The position numbers and the translations under genes were made by a program. Positions 1 to 64,000 of a stretch of 64,000 nt of DNA are shown in pieces (positions within the stretch are counted from its first letter, which is position 1; every line of letters begins with the position of its first letter). The notes beneath the pieces are model-generated. The model was given only the letters and a program-made list of their open reading frames with translations. It did no database searches and was not told the origin of the DNA. Source of the DNA: Streptomyces sp. NBC_01197. Its GTDB lineage: Bacteria; Actinomycetota; Actinomycetes; Streptomycetales; Streptomycetaceae. The stretch spans positions 3,917,001-3,981,000 of the forward strand of contig NZ_CP108569.1 in the NCBI RefSeq assembly GCF_036010505.1, in the 5' to 3' direction.

Positions 1-1
1 C

Positions 2-226
2 ACACTGGTCGCCGCGATCCGCGAGCTGATCGCGCGCGGCGCCGACGACGTCACGGCCGTCGTGCTCCTCGCCGCGCCCGAGGGTGTCGAGGTCATGGAG
101 AGCGAACTGGCGGGCACGCCGGTCACGGTGGTCACCGCCTCCGTCGACGAGCGGCTCAACGAGCAGGGTTACATCGTGCCGGGGCTCGGCGACGCGGGCG
201 ACCGGATGTACGGGTCTGCCGAGTAG
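2..226 (+). CDS. upp: Uracil phosphoribosyltransferase, C-terminal part
   Basis: Cut by the left edge; only the last 74 residues are present. UPRTase converts uracil and PRPP to UMP in pyrimidine salvage in the cytosol. The visible part has the family's C-terminal pattern: a helix rich in Ala and Asp, a hydrophobic strand ending in LLAAPEGV, a strand reading [29 protein letters not shown] that binds the uracil ring, and a stop eight codons after the GDAGDR loop. Length and ending agree with the usual C-terminus, so the gene is probably intact upstream. After the stop comes GC-rich low-complexity sequence (227-352) with no gene. Confidence 0.95.
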
Positions 227-352
227 CAGCGTCGCGCGCCGGGGCTACGGGTCCGGTGCTCCGGGTCCGGGGCTCCGGATTCGGTCCTGGCCCGGGCCTG
301 GCCCCGACTCCGGCTTCGGGGCGGGGGCGGGGTGAGGCACTAGTTCACGGCG

Positions 353-985
353 TCAGCACTTCCCGGCCGGCGTCGGCTGGGGGTGGGCCAGTACGGTCAG
401 CGCCTTGGCGGCGTCCTGCTTCGTGTCCAGGGCCTTGAAGCCGGTGCCGATGATCAGGTCGACGTCGCCGGTCTTCCGGGTGTCGGTCTTCTGCGTGGCG
501 CCCTTGACCTGCGTACCGAGTACGGAGAACGACGCGTCCGGGGTCCTGGCCGACCCCAGCAGCAGCGCGGTGCCGGGGACCTTCTTGTCGAAGGCGGCGG
601 GGGCGTTGCCCACCTTGCCGATGGTGAAGCCGCGCTTCTTGAGCTCGTCGGCGGTGGACTTGGCCAGCCCGCCGCGCGGGGTCGCGTTGTAGACGTTGAC
701 CTTGATCGTCGCGGGCTTCGGCAGTGCCTTCGGCGGCGCGGTGGAGGCGGCCGAGGCGCCGGCTTTGCAGTCGTGCTGCTGGCCCGCGGCCGACGCCTTG
801 TGGGAGCCGCCGGTGAAGAGGTGGATGAGCTGCAGCGATCCCCAGCCGACCAGGCCGAGGGCGACGACTGCGGCCACGATCCCGAAAACGAGTCGGCCAC
901 GCCGTCGGGGGCGGTGCATCCTCGGGTACTTGTCGCCCGTGATGCGGTACTTTCCGCCCATGCCGGGGGGTGTGAGCATGCTCAT
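353..985 (-). CDS. LytR C-terminal domain-containing membrane protein
   Basis: A 210-residue single-pass membrane protein. A basic N-terminal tail (HRPRRRGR, residues 24-31) precedes one hydrophobic helix (about 32-53). A Ser/Ala/Pro linker containing one Cys follows, then a LytR_C domain (about 92-185, starting TIKVNVYNATPRGGLA). LytR_C domains occur in cell-wall LCP ligases and as stand-alone proteins. This one lacks the LCP catalytic domain, so a role in cell-wall assembly is only an inference from the domain. I start at the ATG at 985, followed by a second ATG two codons later; upstream in-frame sequence reads like non-coding DNA. It lies tail-to-tail with upp. Confidence 0.8.
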   Translation of the reverse strand: MSMLTPPGMGGKYRITGDKYPRMHRPRRRGRLVFGIVAAVVALGLVGWGSLQLIHLFTGGSHKASAAGQQHDCKAGASAASTAPPKALPKPATIKVNVYNATPRGGLAKSTADELKKRGFTIGKVGNAPAAFDKKVPGTALLLGSARTPDASFSVLGTQVKGATQKTDTRKTGDVDLIIGTGFKALDTKQDAAKALTVLAHPQPTPAGKC

Positions 986-1254
986 GAGCGCAGCGTAGTG
1001 CGGCCGGGCAGCGATGCGAACTGAACGATCATCTGATGACCGCCGGATGGGCGAAAATGGCCCCAAAAGGACCAGTAAACGGCTCTGGCCAGGGTGGATT
1101 CCCGGCCCCCGCCGAGGGTTGTGCGTCGGCGGGGTTGTGAGTCGGCGGGAGCCATCGGCTGCCGGAGTCTGCGCACCGTCAGAGGGCCAGGTCCCGAGGG
1201 GCTGGTCCCGCAGGCTTGGCCCCGGAGGGCCTGGCCCCGCTCGTCTGTGAGTCG

Positions 1255-1551
1255 TCAGCCCATGTCGAGAACGCGCGCGTGCAGGACCTGCCGCTGCTGG
1301 AGTGCGGCTCGTACCGCCCGGTGCAGTCCGTCCTCCAGATAGAGGTCGCCCTGCCACTTCACTACGTGCGCGAAGAGATCCCCGTAGAACGTGGAGTCCT
1401 CCGCGAGCAGCGTTTCCAGGTCCAGCTGGCCCTTGGTGGTCACGAGCTGGTCCAGCCGGACCGGGCGCGGCGCTACATCCGCCCACTGGCGGGTGGATTC
1501 CCTGCCGTGGTCGGGGTACGGGCGTCCGCTTCCGATGCGCTTGAAGATCAC
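1255..1551 (-). CDS. Conserved small protein, VapB-antitoxin-annotated family
   Basis: A 98-residue protein starting MIFKRIG and containing a charged core (TKGQLDLETLLAEDSTFYGDLFAHVVKWQGDLY) and a C-terminal helix (HRAVRAALQQRQVLHARV). From memory this protein is very strongly conserved next to upp in Streptomyces and is often auto-annotated as a type II VapB-like antitoxin. No toxin gene lies beside it: the flanks are the LytR_C gene (270 bp downstream) and the M28 peptidase. The toxin-antitoxin label is therefore weak and a housekeeping role is equally possible. The 268-bp gap to the LytR_C gene shows no further gene. Confidence 0.8.
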   Translation of the reverse strand: MIFKRIGSGRPYPDHGRESTRQWADVAPRPVRLDQLVTTKGQLDLETLLAEDSTFYGDLFAHVVKWQGDLYLEDGLHRAVRAALQQRQVLHARVLDMG

Positions 1552-1746
1552 ACGGAAAGCCTACCGGGGAAGCGCCTCCGGGCGCAGCCACGGTGGGGCG
1601 GCGGCATCGCGGCCCAAAGCTCTTATCTGGTGACATATCGGGAGTGAATCGGGAGTGAACCAGGATCGGAACCACTCCCTCCGGTGACCCTGTGGCCAAG
1701 ATTGCGGATGGGCACCTTGCCTTCACTGTTCCTGCACTTGGTGCAC

Positions 1747-3504
1747 TCAGTCCGGGAGGCGCTGGCCGACCGTTCCGTGACGGCTCTCAGGCGGCCGGGT
1801 GTGCGCGCGGTGCGGGCTCCCAGGGGGCTGGTGCGTGCGCGGTGCGGGCCTTTCGTGGCCGGCGCTTGCGGTGCGCGGTGCGGACGCCCGATGCGCGGTG
1901 CCCGTGTGCCGTGTCAGGGAACGCACGTCGGATGCGTACGTCCCCACGGCGTCGGCCATGACGGCGATGTTGATGCCGAACGCCTTCATGTTGATGTTCT
2001 TCAGGGTGTCGCACGCCAGGTGATAGCAGGCGTCGAGCGCGACTCCCGCCTTCCCGCCGAACTTCCTGGCCTGTGCGGCGGTCTTGATCTCCTCCGCGCC
2101 GGTGAAGGTGCCGCCCGAGGGGATGCCCGCAGCGATGAACGGGCCGTAGTCGGAACGGCCGTCGAAGTCCGTGCCCTCATGCGGCACATGTCTGCGGTCC
2201 AGAAAGCCGGTGATCCCCTTCTCCAGCGGACCGGACCCTGCCGGACCCGGCCCGGCGCCCTTGGTATCCGAGTCGTCGCCGTCGTAGACGAGCTGGGCGT
2301 AGTTCGGTGAGGCGATCATGTCGAAGTTCAGGTAGAGGGCGAGCTGTTTCCGCTGCGGGGCGGTGAGGCTCTTGACGTACGCCTCGGAGCCGCGCAGCCC
2401 CAGCTCCTCCGCCGACCACCACGCGAACCGCACCTTGTTTGCGGGCTGACGGCGGGTGCCGGCGAGCTGCTGGGCGACCTCGATGAGGCCGGCCGAGCCG
2501 GAACCGTCGTCGTTGATGCCGGGTCCGGCCGTGACCGAGTCCAGGTGGGCGCCGAGCATCACGGTGTGGGCCGGGTCGCCGCCCCTGGTCTCGGCGATGA
2601 CGTTGCGGGTGGTGCGCCGCTCCTGAAGCTGACGGATCTCCAGTGAGACGGTCACCGCTTTGGTGTTGGGGGTGGTGTCGGGGTTTGGGCTGGGGCCGTG
2701 GTTGGGCTTGGGATTGGTGTGCGGTCGGGCAGCGGCGCGGTTCGCTTGGGCTGCCAGCGCTGCGCCGTCGGCCTGAGAGATGGCGCCGGTGGGGATCTTC
2801 ACGCCCTTGGGGGAATCGAGGGTGCCTGACAGCGTGCCCACGGTGTTGTTGGAGATGAGCGCCGCCACCGCACCCGCACCGGCCGCCGCCTTCTGCTTCT
2901 GGGTGAACGTGCAGCCGCCACGGCGGATCAGCGCGATCTTGCCGGTGAACGCCCCCGCGGCGTAGTCGGCCGGCTCGCACCCCGTGGTGGTGTCCACCGG
3001 TACGACGGCGAGTGCGGCCGTGGTCCCGCCCGCCGGGGTGGACCTGGTGTACGAGAGCGCCGAGACCGCAAGTTCGCGCGGGGCGGGCGTGACGACGGCC
3101 AGTTTCTCGGCCCGGGTCTCGATGTAGGTGATGGGGAAGGGCTGGTACGAGACCCGGTAGCCGGCCTTCCGCAGGGTGTCGTGGACGTACTGGGCCGACG
3201 CGTCGTGGCCGGGCGTCCCGGCGGCGCGCGTGGAGTGGTGTGCGTCGGCGAGCGACTGGAACTTCAGCAGCTGCCGGTAGGCGCCCCGCGCGGACGACGC
3301 CCGTACCAGCTCCCGGGACAGCTGTGCGGCTTGCCTTGCCGGATCGGGGCGTACGGGGTGCGGGGCCGCGGTGGCGGGCGCGGCTGTCGAGGCCAGAGCC
3401 AGAGGGGCCAGGGCCAGGGAGGCCAGGGCCAGGGAGGCCAGGGCTGCGGAGGCGGCGATGGCGCCGGCGGTGCGGTGTGTTGCGCTGATGCGTGTCGTGG
3501 TCAC
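1747..3504 (-). CDS. Secreted M28 family aminopeptidase with PA domain
   Basis: A 585-residue zinc exopeptidase predicted to be exported. Residues 1-47 form a long Ala/Leu-rich signal peptide ending near ATAAPHP. A PA domain (about 150-290, CEPADY and ALIRRGGCTFTQK) carries a Pro/Asn-rich insertion (about 262-282). The M28 catalytic domain follows. Metal and catalytic residues are visible: H320 and D322 (AHLDS), D333 in the NDDGSG loop, E366/E367 (SAEELGLRG), D395 (NFDMIA) and H495 (CYHLACDT). It probably releases N-terminal amino acids outside the cell. A low-complexity Arg/Pro/His tail of about 60 residues follows the catalytic domain and may be disordered or a run-on past an ancestral stop. 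The start is GTG at 3504, just before the signal peptide. Confidence 0.9.
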   Translation of the reverse strand: MTTTRISATHRTAGAIAASAALASLALASLALAPLALASTAAPATAAPHPVRPDPARQAAQLSRELVRASSARGAYRQLLKFQSLADAHHSTRAAGTPGHDASAQYVHDTLRKAGYRVSYQPFPITYIETRAEKLAVVTPAPRELAVSALSYTRSTPAGGTTAALAVVPVDTTTGCEPADYAAGAFTGKIALIRRGGCTFTQKQKAAAGAGAVAALISNNTVGTLSGTLDSPKGVKIPTGAISQADGAALAAQANRAAARPHTNPKPNHGPSPNPDTTPNTKAVTVSLEIRQLQERRTTRNVIAETRGGDPAHTVMLGAHLDSVTAGPGINDDGSGSAGLIEVAQQLAGTRRQPANKVRFAWWSAEELGLRGSEAYVKSLTAPQRKQLALYLNFDMIASPNYAQLVYDGDDSDTKGAGPGPAGSGPLEKGITGFLDRRHVPHEGTDFDGRSDYGPFIAAGIPSGGTFTGAEEIKTAAQARKFGGKAGVALDACYHLACDTLKNINMKAFGINIAVMADAVGTYASDVRSLTRHTGTAHRASAPRTASAGHERPAPRTHQPPGSPHRAHTRPPESRHGTVGQRLPD

Positions 3505-3574
3505 CCGGGATCTTTTCCGCGCGACCGCGCACCACGAACGCCGGTGTGGCGTTCGGGTGCCGGTAGAGGGGGCT

Positions 3575-4219
3575 TCAGCGCACGGCGGGCAGCCCGGCGG
3601 CCAGCGCGGTCAGGGTGCGCCGCAACGTCGGGAGCAGTGCGGGGCGGACGGCTGCGAGTTGTGGCTCCTGGGCGTACAGCTCGGCCAGTACGGGCGACGG
3701 GGTGGCCATCGGGTAGAGGGTGCCGGCGAGAGCACCGGCGGTCGACACCAGGTCGGTGCACTCGTGTTCGGTCAGCCCGGGGCGGGCTCGCGCGATCTGG
3801 GCGCTGAGCGAGGAGATGGCGGCGAGCACGGTGTGCTTGAAGGTACGAGCTGCTTCGAGCGAGATGTTGTGTTCCAGGATCGTCGCGGTCTGGCTGAGAA
3901 GATCGCAGAAGAGCGGCCGTTCGGCGAGGCTCTCGGCGAGCGCGCCGATGGCCTCCTCACCCGCGTCCAGCCGCGCGACCACCTCATTCCGCCATTCCTG
4001 CCAGTCCTCTGCAGCGAGCACCAGGAAGATCTCTTCGCGGGTCCCGAAATACCGGATGACATTGGACTTGGCGAGCCCCACGGCGTCGGCGACGCTGCCC
4101 AGGGTTACCCGCCGTACCCCGTGTTCCAGTGCAAGACGGCGGGCGGCCGCGAGAATGCTCTCGCGCCGCTGCTGCTTCTGCTCCGGTCTGCGGGCCCGGA
4201 GGAAACTCTCTGATGGCAT
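3575..4219 (-). CDS. TetR/AcrR family transcriptional regulator
   Basis: A 214-residue DNA-binding repressor-type protein. The N-terminal TetR helix-turn-helix (about residues 17-63) reads RRESILAAARRLALEHG, then VTLGSVADAVGLAKSNVIRYFGTREEIF, a typical tetR_N domain with a recognition helix at SNVIRYFG. The C-terminal ligand domain is all-helical, as expected, and gives no clue to the ligand. It is transcribed away from the VOC gene and toward the M28 peptidase gene 70 bp downstream, so it may control its own promoter and either neighbour. Confidence 0.88.
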   Translation of the reverse strand: MPSESFLRARRPEQKQQRRESILAAARRLALEHGVRRVTLGSVADAVGLAKSNVIRYFGTREEIFLVLAAEDWQEWRNEVVARLDAGEEAIGALAESLAERPLFCDLLSQTATILEHNISLEAARTFKHTVLAAISSLSAQIARARPGLTEHECTDLVSTAGALAGTLYPMATPSPVLAELYAQEPQLAAVRPALLPTLRRTLTALAAGLPAVR

Positions 4220-4695
4220 GACTCGGTCAGCATACGAGAGCGGGAAAGCGGTCGCCCTCTCTTCATACCGAAACGGCGGTCTGTTAGTACTTACCGGTCT
4301 GTTGGCGTCGCGGCAGTGGACTCATTCGGCGCGCGTCAGGATTTCGCAGTCGCTGATTTCTCGTCGCTCGCAGTGATTTCACACGGCAGGTATGGGGGAT
4401 GCCGGTCCATTCGGTAGATGTATGCAGCTATTTCCTGGCTCTGTCTGTTTCTGCACGGGTGATTCCCCTCCATCATGTGACCAGCTCGAGAGTGTGGCGC
4501 AGACGGTGGTTGCAGTGGCCGGGTAACGGGGGTCAGGCGAGCATGCCTTGGGCAGTGCGGAGGTCAATCGAGTGGCGCGGAGCGGTCGCTGATCCGCTTG
4601 CCCGGTGCGCACTATGTTGAGTGGAAAGAGGGGCACACCAGGCGAGATGGAGTTCATGAGATGCCGTTCATGGGCCGTCATGAGAAGGAGTTCCC
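4220..4695. other. Intergenic region with divergent promoters (476 bp)
   Basis: No gene is supported here. It separates the divergently transcribed TetR gene and VOC gene. It is less GC-rich than its neighbours, especially at 4240-4460, as expected for promoters. Short open frames in it lack codon bias and homology. The repeat entry at 4277-4303 is the only motif I can point to. Confidence 0.6.
4277..4303. promoter_or_regulatory. Direct repeat, candidate TetR operator
   Basis: The 9-mer CGGTCTGTT occurs at 4277-4285 and again at 4295-4303, a spacing of 18 bp, in the promoter region 58-84 bp upstream of the TetR start. On the minus strand this reads AACAGACCGGTAAGTACTAA, resembling TetR-family operators with an ACCGGT core. 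Autoregulation is an inference from position and sequence type. Confidence 0.4.
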
Positions 4696-5115
4696 GTGCG
4701 TGTGACTGGCTTCGACCACCTTGTCCTCAGCGTCGCCGATGTCGAGCGCTCTCTTGAGTTCTACTGCGGCCCGCTCGGTCTCGAACCAGTCAGGGTGGAG
4801 GAGTGGCGTGCGGGGAAAGTGCCCTTTCCGTCCGTACGGGTCAGTCCTGAGACGATCATCGATATCGTCCGTGCGCCGGAGAGCTCTGGGAACGGACCGG
4901 GCCGGGTAGTCGGTGGTGCCAATGTCGACCACATCTGTCTGGTCGTCGAGCCGCTCGACTGGCGACAGGCCATTGAGGCGGGAGAGTTGGCTGAGTTCAC
5001 CGTGGTGGACGGCCCCGGTGAGCGGTTCGGCGCCCGGGGACGCGCCCAGTCGGTTTACGTGCGTGACCCGGACGGGAACACCGTCGAACTGCGCTGGTAC
5101 CCGCAGGACGCCTGA
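4696..5115 (+). CDS. VOC family protein (glyoxalase/dioxygenase superfamily)
   Basis: A 139-residue vicinal-oxygen-chelate protein with two beta-alpha-beta-beta-beta modules. The usual metal positions are H8 (GFDHLVLSV), D56, H79 (VDHICLVV) and E131 (NTVELRW), with the family signature VRDPDGNTVEL near the end. It resembles the single-domain virulence-associated group annotated as glyoxalase or fosfomycin/bleomycin-resistance-like. The substrate cannot be told. It starts with GTG at 4696, preceded by AAGGAG at 4685-4690. It is monocistronic; the next gene converges on it. Confidence 0.88.
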   Translation: MRVTGFDHLVLSVADVERSLEFYCGPLGLEPVRVEEWRAGKVPFPSVRVSPETIIDIVRAPESSGNGPGRVVGGANVDHICLVVEPLDWRQAIEAGELAEFTVVDGPGERFGARGRAQSVYVRDPDGNTVELRWYPQDA

Positions 5116-5174
5116 CGGAACAGAGCCATTGGCAGGGCCGGCCGGCGCTGAGTGGCGCGACCGGTCGGGCAGCG

Positions 5175-5933
5175 TCACTTGCCGAGCAGGGCACGGATCG
5201 CTGCGCGGTCGACGTTTGTCAGGCCTCGTACGAGCTGCGGGGTGAGGACGACGAGCACCAGGCCCAGCAGGGAAAACGCGCCTATCTGGAGCGGTGACGT
5301 GAGGTAGTGCTGGTGGTGCACGCCGTTGGACGTGTAGTCGTACAGCCGGTAGCCGGGCCAGCCCACGTAGTGCGGAAAGACCCATTGGTAGGCCGGATAG
5401 AGCGCTACTGTCCAGCCGGTGACCAGGAAGGTCAGCGAGAGGACGAAGCTCGCCACCCGCCACGGGAACACGAGGACCTGAAACAGCAGCGCTTTCCATC
5501 CCGCAGCGTCTCTCAGGCGGGTCAGCAGTGCGGGCCACCGGCCGGAGTGCGCCGAGGCCCGGACGGGGGCGGGGGCGGCGACCTCCAGACCGAGCTGTCT
5601 TCGGGCCCGGCCCCGCTCGGCGGTTCCGAGCGCCCGTGCCCCGGCAAGCATGGTGGCGGCCACCGGCAGTCCGAGCACCGTCACCGCCAGGCCCGCGCTC
5701 AGCGAGAACATCGCCACCGCGAAGGCGAATCCGACGATGGCGACCGGCAGTGACGTGAAGGTGTATCCGACCTCCCGGAACGTCCGGGAGGAGAAGGGCG
5801 CCCGCCAGAATCCTGTGCCGCCTGTGCCGCCTGTGCCGCCTGTGCCGCCTGTGCCGCCTGTGCCGTCGGGGTTGACGGGTGGGGTGACGGGTGGGGTGGT
5901 CTTCGTCGCGTACGGAAGGGTGCTGGTGCTCAT
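5175..5933 (-). CDS. Sensor domain-containing membrane protein
   Basis: A 252-residue integral membrane protein of the putative-sensor-domain type that in actinomycetes also occurs at the N-terminus of histidine kinases. Here there is no kinase domain. Hydrophobic segments are seen at FTSLPVAIVGFAFAVAMFSLSAGLAVTVLGLPVA (a helical hairpin), SFVLSLTFLVTGWTVALYPAYQWVF, and IGAFSLLGLVLVVLTPQL near the C-terminus. The soluble N-terminal tail contains a Gly-Gly-Thr run encoded by a 9-bp tandem repeat (5812-5874). Start ATG at 5933. No signalling partner lies nearby. Confidence 0.8.
   Translation of the reverse strand: MSTSTLPYATKTTPPVTPPVNPDGTGGTGGTGGTGGTGGTGFWRAPFSSRTFREVGYTFTSLPVAIVGFAFAVAMFSLSAGLAVTVLGLPVAATMLAGARALGTAERGRARRQLGLEVAAPAPVRASAHSGRWPALLTRLRDAAGWKALLFQVLVFPWRVASFVLSLTFLVTGWTVALYPAYQWVFPHYVGWPGYRLYDYTSNGVHHQHYLTSPLQIGAFSLLGLVLVVLTPQLVRGLTNVDRAAIRALLGK
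5812..5874. repeat. 9-bp in-frame minisatellite, about seven copies
   Basis: Perfect head-to-tail copies of CCTGTGCCG on the plus strand, encoding Gly-Thr-Gly on the minus strand in the N-terminal tail of the sensor-domain protein. The unit is a multiple of three, so copy-number change alters linker length without frameshift. Confidence 0.85.
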
Positions 5934-6134
5934 CGTGGTCCTCGGATCATCGCGGTCGGGACGTGCCGTCCTGATGCCCTTGACGATCCCGGATCCAGGT
6001 GCCCAGCGGGATGGTGCGAACTGCCCTCTTGGGGGTGGTGCCAGCACCCCCATCGCAGCGGGCCACAGCGGATCTCGGCGGCCGCAGCGGGCCGGAAGCC
6101 CAACGACTCCGTTCAGTTGGGCGGGCCGCTCGCC

Positions 6135-6944
6135 TCAGTTGTCGGTTCTGTCGAATCGTTCGGAGAGGGCATGCGCCGCCGCGTACGAAGGGATGCCGGA
6201 GGTCCCGGCGGGGAGCGCTGTGCTGTCCGCCACGGCCCTGGCGGTGTTGACCGCTGCGTGCAGGGCCGCGCGGAACAGCAGGGAACCGCAGCTGATCCGG
6301 CCCACCCCCAGCGCGGCGAGCCCTTCGGCGGAGGGCCCGCCGGGCGACACCAGGATGTTGAGCGGAACGGCGAGGTCCCGGATCAGCGCGCTGATGGCAT
6401 GTCCGTCCTGGAGACCCGGGACGAACAGGCCGTCGGCGCCCGCGCGTTGGTAGGCATCCGCTCGGCGCGCGGTCTCTTCCGTGTGCCCCGGGAGCCAGTA
6501 GGTGTCCGTACGGGCGTTCACGAAGAGCTGGGGCGCCGCGTCCTTCACCGCCCGGATGACCTCGCACTGCAGGTCCTTATCTGCGAGCGTGCCGTCGGCC
6601 CGCCCGTCCTCGATGTTGACTCCGACGACGCCCGCGTCCGCCAACTTGGCTGCAAGCCGACCTACTTCGTCCGGGTCGGTGCTGAATCCGCCTTCGATGT
6701 CCACGCTGATGAGGGCGTCAAGCCGGACGAGTCCCAGCGCGAGCTGAACGGTCTCCGCGCGGGCGTCGCCGGTCGCGTCCGGCTTTCCCGCCGCTGCCGC
6801 TACCCCGAGACTGGTCGTCCCGATGGCGCGGAACCCGGCCTCGGCGAGCGCGGCGGCGGAGGCATGGTCCCAGGCGTTGGGCAGTACGAGCGGCCCCTCG
6901 GTGGTGGGCTGGTGCAGGGCGCGGAACTCTTCGAAGGGGTTCAT
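6135..6944 (-). CDS. Isocitrate lyase/PEP mutase family protein
   Basis: A 269-residue single-domain TIM-barrel enzyme of the ICL/PEPM superfamily. Family features are visible in order: LPNAWDHASA near the N-terminus, GTTSLGVAAAAGKPD, the acidic metal-binding strand ISVDIEGGF, VVGVNIEDG, and VNARTDTYW. It lacks the KKCGH motif of true isocitrate lyases, so it is more likely a C-C or C-P bond enzyme of the oxaloacetate hydrolase/2-methylisocitrate lyase/PEP mutase type. The substrate is unknown. ATG start at 6944. Upstream (6961-6995) is a short GGGTGC-type tandem repeat. Confidence 0.88.
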   Translation of the reverse strand: MNPFEEFRALHQPTTEGPLVLPNAWDHASAAALAEAGFRAIGTTSLGVAAAAGKPDATGDARAETVQLALGLVRLDALISVDIEGGFSTDPDEVGRLAAKLADAGVVGVNIEDGRADGTLADKDLQCEVIRAVKDAAPQLFVNARTDTYWLPGHTEETARRADAYQRAGADGLFVPGLQDGHAISALIRDLAVPLNILVSPGGPSAEGLAALGVGRISCGSLLFRAALHAAVNTARAVADSTALPAGTSGIPSYAAAHALSERFDRTDN

Positions 6945-7212
6945 CGGACGCTTCCTTACGCCGGGTGCGGGGTGCGGGGTGCGGGGTGCGGAGGGAGGTG
7001 TAGGCGGATGTGGGTGGTTGTGGGCGAGGCGCGGTACGGGTTGTTTCCACCGTAGGCCCCTGGCTGTTCAGCGCCCGTCGAACCGCCGGTTCTCCGACCC
7101 CTCGTCCCTCGGTCCATCCCGGGGAGCCGCAGGGACGTCGGCCGCGGGCTGTGGACGCAGCGGATCCGGCCTGCTGCCGCGGTACTGGTGAGATCCGCCG
7201 TACGCCGGTCTG

Positions 7213-7752
7213 TCAGGGGCGGGAAACGTCGCCTGCGCGCAGCCACTCATCGAGAGCGGCGAAGTCCGCGTCGGTGAGGCCCTGTCGGGGGTCGACGCGG
7301 CGGAGGAGGGTTCGGGCGGGGTGGTGGGCCTCCGTCCAGGCCCGGTCGGTGTCGGTGTTCTCGTCGTCGAGCCATGCGAAGGGGCGGCCGTCGGACCAGT
7401 CGACAAGGGCACGAGTCTTCCAGTGGAGCCCGCCGCGCTCGTCCTCGCGGGAGGCGCGGGACGGCTCCGGCCAGGTGACTACGGGGAGCTGTGGCAGGCC
7501 CAGGAGCGGGGCGAGATATTTGTTGGCCTCGGTCTCCCAGGTGGTGACCCAGACCAGCTCGCACGGCAGCGCCATCAGCCTGGGCCCGAGCGTGGGGTTG
7601 ACCCTGGCCAGCAGCGGATGCGCTCCGACTTCCTGCCGCATGTAGGTCGGGTAGCCGTCCGGATACTGCTCCGGTGTCGCCCCGAAGGGGATGAGCGCCC
7701 CGTCGACATCCAGGAAGAGGAGAGGCCGCAGCCGCAGCGGGGAACCGGTCAC
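7213..7752 (-). CDS. HAD domain-containing protein
   Basis: A 179-residue cytosolic protein. HAD motif I is LLFLDVDGALIPFG (nucleophile Asp in DVDGA), and motif III/IV is FAWLDDENTDTDRAW. Between them WVTTWETEANKYLAPLLGLP matches the group of HAD proteins seen with Swiss-Army-Knife RNA repair proteins and often annotated simply as HAD domain-containing. A phosphatase or phosphotransferase activity is expected from the motifs; the substrate is unknown. Start ATG at 7752; an AT-richer 6-bp repeat tract lies immediately upstream (7783-7839). Confidence 0.75.
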   Translation of the reverse strand: MTGSPLRLRPLLFLDVDGALIPFGATPEQYPDGYPTYMRQEVGAHPLLARVNPTLGPRLMALPCELVWVTTWETEANKYLAPLLGLPQLPVVTWPEPSRASREDERGGLHWKTRALVDWSDGRPFAWLDDENTDTDRAWTEAHHPARTLLRRVDPRQGLTDADFAALDEWLRAGDVSRP

Positions 7753-7782
7753 GGCTGCACCGTAACGGCCGTACAGGACTAT

Positions 7783-7839
7783 CCAGAACCAGAACCAGAA
7801 CCAGAACTGGAACTGGAATCAAAACCAGAACCAGAACCG
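7783..7839. repeat. Hexanucleotide repeat tract (CCAGAA-type)
   Basis: A run of imperfect 6-bp units (CCAGAA, with CTGGAA and TCAAAA variants) fills the space upstream of the HAD gene and downstream of the metallophosphoesterase gene. It is non-coding and much less GC-rich than its surroundings. Confidence 0.8.
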
Positions 7840-7897
7840 GTCGACTCTCGTCGACATCCGTGCTCGCCGTGCTGTCCGCGATCGTGGCTCCGGGGCG

Positions 7898-9346
7898 CTA
7901 TGCAGTGGCCGGACCGCCACGCGACCGCAGGGTGAGCAGTGTGATCTCGCTCGGCGCGAACACCCGGAAGGGCGGCCCCCAGAAGCCGGCGCCCCGGCTG
8001 GTGTACAGCTGGGTCCGCTCCCCGTGCCGGCTCAGGCCGTGCACCACCGGCTGGTCGATCCGGACGAGGAAGTTGAACGGCCAGATCTGGCCGCCATGGG
8101 TGTGCCCGGAAACCTGCAGGTCGATGCCGGCGGCAGCCGCCTGTCGGACGTACTTGGGCTGGTGGGCGACGAGCAGGACCGGCTGGTCCGGGTCTGCCCC
8201 GGCGAGCGCACCGGCCAGGTTCGTACGGTGCCCGGCCAGCCCGGAGGACTCAGCTGTCACGTCGTCCACGCCCGCGAGTACGAGCGAGTCCCCGCCGCGC
8301 TCCACTACGACATGGGTGTTGTGCAGCGGTTCCCAGCCCAGTTCCGCCATGCGGTCCAGCCAGCCCTGTGCTTCCCCGAAGTACTCGTGGTTCCCCGTGA
8401 CGTAGACCTTCGCCAGCCGTGACCGGATCGTCCCGAGCGGGGCGGACTGCTCACGGCGCTGGGTGGGTGTGCCGTCGGCGATGTCGCCGGCGTGGACCAC
8501 GACGTCCGCGTCGAGCGCGTTGACCGCCTCGGCGACCCGCGCCGACCAGCCGGCCCGGTCGATCGGCCCATAGTGGGTGTCGGCCAGCACGACGACATGA
8601 GTCCCGTCCAGACCGGCCCCGAGCCGCGGGACGTGGACTTCCAGCCGCCTTACCCGGGGGACGCGCATGGCCTCATGGTGCCCCCACACCAGCAGCCCGG
8701 CCGAGACCACGGCGACGGCCACGGCGACGATCCTGGCCCGGTCGGCGCCGCCGACGTCGAGCCCGATCAGTACGAGGTGCACCAGGCCGCCCAGCACGGA
8801 CCAGGTGAACAGCACCCAGATCACCCCGAGGGTGCTGTCCGCGACGCGAGCCGCCCGGTCGGCCCGCCGTTGCCCGTGGCCCGCGACCATCAAGAAGGGG
8901 AAGACGACCAGCCAGGCGGCGAAGACGAGCGTGCCGGCCAGGGTAACCGGGAACGGCCAGTCGACACCGGACGCGAACAGCGTCCACCAGGGCAGGAAGA
9001 ACAGCACCGCGAGGACGAGGAGGACAACGGCCCCGCCCAGCCGTCGGCGCAGGGACCGCTGGGGGTTCGCGCTCGCGCCCTGGGCACCCGGCTCGGGCGC
9101 CGACCCGGCCTCGGTCTCGGATCGGGAAACGGCCACCACGGACTCCGACGCCCCACCGGCCGGACCAAGGTCCGACTCCGACCGGTTGGATTCGCTCCGG
9201 TTGGATCCGCTCCCGATGGATTCGCCCGGGGTGGATCCGCTCCGAATGGATCCGCCCCGGTTGGATTCGCTGTCTGCCACTGCGCCGCCCCTCATACCAG
9301 CTGTCCCGTATCCGCTGCCCCACCGTCGGTCTCCATCATCCGGCAC
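7898..9346 (-). CDS. Membrane metallophosphoesterase (YkuE/YaeI-like)
   Basis: Up to 482 residues. The N-terminal 90 residues are Ser/Gly/Arg/Asn-rich and repetitive. Four hydrophobic helices follow (about 105-230: VVLLVLAVLFFLPWWTLF, LAGTLVFAAWLVVFPFLMV, VLFTWSVLGGLVHLVLIGL, IVAVAVAVVSAGLLVWGH). The calcineurin-like phosphoesterase domain (about 250-482) has LADTHYGPID, VHAGDIADG, YVTGNHEYFG, LVAHQPK and SGHTHGGQIWPFNF, giving the full metal-ligand set. Relatives act on phospholipid-linked or UDP-linked phosphates at the membrane. The start is uncertain: GTG at 9346, or the ATG at 9295 inside the repeat tail. Confidence 0.85.
   Translation of the reverse strand: MPDDGDRRWGSGYGTAGMRGGAVADSESNRGGSIRSGSTPGESIGSGSNRSESNRSESDLGPAGGASESVVAVSRSETEAGSAPEPGAQGASANPQRSLRRRLGGAVVLLVLAVLFFLPWWTLFASGVDWPFPVTLAGTLVFAAWLVVFPFLMVAGHGQRRADRAARVADSTLGVIWVLFTWSVLGGLVHLVLIGLDVGGADRARIVAVAVAVVSAGLLVWGHHEAMRVPRVRRLEVHVPRLGAGLDGTHVVVLADTHYGPIDRAGWSARVAEAVNALDADVVVHAGDIADGTPTQRREQSAPLGTIRSRLAKVYVTGNHEYFGEAQGWLDRMAELGWEPLHNTHVVVERGGDSLVLAGVDDVTAESSGLAGHRTNLAGALAGADPDQPVLLVAHQPKYVRQAAAAGIDLQVSGHTHGGQIWPFNFLVRIDQPVVHGLSRHGERTQLYTSRGAGFWGPPFRVFAPSEITLLTLRSRGGPATA
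9176..9266. repeat. Degenerate 15-bp repeats in a coding tail
   Basis: About six imperfect copies of a 15-bp unit of the form CGGTTGGATTCGCTC. They encode a Ser-Asn-Arg-Ser-Glu type pentapeptide repeat at the N-terminus of the metallophosphoesterase. They remain in frame and are probably a flexible tail. Confidence 0.7.
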
Positions 9347-9469
9347 ACGGCGTCCCAGGGAATGGGGGAGCGCCCCGTTTCCGTGCAGGCCCTGGTGTTG
9401 GGTTGGTGCCGACCGCGGGCCGGTCCGGTCTTCCTCCCCGGTCTTGTCTCCCCTGTCTTCCTCTGCTGG

Positions 9470-10360
9470 TCAGGGCCGGATGTTCGCCAGGTCCTCCAGA
9501 AGGCCGGGGTGCTTCGGCTCCCAGCCGAGCGCCTTCCGGGTGTGGGCGCTGGACGAGGGCTGGTCGCTCGCGAACACCTCACCGAGAGGGCCGTAGGTCT
9601 CCGACGGCACCGACTCGACCGGCATATTCAGCTGTCGGCCGATGACCGCGGCGATGTCACGCACCTGGTCTCCCTCGTCGGCCACGGCGTGCCAGGAGGT
9701 ACCGGATTCCGCATGTTCCAGGGCGAGCCGGAAGAGGACTGCCGCGTCGAGCGCGTGCACGGCCGGCCAGCGCTGGGCGCCGTCCCCCGGGTAGCCGGAC
9801 ACTCCGGTCCGGCGGGCGATGCCGGTCAGCATCCCGGCGAACCCGCCCGTGCCCTGGTTGTGAACCGTGCGCGGCAGACGTACGGCCGCGCTCCGGACAC
9901 CGCGCGAGGCCAGGCCCAGGGCCGCCGTGACCGCGCGACCACGGCCACCGACCACCCCTTCGGTCGACAGTGGGTCGGCCTCGGTGGAGACGCGGCCCGG
10001 TACGGAGGGCGTACCCGAGACGGTGACGAAGGGACGGTCGCTGCCGATGAGTTCCTCGCCGAGGGCCGCGATGGCGGCGCTCTCCTCGGCGACCGCGTTG
10101 GCGAGGGCGTCGGGGCTGCTGAAGTCATTGGCGAATGCCAGGTGGATCACCCCGTCGGCCTGGGCGACGCCGGCGCGGAGGACGTCCAGATCGGCGAGAG
10201 CTCCCCGCAGCGGCTCGGCGCCGGCGGCGTCGGCGGCGAGCGCGGACGCGTCGGAGCGGGCGAGTGCGAGGACCGTGTGGCCGTTCCCGAGCAGTTCGGC
10301 GACGACGGCGGATCCGATCAGACCGGTGCCACCGGTGACAAAGACGCGCATGGGACTCAT
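9470..10360 (-). CDS. NAD-dependent epimerase/SDR family oxidoreductase
   Basis: A 296-residue extended SDR. The Rossmann dinucleotide loop is VFVTGGTGLIGSAVV (residues 6-20), and DGVIHLAFAND follows as the family's second motif. The usual YxxxK pair is not obvious (a GGRGRAVTAALGLASRG segment lies where it is expected), as in several atypical SDRs, so catalysis may differ. It starts at ATG 10360 behind AGGGAGAG. It is divergent from the TetR gene at 10446, and the two share an 85-bp region with two operators. It is probably the repressor's target and may detoxify or reduce its ligand. Confidence 0.87.
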   Translation of the reverse strand: MSPMRVFVTGGTGLIGSAVVAELLGNGHTVLALARSDASALAADAAGAEPLRGALADLDVLRAGVAQADGVIHLAFANDFSSPDALANAVAEESAAIAALGEELIGSDRPFVTVSGTPSVPGRVSTEADPLSTEGVVGGRGRAVTAALGLASRGVRSAAVRLPRTVHNQGTGGFAGMLTGIARRTGVSGYPGDGAQRWPAVHALDAAVLFRLALEHAESGTSWHAVADEGDQVRDIAAVIGRQLNMPVESVPSETYGPLGEVFASDQPSSSAHTRKALGWEPKHPGLLEDLANIRP

Positions 10361-10375
10361 GGAACTCTCCCTCAA

Positions 10376-10432
10376 GTGATGGGACTCCTGTCCCGTCACT
10401 CTACTGGAGGGATGGGACAAGAGTCCCGTCAC
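10376..10432. promoter_or_regulatory. Twin palindromic operators of the SDR/TetR pair
   Basis: Two 24-bp near-palindromes, at 10376-10399 and 10409-10432, each contain GGGAC-N4-GTCCC and end in GTCAC. The first has fully symmetric ends (GTGA...TCAC). Their centres are 33 bp apart, about three helical turns. They fill the space between the divergent SDR and TetR genes, where autorepression plus control of the SDR gene is expected. Confidence 0.8.
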
Positions 10433-10445
10433 CTATGATGGATCC

Positions 10446-11024
10446 ATGAGCCGATGGGAACCAGGGGCGCGCGAACGTCTCGTCGTGGCTGCTGTCGACC
10501 TGTTCACCGAGCAGGGGTACGACGGCACGACGGTCGCGCAGATCGCCGAGCGCGCCGGCGTCACCAAAAGCACTTTCTTCCGGCACTTCCCCGATAAGCG
10601 CGAACTGCTGGTGGCCGGGCAGGAGGCGCTGAGCCGGCTGCTGACCGAGGGGATAGCCGAGGCGCCCGGTAACGCGAGTCCGCTGGGGGCGGTCGCTGCC
10701 GGTCTTGAGCGAGCTTCGGCAGCGATGGGCCCCATGAACCGCGAGCTCGCCCCCCGGCTGAAGGCGGCCGTCGCCGCCAGCGCCGAACTCCAGGAGCGTG
10801 ACGCCCTCAAGGGCGTCAGCCTCGCGGCCGCGATGACAACGGCTCTGGTCGCCCGCGGCGTACCCGATCCGACTGCGGCTCTCGCGGGTGAGCTGGGCGT
10901 CCTCGCCTTCAAACGAGGCTTCGCCGCATGGTCCGATGGCGACCGTGATGCCAAGGACGAGCTCACCGGATACACCCTGGCGGCCCTGGACGAACTGCGC
11001 GCGGCGAGCGCGTCGCTGGGCTGA
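10446..11024 (+). CDS. TetR/AcrR family transcriptional regulator
   Basis: A 192-residue repressor. The HTH domain (residues 8-55) reads RERLVVAAVDLFTEQGYDGTTVAQIAERAG then VTKSTFFRHFPDKRELLV, a textbook tetR_N domain. The C-terminal half is helical and Ala-rich. The gene is divergent from the SDR gene with the twin operators at 10376-10432 between them, so it very likely represses both. ATG at 10446 lies only 13 bp from the second operator, which supports autoregulation by blocking transcription. It is followed by a strong hairpin (11151-11190). Confidence 0.92.
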   Translation: MSRWEPGARERLVVAAVDLFTEQGYDGTTVAQIAERAGVTKSTFFRHFPDKRELLVAGQEALSRLLTEGIAEAPGNASPLGAVAAGLERASAAMGPMNRELAPRLKAAVAASAELQERDALKGVSLAAAMTTALVARGVPDPTAALAGELGVLAFKRGFAAWSDGDRDAKDELTGYTLAALDELRAASASLG

Positions 11025-11126
11025 CAGGCCAAAAACCTCAGGCGCTCATCGGCGGAGAGCTGATGTGCCGGCACGGGCGCGCCGTGGCTATGTTCTGCGG
11101 CGTGTGCCGCGGGAGCTTCCCCGTCC

Positions 11127-11206
11127 GGAGGATTCGTCCAGGGCTCTTCCCCGGGCGGAGAGGATTCGTCCAGGGATCCTCTCCGCCCGGGAGGATCCCT
11201 CCAGGG
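11127..11206. repeat. Clustered GGATTCGTCCAGGG repeats with perfect hairpin
   Basis: Three units of the type GAGGATTCGTCCAGGG (about 11128, 11160 and, variant, 11191) sit between the TetR gene and the P450 remnant. A perfect 15-bp inverted repeat, 11151-11165 against 11176-11190 with a 10-nt loop, overlaps them. It has no T-run, so it is not a classical terminator, but it could act as one in this GC-rich genome. Confidence 0.75.
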
Positions 11207-11260
11207 CGTCGCTCCGCAGGCGCCATTGACTCTTGCAGGCGCCGCCCGCACCCTCCCGGC

Positions 11261-11843
11261 ATGACCGCATCTCATCAGGCTCCGTTCGCTCCGTGCGCCG
11301 GCGAGAGCTGGCGCTCGCCGTGGGAGATGTACGCGACACTGCGCGACGCGCACCCCCTCCACTACGTCACCGACGGCGACTACTGGGTCCTGACCCGCTA
11401 CGCGGAGGTGCTCGCCGCCGCCCGCGACACGGACCGCTACTCCTCCGCCGACGGCCTGACGATCACCTACGGCGAGCGCGAACGCCTCGGCATCACCGAC
11501 GCCGCCCCGATGGTGATGCTGGACCCGCCCGAGCACACCGAGTTCCGCCGGTTGGTCACCCGCGGCTACACCCCGCGCCGGGTCGCCGACATCGAGCCGC
11601 ACGTCCGCGCCTTCGTCCGGTCCCGCCTGGACCACATCGCCGATCTCGGCGGCAACTGCGACATCGTCGCCGAACTCTTCAGACCGTTGCCCAGCTACGT
11701 CGTCGGCCGCTATCTCGGCGTCCCCGAACACGACCGCGCCCACTTCGACGGCTGGACCCACGTCATCGTCGAGGCCAACGCGCTGGGCGACCCGCTCGTC
11801 GCCGCCGAAGCCGTCACCAGCCTCTTCGGCTACTTCACCGAGC
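11261..11843 (+). pseudogene. Cytochrome P450, N-terminal fragment
   Basis: From the ATG at 11261 about 194 codons match the N-terminal half of a bacterial CYP105/CYP107-type P450: WEMYATLRDAHPLHYV, DYWVLTRYAEVLAAARD, MLDPPEHTEFRRLVTRGYTP, then the E and F helices (VGRYLGVPEHDRAHFDGW) and LFGYFTER. At about 11842 P450 similarity stops. The I-helix, the ExxR motif and the heme-binding Cys loop are absent; the frame continues into the antisense of an ATPase fragment. Without the heme ligand the product cannot be an active P450. The open frame runs to 12217, but the last 120 codons are antisense sequence. Confidence 0.85.
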
Positions 11844-12118
11844 GCGTTCCACTGGTCCGGGGCTTCCTCCGAGTAGAGTCCCCGCTCCGGCAAGGTGGAC
11901 CGGGCGACAGTATCGAGCAGTTCGGTCAGTTCGTCCTCCGCCGTACCGCCTGCCGCGGTGAAGAAGCAGTGTGGCGTCTCGGTGCGCCGGAGGAACTCCT
12001 CGACGAGGCTGGACTTGCCGACGCGCCGCCGACCGCGGATGAGGATGCACCGGCCTGGTTTCGTCGACCCGACGGCATCGTGAACCGCCTGCAAAGGGCT
12101 GTCCCGCAATTCCTGGTG
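11843..12118 (-). pseudogene. ATP-binding protein (archaeal-ATPase type), N-terminal fragment
   Basis: On the minus strand about 90 codons encode a P-loop ATPase start: ILIRGRRRVGKSSLVEEF (Walker A GRRRVGKSS) followed by HCFFTAAGGTAEDELTELL and ending at APDQWNAL. Relatives usually begin with a VGR-E-L motif that is missing here; an in-frame TGA lies just upstream (near 12135). Similarity ends at about 11843, exactly where the opposite-strand P450 fragment ends. Both ends are therefore lost, and no Walker B or C-terminal domain remains. A recombination remnant. Confidence 0.75.
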
Positions 12119-12159
12119 GATCAGCGCGCGGCGTCAGATGCGGTGCATCGCAAGGCGGA

Positions 12160-12194
12160 GGGACGTCCGCATACTGGATGTATGTGGACGTTCC
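12160..12194. repeat. REP-like hairpin with CTGGAT loop
   Basis: A 15-bp stem (12160-12174 with 12180-12194, two non-Watson-Crick positions) closes a TGGAT loop and is flanked by CAAGGCGGAG on the left and CGGCAACGCGGCGAGG on the right. I recall similar flank-stem-loop units in other Streptomyces intergenic regions. It lies between the ATPase remnant and the helicase-associated gene. The remaining sequence to 12370 contains no gene. Confidence 0.5.
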
Positions 12195-12370
12195 GGCAAC
12201 GCGGCGAGGTGCCGTAGCTGTCGTCGCGCGCCCGCCGGGAATTGCGGGACAGCCCTAAGGCGTTGCCGAGCATGTGCAGCGTGATCCCGCCCGATGAAGC
12301 GTCGCATGGCAAACCGCCCGTGGACGGTGGTATCGGTAAAGACACTATTCCTATCGATACATCTTCCTTT

Positions 12371-14824
12371 TCACTCCGGCATGACGCCGTGGACGCGGGA
12401 AAGGGTGAAAACGCGCTCTGCATCCCGCAGGTGGCACCAGGCTTCGAGGTAGGGCGGGTCGAGCATGAGGCGGCTGAGGGTGCGCACCGTCCGGTTGCCC
12501 GAGGTGGCGACATACTCGACGGTGATGGCCTGGCCGGCATCGATGGCGTGGGCGAGCTGACGGACGTCGCTGTACGGCAGGCGCTTCGCCCATCCTGCGA
12601 CGATCTCCTCAGTGTCCGTCGCGAAGGGCGTTCCTCCGTCGAACGGCGCGGGTTCGGATGGGGGTCCTCCCGCTCGAGCGAAGCCGAGAGTGGGGGATGT
12701 CGACGGGGCGGCCAGCAGTTGCGTGGCCAAGGCGGTCGGGTCGGCGGCGGGTACCTCCGTGCGTGTCGCAGCGATTCGGGCTCTGTCCCTCGCGCCGGCG
12801 CCCCGCGGAGCCGGAACGGGAGCGGCCCGCCGCGGCCGGGTTTTCTCGATGCTTACCGTGCCGTCGGCAGCCTCGGCGACAGGAGCGTATCCGTGGGCTC
12901 GGAGCGCGCCGAGGGTCGTGTCGATCGAGCTGCGGCTGACCAGCACAGTCGGAGCCAGCTGCCGTAGTCCGAGCTTGGCGAGCCCTCGGTGGGCGGCGAG
13001 CTCGGCCAGGAGCGTGGGCTCCTCGCCGTGGATGACGCAGGCGGCGGGGGCGATACGGATGCGTCCGTGGCCGCGCGCGGTGTCGGCGATCAGATACGAC
13101 AGCGGCTGCGGCAGGGGCCCGGTGGCGACAGCGGTCAGGTCGGCCGTGATGTCGCCGGGGATACAGCCGGCGTCCAGGGCCCGGCGGATGCTGCCGGCGC
13201 TGAACCGCCACACCGATGCCCTGCCGCTGGTTTCCCGCTCGGCGACAGAGTCAAGCAGTGCGGCGAGCTGTGTGGTGGGCGTACCAGTGACGACGGCGGT
13301 CAGGTCGGCGCCGATCCGGGCCGTGGCGGTGGCTGGGGGCAGCAACCGGCGGCACTCGATGCGCAGCACCTCCATGTCGCCGGCCCTCAGGATGACGCCA
13401 AGGGAGGACAGGGCTCCGCGCGCGAGTACGCCGAGCAGTTCGGCCTCATGGATCACGCCGGCGAACGGCATTCCGTCCTGCGGCGCCCAGTCGGCGAGCG
13501 GGCGATGCCAGGCGATGAGGGGCCCCAGATCCGAGACGGCCCTCACACCTTGTCCTGTTGGGAGCTGTGCGGCTGCGGCCAACAGCCCGTCGCGGGCCTG
13601 TAGACAGCCGTTGCAGGGCGGTGCGCCGACGAGTGCGGGGAGCGCCTTGTTGTCCTCGTCGCGGGCTCGGGTGGGGGAGAGCGGCAGGTCCCGCCATGCC
13701 TGAAGCAGTACGGCGAACTGCTCCGACGGTTCCTGTTGCGCCCAGGCATCGTAAGCATCGGTGGGTGCCATGCGATTGCCGTCCCGGCCCAGGAGCCCAG
13801 CCGCGTACGCGGCCTCGAGAGTGAGGCGGACGACAGCGTCATCGGTCTGGGTGGTCTTGCAGATCCGGGCCAGTTCACGGGCGCCGATCCCGCCGGACTT
13901 CAGCCGGGCCGGTGGAGTTGCCGAGCAGGCCATCAGGACCGAGGCGGCATCGGATACGAAGGCCGGTGCCGCGGCCGATGCTTCGCGATCCACCTCTGCC
14001 GGAGTGACGGATGCCAGTCGCGCGGAAGGAGGTACAGGAGTGAATGGAGCGTGCCAGTCGGGTCCGCGCAGCGCGCGTGCCACCTCGGCGGGCATACGGG
14101 CCCGGCCGAATCGGTGACGGTCCTGGATCAGCAGCCCCCGGTCCAGCGCCCATCGGGCGCCTGGTTCGAGGTCGGGTCCGGGAGTTCCGAACATGACGAA
14201 CTGTGGCTGCCCCGGCTCACCCTGCGCTCGGCGTTCGAGTAGTTTCCGTGCTGCCGCAGGGGCCTTCGCGAGCATGGAGGCGATCTGCTCCGAGTCGCTG
14301 TGGTGCTCCACCAGGGCGGCCAGACGCTGCGGCTTGGTGCCTGGCGGCTTGACGCCCAGTGTCACCAGTATGCCGCGCAGTTCGTCGGAGGTTGTGCCCG
14401 CCAGCAGTCCTTCCACCGGAGCATCCAGCCCCAGGGGCGCGTCCCACGTCTGCCGCAGCGGTCCGGTCATTCGGAGCCGCCCCGCGCTGTCCGGCCAGAC
14501 GAGAGCGTGATCGGCCAGCACCTCCAGCACGGCGTCCAGTTCGCGCGTGGTCGCGCCCTCCCCTGCGCCCAGCAGCTCTACCAGGTCATCGCGCGATGTG
14601 GGCGCCCCCAGCGCTGCCAGCGCCTCGGCCACTTGGAGGTGCGGCAGGGCGAGCCGCGGCAGGACCAGTGCCACCGATCCCGGGCGTTGAAGGCGATCTG
14701 CCAGTTCTCCCACCGAGCGCGGCTCCGGAAGGGACACGGCGTCCGGCCGTGCCCCGAGCACGCGCGCCAGACGAGAGGCGTCGAGGCTGCCGAGCCATGT
14801 AGCCAGCGTTGATGGGGACTTCAT
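12371..14824 (-). CDS. Helicase-associated (XPB/Ssl2-like) domain protein
   Basis: An 817-residue cytosolic protein of the actinobacterial helicase-associated-domain family (Helicase_C_3/XPB-Ssl2-like). The N-terminal half is helical winged-helix-like sequence (LATWLGSLDASRLARVLGARPDA ... LADRLQRPGSVALVLPRLALPHLQVAEAL). It has no Walker A or DEAD motif, so it is not itself a helicase. The middle carries VLRIECRRLLPPATATARI and a strand-rich region, and the C-terminal 90 residues resemble a WYL fold (AGQAITVEYVATSGNRTVRTLSRLMLDPPYLEAWCHLRDAERVFTLSRV). In many actinomycetes a relative sits beside the bacterial XPB helicase; no XPB gene lies here. A role in DNA repair or nucleic-acid sensing is inferred from family only. 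ATG at 14824. Confidence 0.8.
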   Translation of the reverse strand: MKSPSTLATWLGSLDASRLARVLGARPDAVSLPEPRSVGELADRLQRPGSVALVLPRLALPHLQVAEALAALGAPTSRDDLVELLGAGEGATTRELDAVLEVLADHALVWPDSAGRLRMTGPLRQTWDAPLGLDAPVEGLLAGTTSDELRGILVTLGVKPPGTKPQRLAALVEHHSDSEQIASMLAKAPAAARKLLERRAQGEPGQPQFVMFGTPGPDLEPGARWALDRGLLIQDRHRFGRARMPAEVARALRGPDWHAPFTPVPPSARLASVTPAEVDREASAAAPAFVSDAASVLMACSATPPARLKSGGIGARELARICKTTQTDDAVVRLTLEAAYAAGLLGRDGNRMAPTDAYDAWAQQEPSEQFAVLLQAWRDLPLSPTRARDEDNKALPALVGAPPCNGCLQARDGLLAAAAQLPTGQGVRAVSDLGPLIAWHRPLADWAPQDGMPFAGVIHEAELLGVLARGALSSLGVILRAGDMEVLRIECRRLLPPATATARIGADLTAVVTGTPTTQLAALLDSVAERETSGRASVWRFSAGSIRRALDAGCIPGDITADLTAVATGPLPQPLSYLIADTARGHGRIRIAPAACVIHGEEPTLLAELAAHRGLAKLGLRQLAPTVLVSRSSIDTTLGALRAHGYAPVAEAADGTVSIEKTRPRRAAPVPAPRGAGARDRARIAATRTEVPAADPTALATQLLAAPSTSPTLGFARAGGPPSEPAPFDGGTPFATDTEEIVAGWAKRLPYSDVRQLAHAIDAGQAITVEYVATSGNRTVRTLSRLMLDPPYLEAWCHLRDAERVFTLSRVHGVMPE

Positions 14825-15049
14825 GCGGCGTACACCTCGTCGGGCCAGGGAGCTTCAAACAGCGGGGTCGGTTCAAGGATGGCGTATCCCCGTGATCCGA
14901 GGATGCTGCATGAGGGACAGGTTCCCTCTCGGTGGGTGCCAGCGGCTCGTGGGCCGCCCCAGCCCTGTCGCGCGAGAGGGGCCGCAGGTCGAAGAAATGA
15001 CCGAAATGGGTACTTGTAAAGGCAATTGGAGATGCAATCAGTGCACGCC

Positions 15050-15083
15050 GAGAAGCCGAGCTGCGATCGCAGCTCGGCTTCTC
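15050..15083. terminator. Perfect hairpin, probable original tRNA-Ser terminator
   Basis: A 15-bp perfect stem (GAGAAGCCGAGCTGC with its complement) around GATC. It sits immediately left of the partial tRNA-Ser copy, the position where the terminator of the minus-strand tRNA would have been before the islands inserted. The two element right ends carry a different hairpin (24632-24665, 27155-27190). Confidence 0.55.
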
Positions 15084-15103
15084 GTTTCGCCTGTTCAGGC
15101 GCC

Positions 15104-15160
15104 TGCGGAGGATACGAGATTCGAACTCGTGAGGGGCTGCCCCCCAACACGCTTTCCAAA
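15104..15160. other. Partial tRNA-Ser copy, outer attachment site
   Basis: This copies the 3' half of the minus-strand tRNA-Ser(GGA) at 27196-27280: the acceptor strand GGAGGAT at 15107-15113, the T-arm, the variable arm and the anticodon stem up to CTTTCCAA. After that it diverges into AATGTTCGTC, the same flank as the copy at 24671-24725. It lacks the 5' half, so it is not a tRNA gene but the footprint of an integration into the tRNA 3' end: the left end of the 15.2-24.7 kb element. Confidence 0.8.
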
Positions 15161-15304
15161 TGTTCGTCTGGGGTTCGGGGAGGTGCGGGGACGTCCTGAC
15201 CTGCGCGGCCGACTTGCTCAACGGCAACGCCGAAATAGTTGCCCCCGCATGGCTCACCGACCACGCCCGCCGACTGGCGTCCTGACCTGCGGCGCGGCCA
15301 GCGG

Positions 15305-15544
15305 CTACATGATTGCCGAACCGTGGCGTACGCCTGCAGGAGCGTCAGGTACGTGAGCGGCGGGGCGTACGGGGCGGAAAGTCATCCGCGTGGCATTGGC
15401 CGAGAGCGTCGCGTACGCCACTCCCGTGCCCAGCGCCACCGCCGGCAGCGTCTCCTCGCGCAGTATCGCCCGTAGCTGTCGGCCGGTCGTGCCGATCCAG
15501 CGCAGCAGCAGGAACTCGTTGCGGCGGGCGCCTGTCGCCCTCAC
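15305..15544 (-). pseudogene. FtsX-like ABC permease, fragment
   Basis: A 79-codon frame directly after the SARP stop. ARRNEFLLLRWIGTTGRQLRAILREE then LPAVALGTGVAYATLS matches the internal segment of FtsX/MacB-type permeases between transmembrane helices (typically RRREFALLRLIGATRRQV). The rest of the permease is absent and no ATPase partner remains. The last 30 codons do not match the family. A remnant of an exporter once downstream of the regulator. Confidence 0.65.
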
Positions 15545-15551
15545 TGGCTCC

Positions 15552-17360
15552 TCAGGCTGTCTGGCCTGCGGCGAAGGCCCGGACCAGGTTGTGCAGGAAG
15601 TAACGGCCGGGGACCGGCTCCTGGAGGAGGTTGGCGTCGGCGAGGCTCTCCATGTAGGTCTCGGCCTCGCGGGGTGTGACGCCGGCGAGGGTCGCGGCGG
15701 TCTGAACGTCGATGTCGGGGACCTGGCGCAGCCCTAGGACGCGCAGCATGCGCCGCTGCGGGACGGACAGGCGCAGATAGGAGAGCTGGAGGGACGGGGC
15801 GACTCCGTAGGCGTCGATGGAACGGCCCGAGGAGAGGCGCTCCGCCAGCTGGTTCAGGCTCCGGCCCGGGTGGCCCCGCAGCCAGGCACCGGCGAGTTTG
15901 ACAGCCAGAGGCAGGTGTCCGCAGTGATGGACGACCGATTCGACCAGCTGGACGGGCTCGGCTTCGACGCGGTGCGGACCGACGACAGCAGTCAGCAGTT
16001 GGGCGGCCTCGGCCTGGTCCAGTACGTCCAGGGTCAGCAGCCGCGCCTGGTCCAGGCGGGCCAGTCGTCGGCGGCTGGTGACGATGACCCGGCAGCCGGG
16101 CGCGGTCGGCAGCAGCGGCTGGACCTGCGCCTCGTCCGCTGCGTCATCCAGTACCAGCAGCATCCGCCGGTCCCGCGTCAGACTGCGGAAGAGCGCCGCG
16201 CGTGCGCGCTCGTGCGGCGGTATCTCAGAGCCCGGCACACTCAGTGAACGCAGTACGAGTTCCAACGCGGTGGCCGGTTCGACGGGGCGCTTGGGCTGCG
16301 CGAAACCCCGGAGGTCGACGAAGAGCTGGCCGTCCGGAAAGCGGGGGGCGAGCTGATGGGCGAGGTGCACCGCGAAGGCGGTCTTGCCTATGCCCGCCAG
16401 ACCGTCCACCACGCAGACCGTCGTCCGGGACACCCGCTGCGACAGCAGGTCGCGCAGTTGGCTCAGCTCCTCCTGACGCCCGATGAAGTCGCCTGTACCC
16501 GGGGGGAGTTCGTCGGGAACAGCGACACGGGCCTTCGCCGCGAGTGTCGTCGAGGTGGAGCGGAGGGGCAGGTTCAGCGTCGGGTCGTTGGTGAGGATCT
16601 GCTGGTGCAGAAGCCTGAGTTCCGAACCGACGGCAATTCCGAGCTCACCCCGCAGCCGTTCGCTGACCTGCCGGAACGCGTCGAGTGCTTCGGCCTGGCG
16701 GCCCTGCCGGTAGAGCGCCAGCATCAGCTGTGCCCAGAAGTGCTCCCGCCACGGGCACGTGCGCACCTCGTCGCGGAGTTCGACGACGACCTCGCGATGC
16801 GCCCCGCGTTCCAGATCGAGGTCGATGCGCTGCTCCAGCGCGCAGTAGCGGCGTTCGGTGAGCCCCGGGACGAAATCGCGGTGCAGGACGTCCGAGGGCA
16901 CATTCGACAGTGCGGGCCCCCGCCACAGGCCCAGCGCCTCGCGCAGCAGTGCGCTTTCCCTTCGGTGGTCCCGGTCGGCAGCCATGCGCTGGGCCATTGT
17001 CAGCGTGCTGCGGAAACGCAGCAGGTCCAGCTGGGAGTCGTCCGCGGTCATGAGATAGCCGCCCGGAAGGGTACGGATCGGCTCCAGCCGCTCGTCGGAG
17101 GATGGGCTCAGTATCCGGCGCAATCTCATGACATAGGAGCGCAGCGTCGTATGGGCGCCTTCGGGTGGATTTTCACCCCATAGATATGCGGCCAATTCAT
17201 CCATGGAAACCGTTTGATTGGCACGCAGCAGCATCGACGCCAGTAAGATTCTTAACTTCGCCGCCGGTACGGGCACTTCTCGCTCCCCGCGCAGCACACG
17301 CAATGGCCCAAGTAATTGGAAGCTTAGGTTGCTTTCCTGCGTCACCATCTCGCGTCCCAT
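15552..17360 (-). CDS. AfsR/SARP family regulator with NB-ARC domain
   Basis: A 602-residue pathway-type activator. Domains in order: an OmpR-like winged helix (about 12-98, with LGPLRVLRGEREVPVPA and TLRSYVMRLRRIL); a bacterial transcriptional activation domain (about 105-250, LLREALGLWRGPALSNV ... EALDAFRQVSERLRGELG); and an NB-ARC ATPase (about 285-540, FIGRQEELSQLRDLL, Walker A DGLAGIGKTAFA, Walker B RRMLLVLDDAADEAQV). It ends without the C-terminal TPRs of AfsR. Three Leu codons in the first 40 are TTA (codons 16, 36 and 39; 17313-17315, 17253-17255, 17244-17246), so translation should depend on the bldA tRNA. It is divergent from the biosynthetic genes and is their likely activator. An alternative start is codon 5. 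Confidence 0.92.
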   Translation of the reverse strand: MGREMVTQESNLSFQLLGPLRVLRGEREVPVPAAKLRILLASMLLRANQTVSMDELAAYLWGENPPEGAHTTLRSYVMRLRRILSPSSDERLEPIRTLPGGYLMTADDSQLDLLRFRSTLTMAQRMAADRDHRRESALLREALGLWRGPALSNVPSDVLHRDFVPGLTERRYCALEQRIDLDLERGAHREVVVELRDEVRTCPWREHFWAQLMLALYRQGRQAEALDAFRQVSERLRGELGIAVGSELRLLHQQILTNDPTLNLPLRSTSTTLAAKARVAVPDELPPGTGDFIGRQEELSQLRDLLSQRVSRTTVCVVDGLAGIGKTAFAVHLAHQLAPRFPDGQLFVDLRGFAQPKRPVEPATALELVLRSLSVPGSEIPPHERARAALFRSLTRDRRMLLVLDDAADEAQVQPLLPTAPGCRVIVTSRRRLARLDQARLLTLDVLDQAEAAQLLTAVVGPHRVEAEPVQLVESVVHHCGHLPLAVKLAGAWLRGHPGRSLNQLAERLSSGRSIDAYGVAPSLQLSYLRLSVPQRRMLRVLGLRQVPDIDVQTAATLAGVTPREAETYMESLADANLLQEPVPGRYFLHNLVRAFAAGQTA

Positions 17361-17511
17361 CTACGGGCCCCTGTGCCGCTGTGCGGCGCGGAGCGGGCTT
17401 TTTATTGGCGCATAGGAGGCCGAGCAAATTCATGCTGCCAGGCGCTGGCGCCACCGTCCAGCCACTGAGACGCCACAGTTGCCTGAGATTCTTTGTGCGG
17501 ACGAGGTCCGC

Positions 17512-17544
17512 GTTCGATGCAAGTTGTTTCTCGGTCATTCTGTA
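17512..17544. promoter_or_regulatory. Three heptamers at 11-bp spacing, candidate SARP box
   Basis: GTTCGAT (17512), GTTGTTT (17523) and GTCATTC (17534) are spaced exactly 11 bp apart, the periodicity SARPs use for direct-repeat binding. They lie in the 259-bp region between the divergent SARP and diiron-oxidase genes, about 75-108 bp before the latter's start. I cannot identify a clear -10 box, so this is tentative. Confidence 0.35.
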
Positions 17545-17619
17545 ACGGCAACGGCCGAGTGGCCGAGAATTGCCGCAGGTGCCCTCAGGAACCTCACGCA
17601 GGAAAACGAAGGAGTGGGC

Positions 17620-18690
17620 GTGTACGACTCATCCATGCTGGTCAAGGAGATCTCCGACTGGTTGTCAAGGCCCGCCGACGAGGTGGATCGACAATTCACA
17701 GGATCGGAACGTGACAGGATAAGGGCGGCAGTTGCCGAGCTGAACGAAAATGCCTTGTCCGGAGATCCGGAGAGCTTTTATCACCAACAGCTCCTGTTGT
17801 CCCGTATCTACCACCTGATCACGCGTATCCCGGATGCGGAGACAGCAGAGGGCTCGCTCGCGGTCCATGAGGTGACCCGGCTGCTGGAGCAGGCGACGCT
17901 GCTCGGCGAGGACCGGCAGCTGGACGCCGCGCTCCTGGAGGGCCTGCCCTCCGACCCCGGTGAGTTCCTTTCCTGGCTCAAGGGGCAGGCCAGGCAGCAC
18001 CGCGTTTTCAAGCACCCGTACTACACGGACTTCATCCGCAACCACGCCACCGCGGCGGACGTGCGCACGTACATGATCCAGGAGTCCGTGGTCGACGGTC
18101 GGTTCGACGACCTGCTGGCTCTGATGCAGGTGGGCACCAGCGGTGCCGCGAAGATGGAGATCGCGTCCAACTTCTGGGACGAGATGGGGAATGGAAAGCC
18201 CGAAGAGGTCCACACCACTCTCTTCAACCAGATATTCGACGTGTTCGAGGTGTCCGAGACGGAGCTGGAGGAGACGCTGACCGCCACCGCACTCCTGAGT
18301 GGAAATCTCGCAGTGCTCCTCAGCCGGTACCGGCACCGGTATCCGGAGGCCGTCGGTTTCCTGGGCATGACGGAATGGCTGGTGCCGGACCGCTTCGTGC
18401 AGGTGGTGAGCGCGTGGGAACGACTCGGCCTGCCGGACGTGGGAATCGTCTACCACCGTCTGCACATCACCATCGACTCCCAGCACGCCGCGGGCTGGTT
18501 CCACAACATCGTGAAACCGGCCGCGCCGTCGGAGTACATGCGACTGGGAATCGCCCGCGGGGCGTTGTGGCGGCTCAACTCCTCGGCGCGCTATCTGGAC
18601 GAACGGCTGGCCGAGGTGCCCGGACGGGTGGCCGGTGAGAAGGCGGAGGACCGCGTCGCCGCGGAGACCACCGCGCTCGTCACCGGATGA
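17620..18690 (+). CDS. Heme-oxygenase-like diiron oxidase (iron-containing redox enzyme)
   Basis: A 356-residue helical enzyme of the HDO group (SznF, BesC, UndA relatives) that activates O2 at a two-iron centre. Candidate ligands are E155 (MIQES), E188 (FWDEMG), H198 (EEVHTT), E252 (TEWLVP), H282, D286 and H289 (HITIDSQHAAGW). The E188-H198 (10), E252-H282 (30) and H282/D286/H289 (4, 3) spacings equal those I recall for the SznF ligands, which suggests an N-oxygenase or oxidative C-C cleaving enzyme acting on an amino acid. The GTG start at 17620 has GAAGGAG at 17608-17614; an upstream in-frame extension lacks support. It is the first gene of a probable four-gene transcript. Confidence 0.88.
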   Translation: MYDSSMLVKEISDWLSRPADEVDRQFTGSERDRIRAAVAELNENALSGDPESFYHQQLLLSRIYHLITRIPDAETAEGSLAVHEVTRLLEQATLLGEDRQLDAALLEGLPSDPGEFLSWLKGQARQHRVFKHPYYTDFIRNHATAADVRTYMIQESVVDGRFDDLLALMQVGTSGAAKMEIASNFWDEMGNGKPEEVHTTLFNQIFDVFEVSETELEETLTATALLSGNLAVLLSRYRHRYPEAVGFLGMTEWLVPDRFVQVVSAWERLGLPDVGIVYHRLHITIDSQHAAGWFHNIVKPAAPSEYMRLGIARGALWRLNSSARYLDERLAEVPGRVAGEKAEDRVAAETTALVTG

Positions 18691-18787
18691 CGTGGCGCGG
18701 AGCCCCGTCCGCCGGACGCGGGCCTGCACCCGGACCCGGCCGGAAGCACCTCGTGGAACAAGCCTCACGGAATGAAAGGCGAGTCAT

Positions 18788-19492
18788 ATGCCACTGACCG
18801 ACCAGCGTTTCTCGATCATCGACATCCCGGCGGTCCAGCCGAATGTGCTGGCCAGCTATGACAACTGCCCGGTAGACGAGTACATGGGCAACGGCACCCG
18901 GTACAAACGGTTCTCGCAGTACCGCATGAGCTTCACGGAGAGTGCCGGTTGGGGTTTTGAACTCCTGCCGCACCGGGACTACACCACGTTCAAGAAGTTC
19001 AATAACGTCGCCGGTGGTATCCGCCGGGGGTATCTGCCGATCGAGGTGGATTTCACGCCTCTCATCCGGGCCGGGGCCGAGGGGTTCCCCCTGGACACCA
19101 AGGACGAATGGCAGATCAACGTCCATCAGAACCGCACCCGGGCCACCGGTGAGAAGCCCGGCCCGCTGACGCCGGAGGGCGTGCACCACGACGGGCACGA
19201 ATTCGTCATGATCGCCGTCCTGCGGCGCAACAACGTCGGGGGCGGTCTGACCCGGCTGTGGGAGCCCGGCGCGGAGGAGCCGTTCTGGGCCGGCACCCTG
19301 GATGCCGGTCAGGCTGTGCTGCTCGACGACCGGGCGCTCGCACACGACGTCACGGACGTGCTCTCCGCCGACGGCGGTCCGGGGCACCGCGACATCCTCA
19401 TCGTCGCCTTCTCCCGCTGGAGCGAGAAGTGGTACGGCGACCAGCACGACGAGGCGGCCCTGGACGACGTGCCGGAGCCGTCGGGGATGTAG
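18788..19492 (+). CDS. 2OG-Fe(II) dioxygenase, amino-acid hydroxylase type
   Basis: A 234-residue enzyme of the 2OG-Fe_Oxy_2 group, which includes isoleucine dioxygenase-type free L-amino-acid hydroxylases. The iron triad is H133, D135 (GVHHDGHEFV) and H186 (ALAHDVTDV). R201 (GHRDILIVAFSRW) is placed to bind 2-oxoglutarate. The double-stranded beta-helix core (VMIAVLRRNNVGGGLTRLW ... GQAVLLDDRALAH) is complete. It probably hydroxylates a free or modified amino acid in the pathway. It starts at ATG 18788, 97 bp after the diiron oxidase, preceded by a weak AAAGGCGAG site. Cytosolic. Confidence 0.88.
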   Translation: MPLTDQRFSIIDIPAVQPNVLASYDNCPVDEYMGNGTRYKRFSQYRMSFTESAGWGFELLPHRDYTTFKKFNNVAGGIRRGYLPIEVDFTPLIRAGAEGFPLDTKDEWQINVHQNRTRATGEKPGPLTPEGVHHDGHEFVMIAVLRRNNVGGGLTRLWEPGAEEPFWAGTLDAGQAVLLDDRALAHDVTDVLSADGGPGHRDILIVAFSRWSEKWYGDQHDEAALDDVPEPSGM

Positions 19493-19618
19493 GGGCGCGG
19501 TTCTGGGTCCGGACCGCCGGGGGTCGCACACCGTACGAGCATCTCTCGTCGGTGTACGACCCCCGAGCGGTCGGGCGACCGGTCGGGCACCGTCACGACT
19601 CCCGGAAGCAGGTGGCAC

Positions 19619-20599
19619 ATGTACGACTTCGTGAAGTACCAAGCACTGGGCAACGACTACTTGGTCATCGATCCGCAGCGGATCGACCTGCTGGAGTTGC
19701 CGTCCACCGCGCAGGCCGCCCGCCTGCTGTGCGACCGGCACTTCGGCATCGGTGCTGACGGGGTCCTGCTGGGACCGGTCGGCGCGGTGAGAGATGGCGA
19801 GCCGGTCGTCCTGCGCGCCTTCAACTCCGACGGCAGCGTCTGTGGCAGGAGCGCCAACGGACTGCGAATATTCGCCCTCTACCTTTACCAGTACCACCAG
19901 GGAGCGCGGGACGTCGTCATCCGTACGCTCGCGGGCGACACCGCGGTGCGGATCGAGGACCTCGACGAGGGCATCGCCCGGGTGGAGATGGGCCGCCCCA
20001 CCTTCGAGGCGGCGGACATTCCGGCGCAGGACCTGCCCGGCCCCGTCGTGGCCCGGCCGCTGGACGTGGCAGGGCGACAGCTCCAGGTGATCTGTCTGAA
20101 CAACGGCAACCCGCACACCGTCGTCCCGCTCCCCGAAGTGTCCGCCGCGCTGGCACATGAGGTGGGGCCGCTGATCGCGGGCCATCCGGCCTTCCCCGAG
20201 CGGACCAACGTGCAGTTCATGCGCGTGCTCGACCGCGAGACGGTGGAGATCGAGATCTGGGAGCGCGGCGCGGGCTACGCTCTGGCCTCCGGCAGCAGCG
20301 CCTGCGCCGCGGCCAGCGCCGCTCATGCCCTGGGCCTGGTGGACCCCGCGGTACGGGTGCGGATGCCCGGCGGCGCCTTCGAGACCGCCATCGACGCGCA
20401 GGGCGCGGTCACCCTGTCCGGCGCTTCGGAGCAGGTCGCGGCCGGATTCCTGGCACCGCGACTCCGCGCCCGTCTCGGACTGCCCGCCGCACTGGACACG
20501 GCCGCACCGGACACGCCGGTAACAGGCCCGCCCGCACCGGACACGGACACCAGCAGGCCGACCGCCGGTGCCCCGGCCGGGCAGGGGACTGCCGCATGA
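19619..20599 (+). CDS. Diaminopimelate epimerase-like protein lacking both catalytic Cys
   Basis: A 326-residue DapF-fold protein: VKYQALGNDYLVID at the N-terminus, FGIGADGVLL, FNSDGSVCGRSANGLR, NNGNPH, and ERGAGYALASGSSACAAA. True epimerases need two cysteines, in the contexts CGN-G and ACG-G. Here the first position is S78 (RSANG) and the second S224 (LASGSS). A Cys three residues before the first (C75) and one five after the second (C229) exist but are not in catalytic register. The N, G, D and E residues that bind the alpha-amino and carboxylate groups are kept. A new activity (cyclisation, dehydration, binding) is more likely than DAP epimerisation. The C-terminal 40 residues are a Pro/Thr/Asp tail. 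It overlaps the next gene by ATGA. Confidence 0.9.
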   Translation: MYDFVKYQALGNDYLVIDPQRIDLLELPSTAQAARLLCDRHFGIGADGVLLGPVGAVRDGEPVVLRAFNSDGSVCGRSANGLRIFALYLYQYHQGARDVVIRTLAGDTAVRIEDLDEGIARVEMGRPTFEAADIPAQDLPGPVVARPLDVAGRQLQVICLNNGNPHTVVPLPEVSAALAHEVGPLIAGHPAFPERTNVQFMRVLDRETVEIEIWERGAGYALASGSSACAAASAAHALGLVDPAVRVRMPGGAFETAIDAQGAVTLSGASEQVAAGFLAPRLRARLGLPAALDTAAPDTPVTGPPAPDTDTSRPTAGAPAGQGTAA

Positions 20600-21714
20600 C
20601 GTCCCTCGACGCCGGCATCGCCGCGAAGCCGTTCTACTCCATCGCCCGTTGGACGTTCGTCGACTCCGCCGGGCGCTACGACATCGACCTCGGCAACAGC
20701 TACGTACCGAGCCGCAGACTGTCCGACCTGAGCGTCCCCGCGGACCTTGAGCTCGGCTACGGGACCGACCGGGGCACCACGGAACTGCGCGACCGGATCG
20801 CCGGACTGTACGGCGGCCGGCCGGAGTCGGTCACCGTCACGCACGGCGCGCAGGAGGCGCTGTTCCTGTTGTTCGACGTGCTGCTGCGGCCCGGCGACGA
20901 GGTGATCGCGTTCAACCCCGGATGGCAGCCGCTGCTGGACCTGCCGCCCCGGCTCGGCGCGAGCGTGACGGTCCTGCCGTACGGACCGGATCTGTCCGTG
21001 GACGCCGCCGCCGTGACCGCGGCGGCCGGTGAGAACCTGCGGCTGATCGCGCTGAACTCGCCCTGCAACCCCACAGGCCGCCGGGTCGAGGAGGAGGAAC
21101 TTCGGGCGCTGGTGGCGCTGGTGGCTGAGCGGGACGCCTATCTGCTGGTCGACGAGGAGTACGCGATCGATCTGTCGCGCTCCCCGGCCGTCGGCCAGGA
21201 CCGGGTGATCTCGGTCTCCGGTCTGTCCAAGACCTACGGCCTGCCGGGTCTGCGCACAGGCTGGGTGTACGGCGCGCCGCAGGTGGCGGAAGCCTGCGCG
21301 GAGCGCAAGTTCCTCACCTCGATCGCCAACTCCGTGCTGTGCGAGGCCCTGGCCTGCTCGGCGCTGGACCGGCACGAGGACTACGCGCGGGAGTACCACC
21401 GGCTGTGCGCCCCGGGCCTGCGGCTCGTCGAGGAGTGGGCGGCCCGCCACCCGGATGCCGTCCGGCTGGCGCCGCCACAGGGCACGCCCTTCGCCTGGAT
21501 ACAACTGCGTACCGGCGAGACCTCCTTGGCGCTGTGCCGCCGGGCGCTGGAGGCCGGTCTGTTGCTGACCCCCGGGGAGACCATGGGCTCAGACGAAGGC
21601 TTCCGGCTCGGCTTCGCCCGCGAGGTCGACACGGTGACCGAGGGCCTGCGGCGGCTGGACACCGTACTGCTGCCGGACGGGCCGTCCGGCGGGGACAGGC
21701 CGTCCGGCGGTTGA
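20596..21714 (+). CDS. Class I/II aminotransferase-fold PLP enzyme
   Basis: A 372-residue fold-type I PLP enzyme. The Schiff-base lysine is K212 (VSGLSKTYGLPGLRTGW). N158 (CNPTGR), D186 and Y189 (LVDEEYA) are the usual cofactor contacts, and HGAQEALFLLFD binds the phosphate. The C-terminal Arg (FRLGFAR) would bind the substrate carboxylate. It belongs with the group holding aminotransferases and capreomycidine-synthase-like cyclases rather than the AspC core, so it may transaminate, eliminate or cyclise the hydroxylated intermediate. Start ATG overlaps the DapF-like stop (20596-20599), implying translational coupling. It is the last gene of the presumed operon, 17 bp from the convergent exporter. 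Confidence 0.88.
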   Translation: MTSLDAGIAAKPFYSIARWTFVDSAGRYDIDLGNSYVPSRRLSDLSVPADLELGYGTDRGTTELRDRIAGLYGGRPESVTVTHGAQEALFLLFDVLLRPGDEVIAFNPGWQPLLDLPPRLGASVTVLPYGPDLSVDAAAVTAAAGENLRLIALNSPCNPTGRRVEEEELRALVALVAERDAYLLVDEEYAIDLSRSPAVGQDRVISVSGLSKTYGLPGLRTGWVYGAPQVAEACAERKFLTSIANSVLCEALACSALDRHEDYAREYHRLCAPGLRLVEEWAARHPDAVRLAPPQGTPFAWIQLRTGETSLALCRRALEAGLLLTPGETMGSDEGFRLGFAREVDTVTEGLRRLDTVLLPDGPSGGDRPSGG

Positions 21715-21731
21715 GGGCGTACCGGCCTCCC

Positions 21732-22745
21732 TCAGGATCGCGCCGGTTGGCCGGTCTCCTCTTCCTTCTCCTCCTCGGGTGGCCGGGGTACGGCTTCGGC
21801 TTCGTCCGCGGTCCCGGCTCCGGCCCCGGCCACCGGACGTGACGGCGCGGTGCGGGTCAGCAGTACGCCACTGACGATCAGCACCGCGCCCACCACGGTG
21901 TTCCAGCCCAGCGACTCGTTCAGGAAGAACACCCCGACGATCGCCGCCCACAGCGGGGTCAGATACGCAACCGTGGAGGCGACCGTCGAGCCGACGGCGC
22001 GGATCACCGACAGGTTCCACATGTACGCGAGCCCGGTGCCCACGGCGCCGAGCACCACCATGCCGGCCATCGGCCCCGTCCCGGCCCAGTGTGGTGTGCC
22101 GCTCAACATCGGTGCGCACACAGCGAGTTCGAGGGCCGCCCAGCTGACCTGGATGGCGGTCAGGGTGATCGCGGGGATATCTCCGCCGGACAGGAACCGG
22201 CGGGTGTAGGTGTAGCCCAGCCCGTACGAGGCGGTGGCGACCAGGCAGATCACACTCCCCTTCATCAGCGAGGACTGCCCGCCCGACCACACGCCGAGCA
22301 CCACCAGGGCGCCGACCAGGCCGGTGGCGATGCCGAGCAGCCGCCGCAGGGTCGGTTTCTCGTCCGGCAGCATGACCACTACCCAGACCAGGGTGAACAG
22401 GGGAATGGTGGAGTTCCACACCCCGGCCGTGACGGAGGTGATGTACTTCTCGCCCCAGGCGAACAGGGTGAAGGGGAAGGCATTGAGCACCGTCCCCACC
22501 ACCAGGGCGTGCCCCCATACTCGCAGGTCACGCGGCACCCCCAGCCGCCGCACCAGTACCAGGCCCCACAGCACCAGTGCTCCGAAGAAGCACCGCCAGA
22601 AGGCGACCCAACCCGGTTCGATACCGGCTTCGACACCGATCTTGATGAGCGCGAACCCAGACCCCCAGATCATCGAGCAGATGACGAACTGAGGTACCCA
22701 CGACTTGGCCGGTACAGCGGATAAGGCGTCTACGGAGCTTGCCAC
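21732..22745 (-). CDS. EamA/DMT family exporter
   Basis: A 337-residue membrane protein with ten hydrophobic helices in two five-helix EamA repeats. The first begins VPQFVICSMIWGSGFALIKIGVEAG, the second MKGSVICLVATASYGLGYTYTRRFL. Conserved Pro and Gly positions of the family are present (LTPLWAAIVGVFFLNESLGW). Family members export amino acids and small metabolites, fitting a product of the adjacent amino-acid-type pathway, for export or self-protection. It starts with GTG at 22745 behind AAAGGAC. The C-terminal tail is acidic (PEEEKEEE). It converges on the aminotransferase gene. Confidence 0.88.
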   Translation of the reverse strand: MASSVDALSAVPAKSWVPQFVICSMIWGSGFALIKIGVEAGIEPGWVAFWRCFFGALVLWGLVLVRRLGVPRDLRVWGHALVVGTVLNAFPFTLFAWGEKYITSVTAGVWNSTIPLFTLVWVVVMLPDEKPTLRRLLGIATGLVGALVVLGVWSGGQSSLMKGSVICLVATASYGLGYTYTRRFLSGGDIPAITLTAIQVSWAALELAVCAPMLSGTPHWAGTGPMAGMVVLGAVGTGLAYMWNLSVIRAVGSTVASTVAYLTPLWAAIVGVFFLNESLGWNTVVGAVLIVSGVLLTRTAPSRPVAGAGAGTADEAEAVPRPPEEEKEEETGQPARS

Positions 22746-22842
22746 TTCGGGTCCTTTCGATTTGCCGTGCGTTTCTTGTCGCGCGTTTCTTGTCGTGTGT
22801 TTCTTGTCGTGCGTTTCACGGGGGCGGACCTGTGCCCCTCGA

Positions 22843-23601
22843 TCACGTCTCCGTGCTGCGCCCGACCGCCGCCGAGGCGAAGGCGCGCACCAGGGGATGG
22901 GGCCGGGAGGTGTCGTCGGCCAGTTCGGGCTGGAACAGGGTGGACAGGAAGAACGGGTGCCCCGGCAGTTCGGCGATGCGGGGGTGGCCGTCGTCGTCGT
23001 GGCCGGTGAAGCGCAACCCGTGGTCGCGCAGAGTGCCGGCGTACCGGGGGTCCAGAGCGTGCGTGCACTGGTAGCGCTCCACGGTCGTACGCGCGCCGAG
23101 CGCTTCCTCGGCCAGTGAGCCGGGCTCGATGCGGACGGTCCCCTCATGGCCCGCGAGGTCGCGCGACAGCGGCACGATCAGCGGAAGCGGGCTGCCGGGG
23201 GAGTTCTCGGCGTGTGCGGCACCGTCCAGCGCGCAGACGTGGCGGGCGAATTCCAGGAGGACGTGCAGGAAGCCGCCGCAGGTCGCCAGCAAGGGGATGT
23301 CCCGCTCGCGCGCCGTGCGCACAGCGCTCACCGCTCCGGCCTCGCTCAGGTAGGGGCTGCCCGGCACCAGCCAGATGCCGTCGAACCCGGCCAGGTCCCG
23401 GGGGCCGTCGAGCTGCGCGGTCGACACCCAGTAGGCGTCCACCAACAGCCGTTCGCGGCGCCATAGCCTCTCCAGCATCGGCGCATAGCGGGTGTGCGCG
23501 GGCACGCCCGCCGACCGCTCGCCGACGAGCGCGATCCGGGCGGGCCGGGTGCGCGAAAGGTCCGGGTCGGCCTGGGGGTGTGGTGCGACGGTGGTGGGCA
23601 C
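22843..23601 (-). CDS. CTP synthase C-terminal-like (class I GATase fold) protein
   Basis: A 252-residue protein of the family annotated as CTP synthase C-terminal region-related. It has a class I glutamine-amidotransferase fold: RIALVGERSAG, DGIWLVPGSPY, and the nucleophile elbow PLLATCGGFLHVLLEFARH with its Cys. The catalytic His position near the C-terminus reads FQPEL, with Gln in place of His, so glutaminase activity is doubtful. It may bind or hydrolyse a gamma-glutamyl intermediate; that is speculation from fold. I favour the GTG at 23601, just outside the divergent LysR gene; a longer frame to 23685 would overlap it. Confidence 0.7.
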   Translation of the reverse strand: MPTTVAPHPQADPDLSRTRPARIALVGERSAGVPAHTRYAPMLERLWRRERLLVDAYWVSTAQLDGPRDLAGFDGIWLVPGSPYLSEAGAVSAVRTARERDIPLLATCGGFLHVLLEFARHVCALDGAAHAENSPGSPLPLIVPLSRDLAGHEGTVRIEPGSLAEEALGARTTVERYQCTHALDPRYAGTLRDHGLRFTGHDDDGHPRIAELPGHPFFLSTLFQPELADDTSRPHPLVRAFASAAVGRSTET

Positions 23602-23621
23602 GCCGGAATCATCCAGTAGCC

Positions 23622-24590
23622 ATGGCAAAAGGACAAACGATAGCTTCTGATTCCTCGATAAGTGATGCTGATCTGGTGGACCCACGCCTGCTCAAGACCT
23701 TCTCGGCCGTCATCACGCACGGCTCCTTCTCCGACGCCGCCAGGGAGCTGGGCTACACCCAGTCCGCGGTGTCCCAGCAGATCGCCTCACTGGAAGGGGA
23801 GCTGGGCGTCGAGTTGGTCCGTCGACGGCCGGTCGGCCCGACGGAGGCCGGTACCCGGCTGATGGACCACGTGGCCTCGATCCTCCTGCGCATCGACGCC
23901 GCACGCGCGGAAGTCCAGAGGGTGAAGGGCGGAACCACCGGGCGGCTGACCGTCGGCATCTGTCCACTGGCGGCCACGGCACACGCACTGCGCATCATCG
24001 GTGAGGTGGCCCGGCGGGTCGGCGTGCACGAGCTGACGGTACGTACGCTGCCGCGCCAGGCCGTCGCCGAGGGCGTCGCCACCGGCGAACTGGACCTCGG
24101 CCTGGTCGACGGCTTCGCTCTGTCCGATGACCCCCTGCGCCCGCCCAGGGTGGCCGGGCTGCACGGCGCACCGGTCTGCCGGGAGCCGGTGGTGGTGGCC
24201 CTGCCGCCCCACCACCCCCTGGCACACCGCACGGGTCTGCGGCTGGCGGACCTGATCGACGCCCGGTGGATCGACGCTCCGGGCGTGAGCGCCCCCCTGG
24301 CGGACCTGTCCGCCGTGGTCGGAGACAGCCCCCATCTGCGGGTGGCCCTGCGATACGACGGCCACGACGTGCGTACGTACACCGAGCTGCTTGCCGGAGG
24401 ACAGGGCCTGGGCCTCCTCCCACGCTTCGCGCTCGCCGGGCGGCAGGACCTGGTCGGCATCCCACTGACACAGCCGGAGCTGTCCCACCGCGTCGAGGCC
24501 CTGCGCGTCACGGGCGGCCCACCGGTGGTGGACGACCTGGTCGCATCGCTCACCGAGCCCGTCGGCACCGAGATCCAGCCGCGAAGCTGA
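23622..24590 (+). CDS. LysR family transcriptional regulator
   Basis: A 322-residue LTTR. The winged HTH (about residues 19-78) reads LKTFSAVITHGSFSDAARELGYTQSAVSQQIASLEGELGVELV. The effector domain begins at GRLTVGICPLAATAH and has the two alpha/beta lobes (GELDLGLVDGFA, EPVVVALPPHHPLA, LLAGGQGLGLLPRFAL). It is divergent from the CTP-synthase-like gene across a gap of only about 20 bp, so the two promoters overlap and it probably regulates that gene. It is a second candidate regulator for the island. Alternative start: GTG in frame at 23675. Its stop lies in a 23-bp tandem repeat. Confidence 0.9.
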   Translation: MAKGQTIASDSSISDADLVDPRLLKTFSAVITHGSFSDAARELGYTQSAVSQQIASLEGELGVELVRRRPVGPTEAGTRLMDHVASILLRIDAARAEVQRVKGGTTGRLTVGICPLAATAHALRIIGEVARRVGVHELTVRTLPRQAVAEGVATGELDLGLVDGFALSDDPLRPPRVAGLHGAPVCREPVVVALPPHHPLAHRTGLRLADLIDARWIDAPGVSAPLADLSAVVGDSPHLRVALRYDGHDVRTYTELLAGGQGLGLLPRFALAGRQDLVGIPLTQPELSHRVEALRVTGGPPVVDDLVASLTEPVGTEIQPRS

Positions 24591-24629
24591 AGGAGGACAG
24601 GAAAAGAAGCTGAAGGAGGACAGGAAAAG
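24584..24629. repeat. Exact 23-bp tandem repeat at the LysR stop
   Basis: The 23-bp unit at 24584-24606 is repeated without mismatch at 24607-24629. The LysR stop codon lies in the first copy. Probably a slippage duplication; it also duplicates an AGGAGG-like string. Confidence 0.85.
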
Positions 24630-24631
24630 AC

Positions 24632-24665
24632 GAAGGCCCGAACCGTTTGCACGGTCCGGGCCTTC
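24632..24665. terminator. Hairpin at the outer element right end
   Basis: Stem GAAGGCCCGAACCGT pairs with ACGGTCCGGGCCTTC across a 4-nt loop, one mismatch. It is a near copy of the hairpin at 27155-27190 and holds the same place relative to a tRNA-Ser 3' sequence. It can terminate the LysR transcript. Confidence 0.7.
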
Positions 24666-24670
24666 TGCCT

Positions 24671-24725
24671 GCGGAGGATACGAGATCCGAACTTGTGAGG
24701 GGGTTGCCCCCAACATGCTTTCCAA
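24671..24725. other. Partial tRNA-Ser copy, junction of two tandem elements
   Basis: A second copy of the 3' half of the tRNA-Ser gene (acceptor strand GGAGGAT at 24673-24679 through CTTTCCAA), slightly decayed (CCGAACTTGT in place of TCGAACTCGT). To the right it continues AATGTTCGTC, as at 15.16 kb. To the left it has the element-type hairpin, as at 27.19 kb. It therefore marks the boundary between the outer (15.2-24.7 kb) and inner (24.7-27.2 kb) elements. Non-functional as a tRNA. Confidence 0.8.
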
Positions 24726-25034
24726 ATGTTCGTCCAGGTGTCCCGACGTCTCAATGGTCACGGCGTGGATGTCTTCGGACACGCGGCCGTGAACGTCGAG
24801 CACCGGCTGTCCCGTGTCATCGAACCTTGAGCATTGTCACCGAAGGTTGGTGATCGATAGGTTCGTGTCATCGAAGGTTGAGTGTGGCAGTACCGCCGTC
24901 GGCAGGGGTGAGTGAGGGCCTGGCGGCGGAAGAACGTTCGGCGAAAGTCACAGTGACCGCATCGCGAACGCATCTGGACGGTCTCTCCGGTCAGAACCTG
25001 GTCCTTTCTGAAGCTGGCGAGCGGAGCGGCAGCG
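24726..25034. other. Non-coding left end of the inner element
   Basis: About 310 bp without a gene. It holds the left arm of a 42-bp inverted repeat (24808-24849) and a third, partial copy of its core (about 24865-24884), then unrecognised sequence up to the HAD stop. Confidence 0.55.
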
Positions 25035-25917
25035 TCACGCCACCATCCCGAGCACAGCCTGCAGCCCGTCCGGCCGGCTCTCTACCGGAAGGTGCTCCAC
25101 CGGCAGGTAGCGGCACCCGACCGTCTCGGCCCCGCCATCCTTCTGCCGCTCGTCACCGACCATCAGTGCTTCGGCGGGGTTGACGCCCAGCTGGTCGCAG
25201 GCGAGCCGGAAGATCCGTGGATCGGGTTTGTCCATCCCCACCTCGTACGAGAATATGTTTGCGTCGATGTACGGCGTGAGGCCGAGCGCGTCGAAAACCG
25301 GCCGCCAGTCCCAGCCGACGTTGCTCACGACCGCGATCCGCACACCCCGCTCGCGCAGCCCGCGCAGCACGTCGAGGGCGTCCGGGTAGAGCCGCCATGC
25401 GGCCGGCTGGAACGTCCGCTCATACAGCGCGTCGTACAGGCCCTCCCAGGGCAGGTCCGCCCGCCGCGCCAGACCGGTGAACGCCGCACGGTGCGCCTCC
25501 TCGCTGCTGTCGCGCGCCCGCCACACCGCGGCCAGCTGATCCGGCACCACCCGTGGCGGCGTGCCACCGGGTACGGCCCCCGCGGCGTCGAGCCGCTCCC
25601 CATACAGCCGTACTTCCTCGTCAGATGCCTCGATGCCGCGATCGTCGAGCACCCCGCGCAGCCAGCTCTGGGCTGACTCAATCCGCAGCAGGGTCCCGGA
25701 CGCGTCGAACAACACACCCTTAATCGTCATGATCGCGACCCTAGCCGCAGCACACCGTCGAGCGTCAGGACCCTGGCGACAGTTCACTGTCGAGCGTCAA
25801 GACCGCGAGACCGCTCCCAGGATCAGAAACAGGCTCTGACCTGACCGAGCAGACGAGGCAAGCGAGCACACCGCTCAACCTTCGGTGACATCACTCAAGG
25901 TTCGATGACACGGGACA
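24808..25917. mobile_element. Inverted-repeat unit carrying a HAD gene (no transposase)
   Basis: Left arm 24808-24849 and right arm 25876-25917 are inverted copies, 39 of 42 identical, with the three mismatches adjacent. Each arm contains two sub-repeats of a TGTCATCGAACCTTGA-like motif, and a third sub-repeat lies inside the left end. Multiple terminal sub-repeats resemble IS21-type ends, but no transposase is present. The only cargo is the HAD gene. The right arm abuts the truncated integrase N-terminus. Confidence 0.6.
25035..25730 (-). CDS. HAD-IA family hydrolase
   Basis: A 231-residue cytosolic hydrolase. Motif I is VLFDASGTLL: the first Asp is kept but the usual DGTL second Asp is Ser (DASGT), as in some dehalogenase and phosphatase-like HADs. 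Motif II is IAVVSNVGW, motif III K in MDKPDPRIF, motif IV MVGDERQKDGGAE. A C1 cap (about 18-90) is present. Substrate unknown. Start ATG at 25730; upstream in-frame codons read through non-conserved sequence. It is alone inside the 42-bp inverted repeats, probably passenger cargo. Confidence 0.85.
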   Translation of the reverse strand: MTIKGVLFDASGTLLRIESAQSWLRGVLDDRGIEASDEEVRLYGERLDAAGAVPGGTPPRVVPDQLAAVWRARDSSEEAHRAAFTGLARRADLPWEGLYDALYERTFQPAAWRLYPDALDVLRGLRERGVRIAVVSNVGWDWRPVFDALGLTPYIDANIFSYEVGMDKPDPRIFRLACDQLGVNPAEALMVGDERQKDGGAETVGCRYLPVEHLPVESRPDGLQAVLGMVA

Positions 25918-25994
25918 CCGGCTTGCGACAGATCACGCAGTGGCCCCGGAGCAGCAGGGGTGAGGTGCCGGCCGGCGAGGACCGACGCCATGTC

Positions 25995-27131
25995 ATGAGC
26001 AAGCTCAATGAAGGGGAGGTCATCAAGAAGGTTCGCGAGCTGGAGAAGCAGGGAGACGCGGGAAAGGTCCGGAAGCCGGGGCGGGTGTGGGCCGTCAAGA
26101 CATGGCTTCAGCACTGGGTGGAGGAGATCGCCGAACCGTCGGTGCGGGAGAACACCTATGCCGGGTACGAGATTGCCGTCAGAGTCCACCTGACTCCCGG
26201 TCTCGGTGCTCATCGCCTCGACAAGCTGGAGCCGGAACACCTGGAGCGCTTCTACACGAAGATGCTGGCCAACGGCAGTAAGCCCGCAACCGCCCACCAG
26301 GCTCACCGCACCATCCGAACAGCGCTCAACCACGCCATGAGGCGCGGCCACGTCACCCGGAACGTCGCCACGCTCGCCGTCCCGCCCCGCATCGAAGACG
26401 AAGAGGTGGAGCCGTACGACATCGAAGAGGTGCAGCAACTCCTCTCCGAAGCGGCCAAGCTACGGAACAGCGCACGCTGGTCCATCGCGCTCGCCCTCGG
26501 CCTCCGTCAGGGCGAAGCACTGGAGCTGCGCTGGTCGGACGTGGACCTCCCGGCAGGAATCCTGCGGGTCCGCAAGAACCGTCTGCGGCCCAAGTACCTG
26601 CACGGCTGCGGGGGAGAGTGCGGAAGCAAGCCCGGCTACTGCAAGCAGCGCGTCAGGAAGAACGAGGACACGGCCAACACGAAGTCCGTGCCGGGCGCCG
26701 GGCCATCGGCGTGCCGGACGAACTGGTCCGTCTCCTGGAGCTGCACCGCAAGGAACAGGATCAGGAGCGCCGTCGGGCCGCTCAGGAGTGGTGCGAGACG
26801 GGGGTTCGTCTTCACCTCACCCGTCGGCGCCCCCTTGGTGCCGAGTACTGACTACGACGCGTGGAAGCAGTTGCTCATCGATGCCAAGGTGCGCGACGGG
26901 CGCTTGCACGATGCCCGGCACACCGCCGCCACGGTGCTGCTCATCCTGGGAGTCCCGGAGCGCGTAGTGATGCAGATCATGGGCTGGTCGTCCACGGCGA
27001 TGGCGGCCCGCTACCAGCACGTGACCGGCGGCATCCTGCAAGACGCGGCCAAGCAGGTTGGTGGACTCATCTGGGAGATCGCGAAGAGCGACGAGGGAAC
27101 ATCGAAGGAGGCCCCCGAACAGCCTCGTTGA
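25995..27131 (+). CDS. Tyrosine recombinase/integrase, damaged
   Basis: A 378-residue integrase of the actinomycete ICE type, ending 65 bp from the tRNA-Ser gene it should target. The core-binding domain is about 30-125 (VRENTYAGYEIAVRVHLTPGLG). Catalytic residues visible: R171 (LGLRQGEALELRW), H305 and R308 (LHDARHTAA), W331 in place of the second His, and Y340 (ARYQHV). A Cys cluster (GCGGECGSKPGYC) follows the first Arg. Residues about 232-269 (26688-26801) are out of register; the expected sequence AIGVPDELVRLLELHRKEQ is in another frame, so two compensating indels exist. The N-terminal arm-binding domain of about 50 residues is missing, apparently removed by the inverted-repeat unit. Activity is doubtful. 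Confidence 0.85.
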   Translation: MSKLNEGEVIKKVRELEKQGDAGKVRKPGRVWAVKTWLQHWVEEIAEPSVRENTYAGYEIAVRVHLTPGLGAHRLDKLEPEHLERFYTKMLANGSKPATAHQAHRTIRTALNHAMRRGHVTRNVATLAVPPRIEDEEVEPYDIEEVQQLLSEAAKLRNSARWSIALALGLRQGEALELRWSDVDLPAGILRVRKNRLRPKYLHGCGGECGSKPGYCKQRVRKNEDTANTKSVPGAGPSACRTNWSVSWSCTARNRIRSAVGPLRSGARRGFVFTSPVGAPLVPSTDYDAWKQLLIDAKVRDGRLHDARHTAATVLLILGVPERVVMQIMGWSSTAMAARYQHVTGGILQDAAKQVGGLIWEIAKSDEGTSKEAPEQPR

Positions 27132-27154
27132 GCTGTGGTTGAGACTGCACAAGC

Positions 27155-27190
27155 AGAAGGCCCGGACCGTGTGAACGGTCCGGGCCTTCT
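27155..27190. terminator. Hairpin between integrase and tRNA-Ser
   Basis: A perfect 16-bp stem (AGAAGGCCCGGACCGT with its complement) and a 4-nt loop. It can terminate the integrase transcript from the left and the tRNA-Ser transcript from the right. It is duplicated at 24632-24665. Confidence 0.8.
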
Positions 27191-27195
27191 AGCTG

Positions 27196-27280
27196 CGGAG
27201 GATACGAGATTCGAACTCGTGAGGGGTTGCCCCCAACACGCTTTCCAAGCGTGCGCCCTAGGCCACTAGGCGAATCCTCC
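27196..27280 (-). tRNA. tRNA-Ser (anticodon GGA)
   Basis: Complete class II tRNA. Acceptor stem GGAGGAT with ATCCTCC, discriminator G, anticodon loop CTTGGAAAG giving GGA (reads UCC/UCU), a long variable arm (GTTGGGGGCAACCCC) and the T-arm GTTCGAATC. The 3' end is followed by CA, not a full CCA. It is the integration target of the two tandem elements to its left; partial copies are at 15104-15160 and 24671-24725. Confidence 0.95.
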
Positions 27281-27356
27281 GCGGCAAACAATACAAGACG
27301 TTGAGGAGTGCTAGCGAACTCGATTCCACCCCGGTGGATCAGCTAGGGTGTGGGTC

Positions 27357-27444
27357 AGCCCCTCACGTGGCGCTATCTGACTGAACTCCCCCAGGGCCGG
27401 AAGGCAGCAAGGGTAGGTTGGCTCTGGCGGGTGCGTGGGGGGCC
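27357..27444 (+). ncRNA. ffs: Signal recognition particle RNA, small bacterial (4.5S)
   Basis: Contains the universally conserved SRP domain IV strings GGCCGGAAGGCAGCAAGGG on one strand and GACTGAACTCCCCCA opposite. The ends pair: GCCCCTCACG near 27359 with CGTGGGGGGC near 27434. It lies 5' of dnaX, where the Streptomyces gene is found. A TAGGGT at 27344-27349 is a plausible -10 box. The exact ends are estimated from pairing. Confidence 0.88.
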
Positions 27445-27523
27445 CTTTGCGTTCCCGGGGCGTTCTCCGGGTGTGGGTCGCTCGGGGCGTGGGTTGTCAG
27501 TGGGCCCCGATAACCTCGTACAT

Positions 27524-29830
27524 GTGTCGTCCCTTGCGCTCTACCGCCGCTACCGTCCCGAATCGTTCGCCGAGGTCATCGGGCAGGAGCACGTCACTGC
27601 CCCGTTGCAGCAGGCTCTGCGGAACAACCGGGTCAACCACGCGTATCTGTTCAGCGGGCCGCGCGGCTGTGGCAAGACCACCAGTGCGCGGATCCTCGCC
27701 CGCTGTCTGAACTGTGAGCAGGGGCCCACTCCCACGCCGTGCGGTGAGTGCCAGTCCTGCCAGGACCTCGCGCGCAACGGGCCGGGGTCGATCGATGTCA
27801 TCGAGATCGACGCGGCTTCGCACGGTGGCGTGGACGACGCCCGTGATCTGCGCGAGAAGGCGTTCTTCGGGCCGGCGAGCAGTCGTTACAAGATCTACAT
27901 CATCGACGAGGCGCACATGGTCACGTCGGCGGGGTTCAACGCCCTGCTGAAGGTGGTCGAGGAGCCCCCGGAGCATCTCAAGTTCATCTTCGCGACCACC
28001 GAACCCGAGAAGGTCATCGGTACCATCCGGTCGCGTACGCACCACTACCCCTTCCGGCTTGTGCCGCCCAGCACCCTGCGCGACTACCTCGGCGAGGTGT
28101 GCGGGCAGGAGGGCGCCCAGGTCGCGGACGGCGTGCTGCCCCTCGTCGTGCGGGCCGGGGCGGGGTCCGTGCGGGACTCTATGTCCGTCATGGACCAGTT
28201 GCTGGCAGGCGCGGGCGAGGAAGGTGTGACGTATGCCATGGCCACCGCCCTCCTCGGCTACACGGACGGGACGCTCCTCGACTCCGTCATCGATGCCTTC
28301 GCCTCCTCGGACGGAGCCGCCGCCTTCGAGCTCGTCGACCAGGTCATCGAGCGCGGCAATGATCCACGCCGGTTCGTGGCCGACCTCCTGGAGCGGCTGC
28401 GCGACCTGGTGATCCTGGCCGCCGTGCCGGACGCGGGGGAGAAGGGGCTGATCGACGCTCCGGCGGATGTCGTCGCGCGGATGCAGGCGCAGGCCTCCGT
28501 CTTCGGCGCCGCCGAGCTGAGCCGCGCGGCGGACCTGGTCAACACCGGGCTCACCGAGATGCGCGGTGCCACCTCCCCGCGGCTCCAGCTCGAACTGATC
28601 TGTGCGCGGGTGCTGCTCCCGGCCGCCTTCGACGACGAGCGCTCCCTGCAGGCCCGGCTGGACCGCCTGGAGCGCGGCGGCGCCTTTGTGCCCGGCGGGC
28701 AGGGGCCCGCCATGGGGTACGTACCGGGCGCCGAGGCGCATCCGACGATGGCTGCGCCCGCCGCGACGACTGGCGGGCCGGGTGGGCCTGTTGGGACTGG
28801 GGGCCCTTCCGGGCCCGGCATGACGGTTGCGCCCGGCACGGGGCCCGCCGCCGCCCGCGCCGCTGCCCGGGGGGACAGCCCGGGTGCCGGGGCCGGCGGT
28901 GGTGCGGCGCCCGGCGCAGGTCCTGCGGGTGCCCCCCCTGCTCCGGCCGGGCCTTCCGCTGAGGCTGCGAATGCCCCCTCGGCCGCTCCGGCCGCTACGT
29001 CCGCTCAGCCCGCCGCTCCCGCGCAGCCTCCCGCCCCGGCCTCCGCCGCACGGCAGCCCGGAGCCTGGCCCGGTGCTGCCGCCCCCGCGGCCCAGTCGCA
29101 GACCCAGCCTCAGTCGCAGCGCCCGGCGGGCAGTTGGCCGTCGGCCACTGCTCCGGGGCAGGGGCAGCCCGCGCAGGCGGCCCCTCCGGCTGCGTCCGCC
29201 GCCCCGCCGTCCGCGCCCCCCGCCGCGCCCGCCCCCGGCATGGCACAGGGGGCGGCCCAGGTGCGGAACATGTGGCCCGACATCCTTGAGGCCGTCAAGA
29301 ACCGGCGCCGCTTTACCTGGATCCTGCTCAGTCAGAACGCCCAGGTCGCCGGTTTCGACGGGACCACCCTCCAGCTCGGCTTCCCCAATTCGGGCGCCCG
29401 GGACAACTTCGCGTCCAGCGGCAGCGAGGACGTACTGAAGCAGGTCCTCGCCGACCAGTTCCACGTCCAGTGGAGAGTCGACGCGATCGTCGACCCCTCC
29501 GGCGGTACGCAGCCTCCGGGCGGCAGCAATCACCCCGGCCCCGGCGGTTCCTCCCCCGCGCCGCCGCGCCCGGCGCCCCAGGCCGGAGGCGGTTCCGCCG
29601 CGTCCGGACCGGTCCAGCAGCCGCCCGCCCCTGAACCCCCGCCGCGCCAGCGGCCGCAGGCCTTCCGGGAGCCCGAGCCGCCGGTGCCGGACGGTCCGCC
29701 GCCCGTCTCGCTGGAGGACGACACCCCCGAGGACGACGACCCCGACCTGGTCGACTCGGCGCTCTCCGGCCACGATCTGATCGTGCGCGAGCTGGGGGCG
29801 ACCGTGGTCGAGGAGTACACGAACGAGTAG
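27524..29830 (+). CDS. dnaX: DNA polymerase III subunits gamma and tau
   Basis: A 768-residue clamp-loader ATPase. From the N-terminus: LALYRRYRPESFAEVIGQEHV, Walker A FSGPRGCGKTTSARI, a four-Cys zinc module (CLNC, then CGECQSCQDL), Walker B KIYIIDEAHMV, sensor 1 FIFATTEPEKV and SRC-like IRSRTHHYPF. Domain III follows, then a long Pro/Ala/Gln linker (about 400-590) and a tau-specific C-terminal domain (NMWPDILEAVKNRRRFTWILLSQNA), with an acidic tail. It loads the beta clamp at the fork. GTG at 27524 matches the conserved start; the open frame upstream overlaps ffs. No obvious slippery A-run for gamma frameshifting was seen. Confidence 0.95.
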   Translation: MSSLALYRRYRPESFAEVIGQEHVTAPLQQALRNNRVNHAYLFSGPRGCGKTTSARILARCLNCEQGPTPTPCGECQSCQDLARNGPGSIDVIEIDAASHGGVDDARDLREKAFFGPASSRYKIYIIDEAHMVTSAGFNALLKVVEEPPEHLKFIFATTEPEKVIGTIRSRTHHYPFRLVPPSTLRDYLGEVCGQEGAQVADGVLPLVVRAGAGSVRDSMSVMDQLLAGAGEEGVTYAMATALLGYTDGTLLDSVIDAFASSDGAAAFELVDQVIERGNDPRRFVADLLERLRDLVILAAVPDAGEKGLIDAPADVVARMQAQASVFGAAELSRAADLVNTGLTEMRGATSPRLQLELICARVLLPAAFDDERSLQARLDRLERGGAFVPGGQGPAMGYVPGAEAHPTMAAPAATTGGPGGPVGTGGPSGPGMTVAPGTGPAAARAAARGDSPGAGAGGGAAPGAGPAGAPPAPAGPSAEAANAPSAAPAATSAQPAAPAQPPAPASAARQPGAWPGAAAPAAQSQTQPQSQRPAGSWPSATAPGQGQPAQAAPPAASAAPPSAPPAAPAPGMAQGAAQVRNMWPDILEAVKNRRRFTWILLSQNAQVAGFDGTTLQLGFPNSGARDNFASSGSEDVLKQVLADQFHVQWRVDAIVDPSGGTQPPGGSNHPGPGGSSPAPPRPAPQAGGGSAASGPVQQPPAPEPPPRQRPQAFREPEPPVPDGPPPVSLEDDTPEDDDPDLVDSALSGHDLIVRELGATVVEEYTNE

Positions 29831-29961
29831 ACCGATCAGAACGAGTAACCGGCCGCGTCACGTACGTGGAGGAAGCTACGAACACGTGCGTCCGCCGCTT
29901 TCGGTGGCCCGCACAAGGCCCGCGCCGGGCCGGCCCCGGTGCGCGGGCTAGGCTTCGCACC

Positions 29962-31212
29962 GTGAAGGTCCTTGTCATCGGCGGCGGCGCCCGCGAACAC
30001 GCCCTGTGCCGCTCTCTTTCCCTCGACCCCGAGGTCACCTCCCTGCACTGTGCCCCCGGCAACGCGGGCATCGCGGAAGTGGCCGAGCTGCACGCGGTGG
30101 ACGCGCTGGACGGCGCGGACGTCGCCCGGCTCGCCGTCCGCCTCGGCGCCGGACTCGTCGTCGTCGGCCCCGAGGCGCCCCTGGTCGCCGGTGTCGCCGA
30201 CGCCGTACGGGACGCTGGTATCCCGTGCTTCGGTCCGAGCCGCGAAGCCGCGCAGCTGGAGGGCTCCAAGGCCTTCGCCAAGGACGTGATGGCGGGGGCG
30301 AACGTCCCCACCGCCCGTGCCTATGTCTGCACCACCCCGGCGGAGATCGACACGGCGCTCGACGCCTTCGGCGCCCCGTACGTGGTGAAGGACGACGGTC
30401 TGGCCGCCGGCAAGGGCGTCGTCGTGACCGAGGACGTCGCGGCCGCCCGCGCCCATGCGCTGGCCTGCGGCCGTGTGGTCATCGAGGAGTTCCTGGACGG
30501 CCCGGAGGTCTCGCTCTTCGCGATCTCGGACGGGGTGACCGTCCTCCCGCTCCAGCCCGCGCAGGACTTCAAGCGCGCGCTCGACGGCGACGAGGGGCCC
30601 AACACCGGCGGCATGGGCGCGTACTCCCCGCTCCCCTGGGCCGACCCCAAGCTGGTCGACGAGGTCATGCAGACCGTGCTCCAGCCGACCGTCGACGAGC
30701 TGCGCCGCCGGGGTACGCCCTTCGCGGGGCTGCTGTACGCGGGCCTCGCGATCACCTCACGCGGGGTGCGGGTCATCGAGTTCAACGCCCGGTTCGGCGA
30801 CCCCGAGACCCAGGTGGTGCTGGCCAGGCTGAAGACCCCGCTGGCCGGTGTCCTGCTGAACGCGGCCAACGGCACCCTCGACACGGTCCCCCCGCTGAAC
30901 TGGCGCGACGAGGCTGCCGTGACCGTCGTCATCGCCTCGCACAACTACCCGGACACTCCGCGCACGGGTGACCCCATCGGCGGGCTCGACGAGGTGGCGG
31001 CCCAGGATGCGCCCCATGCGTACGTTCTGCACGCCGGTACCAGGCAGGACGGCGACGCGGTGGTGAGCGCGGGCGGCCGGGTGCTCTCGGTGACCGCCAC
31101 CGGCGCCGATCTGGGGGAGGCCCGTCAGCGCGCGTACACCGCGCTGGGCAGGGTGCGGCTCGAAGGGGCGCAGCATCGTACGGACATCGCTGCGAAAGCC
31201 GCAGGCGTCTGA
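29962..31212 (+). CDS. purD: Phosphoribosylamine-glycine ligase (GARS)
   Basis: A 416-residue ATP-grasp enzyme making GAR from phosphoribosylamine, glycine and ATP, step 2 of IMP synthesis. The N-domain reads VKVLVIGGGAREHAL. ATP-grasp features are VKDDGLAAGKGVVV and EEFLDGPEVSLF, with LDGDEGPNTGGMGAYSP and FNARFGDPETQ near the metal site. The usual length is about 420. GTG start at 29962 with no strong Shine-Dalgarno visible. It is 131 bp after dnaX and is the first of seven purine genes in the window. Confidence 0.96.
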   Translation: MKVLVIGGGAREHALCRSLSLDPEVTSLHCAPGNAGIAEVAELHAVDALDGADVARLAVRLGAGLVVVGPEAPLVAGVADAVRDAGIPCFGPSREAAQLEGSKAFAKDVMAGANVPTARAYVCTTPAEIDTALDAFGAPYVVKDDGLAAGKGVVVTEDVAAARAHALACGRVVIEEFLDGPEVSLFAISDGVTVLPLQPAQDFKRALDGDEGPNTGGMGAYSPLPWADPKLVDEVMQTVLQPTVDELRRRGTPFAGLLYAGLAITSRGVRVIEFNARFGDPETQVVLARLKTPLAGVLLNAANGTLDTVPPLNWRDEAAVTVVIASHNYPDTPRTGDPIGGLDEVAAQDAPHAYVLHAGTRQDGDAVVSAGGRVLSVTATGADLGEARQRAYTALGRVRLEGAQHRTDIAAKAAGV

Positions 31213-31415
31213 CCGCTTTTCGTCAGCACCTTTACCCAAAGCCATTCCATCGAGTGACGACTGCCCCATCCGGATGACGCTTGCCGGGACCCCAACTAGT
31301 CTGCGGCGCAGGCATTCCGGCACTTGGCCCACCGGCATTGCGATGTCAGTGGCGGGTGCCACAGTGGGGGAGTGAGCAAAGCCGTCGCAGGGGCAGAGGG
31401 GGGTGACGTCCAGCC

Positions 31416-33122
31416 GTGTCCGACAACCGTACGAGTGATGCGCGTGTGAATTCGCGTGGTAGGCGGGGTGCGCGGGGCGCACGCGCCCATGCGCTGGCCG
31501 TTCTGGCGGTCCGGGGCAGGGCGCTGGCCGTCGCGCTGCTGCCGGCCGCGGTCGCGGTCGTGCTGCTGGCGGGCGGCGCCATGGGCCGTCTCAGCGGCGG
31601 AAGCTGGGACGTGGCGCGATGGGTGGTGACGGGGTTCGCGCTGGTGGTGCTCGTGGTGGCCGCCGGGGTGGGAGCCGTGATCGCCAGGGCCGGGCCCGCG
31701 GTCAGCCCGACGGTGGCGCTCACCGAGTCATCCGCGCCCGACCTGCACCGGATGGTGCGGGACCTCGCGGACCGGCTCGAAGTGCCTGCCCCGTCGGCCA
31801 TAGCGCTGACGCCCGACTGCGACAGCTGGCTGGAGGACCGTTCGCACCCCGCCGCGCAGTCCATATCCGACGGACCGCTGGGTGCCGTGCGCGGCATACG
31901 GTCGATACGTTCGCGCCGGGTGGCGGACGCCCCCGTGCTGGTCATCGGCTCACCCTTCCTGTGGTGGATGCGGGTGGCCGAGCTGCGGGCCCTCCTCGCG
32001 CCGGTGATCGCCGGTACGGGGCCCTCGGCGCACCCCGATATCGCGGCCTCGCGCCGGTTCGTACGGGGCCTGGACGCGGCGGTCGCCGTCTCGTCCCGGG
32101 CCGGGCTCGGCCCGGTGCGGCGGATCGCGTACGGCTTCATCGGCTGGACCGCGCGGTTGCTGCTGCGCAGTTGCCGCGGCCATGTGGCCGAGATGGAGCG
32201 CGGCGTCGCGGCTGCCGCTTCGGACCGCGCACAGGCTGTGGACTACGGGCTGCGGATCGTCGCCCAGGAGCAGGTGGGCCTGGCCTACGCGGGCTGGGAC
32301 CGGCTGCTGACCCGGGTCGCGCTGCCCGCCTGGCGGATGGGCCGCTGGCCCTCCCGTCTCGACGCCGGAGTGGTCTCCGCGCTCACCGAGCTGTCGCGCC
32401 GGGACCGGCTGGCCGAGGGCTTCACCTCCCGGCTGGGTGAACGGCCTGCCTGTGACCTGCTGGAAGAGCCGGGCGCGGTCGACGCGGCCACCTCCCTCCT
32501 CGCGGCCAGACTCTTCCACGGCGGCCCGGCCGACAACGGCCCCGGCTGGTCCCCGGTGGACTGGCAGCAGTACCCGGAAGAGGTCACCGACCGGAAATGG
32601 CGTACGGAGGCGGCCAGGCTGCACCGCGTCCTTGACCAGCTGGGCGTGCGCCGCACGGCCGAAGCGGGTCCGGCCGCGGAGGAGCCGGGCGGCCCGACGC
32701 TGGCCCGCGTCCTGGACCATCTCGCCGCCGACGACACGGAGGCGCTGGCGGCCGCCGTCACCGCCGAGGTCGCCCGTGAGGAGGCCGCAGCACCGGCCCC
32801 TGTGCCGGGCGGCATCCTGGAGGGCGAGGAGCTCTGGGACACCGGGGCGATCCCGCTCTTCCCGCTCCAGCCGCCCCGAATCGGGCGGGATCTGCTGGCC
32901 GACCATGTCACCGCGATGGTCTGCTGCGCGGCGGTGGACACGGCCGGGGCGGCGCCCGGCCTGGACTGGCTGGACGGGCCCGCGCTGCTGGTGGGCGGCG
33001 AGCGCAGCGCGGACCTGGGCGGGCACGTGATGAGCCTGGTGGAGGACGGGGACGGGGAGCCGTTGCGAGGGTGGCTGACGGCCGTGGGGGTGCGCGCGGA
33101 GAAGCCGGTGCGGCTGGTGTGA
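31416..33122 (+). CDS. Membrane protein, degenerate M48-like peptidase homologue
   Basis: A 568-residue protein. Two hydrophobic helices near the N-terminus (LAVALLPAAVAVVLLAGGA, WVVTGFALVVLVVAAGVGAVIA). The following region follows the layout of M48/HtpX peptidases: a substrate-strand-like PVLVIGSPFLWWMRVAELRALLAPVIAG where peptidases read ...LRAVLAHELAH, and a distal ERGVAAAASDRAQA where they have E..AD. The HExxH motif is therefore lost (AELRALLAPVIAG). A long C-terminal region (about 330-568) is Ala/Glu-rich. Probably a non-catalytic membrane scaffold; function unknown. Conserved beside purD in Streptomyces, as I recall. GTG at 31416. Confidence 0.65.
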   Translation: MSDNRTSDARVNSRGRRGARGARAHALAVLAVRGRALAVALLPAAVAVVLLAGGAMGRLSGGSWDVARWVVTGFALVVLVVAAGVGAVIARAGPAVSPTVALTESSAPDLHRMVRDLADRLEVPAPSAIALTPDCDSWLEDRSHPAAQSISDGPLGAVRGIRSIRSRRVADAPVLVIGSPFLWWMRVAELRALLAPVIAGTGPSAHPDIAASRRFVRGLDAAVAVSSRAGLGPVRRIAYGFIGWTARLLLRSCRGHVAEMERGVAAAASDRAQAVDYGLRIVAQEQVGLAYAGWDRLLTRVALPAWRMGRWPSRLDAGVVSALTELSRRDRLAEGFTSRLGERPACDLLEEPGAVDAATSLLAARLFHGGPADNGPGWSPVDWQQYPEEVTDRKWRTEAARLHRVLDQLGVRRTAEAGPAAEEPGGPTLARVLDHLAADDTEALAAAVTAEVAREEAAAPAPVPGGILEGEELWDTGAIPLFPLQPPRIGRDLLADHVTAMVCCAAVDTAGAAPGLDWLDGPALLVGGERSADLGGHVMSLVEDGDGEPLRGWLTAVGVRAEKPVRLV

Positions 33123-33461
33123 GTGGGGGCGAGCCCGACGTGGGGCGGGCGGTGATGGCCCGCCATCCGGGGCCCGCATTCCAGATGATCTTGCCTGAAC
33201 TCGCTTGACCCGCTGAGAACTTGTCCGGGCCGGCGCCGGGAACCTGTCCGGAGCCGCACCCGGAACCTGCCCGCACCCGGCCCGACCCGTGTCCGGAACT
33301 TCCCGGGAGTCTTCCCTGGATCATTCCACGAATTCGGCACTCTGCTCGCCAATTCGCGACGAACAGTGACGGAGTGAGTGCCTTATGTGATGTGCTGGGG
33401 CCGGTCGCTGACAGTCGGTGCATCACTGTTGTGCCTGAGCGGCCGAGGGAAGGGGAGCCGC
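33123..33461. other. Intergenic region with CCGGAACCTG-type repeats (339 bp)
   Basis: No gene is supported. Between 33215 and 33310 there are four or five degenerate copies of a GAACCTGTCCGG/CCCGGAACCTG motif. The last 150 bp are less GC-rich and probably contain the promoter of the next gene, which has GAAGGGGAG 8 bp before its ATG. Confidence 0.5.
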
Positions 33462-34919
33462 ATGGGGGCGGAGCAGATCCGGCGATGGGAATCGGGGGCC
33501 CTCGCGCACGCCGTCTCGGATCCGTTCGGGCAGGGCCCGCTGCCATGGCTTCGCGGGAGCGAGCACTACTTGGACGACACGGGTCATGTCGTCCCGTGGT
33601 ACGCCCCGGACGCCCCGCACCACCGCTCCAGCGGTCCGCGCACCGCCGACGACGTGAAGAAGCAGATCAAGGGATTCGCTTCGAACGGCGCGGCCGCCCC
33701 GGGCGAGGCCATCGACTTCCATGTCACGGTCGATCCGCCCCAGCAGTTCTCCGTCGACATCTACCGCATCGGTCACTACGGCGGCGACGGCGCGGCGAAG
33801 ATCACCACCAGCCCGTGGATCTCCGGGATCGTGCAGCCGCCCCCGCTCACTGCCGACCGCACGGTCTCCTGCCACCACTGGTGGCTCTCCTGGCGGCTGC
33901 AGATCCCGTCGTACTGGTCGATCGGGGCCTATGTCGCCGTGCTGACCACGGTCGACGGCTACCGCTCCCACATCCCCTTCACCGTCCGGGACAGCCACCC
34001 GGCGGATCTGCTGCTCCTCCTGCCCGACGTGACCTGGCAGGCCTACAACCTCTACCCGGAGGACGGGCACACCGGCGCCAGCCTCTACCACGCGTGGGAC
34101 GGCGTGGGCCGTCTCCTCGGCGAGGAGGACGCCGCCACCACGGTCTCCTTCGACCGGCCCTACGCGGGCGCCGGCCTGCCCCTGCACGTCGGCCACGCCT
34201 ACGACTTCATCCGCTGGGCGGAGCGTTACGGATACGACCTCGCCTACGCCGACGCCCGCGACCTGCACGCCGGGCGCATCGACCCCACCCGCTACCGCGG
34301 CCTGGTCTTCCCCGGCCACGACGAGTACTGGTCGGTCCCCATGCGGCGTACGACGGAGGCCGCCCGCGAACACGGCACCTCCCTCGTCTTCCTCTCGGCC
34401 AACACGATGTACTGGCAGGTCGACCTGGCCCCCTCCCCGTCCGGTGTCCCGGACCGGCTCCTCACCTGCCGAAAACGTCGCGGCCCCGGGAAGCCCACCC
34501 TGTGGCGCGAGATCGACCGGCCGGAACAGCAGCTCCTCGGCATCCAGTACGCCGGCCGGGTCCCCGACCCGAGCCCGCTGGTCGTACGGAACGCCGAGCA
34601 CTGGCTCTGGGACGCGACCGGAGCGGGCGAGGGCGACGAGCTCGACGGTCTGGTCGCGGGCGAGGCCGACCGCTACTTCCCGCGTACCGCGCTCCCGCAG
34701 CACGAGAGCCGGATCCTGCTCGCCCACTCGCCGTACGAGGACAGCGAGGGGACCATGCGGCACCAGGAGACATCCCTGTACCGCGCCCCTTCCGGTTCGC
34801 TCGTCTTCGCCTCGGGCACCTTCGCGTGGTCACCTGCGCTGGACCGCCCCGGCCACGTGGACTCCCGGATCCAGCGCGCGACAGCCAACCTCCTCGACCG
34901 CATCTGCAAGCGCGACTGA
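33462..34919 (+). CDS. N,N-dimethylformamidase large-subunit-like protein
   Basis: A 485-residue protein of the family related to the beta subunit of DMF amidohydrolase. It has no signal peptide. A beta-rich N-terminal part (VDPPQQFSVDIYRIGHYGGDGAAKI) precedes the alpha/beta core with DSHPADLLLLLPDVTWQAYNLY, SFDRPYAG, and the family motif YRGLVFPGHDEYWSVPMRR, then VFLSANTMYWQV. In DMFase the mononuclear iron is bound by two Tyr and a Glu; HDEYWS is the matching segment. A hydrolase or polysaccharide-associated role is possible. No small subunit gene lies nearby. ATG 33462 has a good ribosome site. Confidence 0.75.
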   Translation: MGAEQIRRWESGALAHAVSDPFGQGPLPWLRGSEHYLDDTGHVVPWYAPDAPHHRSSGPRTADDVKKQIKGFASNGAAAPGEAIDFHVTVDPPQQFSVDIYRIGHYGGDGAAKITTSPWISGIVQPPPLTADRTVSCHHWWLSWRLQIPSYWSIGAYVAVLTTVDGYRSHIPFTVRDSHPADLLLLLPDVTWQAYNLYPEDGHTGASLYHAWDGVGRLLGEEDAATTVSFDRPYAGAGLPLHVGHAYDFIRWAERYGYDLAYADARDLHAGRIDPTRYRGLVFPGHDEYWSVPMRRTTEAAREHGTSLVFLSANTMYWQVDLAPSPSGVPDRLLTCRKRRGPGKPTLWREIDRPEQQLLGIQYAGRVPDPSPLVVRNAEHWLWDATGAGEGDELDGLVAGEADRYFPRTALPQHESRILLAHSPYEDSEGTMRHQETSLYRAPSGSLVFASGTFAWSPALDRPGHVDSRIQRATANLLDRICKRD

Positions 34920-35114
34920 TCAGACGACCGACCCGCCGATCAGGCGACAGGCCGGCCACCGAACCTGGCAGGCAACCCTGGCCGCAACTCCGTCCGACAA
35001 CCCTGTCCGGTAACGCTCCCGGGCTGCGGACCGACCCTGGCGGGGCCCTCCCGCAGCGCATACGGGAGAATCAACACCGACCCCACCGCTTGGACAGAAC
35101 CACGGGGAGGAACC

Positions 35115-36014
35115 GTGTCCGGATTCGTAGAAAAGCCCGAGCCGCTCGAAGTGCCGGGCCTGGTACACCTGCACACCGGCAAGGTGCGCGATCTGTACCA
35201 GAACGAGGCGGGCGACCTCGTGATGGTCGCCAGCGACCGTCTGTCCGCGTACGACTGGGTGCTGCCCACCGAGATCCCCGACAAGGGCCGGGTGCTCACC
35301 CAGCTGTCGCTGTGGTGGTTCGACCAGCTCGCCGATCTCGTACCGCACCACGTCATCTCCACCGACCTGCCGGCCGGTGCCCCCGCCGACTGGGCGGGGC
35401 GCACCCTGGTCTGCAAGTCGCTGCGGATGGTCCCCGTGGAGTGCGTGGCCCGTGGCTACCTCACCGGGTCGGGCCTGCTGGAGTACGAGGCCCATCGCAC
35501 CGTCTGCGGTCTCGCGCTGCCGGAGGGGCTGACCGACGGTTCCGAACTCCCCGCGCCGATCTTCACGCCGGCCACCAAGGCGGCCGTCGGCGACCACGAC
35601 GAGAACGTGAGCTACGAGGAAGTCGCCCGTCAGACCGGCGCGGAGACCGCCTTCGATCTTCGCCGGACGACCCTCGACGTGTATGAGCGGGCCCGCGGCA
35701 TCGCGCGCGAGCGGGGCATCATCCTCGCCGACACGAAGTTCGAGTTCGGTTACGACGGCGACCAACTCGTCATCGCCGACGAGGTACTGACTCCGGACTC
35801 GTCCCGCTTCTGGCCCGCTGCCGACTGGGAGCCGGGCCATGCTCAGCCCTCGTACGACAAGCAGTTCGTGCGCGACTGGCTGACGTCGGACGCTTCCGGC
35901 TGGGACCGGAAGGCCGAACTGCCGCCGCCCGCACTCCCCCAGAAGATCGTGGACGCGACCCGGGCGAAGTATGTGGAGGCGTACGAGCTGCTGACCGGGA
36001 CCCCCTGGTCGTAG
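35115..36014 (+). CDS. purC: Phosphoribosylaminoimidazole-succinocarboxamide synthase
   Basis: A 299-residue SAICAR synthetase that joins aspartate to CAIR with ATP. Motifs: HTGKVRDLYQ (phosphate and ATP loop), VASDRLSAYDWVLPTEIPDKGRVLTQLS, VPVECVARGYLTGSG, IFTPATKA, ILADTKFEFG and DEVLTPDSSRFWP. Length is as usual for the long bacterial type. GTG start at 35115 with GGGGAGGAA just upstream. It is 195 bp after the DMFase-like gene; that gap shows no gene. Confidence 0.96.
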   Translation: MSGFVEKPEPLEVPGLVHLHTGKVRDLYQNEAGDLVMVASDRLSAYDWVLPTEIPDKGRVLTQLSLWWFDQLADLVPHHVISTDLPAGAPADWAGRTLVCKSLRMVPVECVARGYLTGSGLLEYEAHRTVCGLALPEGLTDGSELPAPIFTPATKAAVGDHDENVSYEEVARQTGAETAFDLRRTTLDVYERARGIARERGIILADTKFEFGYDGDQLVIADEVLTPDSSRFWPAADWEPGHAQPSYDKQFVRDWLTSDASGWDRKAELPPPALPQKIVDATRAKYVEAYELLTGTPWS

Positions 36015-36201
36015 CCGCGTCTCAGCCGCGCTGTGGCCGCGTCTCGGTCTTGCCGCAGCTGCGTCGTGGCCGTGCCCCGTGGCCGGCCGGCCCGGGCAGC
36101 ACCGCTGGTGCGCTTCAGCGCGAAGGGCCCGAAGCCGGCTGGCCGGCCGGCGGTTTCCAGGGCCCTTCGTACGCTCCCGGACCGGGCGGGCCCCGCACGC
36201 G

Positions 36202-36239
36202 GAGAAGCCCCCGTCCGGAATCCGGCTGGGGGCTTCTCT
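36202..36239. terminator. Hairpin downstream of tRNA-Gly and purC
   Basis: AGAAGCCCCC and GGGGGCTTCT close a GC-rich stem at 36203-36237, ending in TCTTTCC on the plus strand. It serves purC from the left and the minus-strand tRNA-Gly from the right. A near copy precedes the second tRNA-Gly (40541-40578). Confidence 0.75.
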
Positions 36240-36251
36240 TTCCTGCTGCTG

Positions 36252-36324
36252 AGCGGACGACCAGGTTCGAACTGGCGACCTCAACCTTGGCAAGGTTGCG
36301 CTCTACCAACTGAGCTACGTCCGC
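36252..36324 (-). tRNA. tRNA-Gly (anticodon GCC), copy 1
   Basis: Seven-base acceptor stem GCGGACG/CGTCCGC, D-arm GCTCAGTTGGTAGAGC, anticodon loop TTGCCAA, and T-arm CCAGTTCGAACCTGG. Identical over its length to the copy at 40591-40663. No encoded CCA. Confidence 0.95.
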
Positions 36325-36345
36325 ATGCGCTGTGCGCGGGGTCCA

Positions 36346-37098
36346 CTATACCCAACCTCGCTCCCGTGCGAGACGCACCGCGGTATGACGGTTCTCCGCT
36401 CCCAGCTTCGACGCGGCCGACGACAGATAGTTCCGCACTGTCCCCTGCGACAGCGAGGCCCGTTCGGCGATCTCCGCGATCGGGGCGCCGTCCGCCGCCA
36501 GCTCAAGCACCTCCACCTCCCGGGCCGTGAGGGGCGAGTCCCCCGCGGAGATCGCGTCGGCTGCCAACTCCGGGTCCACATAACGCCCTCCAGCCCGCAC
36601 CGTCCGGATGATCTCGGCCAGTCGTTGTGCGGAAACGGTCTTCGGAACGAACCCCTTCACTCCGGCGGAGAGCGCCCGTTTGAGGTGGCCGGGCCGCCCA
36701 TGGCTGGTGACGATCATGCAGCGGCACTCGGGAAGCACGGTACGAAGGGATGTGGCCACGCTCACACCGTCGGCCCCCGGCATCTGAAGGTCGAGCACCG
36801 CCACATCGGGCCGGTGTGCCCGCGCCATGGCGAGCGCTTCGGGACCGGACGCGGCCTCGGCCACGACCATCAGGTCGTCCTCCAGCCCGAGCAGCGCGGC
36901 GAGCGCTCCCCGGATGAGGTGCTCGTCATCCGCGAGCAGCACGCGTATGGGCACGGATACGGGCGCGGGAACCGGCGGAGAGACGGACGCAGGCAGGGAC
37001 GCGGATACGGGCGCGGGCAGGGACGCGGATGTGGACGTCGGCACGGGCGCCGGTACGGGTGTGGCCCCAGGCGCGGGCACCGGTGGCGGGTCGGTCAT
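36346..37098 (-). CDS. LuxR-type (NarL family) response regulator
   Basis: A 250-residue response regulator. A 45-residue Pro/Ala/Ser/Val tail encoded by short GC-rich repeats precedes the receiver domain (about 48-165: VPIRVLLADDEHLIRGALAALL; phospho-acceptor Asp in VAVLDLQMPG; IVTSHGRPGHL; Lys in VPKTVSA). The HTH_LuxR domain (about 185-245) reads LTAREVEVLELAADGAPIAEIAERASLSQGTVRNYLSSAASKLG. Its ATG overlaps the kinase stop (37095-37098), so the two are coupled. It probably regulates the upstream ABC exporter genes of the same operon. The functional start may be the GTG at the receiver. Confidence 0.9.
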   Translation of the reverse strand: MTDPPPVPAPGATPVPAPVPTSTSASLPAPVSASLPASVSPPVPAPVSVPIRVLLADDEHLIRGALAALLGLEDDLMVVAEAASGPEALAMARAHRPDVAVLDLQMPGADGVSVATSLRTVLPECRCMIVTSHGRPGHLKRALSAGVKGFVPKTVSAQRLAEIIRTVRAGGRYVDPELAADAISAGDSPLTAREVEVLELAADGAPIAEIAERASLSQGTVRNYLSSAASKLGAENRHTAVRLARERGWV

Positions 37099-38534
37099 GC
37101 GGTTGCCTCTTCGGTTGCCTCTGCGGTGGAGGTCGGCGGGGCGGAGGTGGGAGCCGCCGTGGAGGTGGGCGTGGGGCTGAGCGCGGGCGGGAGTGCGGAG
37201 GGCGGCAGGCGATCGGTGGTGCGAGTGCCGGCGGGCGGCTGCGGTCCGGTCTCCGGTCGCCCCGGTCTGTCGGCGGGCGGTACTGCCGGGCGGTCGGGCA
37301 GCGGAGCCCCCGCCTTGTCGGTGTCGGTCAGTGGTACCTCCGCGGTGAGGCGGAATCTCCCGCCAGGGGCCGGGCCCGCCGTAAGTGTCCCGTCCACAGC
37401 GGTCAGTCGCTCCCGCAGCCCGGCGAGGCCGGTGCCCGGTGAGGCGCTGCTGCCGCTCCCGCCGGCCGCTCCGTCGTTCTCGACGGTCAGAGTCGCCTCG
37501 GATGCCGATCCGGCCACCGCGATGGTGCAGCGCCGGGCGTCCCCATGGCGCAGGACATTCGTCGCGGCTTCCCGGACGACCCAGCCGAGCGCCGACTGAA
37601 CATCCGCCGGAAGCCCGTCCGGCGGACCGGTGACGGTGCACTCGATACCGGCCGCCTCCAACACGCCCTGGGCTCCGCCCAGTTCCGTGGCCAGGTCCGC
37701 TCCTCGGTACCCCCGCACCACTTCACGTACCTCCCGCTGCGCTTCGTGGGCCATGCGCTGCACCTCGGTCATCTGGTCCACTGCCTCCGGCCGCCCCCGC
37801 CGGGCCAGCTGCACCGCCAGCTCGCTCTTCAGCGCGATCACGGCGAGATTGCGCCCCATCACATCGTGCAGATCCCGGCCGAACCGCAGTCGCTCCTCCG
37901 CGACCGCCAGCCGCGCCTCCACGTCCTTGGCCTCGTGCAGTTTCCACATCACGCCCAGATGCCAGGCGGAGCAGCGGGTGGTGATGGCGTACCACGCGGG
38001 TCCGCACACCATGCAGGCCATGCAGGCACCGACCAGCTGCCGGCCGCCGCCGAGCAGCAGGACCGCCCCGCACACCGCGGCCAGGGCGCCCAGCTGCACC
38101 AGGGCCGACACGCGCTTCCGAACGATCAGGCTGTGCGACATCGTGAACGGCGTCACGGTGGTGCACAGCACCACCGCCACCGCGGGGAAGTCCCGCAGCC
38201 CGACATCAGAGGCGAGCACCAGAACAGCCACGAGATCCATCACCATCAGACCGGCCCCGAAGGCCAACATCCGCCGGGGGAGCGTGGTCTGGCCCAGATA
38301 CTCGGCCAGACCACCGGAGGACAGCGAGGTGCAGTGCACCCCCTGTGCGACCGCGAGCAGGCAGGAAGCGGCGATCAGTGCGGCGGGCGCGCCGGAGTGC
38401 CGGACCGGGCGCGTCACGCTCAACATCACGTGCAGGGCGACGGCCAGCCACAGCAGGGCGTATATCGTCGCGCGCGAGTAGAGGTCGGCCTGTGCGAACC
38501 CGCCCCGTTTCCGCCATCCCCGTAGCCACTGCAT
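37095..38534 (-). CDS. Sensor histidine kinase (NarL/DesK-type)
   Basis: A 479-residue membrane kinase. Six hydrophobic segments occupy about 20-200 (ATIYALLWLAVALHVMLSV, LIAASCLLAVAQGV, MLAFGAGLMVMDLVAVLVLASDV and others). The HisKA_3 dimerisation domain carries the phospho-His in FGRDLHDVMGRNLAVIALKSELA. The HATPase domain has REAATNVLRHGDA (N box) and SPGTGLAGLRERL (G box). The tail of about 80 residues is Pro/Thr/Ala-rich. It senses an envelope signal, by homology with antibiotic-responsive kinases next to ABC exporters. ATG 38534 is preferred over upstream codons without conservation. 135 bp separate it from the permease. Confidence 0.9.
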   Translation of the reverse strand: MQWLRGWRKRGGFAQADLYSRATIYALLWLAVALHVMLSVTRPVRHSGAPAALIAASCLLAVAQGVHCTSLSSGGLAEYLGQTTLPRRMLAFGAGLMVMDLVAVLVLASDVGLRDFPAVAVVLCTTVTPFTMSHSLIVRKRVSALVQLGALAAVCGAVLLLGGGRQLVGACMACMVCGPAWYAITTRCSAWHLGVMWKLHEAKDVEARLAVAEERLRFGRDLHDVMGRNLAVIALKSELAVQLARRGRPEAVDQMTEVQRMAHEAQREVREVVRGYRGADLATELGGAQGVLEAAGIECTVTGPPDGLPADVQSALGWVVREAATNVLRHGDARRCTIAVAGSASEATLTVENDGAAGGSGSSASPGTGLAGLRERLTAVDGTLTAGPAPGGRFRLTAEVPLTDTDKAGAPLPDRPAVPPADRPGRPETGPQPPAGTRTTDRLPPSALPPALSPTPTSTAAPTSAPPTSTAEATEEATA

Positions 38535-38669
38535 CACGCACCCCTTGTCCCCCCGGTCGTCCACGCTCGTCCCCGGCTGCTGGCCCCGGACGGGTCGTAC
38601 CCTGCCCCGCCCTGCCCCTACCGGATCCGCCCGCCTGAGCCTCCGGCCCCGGGCCCGCCTTCGCCATCG

Positions 38670-39569
38670 TCAGCGGCGTGGCTCCCAGCGGAACCACCGG
38701 CGTACAGCAAACACCGAGAGCATCGTCCAGGCCACCGCCGTCAGGACATGACCGAAGGCGTCGTGCGCGGACATCGACCCGGTCCAGGCGCCCCGTACCA
38801 GCTCCACCACCGGGGTCAGAGGCAGCAGTTCGCACACCGACGCCAACCGGTCGGGGAATATCTCCAGCGGGACGAAGACCCCCGACCCTGCCATCGACAC
38901 CAGCATCAGCGGGATGACCGTCAGCTGGGCCGCCTCCGCGGACTTGGTGATGCCCGCCGTCGCCGCTCCCAGGGCGGTCAGCATCACAACCCCCAGGGCA
39001 ACGCCCAATAGCAGCAGTTGCGGCGCGGGAGGCAGACCCATGTCGAAGACCACCGCACAGCCCGTTGCCAGGACCGTGCACTGCCCCAGCGCGATGACCA
39101 CCGAGGGCAGGGAGGCGCCGGCGAGTATCTCTGTGTCCCGGGCCTCTCCCGTACGCAGCCGCTTGAGCACCAGCTGCTCACGGCGGACCACCATGACCCC
39201 GACCACGCCGTTGTACAGGGCGAAGAGCAGCCCGAACGCGATGGCCCCGGGCAGCAGCACAGCGCCGGCCGACAGTCCGGCCTTGTCCAGGGCCTTCTGG
39301 TCGGTCGTCGACGAGATCATGAAGGTCATCGCGATGGGCACCACCAGCATGGTGACGAGCGAGGCCTTGCTGCGTCCCAGCAGTGTCAGCTCGGCGCGGG
39401 CGAGCGCGAGCATCCGGCCGGTGGAGAGCGTCCGCACCCCCTCGCCACCCCCGGCCCTGGCCCCGACGGCCCCGAGCCTGGCCCAGATCGCCCCGGCCCC
39501 GGTTCGGGTCACTGCCGTGTGTTCCCTTGTGGCCTGCTGGGCCGCCGTGCGTTCCCCCGTCGTGCTCAC
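38670..39569 (-). CDS. ABC-2 type exporter permease
   Basis: A 299-residue permease with six transmembrane segments after a 45-residue cytoplasmic N-terminus: SLVTMLVVPIAMTFMIS, AGAVLLPGAIAFGLLFALYNGVVGVMV, VVIALGQCTVLATGCAVVF, LLLLGVALGVVMLTALGAATAG, QLTVIPLMLVSMAGSGVFVPLEIFP and a C-terminal helix. REQLVLKRLRTGEA is the coupling region typical of daunorubicin-type drug exporters. The GTG start at 39569 overlaps the ATPase stop (GTGA). With the ATPase it forms an efflux pump for an amphipathic drug or lipid. Confidence 0.9.
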   Translation of the reverse strand: MSTTGERTAAQQATREHTAVTRTGAGAIWARLGAVGARAGGGEGVRTLSTGRMLALARAELTLLGRSKASLVTMLVVPIAMTFMISSTTDQKALDKAGLSAGAVLLPGAIAFGLLFALYNGVVGVMVVRREQLVLKRLRTGEARDTEILAGASLPSVVIALGQCTVLATGCAVVFDMGLPPAPQLLLLGVALGVVMLTALGAATAGITKSAEAAQLTVIPLMLVSMAGSGVFVPLEIFPDRLASVCELLPLTPVVELVRGAWTGSMSAHDAFGHVLTAVAWTMLSVFAVRRWFRWEPRR

Positions 39570-40474
39570 CGTGTGACCTCCTGCTTCTGTGCGATTCCGA
39601 GAAATGCCTCTTCCAGCGAGGCCGACCGGACGTCGAGCCCCCGCAGCTCGACCTCCTTTTCCCTGGCCCACAGCAGGAGTTCGGTGGCGGACCGCTGCAG
39701 TTCGTCGGTGCGCAGCCGGATGTCACCGCCCGTACGGACGTACGTCCCCAGCGGCGGCAGATCGCCGACCGCCATCCCCTCGGGCAGGGAGAAGGAGATG
39801 TGCGAGGGCTGTGCGGCCACCACCTCGTCCACCCGGCCTTCGGCTGCTATCCGGCCCTCGTGCAGGATCGCCAGCCGGTCGGCCAGCACTTCGGCCTCCT
39901 CCAGGTAGTGCGTGGTCAGCAGGACCGTCGTACCGCTGTCGCGCAGCTCCCGCACCAACTCCCAGGTCTCCCTGCGTCCTTCGGCGTCGAGGCCCGTCGT
40001 CGGCTCGTCCAGGAAGAGCACCTCGGGGCGGCCGAGAAGCGCCATCGCCAGGTCCAGCCGCCGCTTCTCGCCGCCGGACAGCTGCTTCACCCGTATGGCC
40101 GCCCTACCGCCGAGTCCCACCATCTCCATGGCCTCACCGACCGGCCGAGCCCTGCTCGTGCAGCCCGCCCACATCCGGACCGTCTCGGCCACGGTCAGCT
40201 CGGGGGAGAAACCGCCCTCCTGGAGCATTACGCCGGTTCTTGGCCGGATGGCGGCGCGCTCGCGGTACGGATCATGCCCCAGCACACGCACCTGGCCCCC
40301 GCTCGGCGGCGCCAGGCCCTCCAGGAGCTCCACCGTGGAGGTCTTCCCCGCGCCGTTCGTCCCCAGCAGCGCGAACAGCTCCCCGGCGGCCACCGAGAAG
40401 GAGACGCCGGCCACCGCCTCGTACCCACCGGCATAGCTGCGCCGCAGGTCTGCGACCTCAATCACATCTGTCAT
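39566..40474 (-). CDS. ABC exporter ATP-binding protein (DrrA-like)
   Basis: A 302-residue ATPase: Walker A LLGTNGAGKTSTVELL, Q-loop MLQEGG, signature LSGGEKRRLDLAMAL, Walker B EVLFLDEPTTGLD, H-loop LLTTHYLEEAE. A C-terminal regulatory region follows as in DrrA-type subunits. It is the first gene of the four-gene operon ATPase-permease-kinase-regulator, all overlapping or close. ATG at 40474; a 16-bp palindrome lies 35-50 bp upstream (40509-40524). Confidence 0.93.
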   Translation of the reverse strand: MTDVIEVADLRRSYAGGYEAVAGVSFSVAAGELFALLGTNGAGKTSTVELLEGLAPPSGGQVRVLGHDPYRERAAIRPRTGVMLQEGGFSPELTVAETVRMWAGCTSRARPVGEAMEMVGLGGRAAIRVKQLSGGEKRRLDLAMALLGRPEVLFLDEPTTGLDAEGRRETWELVRELRDSGTTVLLTTHYLEEAEVLADRLAILHEGRIAAEGRVDEVVAAQPSHISFSLPEGMAVGDLPPLGTYVRTGGDIRLRTDELQRSATELLLWAREKEVELRGLDVRSASLEEAFLGIAQKQEVTR

Positions 40475-40508
40475 AGGTCCAGGCTGCCCCCGCCCCGGGC
40501 CCCTGCCC

Positions 40509-40524
40509 GATGACATATGTCATC
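40509..40524. promoter_or_regulatory. 16-bp perfect palindrome upstream of the exporter operon
   Basis: GATGACATATGTCATC is fully self-complementary and sits 35-50 bp upstream of the ATPase ATG, overlapping the likely promoter. A dimeric regulator, plausibly the operon's own LuxR-type response regulator, could bind here. Confidence 0.55.
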
Positions 40525-40540
40525 AGAGCGCGACCATACA

Positions 40541-40578
40541 GAGAAGTCCCCGGTCGGAATCCGACCGGGGGCTTCTCT
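40541..40578. terminator. Hairpin downstream of tRNA-Gly copy 2
   Basis: AGAAGTCCCCGGTCGG pairs with CCGACCGGGGGCTTCT. A near copy of the hairpin at 36202-36239. It ends the minus-strand tRNA-Gly transcript before the exporter operon promoter. Confidence 0.75.
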
Positions 40579-40590
40579 GTCCTGCTGCTG

Positions 40591-40663
40591 AGCGGACGAC
40601 CAGGTTCGAACTGGCGACCTCAACCTTGGCAAGGTTGCGCTCTACCAACTGAGCTACGTCCGC
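40591..40663 (-). tRNA. tRNA-Gly (anticodon GCC), copy 2
   Basis: Same 73 nt as the tRNA-Gly at 36252-36324. The 3' flank including CCTGCTGCTG and the terminator are also conserved between the two copies, so the duplicated block is larger than the tRNA. Confidence 0.95.
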
Positions 40664-40749
40664 AGATTGCATCCGACCGGCTTTCACCGGGCGGTGCGAA
40701 CACCACTCTACCCGACGGTCCGAGTGGACCGGTCCGGAGAGCGATGCAG

Positions 40750-40821
40750 AGCGGGTGACAGGAATTGCACACTGCGCCTTCCCCCTGGAAGGGGGATGTT
40801 CTACTACTGAACTACACCCGC
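40750..40821 (-). tRNA. tRNA-Gly (anticodon TCC)
   Basis: Acceptor stem GCGGGTG/CACCCGC, D-arm GTTCAGTAGTAGAAC, anticodon loop CTTCCAG giving TCC (reads GGA/GGG), T-arm region TGTGCAATTCCTGTCA, which departs from the canonical GTTCGA loop as in other actinobacterial tRNA-Gly(UCC). 72 nt. Confidence 0.9.
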
Positions 40822-40917
40822 ACGCTGCTTCGAACGGGGCCTTTCGGCCTCGCCCTTCGGCGTGCTCCAGACTCTAGCTGACCAGCAGGGGTGGAATGCA
40901 AGTCGGGCACTCCGAGG

Positions 40918-41006
40918 GGGAGTCGGCCAAGAGTCGGCGAGGAGCCGGCCAACGAGTCAGGGAGGAGCCGGCCAAGAGTCGGCGAGGAGCCGACCGCGAG
41001 TCGACC
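40918..41006. repeat. Degenerate 10-11-bp repeats downstream of lsrL
   Basis: Alternating GAGTCGGC and GAGCCGGCC units, roughly eight copies over 90 bp, lie between lsrL and tRNA-Gly(TCC). They are non-coding. A near-identical 33-bp block occurs twice (starting near 40930 and 40973). Confidence 0.7.
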
Positions 41007-41042
41007 CCGGTCGGCCACGCCCGCCGACCGGCCCGGGGCGGG

Positions 41043-41360
41043 TCAGCCGGCCGCGTTGAACGCCTCGTAGACCTTCTTCGGGATGCGACCCCTGGCCGGG
41101 ACTTCCATCTTGTTGGACCGGGCCCAGGCGCGGACCGCCGCCGGGTCGGGTGCCACCGAGGTGTGCCGGTAGGCCTTGCCCGACTTCGACTGCTTTCGAG
41201 CCGCCTCCAGGAACGGTGCCAGTGACTTGCGCAGTTTCTTTGCATTGGCGGTATTCAGGTCGATCTCGTACGACTTCCCGTCGAGACCGAAGGTGACCGT
41301 TTCCGCCGCTTCTCCGCCGTCGATGTCGTCGGAGAGCGTGACCACTACTCGCTGAGCCAC
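41043..41360 (-). CDS. lsrL: Lsr2-like nucleoid-associated protein
   Basis: A 105-residue xenogeneic-silencer homologue. The N-terminal dimerisation domain (about 1-60) reads RVVVTLSDDIDGGEAAETVTFGLDGKSYEIDL. The C-terminal DNA-binding domain (about 68-105) has VRAWARSNKMEVPARGRIPKKVYEAF with the RGR minor-groove hook. Family proteins coat AT-rich and foreign DNA. Position beside purS identifies it as the second Streptomyces paralogue (lsrL) rather than lsr2 itself, from remembered gene order. The upstream region is AT-rich (41440-41640), so autoregulation is plausible. ATG at 41360. Confidence 0.9.
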   Translation of the reverse strand: MAQRVVVTLSDDIDGGEAAETVTFGLDGKSYEIDLNTANAKKLRKSLAPFLEAARKQSKSGKAYRHTSVAPDPAAVRAWARSNKMEVPARGRIPKKVYEAFNAAG

Positions 41361-41723
41361 GGACTTCGGTCCTTTCCTTCGACATCACCGCGCCTGCCCG
41401 GGGTCACGCAGGCGTGCCGCCGTGTTGACGTGCTGTGATGTCGGCCTTACGGCTGATTTTTAGTTACGCCAATTCCTTTGTACAGCGGAAGGCGTCGCAT
41501 TGTGAAGCCCACCCAATTACATGCGCGTGTCCGAGTGCAATCCGGTAGGCGGATTTTTTCGAGGATTTTCCGCCGGTGTTGTCGGTCCGTTGTCGGTCGG
41601 TTGTCGATCCCTTGTCCGGCCCGATATCCGACCGTGATCGGGCCGGTCCGATATCTACCCGCGTAGATTCTGTGGGCAGGTAGTGTGATGGGACCGCCTT
41701 CGCACCACACACCGGGAGTGCCA
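41361..41723. promoter_or_regulatory. AT-rich divergent region lsrL / purS
   Basis: 363 bp without a gene between divergent lsrL and purSQL. 41450-41640 is among the least GC-rich stretches of the window. An inverted repeat ATCTAC-N4-GTAGAT (41653-41668) lies about 55 bp before the purS start and may be a purine-operon control element. The purS ribosome site is GGGAG at 41714. Confidence 0.5.
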
Positions 41724-41975
41724 GTGGCACGCGTCGTAGTCGACGTCATGCTCAAGCCGGAGATCCTCGACCCGCAGGGACAGGCGGTGCAGCGTGCACT
41801 GCCCCGTCTCGGTTTCGATGGAATCGCCGACGTCCGTCAGGGAAAGCGTTTCGAGCTGGAGGTCGATGGGCCGGTTGATGACGCCGCCCTCGCCCGTATC
41901 AACGAGCTCGCCGAAACGTTCCTCGCCAACACCGTCATCGAGAACTTCACCGTGAAGGTGGAGGCAGAGAAGTGA
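41724..41975 (+). CDS. purS: FGAM synthase, PurS subunit
   Basis: An 83-residue small subunit of the three-part FGAM synthetase (PurS-PurQ-PurL) that amidates FGAR to FGAM. The PurS fold is seen in [41 protein letters not shown] and [17 protein letters not shown] start at 41724 gives the conserved length; upstream in-frame codons are not conserved. It overlaps purQ by four bases (GTGA at 41972-41975), so translation is coupled. Confidence 0.95.
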
Positions 41976-42652
41976 CAGCTCGTATCGGAGTCGTCACCTT
42001 CCCTGGCACGCTCGACGACCGGGACGCTCTGCGCGCCGTGCGGCTGGCGGGCGCCGAACCCGTTTCGCTCTGGCATCGTGACAAGGGCATCCAGCAGGTC
42101 GACGCGGTCGTCCTCGCGGGTGGTTTCTCGTACGGCGACTATTTGCGGGCCGGTGCCATCTCCCGCTTCTCGCCGGTGATGGGGACGATCATCGAGCAGG
42201 CGAAGGCCGGTCTCCCGGTCCTGGGTATCTGCAACGGTTTCCAGATCCTCACCGAGTCGCATTTGCTGCCGGGCGCGATGCTCCGGAACAACCATCTCCA
42301 CTTCATCTGCCGCGATCAGAAGCTGCGCGTCGAGAACGCGGAGACCGCCTGGACCGCCGACTACACCGCCGGCCAGGAGATCTCCGTACCCCTCAAGAAC
42401 ATCGACGGCCGTTACGTGGCCGACGAGCGGGTGCTCGACGAGCTGGAGGCCGAGGGGCGGGTCGCTTTCCGGTATCTCGACGGCAACCCGAACGGTTCGC
42501 TTCGCGACATCGCCGGTGTCACCAACGCCGAAGGCAACGTGGTCGGGCTGATGCCGCACCCCGAGCACGCCGTGGAGCCGCTGATCGGTACGGGGCGTAC
42601 CGACGGCATCGGATTCTTCTCCTCGATCCTGAAGAAGCTGGTCAACGCATGA
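41972..42652 (+). CDS. purQ: FGAM synthase, PurQ glutaminase subunit
   Basis: A 226-residue class I glutamine amidotransferase that feeds ammonia to Pur[22 protein letters not shown], the oxyanion segment [16 protein letters not shown], nucleophile Cys in [13 protein letters not shown], and the His-x-Glu pair in [12 protein letters not shown] complete the triad. Start GTG overlaps purS, stop overlaps purL by ATGA (42649-42652). Confidence 0.96.
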
Positions 42653-44931
42653 CGACTGAACGAAACGAGAGCGCCGCCAAGGGCCGCCTCGACACCGTCA
42701 AGCACGCCGCCGAGACCCCCGAAGCCGAGCAGCCCTGGAAGGAGCTCGGCCTCAAGGAGGACGAGTACGCGCGGATCCGCGAGATCCTCGGCCGCCGTCC
42801 GACCGGCGCCGAGCTCGCCATGTACTCCGTGATGTGGTCCGAGCACTGCTCGTACAAGAGCAGCAAGGTGCACCTCAAGCAGTTCGGCGAGAAGGTCCCC
42901 GTCAACGACGCGATGCTGGTCGGCATCGGCGAGAACGCCGGTGTCGTGGACGTCGGCCAGGGTTACGCGGTCACCTTCAAGGTCGAGTCGCACAACCACC
43001 CCTCGTACATCGAGCCCTACCAGGGCGCGGCGACCGGCGTCGGCGGCATCGTCCGCGACATCCTCGCCATGGGGGCCCGCCCGGTCGCGGTCGTCGACCC
43101 GCTGCGGTTCGGCGCGGCCGACCACCCCGACACCCGGCGGGTACTGCCGGGTGTGGTCGCGGGCATCGGCGGTTACGGCAACTGCCTGGGGCTGCCGAAC
43201 ATCGGCGGCGAGGTCGTCTTCGACGCCTGCTACCAGGGCAATCCGCTGGTCAACGCGGGCTGCATCGGTGTGATGAAGCACGAGGACATCCACCTCGCGA
43301 AGGCTTCCGGCACCGGCAACAAGGTCATCCTGTACGGCGCCCGCACCGGCGGCGACGGCATCGGCGGCGTCTCGGTCCTCGCGTCCGAGACCTTCGAGTC
43401 GACCGGCCCCGCCAAGCGTCCGGCGGTTCAGGTCGGCGACCCCTTCCAGGAGAAGCTCCTCATCGAGTGCACCCTGGAGATCTTCAAGGAGAAGCTGGTC
43501 GCGGGCATTCAGGACCTCGGCGGCGCCGGGCTCTCCTGCGCGACGTCCGAGCTGGCGAGCGCCGGTTCGGGCGGGATGCGCGTCGAGCTGGACACCGTTC
43601 CGCTGCGCGACTCCTCGCTCTCGCCCGAGGAGATCCTCATGAGCGAGTCGCAGGAGCGCATGTGCGCGATCGTCGAGCCGCAGCACGTCGAGCGGTTCAT
43701 GGAGATCTGCGAGAAGTGGGACGTCATCGCCACCGACATCGGTGAGGTGACCGAGGGCTCGCAGCTGGAGATCTTCTGGCACGGCGAGCAGATCGTGGAT
43801 GTGCCGCCGCGTTCGGTCGCCCATGAGGGGCCCACGTACAACCGGCCCTACGCCCGGCCCGAGTGGCAGGACGCCCTCCAGGCCGACGACGCCAACAAGC
43901 TCCCGCGGCCGGCCACTTCGGCCGAGCTGCGCGAGCAGGTCCTGAAGCTCGTCGCGTCGCCGAACCAGGCGTCCAAGGCGTGGATCACCGACCAGTACGA
44001 CCGTTTCGTGCAGGGCAACACGGTGCTCGCGATGCCCGAGGACGCGGGCATGGTCCGGATCGACGAGGAGTCGAATCTGGGCGTGACCATGGCGACCGAC
44101 GGCAACGGCCGGTTCGCGAAGCTCGACCCGTACGCGGGTGCGCAGCTGGCGCTGGCCGAGGCGTACCGCAATGTCGCCACCACCGGTGCCAAGCCGCTGG
44201 CCATCTCCGACTGCCTGAACTTCGGCTCGCCCGAGGACCCCGCCGTCATGTGGCAGTTCGCCGAGGCCACCCGCGGTCTCGCGGACGGCTGCCTGGAGCT
44301 GGGGACGCCGGTCACCGGCGGCAATGTGTCGCTCTACAACCAGACGGGCGACGCGGCCATCCATCCGACGCCGGTCGTCGCGGTGCTCGGTGTGATCGAC
44401 GACGTCAACCGCCGTACGCCGATGGCGTTCGCGGAGGAGGGTCAGCTGCTCTACCTCCTCGGGGACACCCGCGAGGAGCTGGGCGGTTCAGCCTGGTCGC
44501 AGGTGGTCCACGACCACCTCGGCGGGGTGCCGCCCCGGGTCGACCTGGGGCGCGAGAAGCTGCTCGCGGAGATCCTGATCTCGGCGTCGCGCGACGGCAT
44601 GATCGACGCCGCGCACGACCTCTCCGACGGCGGTCTGATCCAGGCGGTCACCGAGTCCTGCCTGCGTGGCGGGAAGGGCGCGCGGCTGATCGTCCCCGAC
44701 GGTCTGTCCGCGTTCACCTTCCTGTTCTCGGAGTCGGCGGGGCGCGCGGTCGTCTCGATTCCGCGCAGCGAGGAGCTCCGCTTCAACGACATGTGCGGGG
44801 CGCGGGGTCTGCCGGTCACCCGTATCGGTGTGGTGGACGGCGAGGAGATCGAGGTCCAGGGCGAGTTCAGCATCGCGCTGAGCGAGCTGAGGAGCGCGCA
44901 CGAGGCCACGGTTCCGGCGCTGTTCGCCTGA
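42649..44931 (+). CDS. purL: FGAM synthase, PurL subunit
   Basis: A 760-residue small-type PurL with ATP- and FGAR-binding domains. Motifs: [87 protein letters not shown] and the second-half [19 protein letters not shown]. It forms a complex with PurS and PurQ. The ATG overlaps purQ. A terminator hairpin follows at 44985-45019. Confidence 0.97.
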
Positions 44932-44984
44932 GGCCGGTGGTGTGGTGCCCGGGCCTGCGTGACAGTGGGCTTGCATGACGGATC

Positions 44985-45019
44985 GGCCCCCAGGACTCAA
45001 GGCGAGGTCCTGGGGGGCC
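44985..45019. terminator. Bidirectional hairpin between purL and DUF805 gene
   Basis: GGCCCCCAGGAC (44985-44996) pairs with GTCCTGGGGGGCC (45007-45019), loop about 10 nt. It lies between convergent genes. No T-run, as is common in Streptomyces. Confidence 0.8.
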
Positions 45020-45042
45020 GTGCTGTGCTCAGGCCGGCCGGA

Positions 45043-45399
45043 TCAGTAGCCGGCGGCCGCCTTCGGGTCGGGCCCGTGGGCGTTGCTCTGCCGCTCGCCC
45101 TCGGAGGCGAGGAAGACGAGCAGGATGATCCAGCCCACGAGCGGGACGATCACGATGAATATCCAGCCGCCCGACCTGCCGGTGTCGTGCAGGCGGCGCA
45201 CGGTCACGGCGAGCGTCGGCAGCAGGACGGCGAGGCTGTAGAGGCCACTGAGCCAGTTGCTGTCGAGCACAGCCAGGGAAATGATCGCCAGCACGATGCT
45301 GATGATGATGCTGAACAGCGTGAACATCCAGTACTCCTGGCGCCGTGCGCGCCCGCTGAAGCCCACGTAGTTCTTGAGCACATCGAGATACCAGTTCAC
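45043..45399 (-). CDS. DUF805 domain-containing membrane protein
   Basis: A 118-residue inner-membrane protein of the DUF805 family: the N-terminal signature YVGFSGRARRQEYWMFTLF, then four hydrophobic helices (FSIIISIVLAIISLAVL, LYSLAVLLPTLAVTVRRLHDTGRSGGW with the family's RRLHDTGRSGW motif, IFIVIVPLVGWIILLVFLA). Function unknown. ATG at 45399. Convergent with purL. Confidence 0.9.
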   Translation of the reverse strand: MNWYLDVLKNYVGFSGRARRQEYWMFTLFSIIISIVLAIISLAVLDSNWLSGLYSLAVLLPTLAVTVRRLHDTGRSGGWIFIVIVPLVGWIILLVFLASEGERQSNAHGPDPKAAAGY

Positions 45400-45560
45400 T
45401 TCGGTCCCCCCAAAGTCCTGCCGAGCGGCCCGTCTTGGTTGACGTGCCGGACCGCAGAACCTATGTGGCTTGATGTGGACGGGTCAAGGTGCCGTGTGTG
45501 ACGCACAGATGACCGAGCGAGGTCGGGGCGATGTCGGACTCACCCTCTAGGCTCACTTGC

Positions 45561-46352
45561 ATGCCGCCGTCCCAGAAGCGCGCCCGCCGCTACGACTCCG
45601 TCACGACCCGCACCGCTGTGCTGGCCCAGTTCGAGCATGTGCGGAGCGCGGTGACCGACCTCGCGCCCGACCGGCTCGCGCTGCCCACCCGGCTCGGAGA
45701 CTGGACCGTGCGCGAGCTGGCCGCGCATTGCGCCATGGCCGTCGAGAGCATCAGCAGATGTCTCGACCTGGAGCCCCCGGCCGCCCAGGAACTGGCCCTG
45801 CTGGAATGGCCGTTCGCCACCGCCTCGGTCGCTGACCAGATCTCCGACGACGTCAGGGCGCTCGCCGCCGCCTCCAACCTGGAAGAGCTTTTCAGCCGCA
45901 CCGCCGCCCGGATCGCCGAGCGGCTGCCCGGCGCCGACGGCGAGCGGCTGCTCGCCACCCGCGTGGGCGCCATGCGGCTCTGCGACTACCTGGTCTCGCG
46001 CTGTGTGGAACTGGTCGTCCACACCGACGACCTGAACGCGGCCGCCGGGCTGGAGATCCCGTACGACCGCCAGGCCCTGGCCGCCTGTACCCGGCTCCTC
46101 GCGGATGCCCTCGCGGTCAAGGCCCCGGGGGCGTCGACGGAGGTGCGGGTCCCGCCGTACGCCGTCGTCCAGTGCATCGAGGGCCCCCGCCATACCCGCG
46201 GCACCCCGCCCAACGTCGTAGAGACCGACCCGCTCAGCTGGATCCGGCTGGCCACCGGGCGTACGGAGTGGCAGACGGCCGTCGAGGGGGCGAAGGTCGC
46301 GGCGAGTGGCGAGCGCGCCGACCTCTCGGCTCTGCTTCCCGTCATGAGGTGA
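45561..46352 (+). CDS. Maleylpyruvate isomerase-family, mycothiol-type protein
   Basis: A 263-residue cytosolic protein with an N-terminal DinB/MDMPI helical bundle (ARRYDSVTTRTAVLAQFEHV ... LGDWTVRELAAHCAMAVE) and a C-terminal sterol-carrier-like domain (about 165-255, EVRVPPYAVVQCIEG ... DPLSWIRLATGRTEW). The His of ELAAHC and CVELVVHTDDL fit the metal site of mycothiol-dependent enzymes. The substrate is unknown; thiol-dependent isomerase or transferase activity is inferred from family. ATG at 45561. Confidence 0.85.
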   Translation: MPPSQKRARRYDSVTTRTAVLAQFEHVRSAVTDLAPDRLALPTRLGDWTVRELAAHCAMAVESISRCLDLEPPAAQELALLEWPFATASVADQISDDVRALAAASNLEELFSRTAARIAERLPGADGERLLATRVGAMRLCDYLVSRCVELVVHTDDLNAAAGLEIPYDRQALAACTRLLADALAVKAPGASTEVRVPPYAVVQCIEGPRHTRGTPPNVVETDPLSWIRLATGRTEWQTAVEGAKVAASGERADLSALLPVMR

Positions 46353-46453
46353 CATGGGCTGAGAGGCCCTGAGAGGCCCTGGGAGGAGCTGTGGGCGAAG
46401 CTGCTGGGGCGGGGAAGGGGAACCGGACACCCCACCCGCCCCGTCCAACCGCC

Positions 46454-47248
46454 ATGCACACGCAACGTACCGCCGTCGCCGCCCTGGCCCTCTTCACGCT
46501 GGCCGCCTGCGGCACGGAAAAAGGATCGGCGGGTTCGGGTAACCCGGCCGCCCCGGACGTCCCTCTCACCGGGACCGGCTGGACCGTCGACAGCGTCTCG
46601 GCGGGCGGCACCGTACGGAAGGCCCCGGCGGGTGCCGACATCGCATTCGAGAAGGGACGGGTGAACGGCTCGTCCGGCTGCAACCACTTCAGCGCACCGG
46701 TCACCGTCAAGGACGACACCCTCACCGTCGGCGCCGCCACCAGCACGCTCATCGGCTGTCCGAAGAACCTCCAGGGCTACGAGACGGCTCTCCGCAAGAC
46801 ACTCACCGGCAAACTCGCCGTCCACCTCAGCGGCGGGAAGCTCACTCTGCGTACAGAGAGGGGCGACTCCGTGACCCTCACACGGAAGCCCGCGGAGCGG
46901 ACCCCTCCGCTCGTCGGGACGGCGTGGAAGGTGGACGCGCTGACCGACGGCGCGAGCATGTCCACCCTCCCGCGGGGCACGGCGGGGAAGGCCCGGCTGA
47001 CCTTCGGCAAGGACGGATCCGTCCACGGAAACCTGGGCTGCAACAGGGTCAGCGGTATGGCAAAGGTCACGGGGAGCACCGTCACCTTCGGGCCTCTCAC
47101 CACCACCCGCATGATGTGCGGGGCGCCCGCCATGGCCCTGGAGAGGCAGCTGCTCAGGGTGGCGCACGGCCCTGTGCGCTACGGAATCCAGCACCGCGCG
47201 CTCACGCTCACGGCCCATGACGGGACCGGAATCCGCGCCACCGCATAG
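46454..47248 (+). CDS. META domain-containing lipoprotein
   Basis: A 264-residue secreted lipoprotein. The signal peptide ends in a lipobox LAAC (Cys about residue 19). Two META domains follow, each with GTxW and a GCN motif: TGWTVDSV...NGSSGCNHFSA (about 40-145) and GTAWKVDAL...GNLGCNRVSG (about 155-255). META domains resemble HslJ and occur in stress-related envelope proteins. ATG at 46454. The stop is 80 bp before the purF start. Confidence 0.88.
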   Translation: MHTQRTAVAALALFTLAACGTEKGSAGSGNPAAPDVPLTGTGWTVDSVSAGGTVRKAPAGADIAFEKGRVNGSSGCNHFSAPVTVKDDTLTVGAATSTLIGCPKNLQGYETALRKTLTGKLAVHLSGGKLTLRTERGDSVTLTRKPAERTPPLVGTAWKVDALTDGASMSTLPRGTAGKARLTFGKDGSVHGNLGCNRVSGMAKVTGSTVTFGPLTTTRMMCGAPAMALERQLLRVAHGPVRYGIQHRALTLTAHDGTGIRATA

Positions 47249-47327
47249 CGCCGCGTATCGGTCAGAAGGGACGTCCGGGCGGATCCCCAATTCGGACCAG
47301 TGGTCGATCTCGCCTACACTCGGTGGC

Positions 47328-48854
47328 GTGCCTCGTGGTGATGGACGACTCAACCACGACCTGCTCCCCGGAGAGAAAGGCCCCCAGGACGCTTGTGGCG
47401 TCTACGGTGTCTGGGCTCCGGGCGAAGAGGTCGCCAAGCTCACCTATTTCGGACTGTATGCCCTGCAGCACCGTGGACAGGAGTCCGCGGGCATCGCAGT
47501 GAGCAATGGGTCCCAGATCCTGGTCTTCAAGGACATGGGTCTGGTCTCACAAGTCTTCGACGAAACCTCTCTCAGCTCTCTCCAGGGCCATATCGCGGTG
47601 GGTCATGCCCGCTACTCCACCACCGGAGCCTCGGTGTGGGAGAACGCGCAGCCGACCTTCCGTGCCACCGCACACGGATCGATCGCGCTCGGTCACAACG
47701 GCAACCTGGTCAATACGGCCGAGCTGTCCGCGCTGGTCGCCGAGCTGCCCAAGGAGCACGGCCGCTCCACCCAGCTGGCCGCGACCAACGACACCGATCT
47801 GATCACCGCGCTCCTCGCGGGTCAGACGGATGACGACGGCAAGCCCCTGACGATCGAGGAAGCCGCCCCCAAGGTGCTGCCCGCGGTGAAGGGCGCCTTC
47901 TCGCTCGTCTTCATGGATGAGCACACCCTCTACGCGGCCCGCGACCCGCAGGGCATCCGCCCGCTGGTCCTCGGCCGTCTGGAGCGCGGCTGGGTGGTGG
48001 CATCCGAGTCCGCCGCCCTGGACATCTGCGGCGCCTCCTTCGTCCGCGAGGTCGAGCCCGGCGAGCTGATCACCATCGACGAGAACGGTCTGCGTACCGT
48101 TCGATTCGCAGAAGCGAAGCCCAAGGGCTGTGTCTTCGAGTACGTCTATCTGGCGCGCCCCGACACGGACATCGCCGGCCGGAACGTCTACCTCTCGCGG
48201 GTGGAGATGGGCCGGAAGCTGGCCGCCGAAGCTCCGGCGGACGCCGATCTGGTGATAGCGACGCCCGAGTCGGGCACGCCCGCCGCGATCGGTTACGCCG
48301 AGGCCAGCGGGATTCCGTACGGCTCGGGCCTGGTCAAGAACGCCTATGTCGGCCGGACCTTCATCCAGCCGTCCCAGACGATCCGCCAGCTCGGTATCCG
48401 CCTCAAGCTCAACCCGCTCAAGGAAGTCATCCGCGGGAAGCGCCTAGTGGTCGTCGACGACTCGATCGTCCGCGGAAACACCCAGCGCGCCCTGGTCAAG
48501 ATGCTCCGCGAGGCGGGCGCCGCCGAGATCCATATCCGGATCTCCTCTCCGCCCGTGAAGTGGCCGTGCTTCTTCGGCATCGACTTCGCCACCCGGGCCG
48601 AGCTCATCGCCAACGGCATGTCCGTGGACGAGATCGCGACCTCGATGGGCGCCGACTCCCTCTCGTACATCTCCATCGACGGCATGATCGAGGCGACGAC
48701 CATCGACAAGCCGAACCTGTGCGGCGCCTGCTTCGACGGCGTGTACCCGATGGAACTGCCCGACCCCGAGCTGCTCGGCAAACAGCTGCTGGAGACCGAG
48801 CTCGCGGCCGGACCGGCGAGCACCGCCGCCGCCGAAGCGCTCCGTCGCCCGTAA
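47328..48854 (+). CDS. purF: Amidophosphoribosyltransferase
   Basis: A 508-residue enzyme for the first committed step of purine synthesis (PRPP + Gln to phosphoribosylamine). It carries a propeptide ending at the N-terminal nucleophile Cys of DACGVYGVWAPGEE. The Ntn glutaminase domain has LQHRGQESAGI, GHARYSTTG and ALGHNGNLVN. The PRT domain has the PRPP loop RLVVVDDSIVRGNT. Cys residues near the C-terminus (CFFGIDFATR, NLCGACFDG) fit an Fe-S enzyme of the B. subtilis type. GTG at 47328 is preferred because upstream in-frame sequence overlaps the lipoprotein gene. Followed by purM after 32 bp. Confidence 0.96.
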   Translation: MPRGDGRLNHDLLPGEKGPQDACGVYGVWAPGEEVAKLTYFGLYALQHRGQESAGIAVSNGSQILVFKDMGLVSQVFDETSLSSLQGHIAVGHARYSTTGASVWENAQPTFRATAHGSIALGHNGNLVNTAELSALVAELPKEHGRSTQLAATNDTDLITALLAGQTDDDGKPLTIEEAAPKVLPAVKGAFSLVFMDEHTLYAARDPQGIRPLVLGRLERGWVVASESAALDICGASFVREVEPGELITIDENGLRTVRFAEAKPKGCVFEYVYLARPDTDIAGRNVYLSRVEMGRKLAAEAPADADLVIATPESGTPAAIGYAEASGIPYGSGLVKNAYVGRTFIQPSQTIRQLGIRLKLNPLKEVIRGKRLVVVDDSIVRGNTQRALVKMLREAGAAEIHIRISSPPVKWPCFFGIDFATRAELIANGMSVDEIATSMGADSLSYISIDGMIEATTIDKPNLCGACFDGVYPMELPDPELLGKQLLETELAAGPASTAAAEALRRP

Positions 48855-48886
48855 GCCCCGCAGGACGACACGAAAGTCCCAGAACC

Positions 48887-49987
48887 ATGTCTGCTGAATC
48901 TTCCGAGCGCGCTCCGCACCAGGCCGCCGGTGCCAGCTACGCGGCTGCCGGCGTCGACATCGAAGCCGGTGACCGCGCCGTCGAGCTGATGAAGGAGTGG
49001 GTGAAGAAGACGCAGCGCCCGGAGGTCGCGGGCCTCGGCGGCCTCGGCGGATTCGCCGGCCTCTTCGACGCCTCGGCCCTGAAGCGGTACGAGCGGCCGC
49101 TCCTCGCCTCCGCCACCGACGGCGTCGGTACGAAGGTCGACCTCGCCCGCAAGATGGGCGTGTACGACACCATCGGCCACGACCTCGTGGGCATGGTCGT
49201 CGACGATCTGGTCGTCTGCGGTGCCGAGCCGCTCTTCATGACCGACTACATCTGCGTCGGCAAGGTCTTTCCCGAGCGGGTCGCCGCGATCGTGAAGGGC
49301 ATCGCCGAAGGCTGTGTGCTCGCCGGCTGCGCGCTGGTCGGCGGCGAGACCGCCGAACACCCCGGACTCCTCGGCGAGGACGACTTCGACGTCGCGGGCG
49401 CCGGTACGGGTGTGGTCGAGGCGGACCGGCTGCTGGGCCCCGAGCGGATCCGCGAGGGTGACGCCGTCATCGCGATGGCCTCGTCCGGACTTCACTCGAA
49501 CGGGTACTCGCTGGTGCGCCATGTCGTCTTCGACCGGGCCGGCTGGACGCTGGACCGGGAGATCGCGGAGTTCGGCAGGACGCTCGGCGAGGAGCTGCTG
49601 GAGCCGACCAGGATCTACTCGCTGGACTGTCTGGCGCTGACCCGCACGACCGAGGTGCACGGCTTCAGCCACATCACCGGCGGCGGCCTCGCCAACAACC
49701 TGGCCCGGGTGATCCCGGACCACCTGCACGCCACGGTGGACCGTTCGACCTGGACCCCGGGCGCGGTCTTCGACGTCGTCGGCAGGGCCGGACAGGTCGA
49801 GCGCCTGGAGCTTGAGAAGACGCTGAACATGGGGGTCGGCATGATGGCCGTCGTCCCGGCGGAGTCGGTGGACGCAGCGCTGGCGACCTTCGAGGACCGG
49901 GGTCTGGACGCCTGGGTCGCGGGAGAGATCACCGGCCGCGGCGATCACGCCACGGGCGCCGAGCTGACCGGGAACTACGCCAAGTAG
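48887..49987 (+). CDS. purM: Phosphoribosylformylglycinamidine cyclo-ligase (AIR synthase)
   Basis: A 366-residue ATP-dependent cyclase making AIR from FGAM. Motifs: SYAAAGVDIEAGDRAVELM, LASATDGVGTKVDLA, GHDLVGMVVDDLVVCGAEPLFMTDY, GCALVGGETAEHPG and GFSHITGGGLANNLARV. ATG at 48887, 32 bp after purF, so very likely cotranscribed. Homologous to PurL in fold. Confidence 0.97.
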   Translation: MSAESSERAPHQAAGASYAAAGVDIEAGDRAVELMKEWVKKTQRPEVAGLGGLGGFAGLFDASALKRYERPLLASATDGVGTKVDLARKMGVYDTIGHDLVGMVVDDLVVCGAEPLFMTDYICVGKVFPERVAAIVKGIAEGCVLAGCALVGGETAEHPGLLGEDDFDVAGAGTGVVEADRLLGPERIREGDAVIAMASSGLHSNGYSLVRHVVFDRAGWTLDREIAEFGRTLGEELLEPTRIYSLDCLALTRTTEVHGFSHITGGGLANNLARVIPDHLHATVDRSTWTPGAVFDVVGRAGQVERLELEKTLNMGVGMMAVVPAESVDAALATFEDRGLDAWVAGEITGRGDHATGAELTGNYAK

Positions 49988-50218
49988 GCGGCCGGGAACA
50001 GGTCGGGGCCGGGGGACGGGCCGGGACAGGTCGCCGGAGTGCGCACCAGGTCACACGCCGGGTCGGTGCGGACGCGGCTGACCGCCCGTACCGCACCGGC
50101 AGACCGGCGGGCAGTGTGTGGACAGCACTGAACCCGGCCCGTGGCGCAGGCCCTGGACCGGGTCAGTGTGTCAGCGCAGCCGGAGGCCGCGCCGGGAAAT
50201 GCTGTGAGGTGTTGTACG

Positions 50219-50470
50219 TCAAGCGCCGCGGCGCTGAGACGAAGGACCGGACTCGTCGTCCTCGTCCTGATCCTCGTTATAACGATCCGCGTACTGTGCG
50301 TACGGGTCATCTTCCTCTTCGTCGTCCTCGAACGGCTCCGCGTTCGGTGGCTGACTCGTAGGAGATGCGCCCAGCTCATTGGCCAGACGTGACAGGTCCG
50401 TTCCGCCGCTGCTGTACTTCAGCTGGCGGGCGACCTTCGTCTGCTTGGCCTTTGCCCGGCCGCGCCCCAT
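50219..50470 (-). CDS. DUF3073 domain-containing protein
   Basis: An 83-residue basic-then-acidic protein: MGRGRAKAKQTKVARQLKYSSGGTDLSRLANEL followed by a disordered acidic tail (EDDEEEDDPYAQYADRY). This family is nearly universal in actinobacteria. The basic N-terminus suggests RNA or ribosome contact, but function is unknown. ATG at 50470. Gaps on both sides (230 and 279 bp) contain no gene I can support. Confidence 0.92.
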   Translation of the reverse strand: MGRGRAKAKQTKVARQLKYSSGGTDLSRLANELGASPTSQPPNAEPFEDDEEEDDPYAQYADRYNEDQDEDDESGPSSQRRGA

Positions 50471-50749
50471 GGCTCGACCCCCTCGGTGACGGGGCTCGAC
50501 GGCCCCAGAGTCTTGACACCCGTTCATGATTCGGAACGGACTCTCCGTGAAGAGTCCGGTCCGTAGGGCTTCAACGGTACCTGCTTCCGCGGCCCTACGG
50601 TACGCCGCCCGCAGGTAGCGCCGCTTCACAGAACCGGCGAGGAGCCCCGTCCTCGCTGGTCAGCTGCGATTTTAACCTCTTCTCGGCCGCCGACCCGCCG
50701 ACGGGGGTGAGTCACGTCTCCCCAACGGCGGGTCACTGGGGGTGCGCGG

Positions 50750-51883
50750 TCAGTTACTGACGGGGCGGCCGGTCGCCATGCGCTGCTCGGCGATCCGGTC
50801 GGCCGCCGCGGCCGGCGGAATGCCGTCGTCATTCGCACGTGCGAAGATCGCCAGCGTGGTGTCGAAGATCTTCGCCGCCTTCTTCTCGCACCGGCCGAAG
50901 TCGAAGCCGTGCAGTTCGTCGGCGACCTGGATCACCCCGCCGGCGTTCACCACGTAGTCGGGGGCGTAGAGGATGCCCCGGTCCGCGAGGTCCTTCTCGA
51001 CACCGGGGTGCGCGAGCTGGTTGTTGGCCGCGCCGCACACCACCTTCGCGGTGAGCGCGGGCACCGAGGCGTCGTTCAGGGCGCCGCCCAGCGCGCACGG
51101 GGCGTAGATGTCGAGCCCTTCGGTGCGGATCAGCGCCTCGGTGTCGCCGACCGCGGTGACCCGGCCCGGGTGGCTGCCGGTGACGCGGCGCACGGAGTCC
51201 TCCCGTACGTCCGTGACCACCACCTCGGCGCCCTCGGCCAGCAGATGCCCGACCAGGTGGTGGCCGACCTTGCCGACGCCCGCGACGCCGACCTTGCGGC
51301 CGCGCAGCGACGGGTCGCCCCACAGGTGCTGGGCGCTGGCCCGCATCCCCTGGTAGACGCCGAAGGCGGTCAGCACCGACGAGTCGCCTGCGCCGCCGTT
51401 CTCGGGGGAGCGACCGGTGGTCCACGCGCACTCACGCGCCACCACGTCCATGTCCGCGACATAGGTGCCGACGTCGCAGGCCGTCACGTACCGCCCGCCG
51501 AGCGAGGCGACGAACCGGCCGTAGGCCAGGAGGAGTTCCTCCGTCTTGATCAGCTCGGGGTCGCCGATGATCACGGCCTTGCCGCCGCCGTGGTCCAGGC
51601 CGGCCATGGCGTTCTTGTACGACATTCCGCGGGCGAGGTTCAGCGCGTCGGCGACGGCTGCCTCCTCGTTCGCGTACGGGTAGAAGCGCGTACCTCCGAG
51701 GGCCGGGCCCAGGGCGGTGGAGTGGATGGCGATCACGGCCTTGAGGCCGGAGGCGCGGTCCTGGCAGAGGACGACCTGCTCGTGCCCGCCCTGCTCCGAG
51801 TGGAACAGGGTGTGCAGCACGTCCGCACGGCCGCCGGAAGCGTCCGGGACGTCGGGGACGAGTACGCCGGTCATATCGGTCAC
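50750..51883 (-). CDS. vdh: Valine dehydrogenase (Leu/Phe/Val dehydrogenase family)
   Basis: A 377-residue NAD-dependent amino-acid dehydrogenase that deaminates branched-chain amino acids and so supplies acyl-CoA precursors of polyketides. The N-terminal Glu/Leu/Phe/Val-DH domain includes [31 protein letters not shown] (catalytic Lys in LDHGGGK) and [11 protein letters not shown]. The Rossmann domain has [15 protein letters not shown], and [34 protein letters not shown] closes the site. GTG at 51883 has GGGAG seven bases upstream, better than the TTG at 51898. Confidence 0.95.
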
Positions 51884-52029
51884 GGTGGTGACTCCCAAGT
51901 ACGAGGCGGCGGCCCTCTTACGGGTGGAGAGGGCCGGATGGCAGCAGATTAGGCCCTGCGCGTCCGTGGATCAGGCGCAGTGCCGAGGATCACCCCCTCG
52001 TGGCGCGACGGCATGGGACGATTCAGCTT

Positions 52030-52890
52030 ATGGCGGTGGTGTCCTCAGTGATCGTCCCCTACACGTCCTACCTGCGGGTGTACGAGCCCTTGGCGGCCTT
52101 CCCGGAGGCCGAGCGCGACCACTGGGCCCGCTATGCGCGGCGCAGCGATCTGCCGACGGCGCAGGACGAACTCCGGCGCTCGCTGGCCGATCTGCTGCCG
52201 ACGCCTCCCGTCGCCGTTCCGGTGCACGAGAGCGCCGACGCGTTCGTGGCCGAGCTGGACGGGGTGGTCTGCGTCTGCCCCTGGCGGACCAGGCTGCGCG
52301 GCTGGCAGGCACTGGAGGCGATGGCGGGGCAGTACCCGGAGCCGGTGCTCGACGTGGTGCTCCCGCCCGTGGTGCGCCTGCAGGCCGTCGCCGACTACGG
52401 GCGCTGGCTGGAGCGGAACCCGGACGCGCGGCCGTGGATCCGTACGACGGTCTGGCATGTCCCGGTGCGCTGGTTCACGCTCTTCGACGACGAGGAGCGC
52501 GAGTACGAGAAGGCCGGTCCCGCCGAAGGGGAGGCCGCCGGGCCGCCGCCGGTCCTGCGCTACCGGACGCCGATGGTGCAGGCGAGGCGCCGGCTGGCCC
52601 GGTCGCTCAAGACGCTGCGGGAGCACTTCGAGGAGGGGCCGCTCACCGAGGGGCTGGTCGACGTCGGGAAGTGGCTGGAGGACTTCCACCCGAGGTCGCT
52701 GGTCGAGCTCGACTACGGCGGCCTGGTGCACGCGCTCTCCGACGAGCAGCTGGAGGAGGACCGGTCGGCCGCCGATGTGGCGGCCGCGGTGGCCGCGCTG
52801 CGTGCGGGTGACGAGGAGACCGCGGACGCGGCGTACGAGCGTCTGGCGGACCGCTGGAGGGCTGTCCGGGCGCGCCAGACCGCGAACTGA
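52030..52890 (+). CDS. Conserved hypothetical protein
   Basis: A 286-residue soluble protein, conserved between vdh and bldC in Streptomyces as I recall. It starts VIVPYTSYLRVYEPLAAFPEAERDHW and contains VWHVPVRWFTLFDDEEREY and a C-terminal stretch VELDYGGLVHALSDEQLEEDRSAADV. No transmembrane helix, signal peptide or known motif is visible; the C-terminal 100 residues look helical and acidic. Function unknown. ATG at 52030, 146 bp from the divergent vdh start. Confidence 0.85.
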   Translation: MAVVSSVIVPYTSYLRVYEPLAAFPEAERDHWARYARRSDLPTAQDELRRSLADLLPTPPVAVPVHESADAFVAELDGVVCVCPWRTRLRGWQALEAMAGQYPEPVLDVVLPPVVRLQAVADYGRWLERNPDARPWIRTTVWHVPVRWFTLFDDEEREYEKAGPAEGEAAGPPPVLRYRTPMVQARRRLARSLKTLREHFEEGPLTEGLVDVGKWLEDFHPRSLVELDYGGLVHALSDEQLEEDRSAADVAAAVAALRAGDEETADAAYERLADRWRAVRARQTAN

Positions 52891-53367
52891 CGGGTCGCTC
52901 GTCCGGGGGACCGATCGATCGGGGGACCTAGGTCCTGATCCGGGCCTTTACGTCAAGCGTGACGGACCGCACTAACCGGGGCCTTGCGCCCATCCCCCAC
53001 CCTCGTGTCAAAATAGGACAAGGAGTCCGGGGAGGGCTCCGTCCGTCCAAGTAAGGGCGGATTCCTCGGCATTGCACTCTATGGGGGGTCTGATGGCTCC
53101 TGATGACCATGTGACTGATCGTCACTGGGGCGTGACTGTCCGCTATGACATGGTCCATCGGGCTTCGGCCGCTGATGAGCACCTGAGAGGGCAATTCCAT
53201 CGGTTTGGCCGACGTGGCTGGACGGATGGTGTAGTTGTAGTGCCGAAGACAAGCCGTTCGTCCTATAACCGACTCGGCCCGTGTCCGCCATTTCGGGCAA
53301 CGCGGGTCAAGGTGCAGAATTTAGAGGAAAGAACCGAGATGGTTCGGTTCTCCCGAGGAGGCCGCTC
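52891..53367. other. Long leader/promoter region of bldC (477 bp)
   Basis: No gene is supported. A frame at 53072-53371 lacks clear codon bias and a ribosome site. The region is less GC-rich from 53080 to 53370, consistent with promoters and a leader for bldC. The bldC ribosome site is GAGGAG at 53355-53360. Confidence 0.5.
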
Positions 53368-53574
53368 ATGACCGCTCGCACCCCTGATGCCGAGCCGCTG
53401 CTGACCCCGGCTGAGGTTGCCACGATGTTCCGCGTGGACCCGAAGACGGTCACTCGCTGGGCGAAGGCGGGCAAGCTCACGTCCATCCGAACGCTGGGTG
53501 GGCATCGCCGGTACCGCGAGGCAGAGGTCCGTGCTCTGCTCGCGGGCATTCCGCAGCAGCGCAGCGAGGCCTGA
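53368..53574 (+). CDS. bldC: Developmental regulator BldC (MerR-like HTH)
   Basis: A 68-residue stand-alone MerR-type winged HTH: LLTPAEVATMFRVDPKTVTRWAKAGKLTSIRTLGGHRRYREAEV. It has no effector domain, which matches BldC. BldC binds head-to-tail on direct repeats and holds back sporulation genes during vegetative growth. ATG at 53368 with GAGGAG upstream. Followed by a strong terminator. Confidence 0.96.
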   Translation: MTARTPDAEPLLTPAEVATMFRVDPKTVTRWAKAGKLTSIRTLGGHRRYREAEVRALLAGIPQQRSEA

Positions 53575-53671
53575 ACACCCTAATAAATCGGGCGTTTTCG
53601 GGTCTCCCAACCCGATTCGGCCCGTTATAGCTCCACTTGACGGCTGTCCGCCCCAACGGGCATCCGTTTTT

Positions 53672-53710
53672 GATCGCGCTGGACTCCGCCGGGTCCAGCG
53701 CGATCTTTTT
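53672..53710 (+). terminator. Intrinsic terminator with T-run
   Basis: A 13-bp perfect stem (GATCGCGCTGGAC, loop TCCGCCGG, GTCCAGCGCGATC) followed by TTTTTG at 53706. One of the few classical rho-independent terminators in the window, about 100 bp after bldC. Confidence 0.92.
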
Positions 53711-54044
53711 GTGTTCTGTCCCACCCGGTGCCGTAAGGGGCCGCCGTGGCCTGCCCGTCGGCCGCCCGCCGGGTGCTCGTACGGGGCCGTCTGCCGGACT
53801 CTCGGGGTCTGTTGAGGGGCGTCCGATTCCGCCCTGTCGTCCCGTTGTCGGTGCCGTGCCGGAGGCTCAGCGTGTGCCGCCGGTTACGTCTCGCACAGCA
53901 GTGCAATTGCACATATTAAATTGGGTGGTTGTAGGGAGGGGTTAAGTTCACTACTTTTCAAAACTCTTTGCGTGACACCCGTCACATGGCTGGGCACTTG
54001 CCAAACGTGAGCCTGTCACGGAAAGACCCGGCGGGTCGCATGGT
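53711..54044. other. Intergenic, AT-rich block at 53895-53990
   Basis: No coding region. 53895-53970 is strikingly AT-rich for this genome (TTGCACATATTAAATTGGG, TACTTTTCAAAACTC) and is followed by GTGACACCCGTCAC, a short inverted repeat. It could hold a promoter or a small RNA; nothing decisive is visible. Confidence 0.4.
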
Positions 54045-54248
54045 TCACCGGCGCGCCGGTGTGCGGTCCTCGCGGTCCTCGCGGTCCTCGTAGTCCTCGT
54101 GGTCCTCATCGGCGGTGGACGGCTCCATGGCGAGCCGCAGCAGCCGGTGGCAGACCGCGCAGTGCCGGGTGAGGTGGCGGCAGCCCACAGCGGCCGCCAG
54201 GTGGGCGCGCAGCAGCGCCCGCGTCTCGTGCCGTGTCGCCGTCGTCAT
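54045..54248 (-). CDS. DUF6274-like small protein
   Basis: A 67-residue protein: HETRALLRAHLAAAVGCRHLTRHCAVCHRLLRLAME followed by a repetitive acidic tail (EDHEDYEDREDRED) encoded by a 9-bp-like repeat (GTCCTCGCG). The CRHLTRHCAVCHRL segment with three Cys and several His may bind a metal. From memory it resembles a Streptomyces-only family (DUF6274). Function unknown. ATG at 54248. Confidence 0.7.
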   Translation of the reverse strand: MTTATRHETRALLRAHLAAAVGCRHLTRHCAVCHRLLRLAMEPSTADEDHEDYEDREDREDRTPARR

Positions 54249-54403
54249 GCGCCGACCTCCTGCCGCCGTCCGGAGAGCCTCGCCGCCCGGTGGGCCTCGG
54301 CCGCCCCCACGGACCCTGGCCGCCCTGCGGACCCCTGCTGTCTGAGTACCCGCGTGCGGGACGCGCCGTCAAGACGCGTGCGCGGGCGGCAGTGGAGCCG
54401 GAA

Positions 54404-54448
54404 CAGCAGAAGGGCCCGCATCCGGCGAGGATGCGGGCCCTTCTGCTG
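54404..54448. terminator. 20-bp perfect hairpin downstream of tRNA-Asp
   Basis: CAGCAGAAGGGCCCGCATCC pairs perfectly with 54429-54448 across a 5-nt loop. It ends the minus-strand tRNA-Asp transcript. Confidence 0.85.
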
Positions 54449-54461
54449 TGTTGTTCTACTG

Positions 54462-54536
54462 CGGTCCTGACGGGATTTGAACCCGCGGCCTCCACCTTGA
54501 CAGGGTGGCGAGCACTCCAAACTGCTCCACAGGACC
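54462..54536 (-). tRNA. tRNA-Asp (anticodon GTC), copy 1
   Basis: Acceptor stem GGTCCTG/CAGGACC with discriminator G, D-arm GGAGCAGTTTGGAGTGCTCGCC, anticodon loop CTGTCAA, T-arm GCGGGTTCAAATCCCGT. 75 nt. The same sequence recurs at 59998-60072. Confidence 0.95.
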
Positions 54537-54693
54537 AGGTTGCGCAGCCCCGCTGTACGAGAATCTCGCACGGTGTCGCTTCCGCTTGGCTGCGAGACAG
54601 ACTGTACAGGAGGTCGGGCCCCCCGGTCGAACTGGCGGCAGGCGGTGCTGCGGACGGTGCTGCCGACGCTGCTGAGGACCGGCTGCGGGCCGC

Positions 54694-57600
54694 TCAGCGG
54701 ACCCCCGCGACCACCGCGTCGATCGCCTTCACGATGCGCTTGTCGGAGACCGTCTGCGCCGTGCCGAGGGCGTGCGCGAAGTAGCTCACCCGCAGCTCCT
54801 CGATCATCCAGCGGATGTCGAGCGCCTCCTTCGGTACCGGCCGCCCCTGCGGCAGCTGCTCAAGCAGCCACGCGTACTCGTCCTGCATCTCGTGGACCTT
54901 CTCCATCCGCGTGGTGTCGCGCTGGACGGCCGTCGGCATCTGCTGGAGGCGGCGGTCCGCCGCGACCAGATAGCGCATCAGGTCCGGCAGCCTGCGCAGC
55001 CCGGTGGCGGTGACGAAGCCCGGTTTGACGAGCGTCGCCAACTGGCTCCGCACATCCGCCAGGTTGGCGACGAGGACCAGGCTGGTGGTGGACTTCAGCC
55101 GGCGCTCGGCCGCCTGCCAGGCCGCCAGGATCTGCTGGACCTGGTCGACTGTCCTGATGGTCGTCTCGACGAGGTCGGCGCGCACCTTCTCGTACAGCTT
55201 GCGGTACGACTCCTCGTCCCAGGCGGGCCCGCCGTGGTCGGCGATCAGCTGGTCCGCCGCCGCCATGGCGCAGTCCTCGAAGAGCGCCTGGACCGAGCCG
55301 TGCGGGTTGCGGGACAGAGCCAGTTTCGCCTGGTTGCTGAGCCGGTCGGACGCGAACTTGGCCGGGTTCACCGGGATGTTGAGCAGGATGAGCCTGCGGG
55401 TGCCCCGCCACATCGCCTGCTGCTGCTCGGCCTGGGTGTCGAAGAGCCGTACGGACACGCTGTCGCCCGCGTCGACCAGCGCCGGGAAGGCGCGCACCGG
55501 CTGGCCGGCCCGCCTGGTCTCGAAGACCCGGGAGAGGGTGCCGACCGTCCAGTCGGTGAGTCCGGTCCGCTCGACCGACTCGCCGGCCGGGCCCGCAGTC
55601 GCCGCTGCGGCCTTGGAGATCGCCTGGCGGGCCCTGGGGCGCAGCCGGAGCTTGAGCGCTTCGAGGTCCTTGTCCTCGGCCACGTTGCGGCGCCGCTCGT
55701 CCACGATCCGGAAGGTGATCTTGAGGTGGTCCGGCACCCGCGAGAGATCGAAGTCCTCGGCGGTGACCGGGACGCCGACCATGCGCTGGAGCTCCCGGGC
55801 CAGCGTCAGCGGCAGCGGCTCCTGGAGGGGCACCGCACGGTCCAGGAAGGCGCCCGCGTAGTTAGGCGCGGGCACGTAGTGGCGGCGGATCGGCTTGGGC
55901 AGTGAGCGGATCAGCTCGGTGACCACTTCCTCGCGCAGCCCCGGGATCTGCCAGTCGAAGCCCTCGGGCGTGACCTGGTTGAGCACCTGGAGCGGGATGT
56001 GGACCGTGACGCCGTCCGCGTCCGCGCCGGGCTCGAACTGGTACGTCACCCGGAACTTGAGCTTCCCCTGCCGCCAGGAGTCCGGGTAGTCGTCCTTGGT
56101 GACGGCCCCGGCCTTCTCGGTGATCAGCATCGAGCGCTCGAAGTCGAGCGCCTCGGGCTCTCTTCCCTCGGTGGCTCGCTTCTGCTTCCACCAGGAGTCG
56201 AAGTGGGCGCCGGATACGACGTGTTCGGGGATCCGTCCGTCGTAGAAGTCGAAGAGCGTCTCGTCGTCCACCAGGATGTCGCGGCGCCGCGCGCGGTGTT
56301 CCAGCTCCTCGACCTCGGCGAGGAGCTTGCGGTTGGCCGCGAAGAACTTGTGGTGCGTGCGCCAGTCGCCCTCGACCAGTGCGTTGCGAATGAAAAGCTC
56401 CCGGCTGGTCTCCGGGTCGATCCGGCCGTAATTGATCTTGCGCTGGGCGACGATCGGCACGCCGTACAGCGTGACCCGCTCGTACGCCATCACCGCCGCC
56501 TGGTCCTTCTCCCAGTGCGGCTCGCTGTAGGTGCGCTTCACCAGGTGCTGGGCGAGCGGTTCGATCCACTCCGGCTCGACCTTGGCGTTGACCCTGGCCC
56601 ACAGCCGTGAGGTCTCCACCAGTTCGGCGGACATGATGAAGCGCGGCTGCTTCTTGAAGAGCGCCGAGCCGGGGAAGATCGCGAACTTCGCGTTGCGTGC
56701 GCCCAGATACTCGTTCTTCTCGGTGTCCTTGAGCCCGATGTGCGAGAGCAGCCCGGCCAGGAGCGAGGTGTGCACGGCCTGTTCGGGCGCGTCCTCCTCG
56801 TTCAGCCGGATGCCCATGGTCCTGGCGACCGAGCGCAGCTGCGCGTAGATGTCCTGCCACTCGCGGATCCGCAGGAAGTTCAGATACTCCTGCTTGCACA
56901 TCCGGCGGAAGCTGGAGGAGCCGCGCTCCTTCTGCTGGTCGCGCACGTAGCGCCAGAGGTTGAGGAAGGCCAGGAAGTCGGAGGTCTCGTCCCTGAAGCG
57001 GGCGTGCTGCTGGTCGGCCTGCGTCTGCTTCTCGGCCGGGCGCTCGCGCGGGTCCTGGATGGAGAGCGCGGCGGCGATGACCATCACCTCGCTCACGCAG
57101 CCGTTCCGGTCGGCCTCCAGGACCATCCGGGCCAGCCTCGGGTCGACGGGCAGCTGGCTGAGCTTGCGCCCCTCCTGGGTGAGCCGCCGCTTGGGGTCCT
57201 TCTCCTTGGGGTCCAGCGCGCCGAGTTCCTGGAGCAACTGGACGCCGTCGCGGATGTTGCGGTGGTCCGGCGGGTCGATGAAGGGGAACTTCTCGATGTC
57301 GCCGAGGCCGGCCGCGGTCATCTGGAGGATGACGGACGCCAGGTTCGTACGGAGGATCTCGGGGTCGGTGAACTCCGGGCGGGTGAGGAAGTCGTCCTCG
57401 GCGTACAGCCGGATGCAGATGCCGTCCGACGTACGGCCGCAGCGGCCCTTGCGCTGGTTGGCGCTGGCCTGCGAGATCCGCTCGATGGGCAGCCGCTGGA
57501 CCTTGGTGCGGTGGCTGTAGCGGGAGATACGGGCGGTGCCCGGGTCGATCACGTACTTGATGCCGGGGACGGTCAGTGAGGTCTCGGCGACGTTGGTGGC

Positions 57601-58638
57601 AAGCACCACCCGTCTGCCGCCGCCGGACGGGCGCTGGAACACCCGGTGCTGCTCGGCGTGCGAAAGCCGCGCGTACAGCGGCAGCACCTCGGTGCGCCGC
57701 AGGTTCCGTTTGTTCAGCGCGTCGGCGGTGTCCCGGATCTCGCGCTCGCCGGAGAGGAAGACCAGCACATCGCCCGGTCCCTCGTCCTGGAGCTCGTCGA
57801 CCGCTTCGCAGATAGCGGTGATCTGGTCCCGGTCGCCTTCGTCGCCCTCCTCCTCCAGAAGCGGGCGGTAGCGCACCTCGACCGGGTACGTACGGCCGCT
57901 GACCTCGACCACCGGGGCGTCGCCGAAGTGCCGGGCGAAGCGCTGCGGATCGATGGTGGCCGAGGTGATGACGACCTTGAGGTCCGGCCGCTTGGGGAGC
58001 AGCTGGGCCAGGTACCCCAGCAGGAAGTCGATGTTGAGCGACCGCTCGTGCGCCTCGTCGATGATGATCGTGTCGTACGCGCGCAGCTCGCGGTCCGTCT
58101 GGATCTCGGCGAGGAGGATGCCGTCCGTCATCAGCTTGATGAAGGTGGCTTCCTGGTCGACCTGGTCGGTGAAGCGGACCTTCCAGCCGACCGCCTCGCC
58201 GAGCGGGGTGCTCATCTCGTCCGCGATGCGCTCGGCGACCGTGCGCGCCGCGATCCGGCGGGGCTGGGTGTGGCCGATCATGCCCCGGACGCCGCGCCCC
58301 AGCTCCAGGCAGATCTTGGGGATCTGGGTCGTCTTGCCCGACCCGGTCTCACCGGCGACGATCACCACCTGGTGATCCCGTATCGCCTCGGCGATCTCGT
58401 CCTTCTTCCGGCTGACCGGAAGCTGCTCGGGGTAGCTGACGGTGGGCACCCGGGCAGCCCGGCGCGCCATGCGGGCGGTGGACTTCTCGGCGTCGACGGC
58501 GATCTGGTCCAGCGCGGCCTGCCGGGCCTCTGGCTTACGTATACGGCGGGCGCCCTCCAGGCGTCGGCCGAGCCGGTGCGCGTCGCGCAGCGACAGCTCG
58601 TTGAGCGTGGCCTGGATATCAGCGAAGGAAGTAGACAT
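54694..58638 (-). CDS. hrpA: ATP-dependent RNA helicase HrpA
   Basis: A 1314-residue DEAH-box helicase. Walker A VVIVAGETGSGKTTQIPKI, motif Ia TQPRRIAART, motif II IIIDEAHERSLNIDFLLGYL, motif III VITSATID, motif V TNVAETSLTVPGIKYVID and motif VI QRKGRCGRTSDGICIRLY are all present (about 75-410). HA2 and OB regions follow, then the long HrpA-specific DUF3418 C-terminus (about 700-1300). It remodels RNA and ribosomes in the cytosol. Length is as expected for HrpA. ATG at 58638. It is divergent from the membrane gene at 58739. Confidence 0.96.
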   Translation of the reverse strand: MSTSFADIQATLNELSLRDAHRLGRRLEGARRIRKPEARQAALDQIAVDAEKSTARMARRAARVPTVSYPEQLPVSRKKDEIAEAIRDHQVVIVAGETGSGKTTQIPKICLELGRGVRGMIGHTQPRRIAARTVAERIADEMSTPLGEAVGWKVRFTDQVDQEATFIKLMTDGILLAEIQTDRELRAYDTIIIDEAHERSLNIDFLLGYLAQLLPKRPDLKVVITSATIDPQRFARHFGDAPVVEVSGRTYPVEVRYRPLLEEEGDEGDRDQITAICEAVDELQDEGPGDVLVFLSGEREIRDTADALNKRNLRRTEVLPLYARLSHAEQHRVFQRPSGGGRRVVLATNVAETSLTVPGIKYVIDPGTARISRYSHRTKVQRLPIERISQASANQRKGRCGRTSDGICIRLYAEDDFLTRPEFTDPEILRTNLASVILQMTAAGLGDIEKFPFIDPPDHRNIRDGVQLLQELGALDPKEKDPKRRLTQEGRKLSQLPVDPRLARMVLEADRNGCVSEVMVIAAALSIQDPRERPAEKQTQADQQHARFRDETSDFLAFLNLWRYVRDQQKERGSSSFRRMCKQEYLNFLRIREWQDIYAQLRSVARTMGIRLNEEDAPEQAVHTSLLAGLLSHIGLKDTEKNEYLGARNAKFAIFPGSALFKKQPRFIMSAELVETSRLWARVNAKVEPEWIEPLAQHLVKRTYSEPHWEKDQAAVMAYERVTLYGVPIVAQRKINYGRIDPETSRELFIRNALVEGDWRTHHKFFAANRKLLAEVEELEHRARRRDILVDDETLFDFYDGRIPEHVVSGAHFDSWWKQKRATEGREPEALDFERSMLITEKAGAVTKDDYPDSWRQGKLKFRVTYQFEPGADADGVTVHIPLQVLNQVTPEGFDWQIPGLREEVVTELIRSLPKPIRRHYVPAPNYAGAFLDRAVPLQEPLPLTLARELQRMVGVPVTAEDFDLSRVPDHLKITFRIVDERRRNVAEDKDLEALKLRLRPRARQAISKAAAATAGPAGESVERTGLTDWTVGTLSRVFETRRAGQPVRAFPALVDAGDSVSVRLFDTQAEQQQAMWRGTRRLILLNIPVNPAKFASDRLSNQAKLALSRNPHGSVQALFEDCAMAAADQLIADHGGPAWDEESYRKLYEKVRADLVETTIRTVDQVQQILAAWQAAERRLKSTTSLVLVANLADVRSQLATLVKPGFVTATGLRRLPDLMRYLVAADRRLQQMPTAVQRDTTRMEKVHEMQDEYAWLLEQLPQGRPVPKEALDIRWMIEELRVSYFAHALGTAQTVSDKRIVKAIDAVVAGVR

Positions 58639-58738
58639 ACCTGAACCAGGATCTCACCCTGTGCAACCCGCTGGCGAACGGATTTGGCTGCCCGGATCTG
58701 GGAGCGTATGTCCGAGATGTTTGGTTTAGCTTGGTTCC

Positions 58739-59805
58739 ATGCCCGACGAGACGGAACACCACGGCGCCACCGGCGCCCACGGCAGGCATCCGACCGGGGC
58801 CGAGCGGTGGGAGGAGTTCCGGAAGTCGCCCTTCGTGCCGGCGACCGTGCTGCTGTTCATCCTGGCGGCCGCCGCCGGGCTCTTCGCCGGTTCGTACACG
58901 TACTTCATGGCGAACCCGACCCCGCACCGCGTGCCGACCGCCGTCGTCGGCTCGTACACATCGCCCACCGGGCAGCGGTTCATCGGCGGGATGGAGAAGG
59001 CACTCGACGCTTCCCTGAAGCTGCAGGTGTACGAGACGAACGCCCAGGCGCGGCGGGCCGTGAACCAGCAGAAGGTCTTCGCGATCGTGCATGTGCGGAG
59101 CAGCGAGGTGCAGCTCGACTGTCCGGGGCGTCCGGCGCCTCGGTCGCGCAGGTGCTCGTGGAGTCCGCGCCCGCGGTGGCGAAGGCGACCGGTGTCCCGG
59201 TCCGGGTGAAGGACGTCAACCCACTCCAGAAGGGCGATCCGCGCGGACTCGCGCTCTTCTACATCTCGCTGGCCGCGGTGATCGTCGGCTTCGTCGGCGC
59301 GATCCAGCTCTCCGTGCACGCCCGCGGTCTCAACCCGGCGGAGCGCATCGTCTACATCGTGGCCAACGCGCTGCTCGGCGGCTTCGCCATCGCGGCCGTC
59401 GTCGACTGGCTGCTGGGCGCGCTGCGTCTGCCGTTCGTGGAGTCGTGGCTGATCCTGGCCTTCACGATGTTCACGTCCGGCATGGTCTTCACGATGTTCA
59501 ACACCCTCATCGGCCGCTGGGCGATGCTTCCCACCTGGGGGTTGATGGTGCTGCTCGGAAACCCGTCCTCGGGCGGCGCGGTGTCCTGGCCGCTGCTTCC
59601 CTCGACGCTGGGCCATATCGGGCAGTGGCTGCCGCCGGGCGCCTCGGTCAACGCCCAGCACACCGCCGTCTACTTCCGCGGCTACCAGCACGCCTTCCCG
59701 TTCCTGGTGCTCGCAGGATGGTCGCTGGTGTCGTGTGCCGTCTTCTGGACCTGGCGCCACCGGCACCCGGGCGGGCGTACGGTGCTGGGCGGCCGGGGGG
59801 CTTGA
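58739..59805 (+). pseudogene. YhgE/Pip-like ABC-2 membrane protein, frameshifted
   Basis: Two frames together give one protein of about 355 residues. Part 1 (58739 to about 59115): a charged N-terminus, a TM helix FVPATVLLFILAAAAGLFAGSYTYF, then an extracytoplasmic region (FIGGMEKALDASLKLQVY). Part 2 (about 59115-59805, +2 frame): LSGASGASVAQVLVESAPAVAK and five TM helices (LALFYISLAAVIVGFVGAI, IVYIVANALLGGFAIAAVVDW, LILAFTMFTSGMVFTMFNT). One base appears to be missing near 59114 (CTCGACTGTCC where GACCTGTCC is expected). Either a true mutation or a sequencing error. Family members are ABC-2-like exporters or phage-infection/secretion proteins. Confidence 0.8.
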
Positions 59806-59838
59806 AAAGGGGGCAGGAGCGGGTCCTGACATGCGAAA

Positions 59839-59861
59839 AGCCCCGACGCGCGGTCGGGGCT
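59839..59861. terminator. Hairpin downstream of the tRNA Phe-Asp-Glu cluster
   Basis: AGCCCCGAC and GTCGGGGCT form a 9-bp stem with a short GC loop, between the membrane gene stop and tRNA-Phe. It can end transcription from both sides. Confidence 0.75.
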
Positions 59862-59871
59862 CTCGAAGTGG

Positions 59872-59945
59872 TGGCTGGGGCCGGGATCGAACCGGCGACC
59901 TATCGCTTTTCAGGCGATCGCTCGTACCAACTGAGCTACCCAGCC
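59872..59945 (-). tRNA. tRNA-Phe (anticodon GAA)
   Basis: Acceptor stem GGCTGGG/CCCAGCC, D-arm GCTCAGTTGGTACGAGC, anticodon loop CTGAAAA giving GAA, T-arm GCCGGTTCGATCCCGGC. 74 nt. Part of a three-tRNA cluster transcribed Glu-Asp-Phe on the minus strand. Confidence 0.95.
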
Positions 59946-59997
59946 TTGCGGTACCCCTTGCTCCAAGAGCTTGGGGAAAGCAGCGCATACGCTGCAG

Positions 59998-60072
59998 CGG
60001 TCCTGACGGGATTTGAACCCGCGGCCTCCACCTTGACAGGGTGGCGAGCACTCCAAACTGCTCCACAGGACC
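59998..60072 (-). tRNA. tRNA-Asp (anticodon GTC), copy 2
   Basis: Same 75-nt sequence as the tRNA-Asp at 54462-54536. Middle gene of the minus-strand Glu-Asp-Phe cluster. Confidence 0.95.
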
Positions 60073-60111
60073 AAGCAATGTGCGAGAAATATTCTCGCAC
60101 ACAGTTGTGCG

Positions 60112-60184
60112 TGCCCCCAACGGGATTCGAACCCGTGCTACCGCCTTGAAAGGGCGGCGTCCTGGGCCACTAGACGATGAGGGC
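60112..60184 (-). tRNA. tRNA-Glu (anticodon TTC)
   Basis: Acceptor stem GCCCTCA with TGGGGGC, D-arm GTCTAGTGGCCCAGGAC, anticodon loop CTTTCAA giving TTC, T-arm ACGGGTTCGAATCCCGT. 73 nt; the first tRNA of the cluster. Confidence 0.95.
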
Positions 60185-60264
60185 TAAGGGCCCGCCTGGG
60201 CGCTTTGCAGCGCGTCGGGGACGTCCGAAGCATATGGGATGGCGGCGTGGTTCGCCAAAACGGT

Positions 60265-61809
60265 TTAGCGCGACGTGGGCGAGGGCTTCGCTCCGGGCAG
60301 GTTGCCGTCCGGCAGATGCCTGCTGACCTCGGCCGTCGTCAGGCCCAGGCCGCCCAGCGTGATCTCGTCCCACGCCTGCAGACGCCGGGTCGACCGGTCC
60401 AGGTAGAGCACCGATGCGAGCACCTTCTCGGGGTGCTTGTTCTGAACGGCGCGCAGCCCGCCGCCGCCCGTCGAGCCCTCCACCTTCAGCCGGGTGCCGA
60501 GGGGGAGCATCAGATTCTCGCGGTGGTGCACATGCCCGGCGAGCACCAGCGGGACCGTGCCGTCCGTCTCGCGGGCCGCCTGCGGCTCGTGCGCGACCGC
60601 GATGTCGACCGGGGTGCCGGCCCGCTTCTGGTCCTCGATGGCGGAGGCGAGCCGGATTCCGGCCAGCCGCTCCGCCGCGTCACCGCCGGGTACGACTGAG
60701 CGGTCCGGGGTGAACTGCGGATCACCGGTCCCCGCGATCCGCAGGCCGCCGACGCTCACGGCGCTGCCGTTGTCGAGTACATGCACGTTCCTGAGGTGCT
60801 TCAGATACTTCTGCGTGGTGGCCGAATCGTGGTTGCCGCGGACCCATACGTACGGCGCTCCGAGATCCGGTACCGGGTCGAGGAAGGTGTTCTCGGCGGC
60901 GCTCCCGTGGTCCATCGTGTCGCCGGAGTCGATGATCACGTCGATCTTGTACTGCGTCACGAGCGAGCCGATGATCTGCCACGACGCCGGGTTGAGATGG
61001 ATGTCGGAGACGTGCAGCACGCGGATCGTGCCGGGGTCCGGCTGGTACGCGGGGAGGGTCGACGTGGCGTCGTACAGCCTCGTCACGTTGGTGACGAGGC
61101 GCGCCAACTCCTCCTGGTAGACGTTGAAGTCGGTGACGATCGAGCGCGCGTTGCCGACCACTTGCGGGGCGGACGAGAGCAGCCCGGAGAACTTCGGCTC
61201 AAGGAGAGACTTGGGGTTCCACGTCGCGTACGCGGTGGCGCCCGAAGCCGCGAGCAGTACGAGCGCGAGCCCGCCGGCCGCCAGGGCGCGGCGCGGCCTC
61301 CGGTAGACGACCAGGCCGAGCGCGGTGGCGCCGATCACCACGGCGGCGCAGGAGCGTGCGGCCAGGTCGAAGGTGCTGTGTTCGACGTCGTGGGCGATCT
61401 CGGTCTGGAGGCCGGAGATCCGCTCGGGGTGTTCCACCAGGGCCCGGGAGCGGACCGGGTCGAGACGGTCCACGTCGACGTCGAGCCGTATGGGAGCCGT
61501 GTGCGAGTCGAGTTCGAGCGCGCCCAGCGGCGAGACATTGATCTTGGTGCCACCGGTGAGGGAAGGGCGCAGCGTCATGGTGGTGTCCATGGGGCCGACC
61601 TGCGACCGGACGTTGCCCACGACCAGCAGTCCCAGCCAGGCGCCGAGCAGCACGACGGCCACCATGGCGGGCCCCCGGAGCCAGGGGCGCGGGCGTGGGG
61701 CGAGGGAGAGTTCGCGCGGCGCTGAGCCGGGGCGGGAGGTGCGGCGCGCGCTCAGTGCCCGGGCGGTGCGCAGCGCCCGGAGTTGCCGTAGTCGGTCGGC
61801 GGCGGCCAT
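60265..61809 (-). CDS. Membrane metallophosphoesterase, long type
   Basis: A 514-residue protein. An Arg-rich N-terminus leads to one TM helix (PAMVAVVLLGAWLGLLVVGNV), an extracytoplasmic region (about 70-165, TLRPSLTGGTKINVSPLGALELD), and two more helices (SCAAVVIGATALGLVVYRR, AAGGLALVLLAASGATAYAT). A calcineurin-like phosphoesterase domain follows (about 265-500): RVLHVSDIHLNPASW, VIIDSGDTMDHGS, WVRGNHDSATTQ, VDIAVAHEPQA and LAGHVHHREN, the full metal set. Substrate unknown. I prefer the ATG at 61809; an ATG at 61857 would overlap the region shared with the divergent metallopeptidase gene. Confidence 0.88.
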   Translation of the reverse strand: MAAADRLRQLRALRTARALSARRTSRPGSAPRELSLAPRPRPWLRGPAMVAVVLLGAWLGLLVVGNVRSQVGPMDTTMTLRPSLTGGTKINVSPLGALELDSHTAPIRLDVDVDRLDPVRSRALVEHPERISGLQTEIAHDVEHSTFDLAARSCAAVVIGATALGLVVYRRPRRALAAGGLALVLLAASGATAYATWNPKSLLEPKFSGLLSSAPQVVGNARSIVTDFNVYQEELARLVTNVTRLYDATSTLPAYQPDPGTIRVLHVSDIHLNPASWQIIGSLVTQYKIDVIIDSGDTMDHGSAAENTFLDPVPDLGAPYVWVRGNHDSATTQKYLKHLRNVHVLDNGSAVSVGGLRIAGTGDPQFTPDRSVVPGGDAAERLAGIRLASAIEDQKRAGTPVDIAVAHEPQAARETDGTVPLVLAGHVHHRENLMLPLGTRLKVEGSTGGGGLRAVQNKHPEKVLASVLYLDRSTRRLQAWDEITLGGLGLTTAEVSRHLPDGNLPGAKPSPTSR

Positions 61810-61884
61810 TGGTGCGGTATGCCCACGAGGCGCAAGTCCCATGCGGACCCGGCGCATACGAGGGAACTACGGGACAATGGGCGG

Positions 61885-62235
61885 GTGCTGGAGATGACGC
61901 GTGAGGAGTTCGAGGAACTGGTCGCCGAGGCGCTGGACCGCATCCCGCCGGAGCTGACCCGGCTGATGGACAACGTCGCGGTGTTCGTCGAGGACGAGCC
62001 CCGGTCCGACGCCCCCGAGGTGCTCGGTCTCTACGAGGGGACACCGCTGACGGAGCGCGGCGAGTGGTACGCGGGTGTCCTGCCGGACCGGATCACCGTC
62101 TACCGGGGGCCGACGCTGCGGATGTGCTCCTCGCGCGAGGCGGCGGTGGCCGAGACGGAGATCACCGTGGTGCACGAGGTCGCGCACCACTTCGGGATCG
62201 ACGACGAGCGGCTGCACGCACTGGGGTACGGCTGA
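61885..62235 (+). CDS. Small zinc metallopeptidase (zincin-like, DUF1025 type)
   Basis: A 116-residue single-domain protein: MTREEFEELVAEALDRIPPEL, a beta-rich middle, and the zinc motif ITVVHEVAHHFGIDDERLHALGYG with HExxH and a downstream acidic residue. Length and motif fit the minimal-gluzincin family common in bacteria. Its substrate is unknown. GTG at 61885 with weak Shine-Dalgarno. It is divergent from the metallophosphoesterase (75 bp apart). Its last 35 bp are the first unit of a three-copy tandem repeat. Confidence 0.9.
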   Translation: MLEMTREEFEELVAEALDRIPPELTRLMDNVAVFVEDEPRSDAPEVLGLYEGTPLTERGEWYAGVLPDRITVYRGPTLRMCSSREAAVAETEITVVHEVAHHFGIDDERLHALGYG

Positions 62236-62306
62236 GCGACGAGGGGCTGTGCGCAAGGGGGTACGGGGGTGCGACGAGGGGCTGCACGCACGGGGGTACG
62301 GCTTAC
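62202..62306. repeat. 35-bp tandem repeat, three copies
   Basis: Units start at 62202, 62237 and 62272 with exact 35-bp spacing. Each has the form CGACGAG-GGCTG--CGCA-GGGGTACGG. The first unit codes for the metallopeptidase C-terminus (ending DERLHALGYG); the other two are after its stop. They look like slippage copies of the gene's end. Confidence 0.85.
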
Positions 62307-62439
62307 CGGGGGCGGGGGCGGGGGTGACCGTGTGTACGGACCGCCGCCGGGCGTGTCCCTTCCGGGGGCAGGGGAGTTGGGCAGGGCGGCCCCACCCGGT
62401 CCGTTCCCCGTAAGTCCGCTCCCTCCGGAGGTGCGCCCC

Positions 62440-63054
62440 GTGCGCCAGTTGCCTGTCCCTGCCCGGTTGATCGCCGCCGTGATGACGGTGGCGGCTTCGG
62501 CGGGCTGTATGAGCGTCACCGACCACCCCGGCAGGCCCGCGCCGTCCGCCACGAAGGGGACGCAGCGCACGGACGCCCGGCCGGACGGCGCCGCCCCCGA
62601 CAGCGGCGGGCGCGACCGGGTGCACGGTGGCGCGGTCGGCGGGAGTGACGAGGACCCTGACGGACAGTCGGCGCAGGGGGATTCCGCCCGGAAGGCAGCG
62701 AGCGGGAGCAAGGGGGTGACCGCGGGGAAGGGCCGCGAAGGAGGGGCGCCCTCGGCGGACCCGTCGGCGCCCGGTGCCCGGCGGTCGCCCCGCCCCGGAC
62801 ACTCCGGCCCGCCGGCGGGCGGCAGGCCGCCCGGCCGTCCGGCGCCGCCCGCCGGCAGCCCCACGCCGCCCGGGCAGCCATCCGACCCACCGCGTACGAG
62901 CCCCACGCCCGGTCCGGGCAGCTCCCCGCCCGGGGCCACGACGTCCCCGTCCGTCGGCCCCGCCAAGCGGTCCGAAGCGATGCAGATTCCACTGGCATCA
63001 CCGCAGGTGGGGCCCGTGCGGCAGGTTGGGTTTGCCAGAAAGGGGGAAGGGTGA
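62440..63054 (+). CDS. Proline-rich lipoprotein, low complexity
   Basis: A 204-residue secreted protein. Signal peptide VPARLIAAVMTVAASAGC with a lipobox (SAGC, Cys about residue 23). The rest is disordered: Gly/Asp/Ser-rich, then a Pro/Ser/Gly repeat region (about 100-175), and a basic end. There is no recognisable domain. I choose GTG at 62440 because GGAG lies nine bases upstream. Possibly a surface or wall-spanning linker protein; it could also be poorly expressed, as there are no conserved motifs. Confidence 0.6.
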   Translation: MRQLPVPARLIAAVMTVAASAGCMSVTDHPGRPAPSATKGTQRTDARPDGAAPDSGGRDRVHGGAVGGSDEDPDGQSAQGDSARKAASGSKGVTAGKGREGGAPSADPSAPGARRSPRPGHSGPPAGGRPPGRPAPPAGSPTPPGQPSDPPRTSPTPGPGSSPPGATTSPSVGPAKRSEAMQIPLASPQVGPVRQVGFARKGEG

Positions 63055-63238
63055 GTATGGTAGTAGATCGTTTGATCCCATTGCCCGGCGCCACTGTGTC
63101 TCTTGATCAGCAAGAGGCGAAGAGCGCCCCGAGGCGCGTTCTCTCCCTTACCGTGACTGGTCCGCATTGAGGCGGTCGAAATAGCGATTCACGGAGTTAT
63201 GGGCGCGTGCCGAAACTCCGGAAGGTTTCGCATTTCGC

Positions 63239-64000
63239 ATGTCCAATTTCAGTTCTGACCACGCCGTCATGCCCGAGAACGACGAGATCGTCGCCGACGC
63301 CGAGGCTGTCGTGGTCGAGGTCGAAGAGGCCGTCACCGAGGCCGTAGCCGCCGAGGACACCGCCACCGAGGCCGCAGTCACCGACGAGACCGCCGTCGGC
63401 GAGTCCGTCACCGATGAAGAGCCCGCCGAGCCGACCGTGACCTTCGGGTCGCTCGGCCTGCCTGACGGCATCGTCCGCAAGCTCGCCCAGAACGGCGTCA
63501 CCGCGCCCTTCCCGATCCAGGCAGCGACCATCCCGGACGCCCTGGCCGGCAAGGACATCCTGGGCCGTGGCCGTACCGGCTCCGGCAAGACCCTCTCCTT
63601 CGGCCTCCCGCTGCTGTCGACGCTCGCCGGCGGGCACACCGAGAAGAAGAAGCCGCGCGGCATCATCCTCACCCCGACCCGTGAGCTCGCGATGCAGGTC
63701 GCGGACGCGCTCCAGCCCTACGGCGACGTGCTCGGCCTGAAGATGAAGGTCGTCTGCGGCGGTACGTCGATGAGCAACCAGATCTACGCCCTGGAGCGCG
63801 GCGTCGACGTCCTCGTCGCCACCCCGGGCCGTCTGCGCGACCTCATCAACCGTGGCGCCTGCTCGCTCGCCAACGTCCAGGTCGCCGTCCTCGACGAGGC
63901 CGACCAGATGTCCGACCTGGGCTTCCTGCCCGAGGTCACCGAACTGCTCGACCAGATCCCCGGCGGCGGCCAGCGGATGCTGTTCTCCGCCACCATGGAG
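63239..64000 (+). CDS. DEAD-box RNA helicase, N-terminal part
   Basis: Runs off the right edge after 254 codons. After an acidic Glu/Val/Ala tail (about 12-65) comes the RecA1 domain: Q-motif TFGSLGLPDGIVRKLAQNGVTAPFPIQ, Walker A GRGRTGSGKTLSF, Ia TPTRELA, Ib ATPGRLRDL, motif II VLDEADQM, motif III FSATM. It is an RhlE/CsdA-type helicase that unwinds RNA, often cold-induced in Streptomyces. ATG at 63239 with GGAAGG upstream. The 184 bp between it and the lipoprotein gene show no gene and are less GC-rich, a likely long leader. Confidence 0.93.
   Translation, partial: MSNFSSDHAVMPENDEIVADAEAVVVEVEEAVTEAVAAEDTATEAAVTDETAVGESVTDEEPAEPTVTFGSLGLPDGIVRKLAQNGVTAPFPIQAATIPDALAGKDILGRGRTGSGKTLSFGLPLLSTLAGGHTEKKKPRGIILTPTRELAMQVADALQPYGDVLGLKMKVVCGGTSMSNQIYALERGVDVLVATPGRLRDLINRGACSLANVQVAVLDEADQMSDLGFLPEVTELLDQIPGGGQRMLFSATME

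Follow-up and report, generated by a model that had tools for sequence, protein, structure and literature searches.

What does a row of four biosynthetic genes in Streptomyces sp. NBC_01197 make, and how much of its chemistry is already known? The genes lie in the window, the 64,000-nucleotide stretch of DNA that was analysed, which covers positions 3,917,001-3,981,000 of a 7.6-Mb contig; the genome measures 7.7 Mb in total. They are:

17620..18690, forward strand: HrmI/BelK-type haem-oxygenase-like diiron oxidase (HDO), with a GTG start, AAGGAG upstream and a PDB match to HrmI
18788..19492, forward strand: HrmJ/BelL-type 2OG-Fe enzyme, putative nitrocyclopropanase
19619..20599, forward strand: BelM/HrmT-type DapF-fold protein with Ser78 and Ser224 at both catalytic cysteine sites
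20596..21714, forward strand: fold-type-I PLP enzyme, aminotransferase class I/II (Pfam PF00155), coupled to the DapF-like gene

All four reading frames are present, intact and adjacent, and the DapF-like and PLP genes overlap by 4 bp (ATGA). The ORF coordinates and Pfam thus bear out the row and the overlap described in the original prediction. The whole unit, here called the islet, is wider than the four-gene stretch and spans about 15.1 to 24.7 kb. It also contains:

15552..17345, reverse strand: SARP/AfsR-type regulator (BTAD and NB-ARC by Pfam; a TPR part is lacking), read divergently from the HDO gene
21732..22700, reverse strand: EamA-family exporter (Pfam EamA)
22843..23601, reverse strand: CTP-synthase C-terminal-like GATase-fold protein (NF004836); a longer start at 23685 is possible
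23676..24590, forward strand: LysR regulator (Pfam, NCBIfam), divergent from the GATase gene

Pfam matches above cut-off in the islet were PF14518, PF10014, PF01678, PF00155, EamA, LysR and SARP/BTAD. This gene content supports the predicted small amino-acid pathway of four enzymes with a SARP regulator and an EamA exporter.

Co-located homologues of the four genes had been expected in several strains. They were found together in 31 of 41 distinct loci outside the window (32 with the window), a fraction that, like those below, is not a natural frequency because the loci were picked by 2OG similarity. The sample comprised the 27 strongest of 43 2OG matches outside the strain's own genome (394 family genomes) and 22 further loci, less eight duplicates; 41 of the 394 genomes, the strain's own included, had a 2OG match at E ≤ 1e-20. 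In all 32 four-gene loci the genes lie on one strand, and in 29 they are adjacent, 22 as HDO-2OG-DapF-PLP and seven as 2OG-HDO-DapF-PLP, the HDO of these seven being more distantly related (about 40%). The only non-adjacent cases, L046, L075 and L080, have a distant PLP paralogue (29-30%) kilobases off. The 4-bp dapF/PLP overlap is present in 26 of the 32 loci, window included. Conservation of the four genes across loci rules out a row that arose by chance. Pairwise distances correlated at 0.93 for 2OG and DapF, 0.82 for DapF and PLP and 0.52, the lowest value, for HDO and PLP, although shared ancestry by itself also raises such correlations.

The ten loci without the complete set were L044 (no dapF), L051 and L052 (no PLP gene), and L050 and L053-L058 (2OG only); L057 and L058, with 2OG matches of 32-34%, are in the tblastn table and were omitted from gene clustering. 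L044 has an HDO gene, a 2OG gene and a PLP paralogue with no dapF nearby. L051, whose neighbours are IPMS-like, aconitase-like, AMP-ligase and molybdopterin genes, is presumably a belactosin-like locus, judged by these neighbours; in it and in L052, a PLP gene is missing from the surrounding 10 kb or so. Thus, neither dapF nor the PLP gene appears to be needed for every 3-(2-nitrocyclopropyl)alanine (Ncpa) product, with the caveat that the genome of L044 carries a second full module (L038). As to further neighbours, a C-A-T NRPS gene follows the PLP gene in 18 of the 32 four-gene loci, most of them also with SHMT-like, A-T NRPS and thioesterase genes. A PIG-L gene marks seven loci, in several of them joined by ATP-grasp or MFS genes, and a molybdopterin reductase marks three. 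EamA, GATase and LysR genes accompany the module in four: the window, L059 (Streptomyces sp. NBC_01306), L060 (S. albidus) and L061 (S. daqingensis).

The first two enzymes point to the opening chemistry. HrmI was the sole PDB match of the HDO (127 of 303 aligned residues identical, 42%; E 8.7e-68). The 2OG enzyme shows 72% identity to the crystallised proteins 9dq0 and 8jms (HrmJ and BelL in the PDB titles) and only 24% to HrmJ-ssa (9dqp); the PDB name HrmJ therefore spans distant proteins. Its predicted structure reached a pLDDT of 90 with a 30-sequence alignment and 33 without alignment. A review reports activities of HrmI/BelK and HrmJ/BelL (PMC10764440); both initial steps rest on strong homology to enzymes assayed elsewhere. 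By this homology, the pathway very likely starts with the conversion of L-lysine to 6-nitronorleucine and on to Ncpa, and not with a hydroxylation. The HDO would oxidise the side-chain amine of lysine to a nitro group, yielding L-6-nitronorleucine, and the 2OG enzyme would close the C4-C6 bond. The predicted 2OG hydroxylase is thus better described as a nitrocyclopropanase type; hydroxylation was dropped in view of the 72% identity and the review (PMC10764440). Ncpa may be the cis isomer, as reported there for the S. cavourensis enzyme, a BelL homologue that makes (1'R,2'S)-Ncpa (PMC10764440). In 34 of 40 loci, the 2OG H-X-D motif has His as its middle residue. This residue was set aside as an indicator of the product diastereomer, its mapping to BelL position 136 and the stereochemical outcome being presumptive and not decisive.

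The third protein had been called a DapF homologue. As a name this stands, but both catalytic cysteines are replaced. The protein passes the NCBIfam DapF equivalog cut-off (201.7 versus 114.65), and database names read diaminopimelate epimerase. In alignments with solved DapF structures the two cysteines correspond to Ser78 and Ser224. All 34 module loci have Ser at the second site; at the first, L051 has Asn and the other 33 have Ser. Of the best 120 among 7,866 matches, a set that includes the protein of the window itself, 119 have Ser/Ser and one has Ser/Ala. Within the same best 120 of 7,866, N69, H166, N197, E215 and R216 are kept in every protein, N164 in 118 and N12 in 116, with four gaps; we take these seven residues to be the substrate clamp of H. 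influenzae DapF. A cysteine three residues before the first site, Cys75, occurs in 34 of 34 module loci and in 119 of the best 120 of 7,866 homologues. The other DapF of the genome, a housekeeping protein encoded at 1.743 Mb, has the Cys/Cys pair. The protein is therefore like diaminopimelate epimerase in fold family, family-level score and amino-acid-binding residues, and differs from it in the serine pair and in the nearly invariant Cys75 upstream. On these alignments, and although the passed DapF cut-off and the database names speak for one, it is unlikely to be a thiol-pair epimerase. A lysine-supplying epimerase is likewise unlikely, because both catalytic cysteines are absent while the amino-acid-binding residues are kept. 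In PddB, single Cys-to-Ser changes left <0.1% of the activity, and like results are cited for M. tuberculosis DapF (PMC8225329).

The translation of the PLP gene keeps an SLSK-type lysine motif and a C-terminal FR motif. Its best PDB match was 3op7. The best NCBIfam scores were obtained with GntC (202 bits; cut-off 415) and VioD (196.6; cut-off 390.9), the PLP cyclases of guanitoxin and capreomycidine. Since these scores are about half of the curated cut-offs, the enzyme was not filed as either. Transaminase and alpha/beta-carbanion chemistry would each be compatible with its sequence. As a fourth member of the HDO/2OG/DapF module the PLP gene looks new, and its coupling to dapF suggests that several related clusters contain a step not yet assigned.

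How does the islet compare with known systems? No characterised cluster with this combination had been recognised in the original prediction. However, three of the four genes correspond to the belKLM/hrmIJT trio of belactosin and hormaomycin (PMC10764440), and the combination is largely known already. As in the trio, a HrmI/BelK-type HDO, a HrmJ/BelL-type 2OG enzyme and an adjacent DapF homologue are grouped in the window, and the DapF orthologue of belactosin-like L051 likewise is without both cysteines (Asn and Ser). Unlike the trio, the islet adds a co-translated PLP gene, holds an exporter and regulators within a tRNA-bounded unit, and is without NRPS, beta-lactone or ATP-grasp genes. Neither the NRPS genes that accompany the trio in hormaomycin nor the ATP-grasp/IPMS-type genes of belactosin were found among the islet genes with Pfam and NCBIfam; belactosin-like L051 does carry genes of the latter type. 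The orphan NRPS clusters around 9dq0 and 8jms (such as L036, L035 and L070) share the four-gene order and the 4-bp dapF/PLP overlap, but they continue with genes for a C-A-T NRPS, an SHMT-like protein, an A-T NRPS and a thioesterase that are absent from the islet. The 2OG enzyme of L036 matches 9dq0 at 226 of 227 residues, so a crystallised family member sits in the same four-gene order, in a cluster of the NRPS type. The open literature searched contained no description of the PLP enzyme as a fourth member, of a DapF with Ser/Ser or of a mobile islet without an NRPS; the PLP neighbour may nevertheless be in print.

The borders of the islet are marked by partial tRNA copies:

15101..15168, no strand: att-like repeat, partial 3' copy of tRNA-Ser(GGA) at the left islet edge (68-nt direct repeat)
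24667..24734, no strand: att-like repeat, second partial tRNA-Ser copy at the right islet edge
25905..27131, forward strand: tyrosine integrase (Pfam PF00589) of an adjoining element; it lies after the second repeat and before the tRNA gene
27195..27280, reverse strand: intact tRNA-Ser(GGA) (ARAGORN), likely integration target

The left repeat matches tRNA-Ser over 55 nt at 96% and was not called as a tRNA by ARAGORN. The intact tRNA gene adjoins SRP RNA (Rfam) and dnaX (Pfam DNA polymerase III domains). L059-L061 carry the same partial tRNA repeats. Identity to the islet is 98.3% over 9.4 kb in L059, and 94.7% (L060) and 93.1% (L061) over 8.2 kb; homology to all three ends at 24724-24725, the end of the repeat core. 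The dnaX-side chromosomal flanks are only 82.4% (L060) and 83.0% (L061) identical, against 93-98% for the islet. In L060 and L061, homology begins at window position 16544, inside the SARP gene, which is shorter there. With flanking partial tRNA copies, a horizontal signal and an integrase nearby, the islet appears to have moved via tRNA-Ser(GGA); that integrase is one possible agent of the move.

Two peptide families are the known setting of nitrocyclopropane chemistry. We consider it likely that the islet (about 15.1-24.7 kb) encodes a complete route of its own by which L-lysine becomes a nitrocyclopropane amino acid in free form. After the two opening steps, the DapF-fold protein, with its Ser/Ser pair, and the PLP enzyme translated along with it would jointly act at the alpha carbon of Ncpa. 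Here, the DapF-like protein may bind the amino acid without two-thiol epimerisation, and the PLP enzyme may perform a transamination or a GntC/VioD-like alpha/beta-carbanion step. The product would be exported by EamA, with SARP and LysR as regulators. The islet would have entered at tRNA-Ser(GGA), and the NRPS kept by relatives would have been lost in its lineage. We infer the DapF/PLP chemistry and the end product from sequence. More tentatively, and with some doubt, the Ser/Ser DapF and the PLP enzyme may form a two-protein catalyst of new nitrocyclopropyl chemistry, encoded on a mobile islet that releases a free antimetabolite without a peptide assembly line. In such a catalyst, a PLP carbanion could, for example, drive the nitrocyclopropane to open, isomerise or undergo transamination, with the DapF-like protein handling the substrate or shuttling protons without thiols.

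Would a free amino acid be expected, given that so many module loci encode an NRPS? An NRPS from another locus of the genome could load Ncpa, which would make the product a peptide; the 18 of 32 loci with a C-A-T NRPS gene and the 48 matches to the module NRPS in the strain's own genome, which could act in trans, fit this idea. No orthologue of the module NRPS was found in that genome, however: full-length matches reach at most 37%, compared with at least 57% (57-59%) between cluster types, and the NRPS-free islet is common as a unit to four strains. The peptide is thus improbable, and an NRPS in trans was rejected on the 37% limit. The claim that NRPS and ligase genes are missing also holds, as Pfam and NCBIfam found no NRPS, PKS or ligase among the islet genes or in ten other large genes of the window. 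A FastTree phylogeny of 2OG, DapF and PLP sequences, rooted at its midpoint, places the EamA-GATase clade with NRPS loci of Micromonospora and Actinokineospora (support 0.989). This nested position makes NRPS loss likely, and could suggest that the islet is a decaying remnant that makes nothing useful, as could the truncated SARP gene of L060 and L061. We regard decay as very improbable, since no islet gene is interrupted by a stop in the four strains, dN/dS was 0.19-0.53 in 14 comparisons with L060 and L061, and the islet gained an exporter and regulators. Comparison with L059 involves too few changes to inform (PLP dN/dS 0.97 at dS 0.007).

The pathway could also end at Ncpa, with the DapF-like and PLP enzymes supplying the precursor by raising the lysine pool. 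Such a role is what the review suggests for BelM/HrmT (PMC10764440), and it agrees with the passed DapF cut-off. We give it a low probability, because both catalytic cysteines are replaced in every module locus, the second or both are replaced in all of the best 120 of 7,866 homologues, the cysteine mutants of PddB and M. tuberculosis DapF are reported as nearly inactive (PMC8225329), and the genome already has a Cys/Cys DapF. The conserved loss of both cysteines in a "diaminopimelate epimerase" puts the proposed BelM/HrmT role in question. If the preferred pathway to a free amino acid is indeed NRPS-free and mobile, the islet would be the simplest natural source of a nitrocyclopropane amino acid and a compact test bed.

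Among the accessory proteins, the SARP protein scored 437.7 bits with NCBIfam AfsR (cut-off 1430), and the EamA protein scored 93 bits, below cut-off, with TIGR00950 (carboxylate/amino acid/amine transporter). The predicted GATase fold was confirmed by NF004836 (278.8 versus 260); the Pfam match fell short (20.9 bits; cut-off 22.8). The nucleophile Cys is kept, and the canonical HPE reads QPE in 30 of 30 loci, so that the Cys-His-Glu triad is incomplete. What needs correction is its place: it is one half of a LysR-GATase pair that is frequent at other Streptomyces loci, and a function as pathway enzyme or CTP-synthase decoy found no support. A LysR gene lies beside the GATase gene in all 30 fetched loci, own included (29 of 29 others). 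The pair often occurs where the module is absent, so it is only weakly tied to the pathway and is probably a general unit outside the pathway core. The GATase is present in 146 of 392 genus genomes, the window's own included. Relatives at 93-99% protein identity are Streptomyces.

Several relatives carry, kilobases away, a second copy of the 3' part of tRNA-Ser(GGA) (53–62 bp), and because of these copies the tRNA-Ser(GGA)/SRP RNA/dnaX region (window 15101–27280) looks like an integration hotspot. A homologue of the 2OG-Fe enzyme, 69% identical, is encoded on a 146-kb Streptomyces plasmid (NZ_CP108679.1, 28805–29500).

The divergent LysR–GATase pair is common, occurring at window 22843–24590 and at 29 other loci. 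In the window and in all 29, the HPE motif of the GATase, named CTP synthase C-terminal region-related (seleno)protein in NCBIfam, is replaced by QPE.

Among relatives' loci chosen by 2OG similarity, L075 and L046 represent a further nitrocyclopropylalanine-type cluster without NRPS. In loci of the PIG-L/ATP-grasp type, a class defined by its neighbours, the module is followed by a conserved protein without a Pfam match, as in L078.

L075 and L046, whole loci: EamA, HDO, 2OG, DapF, molybdopterin reductase, aldo/keto reductase, PLP paralogue, ornithine cyclodeaminase homologue
L078, 13797–15176: the conserved protein (459 aa)

Finally, the ORF at window 11063–12217, adjoining a TetR gene, is possibly a broken gene: read by eye, a P450-like fragment is followed by unrelated sequence.
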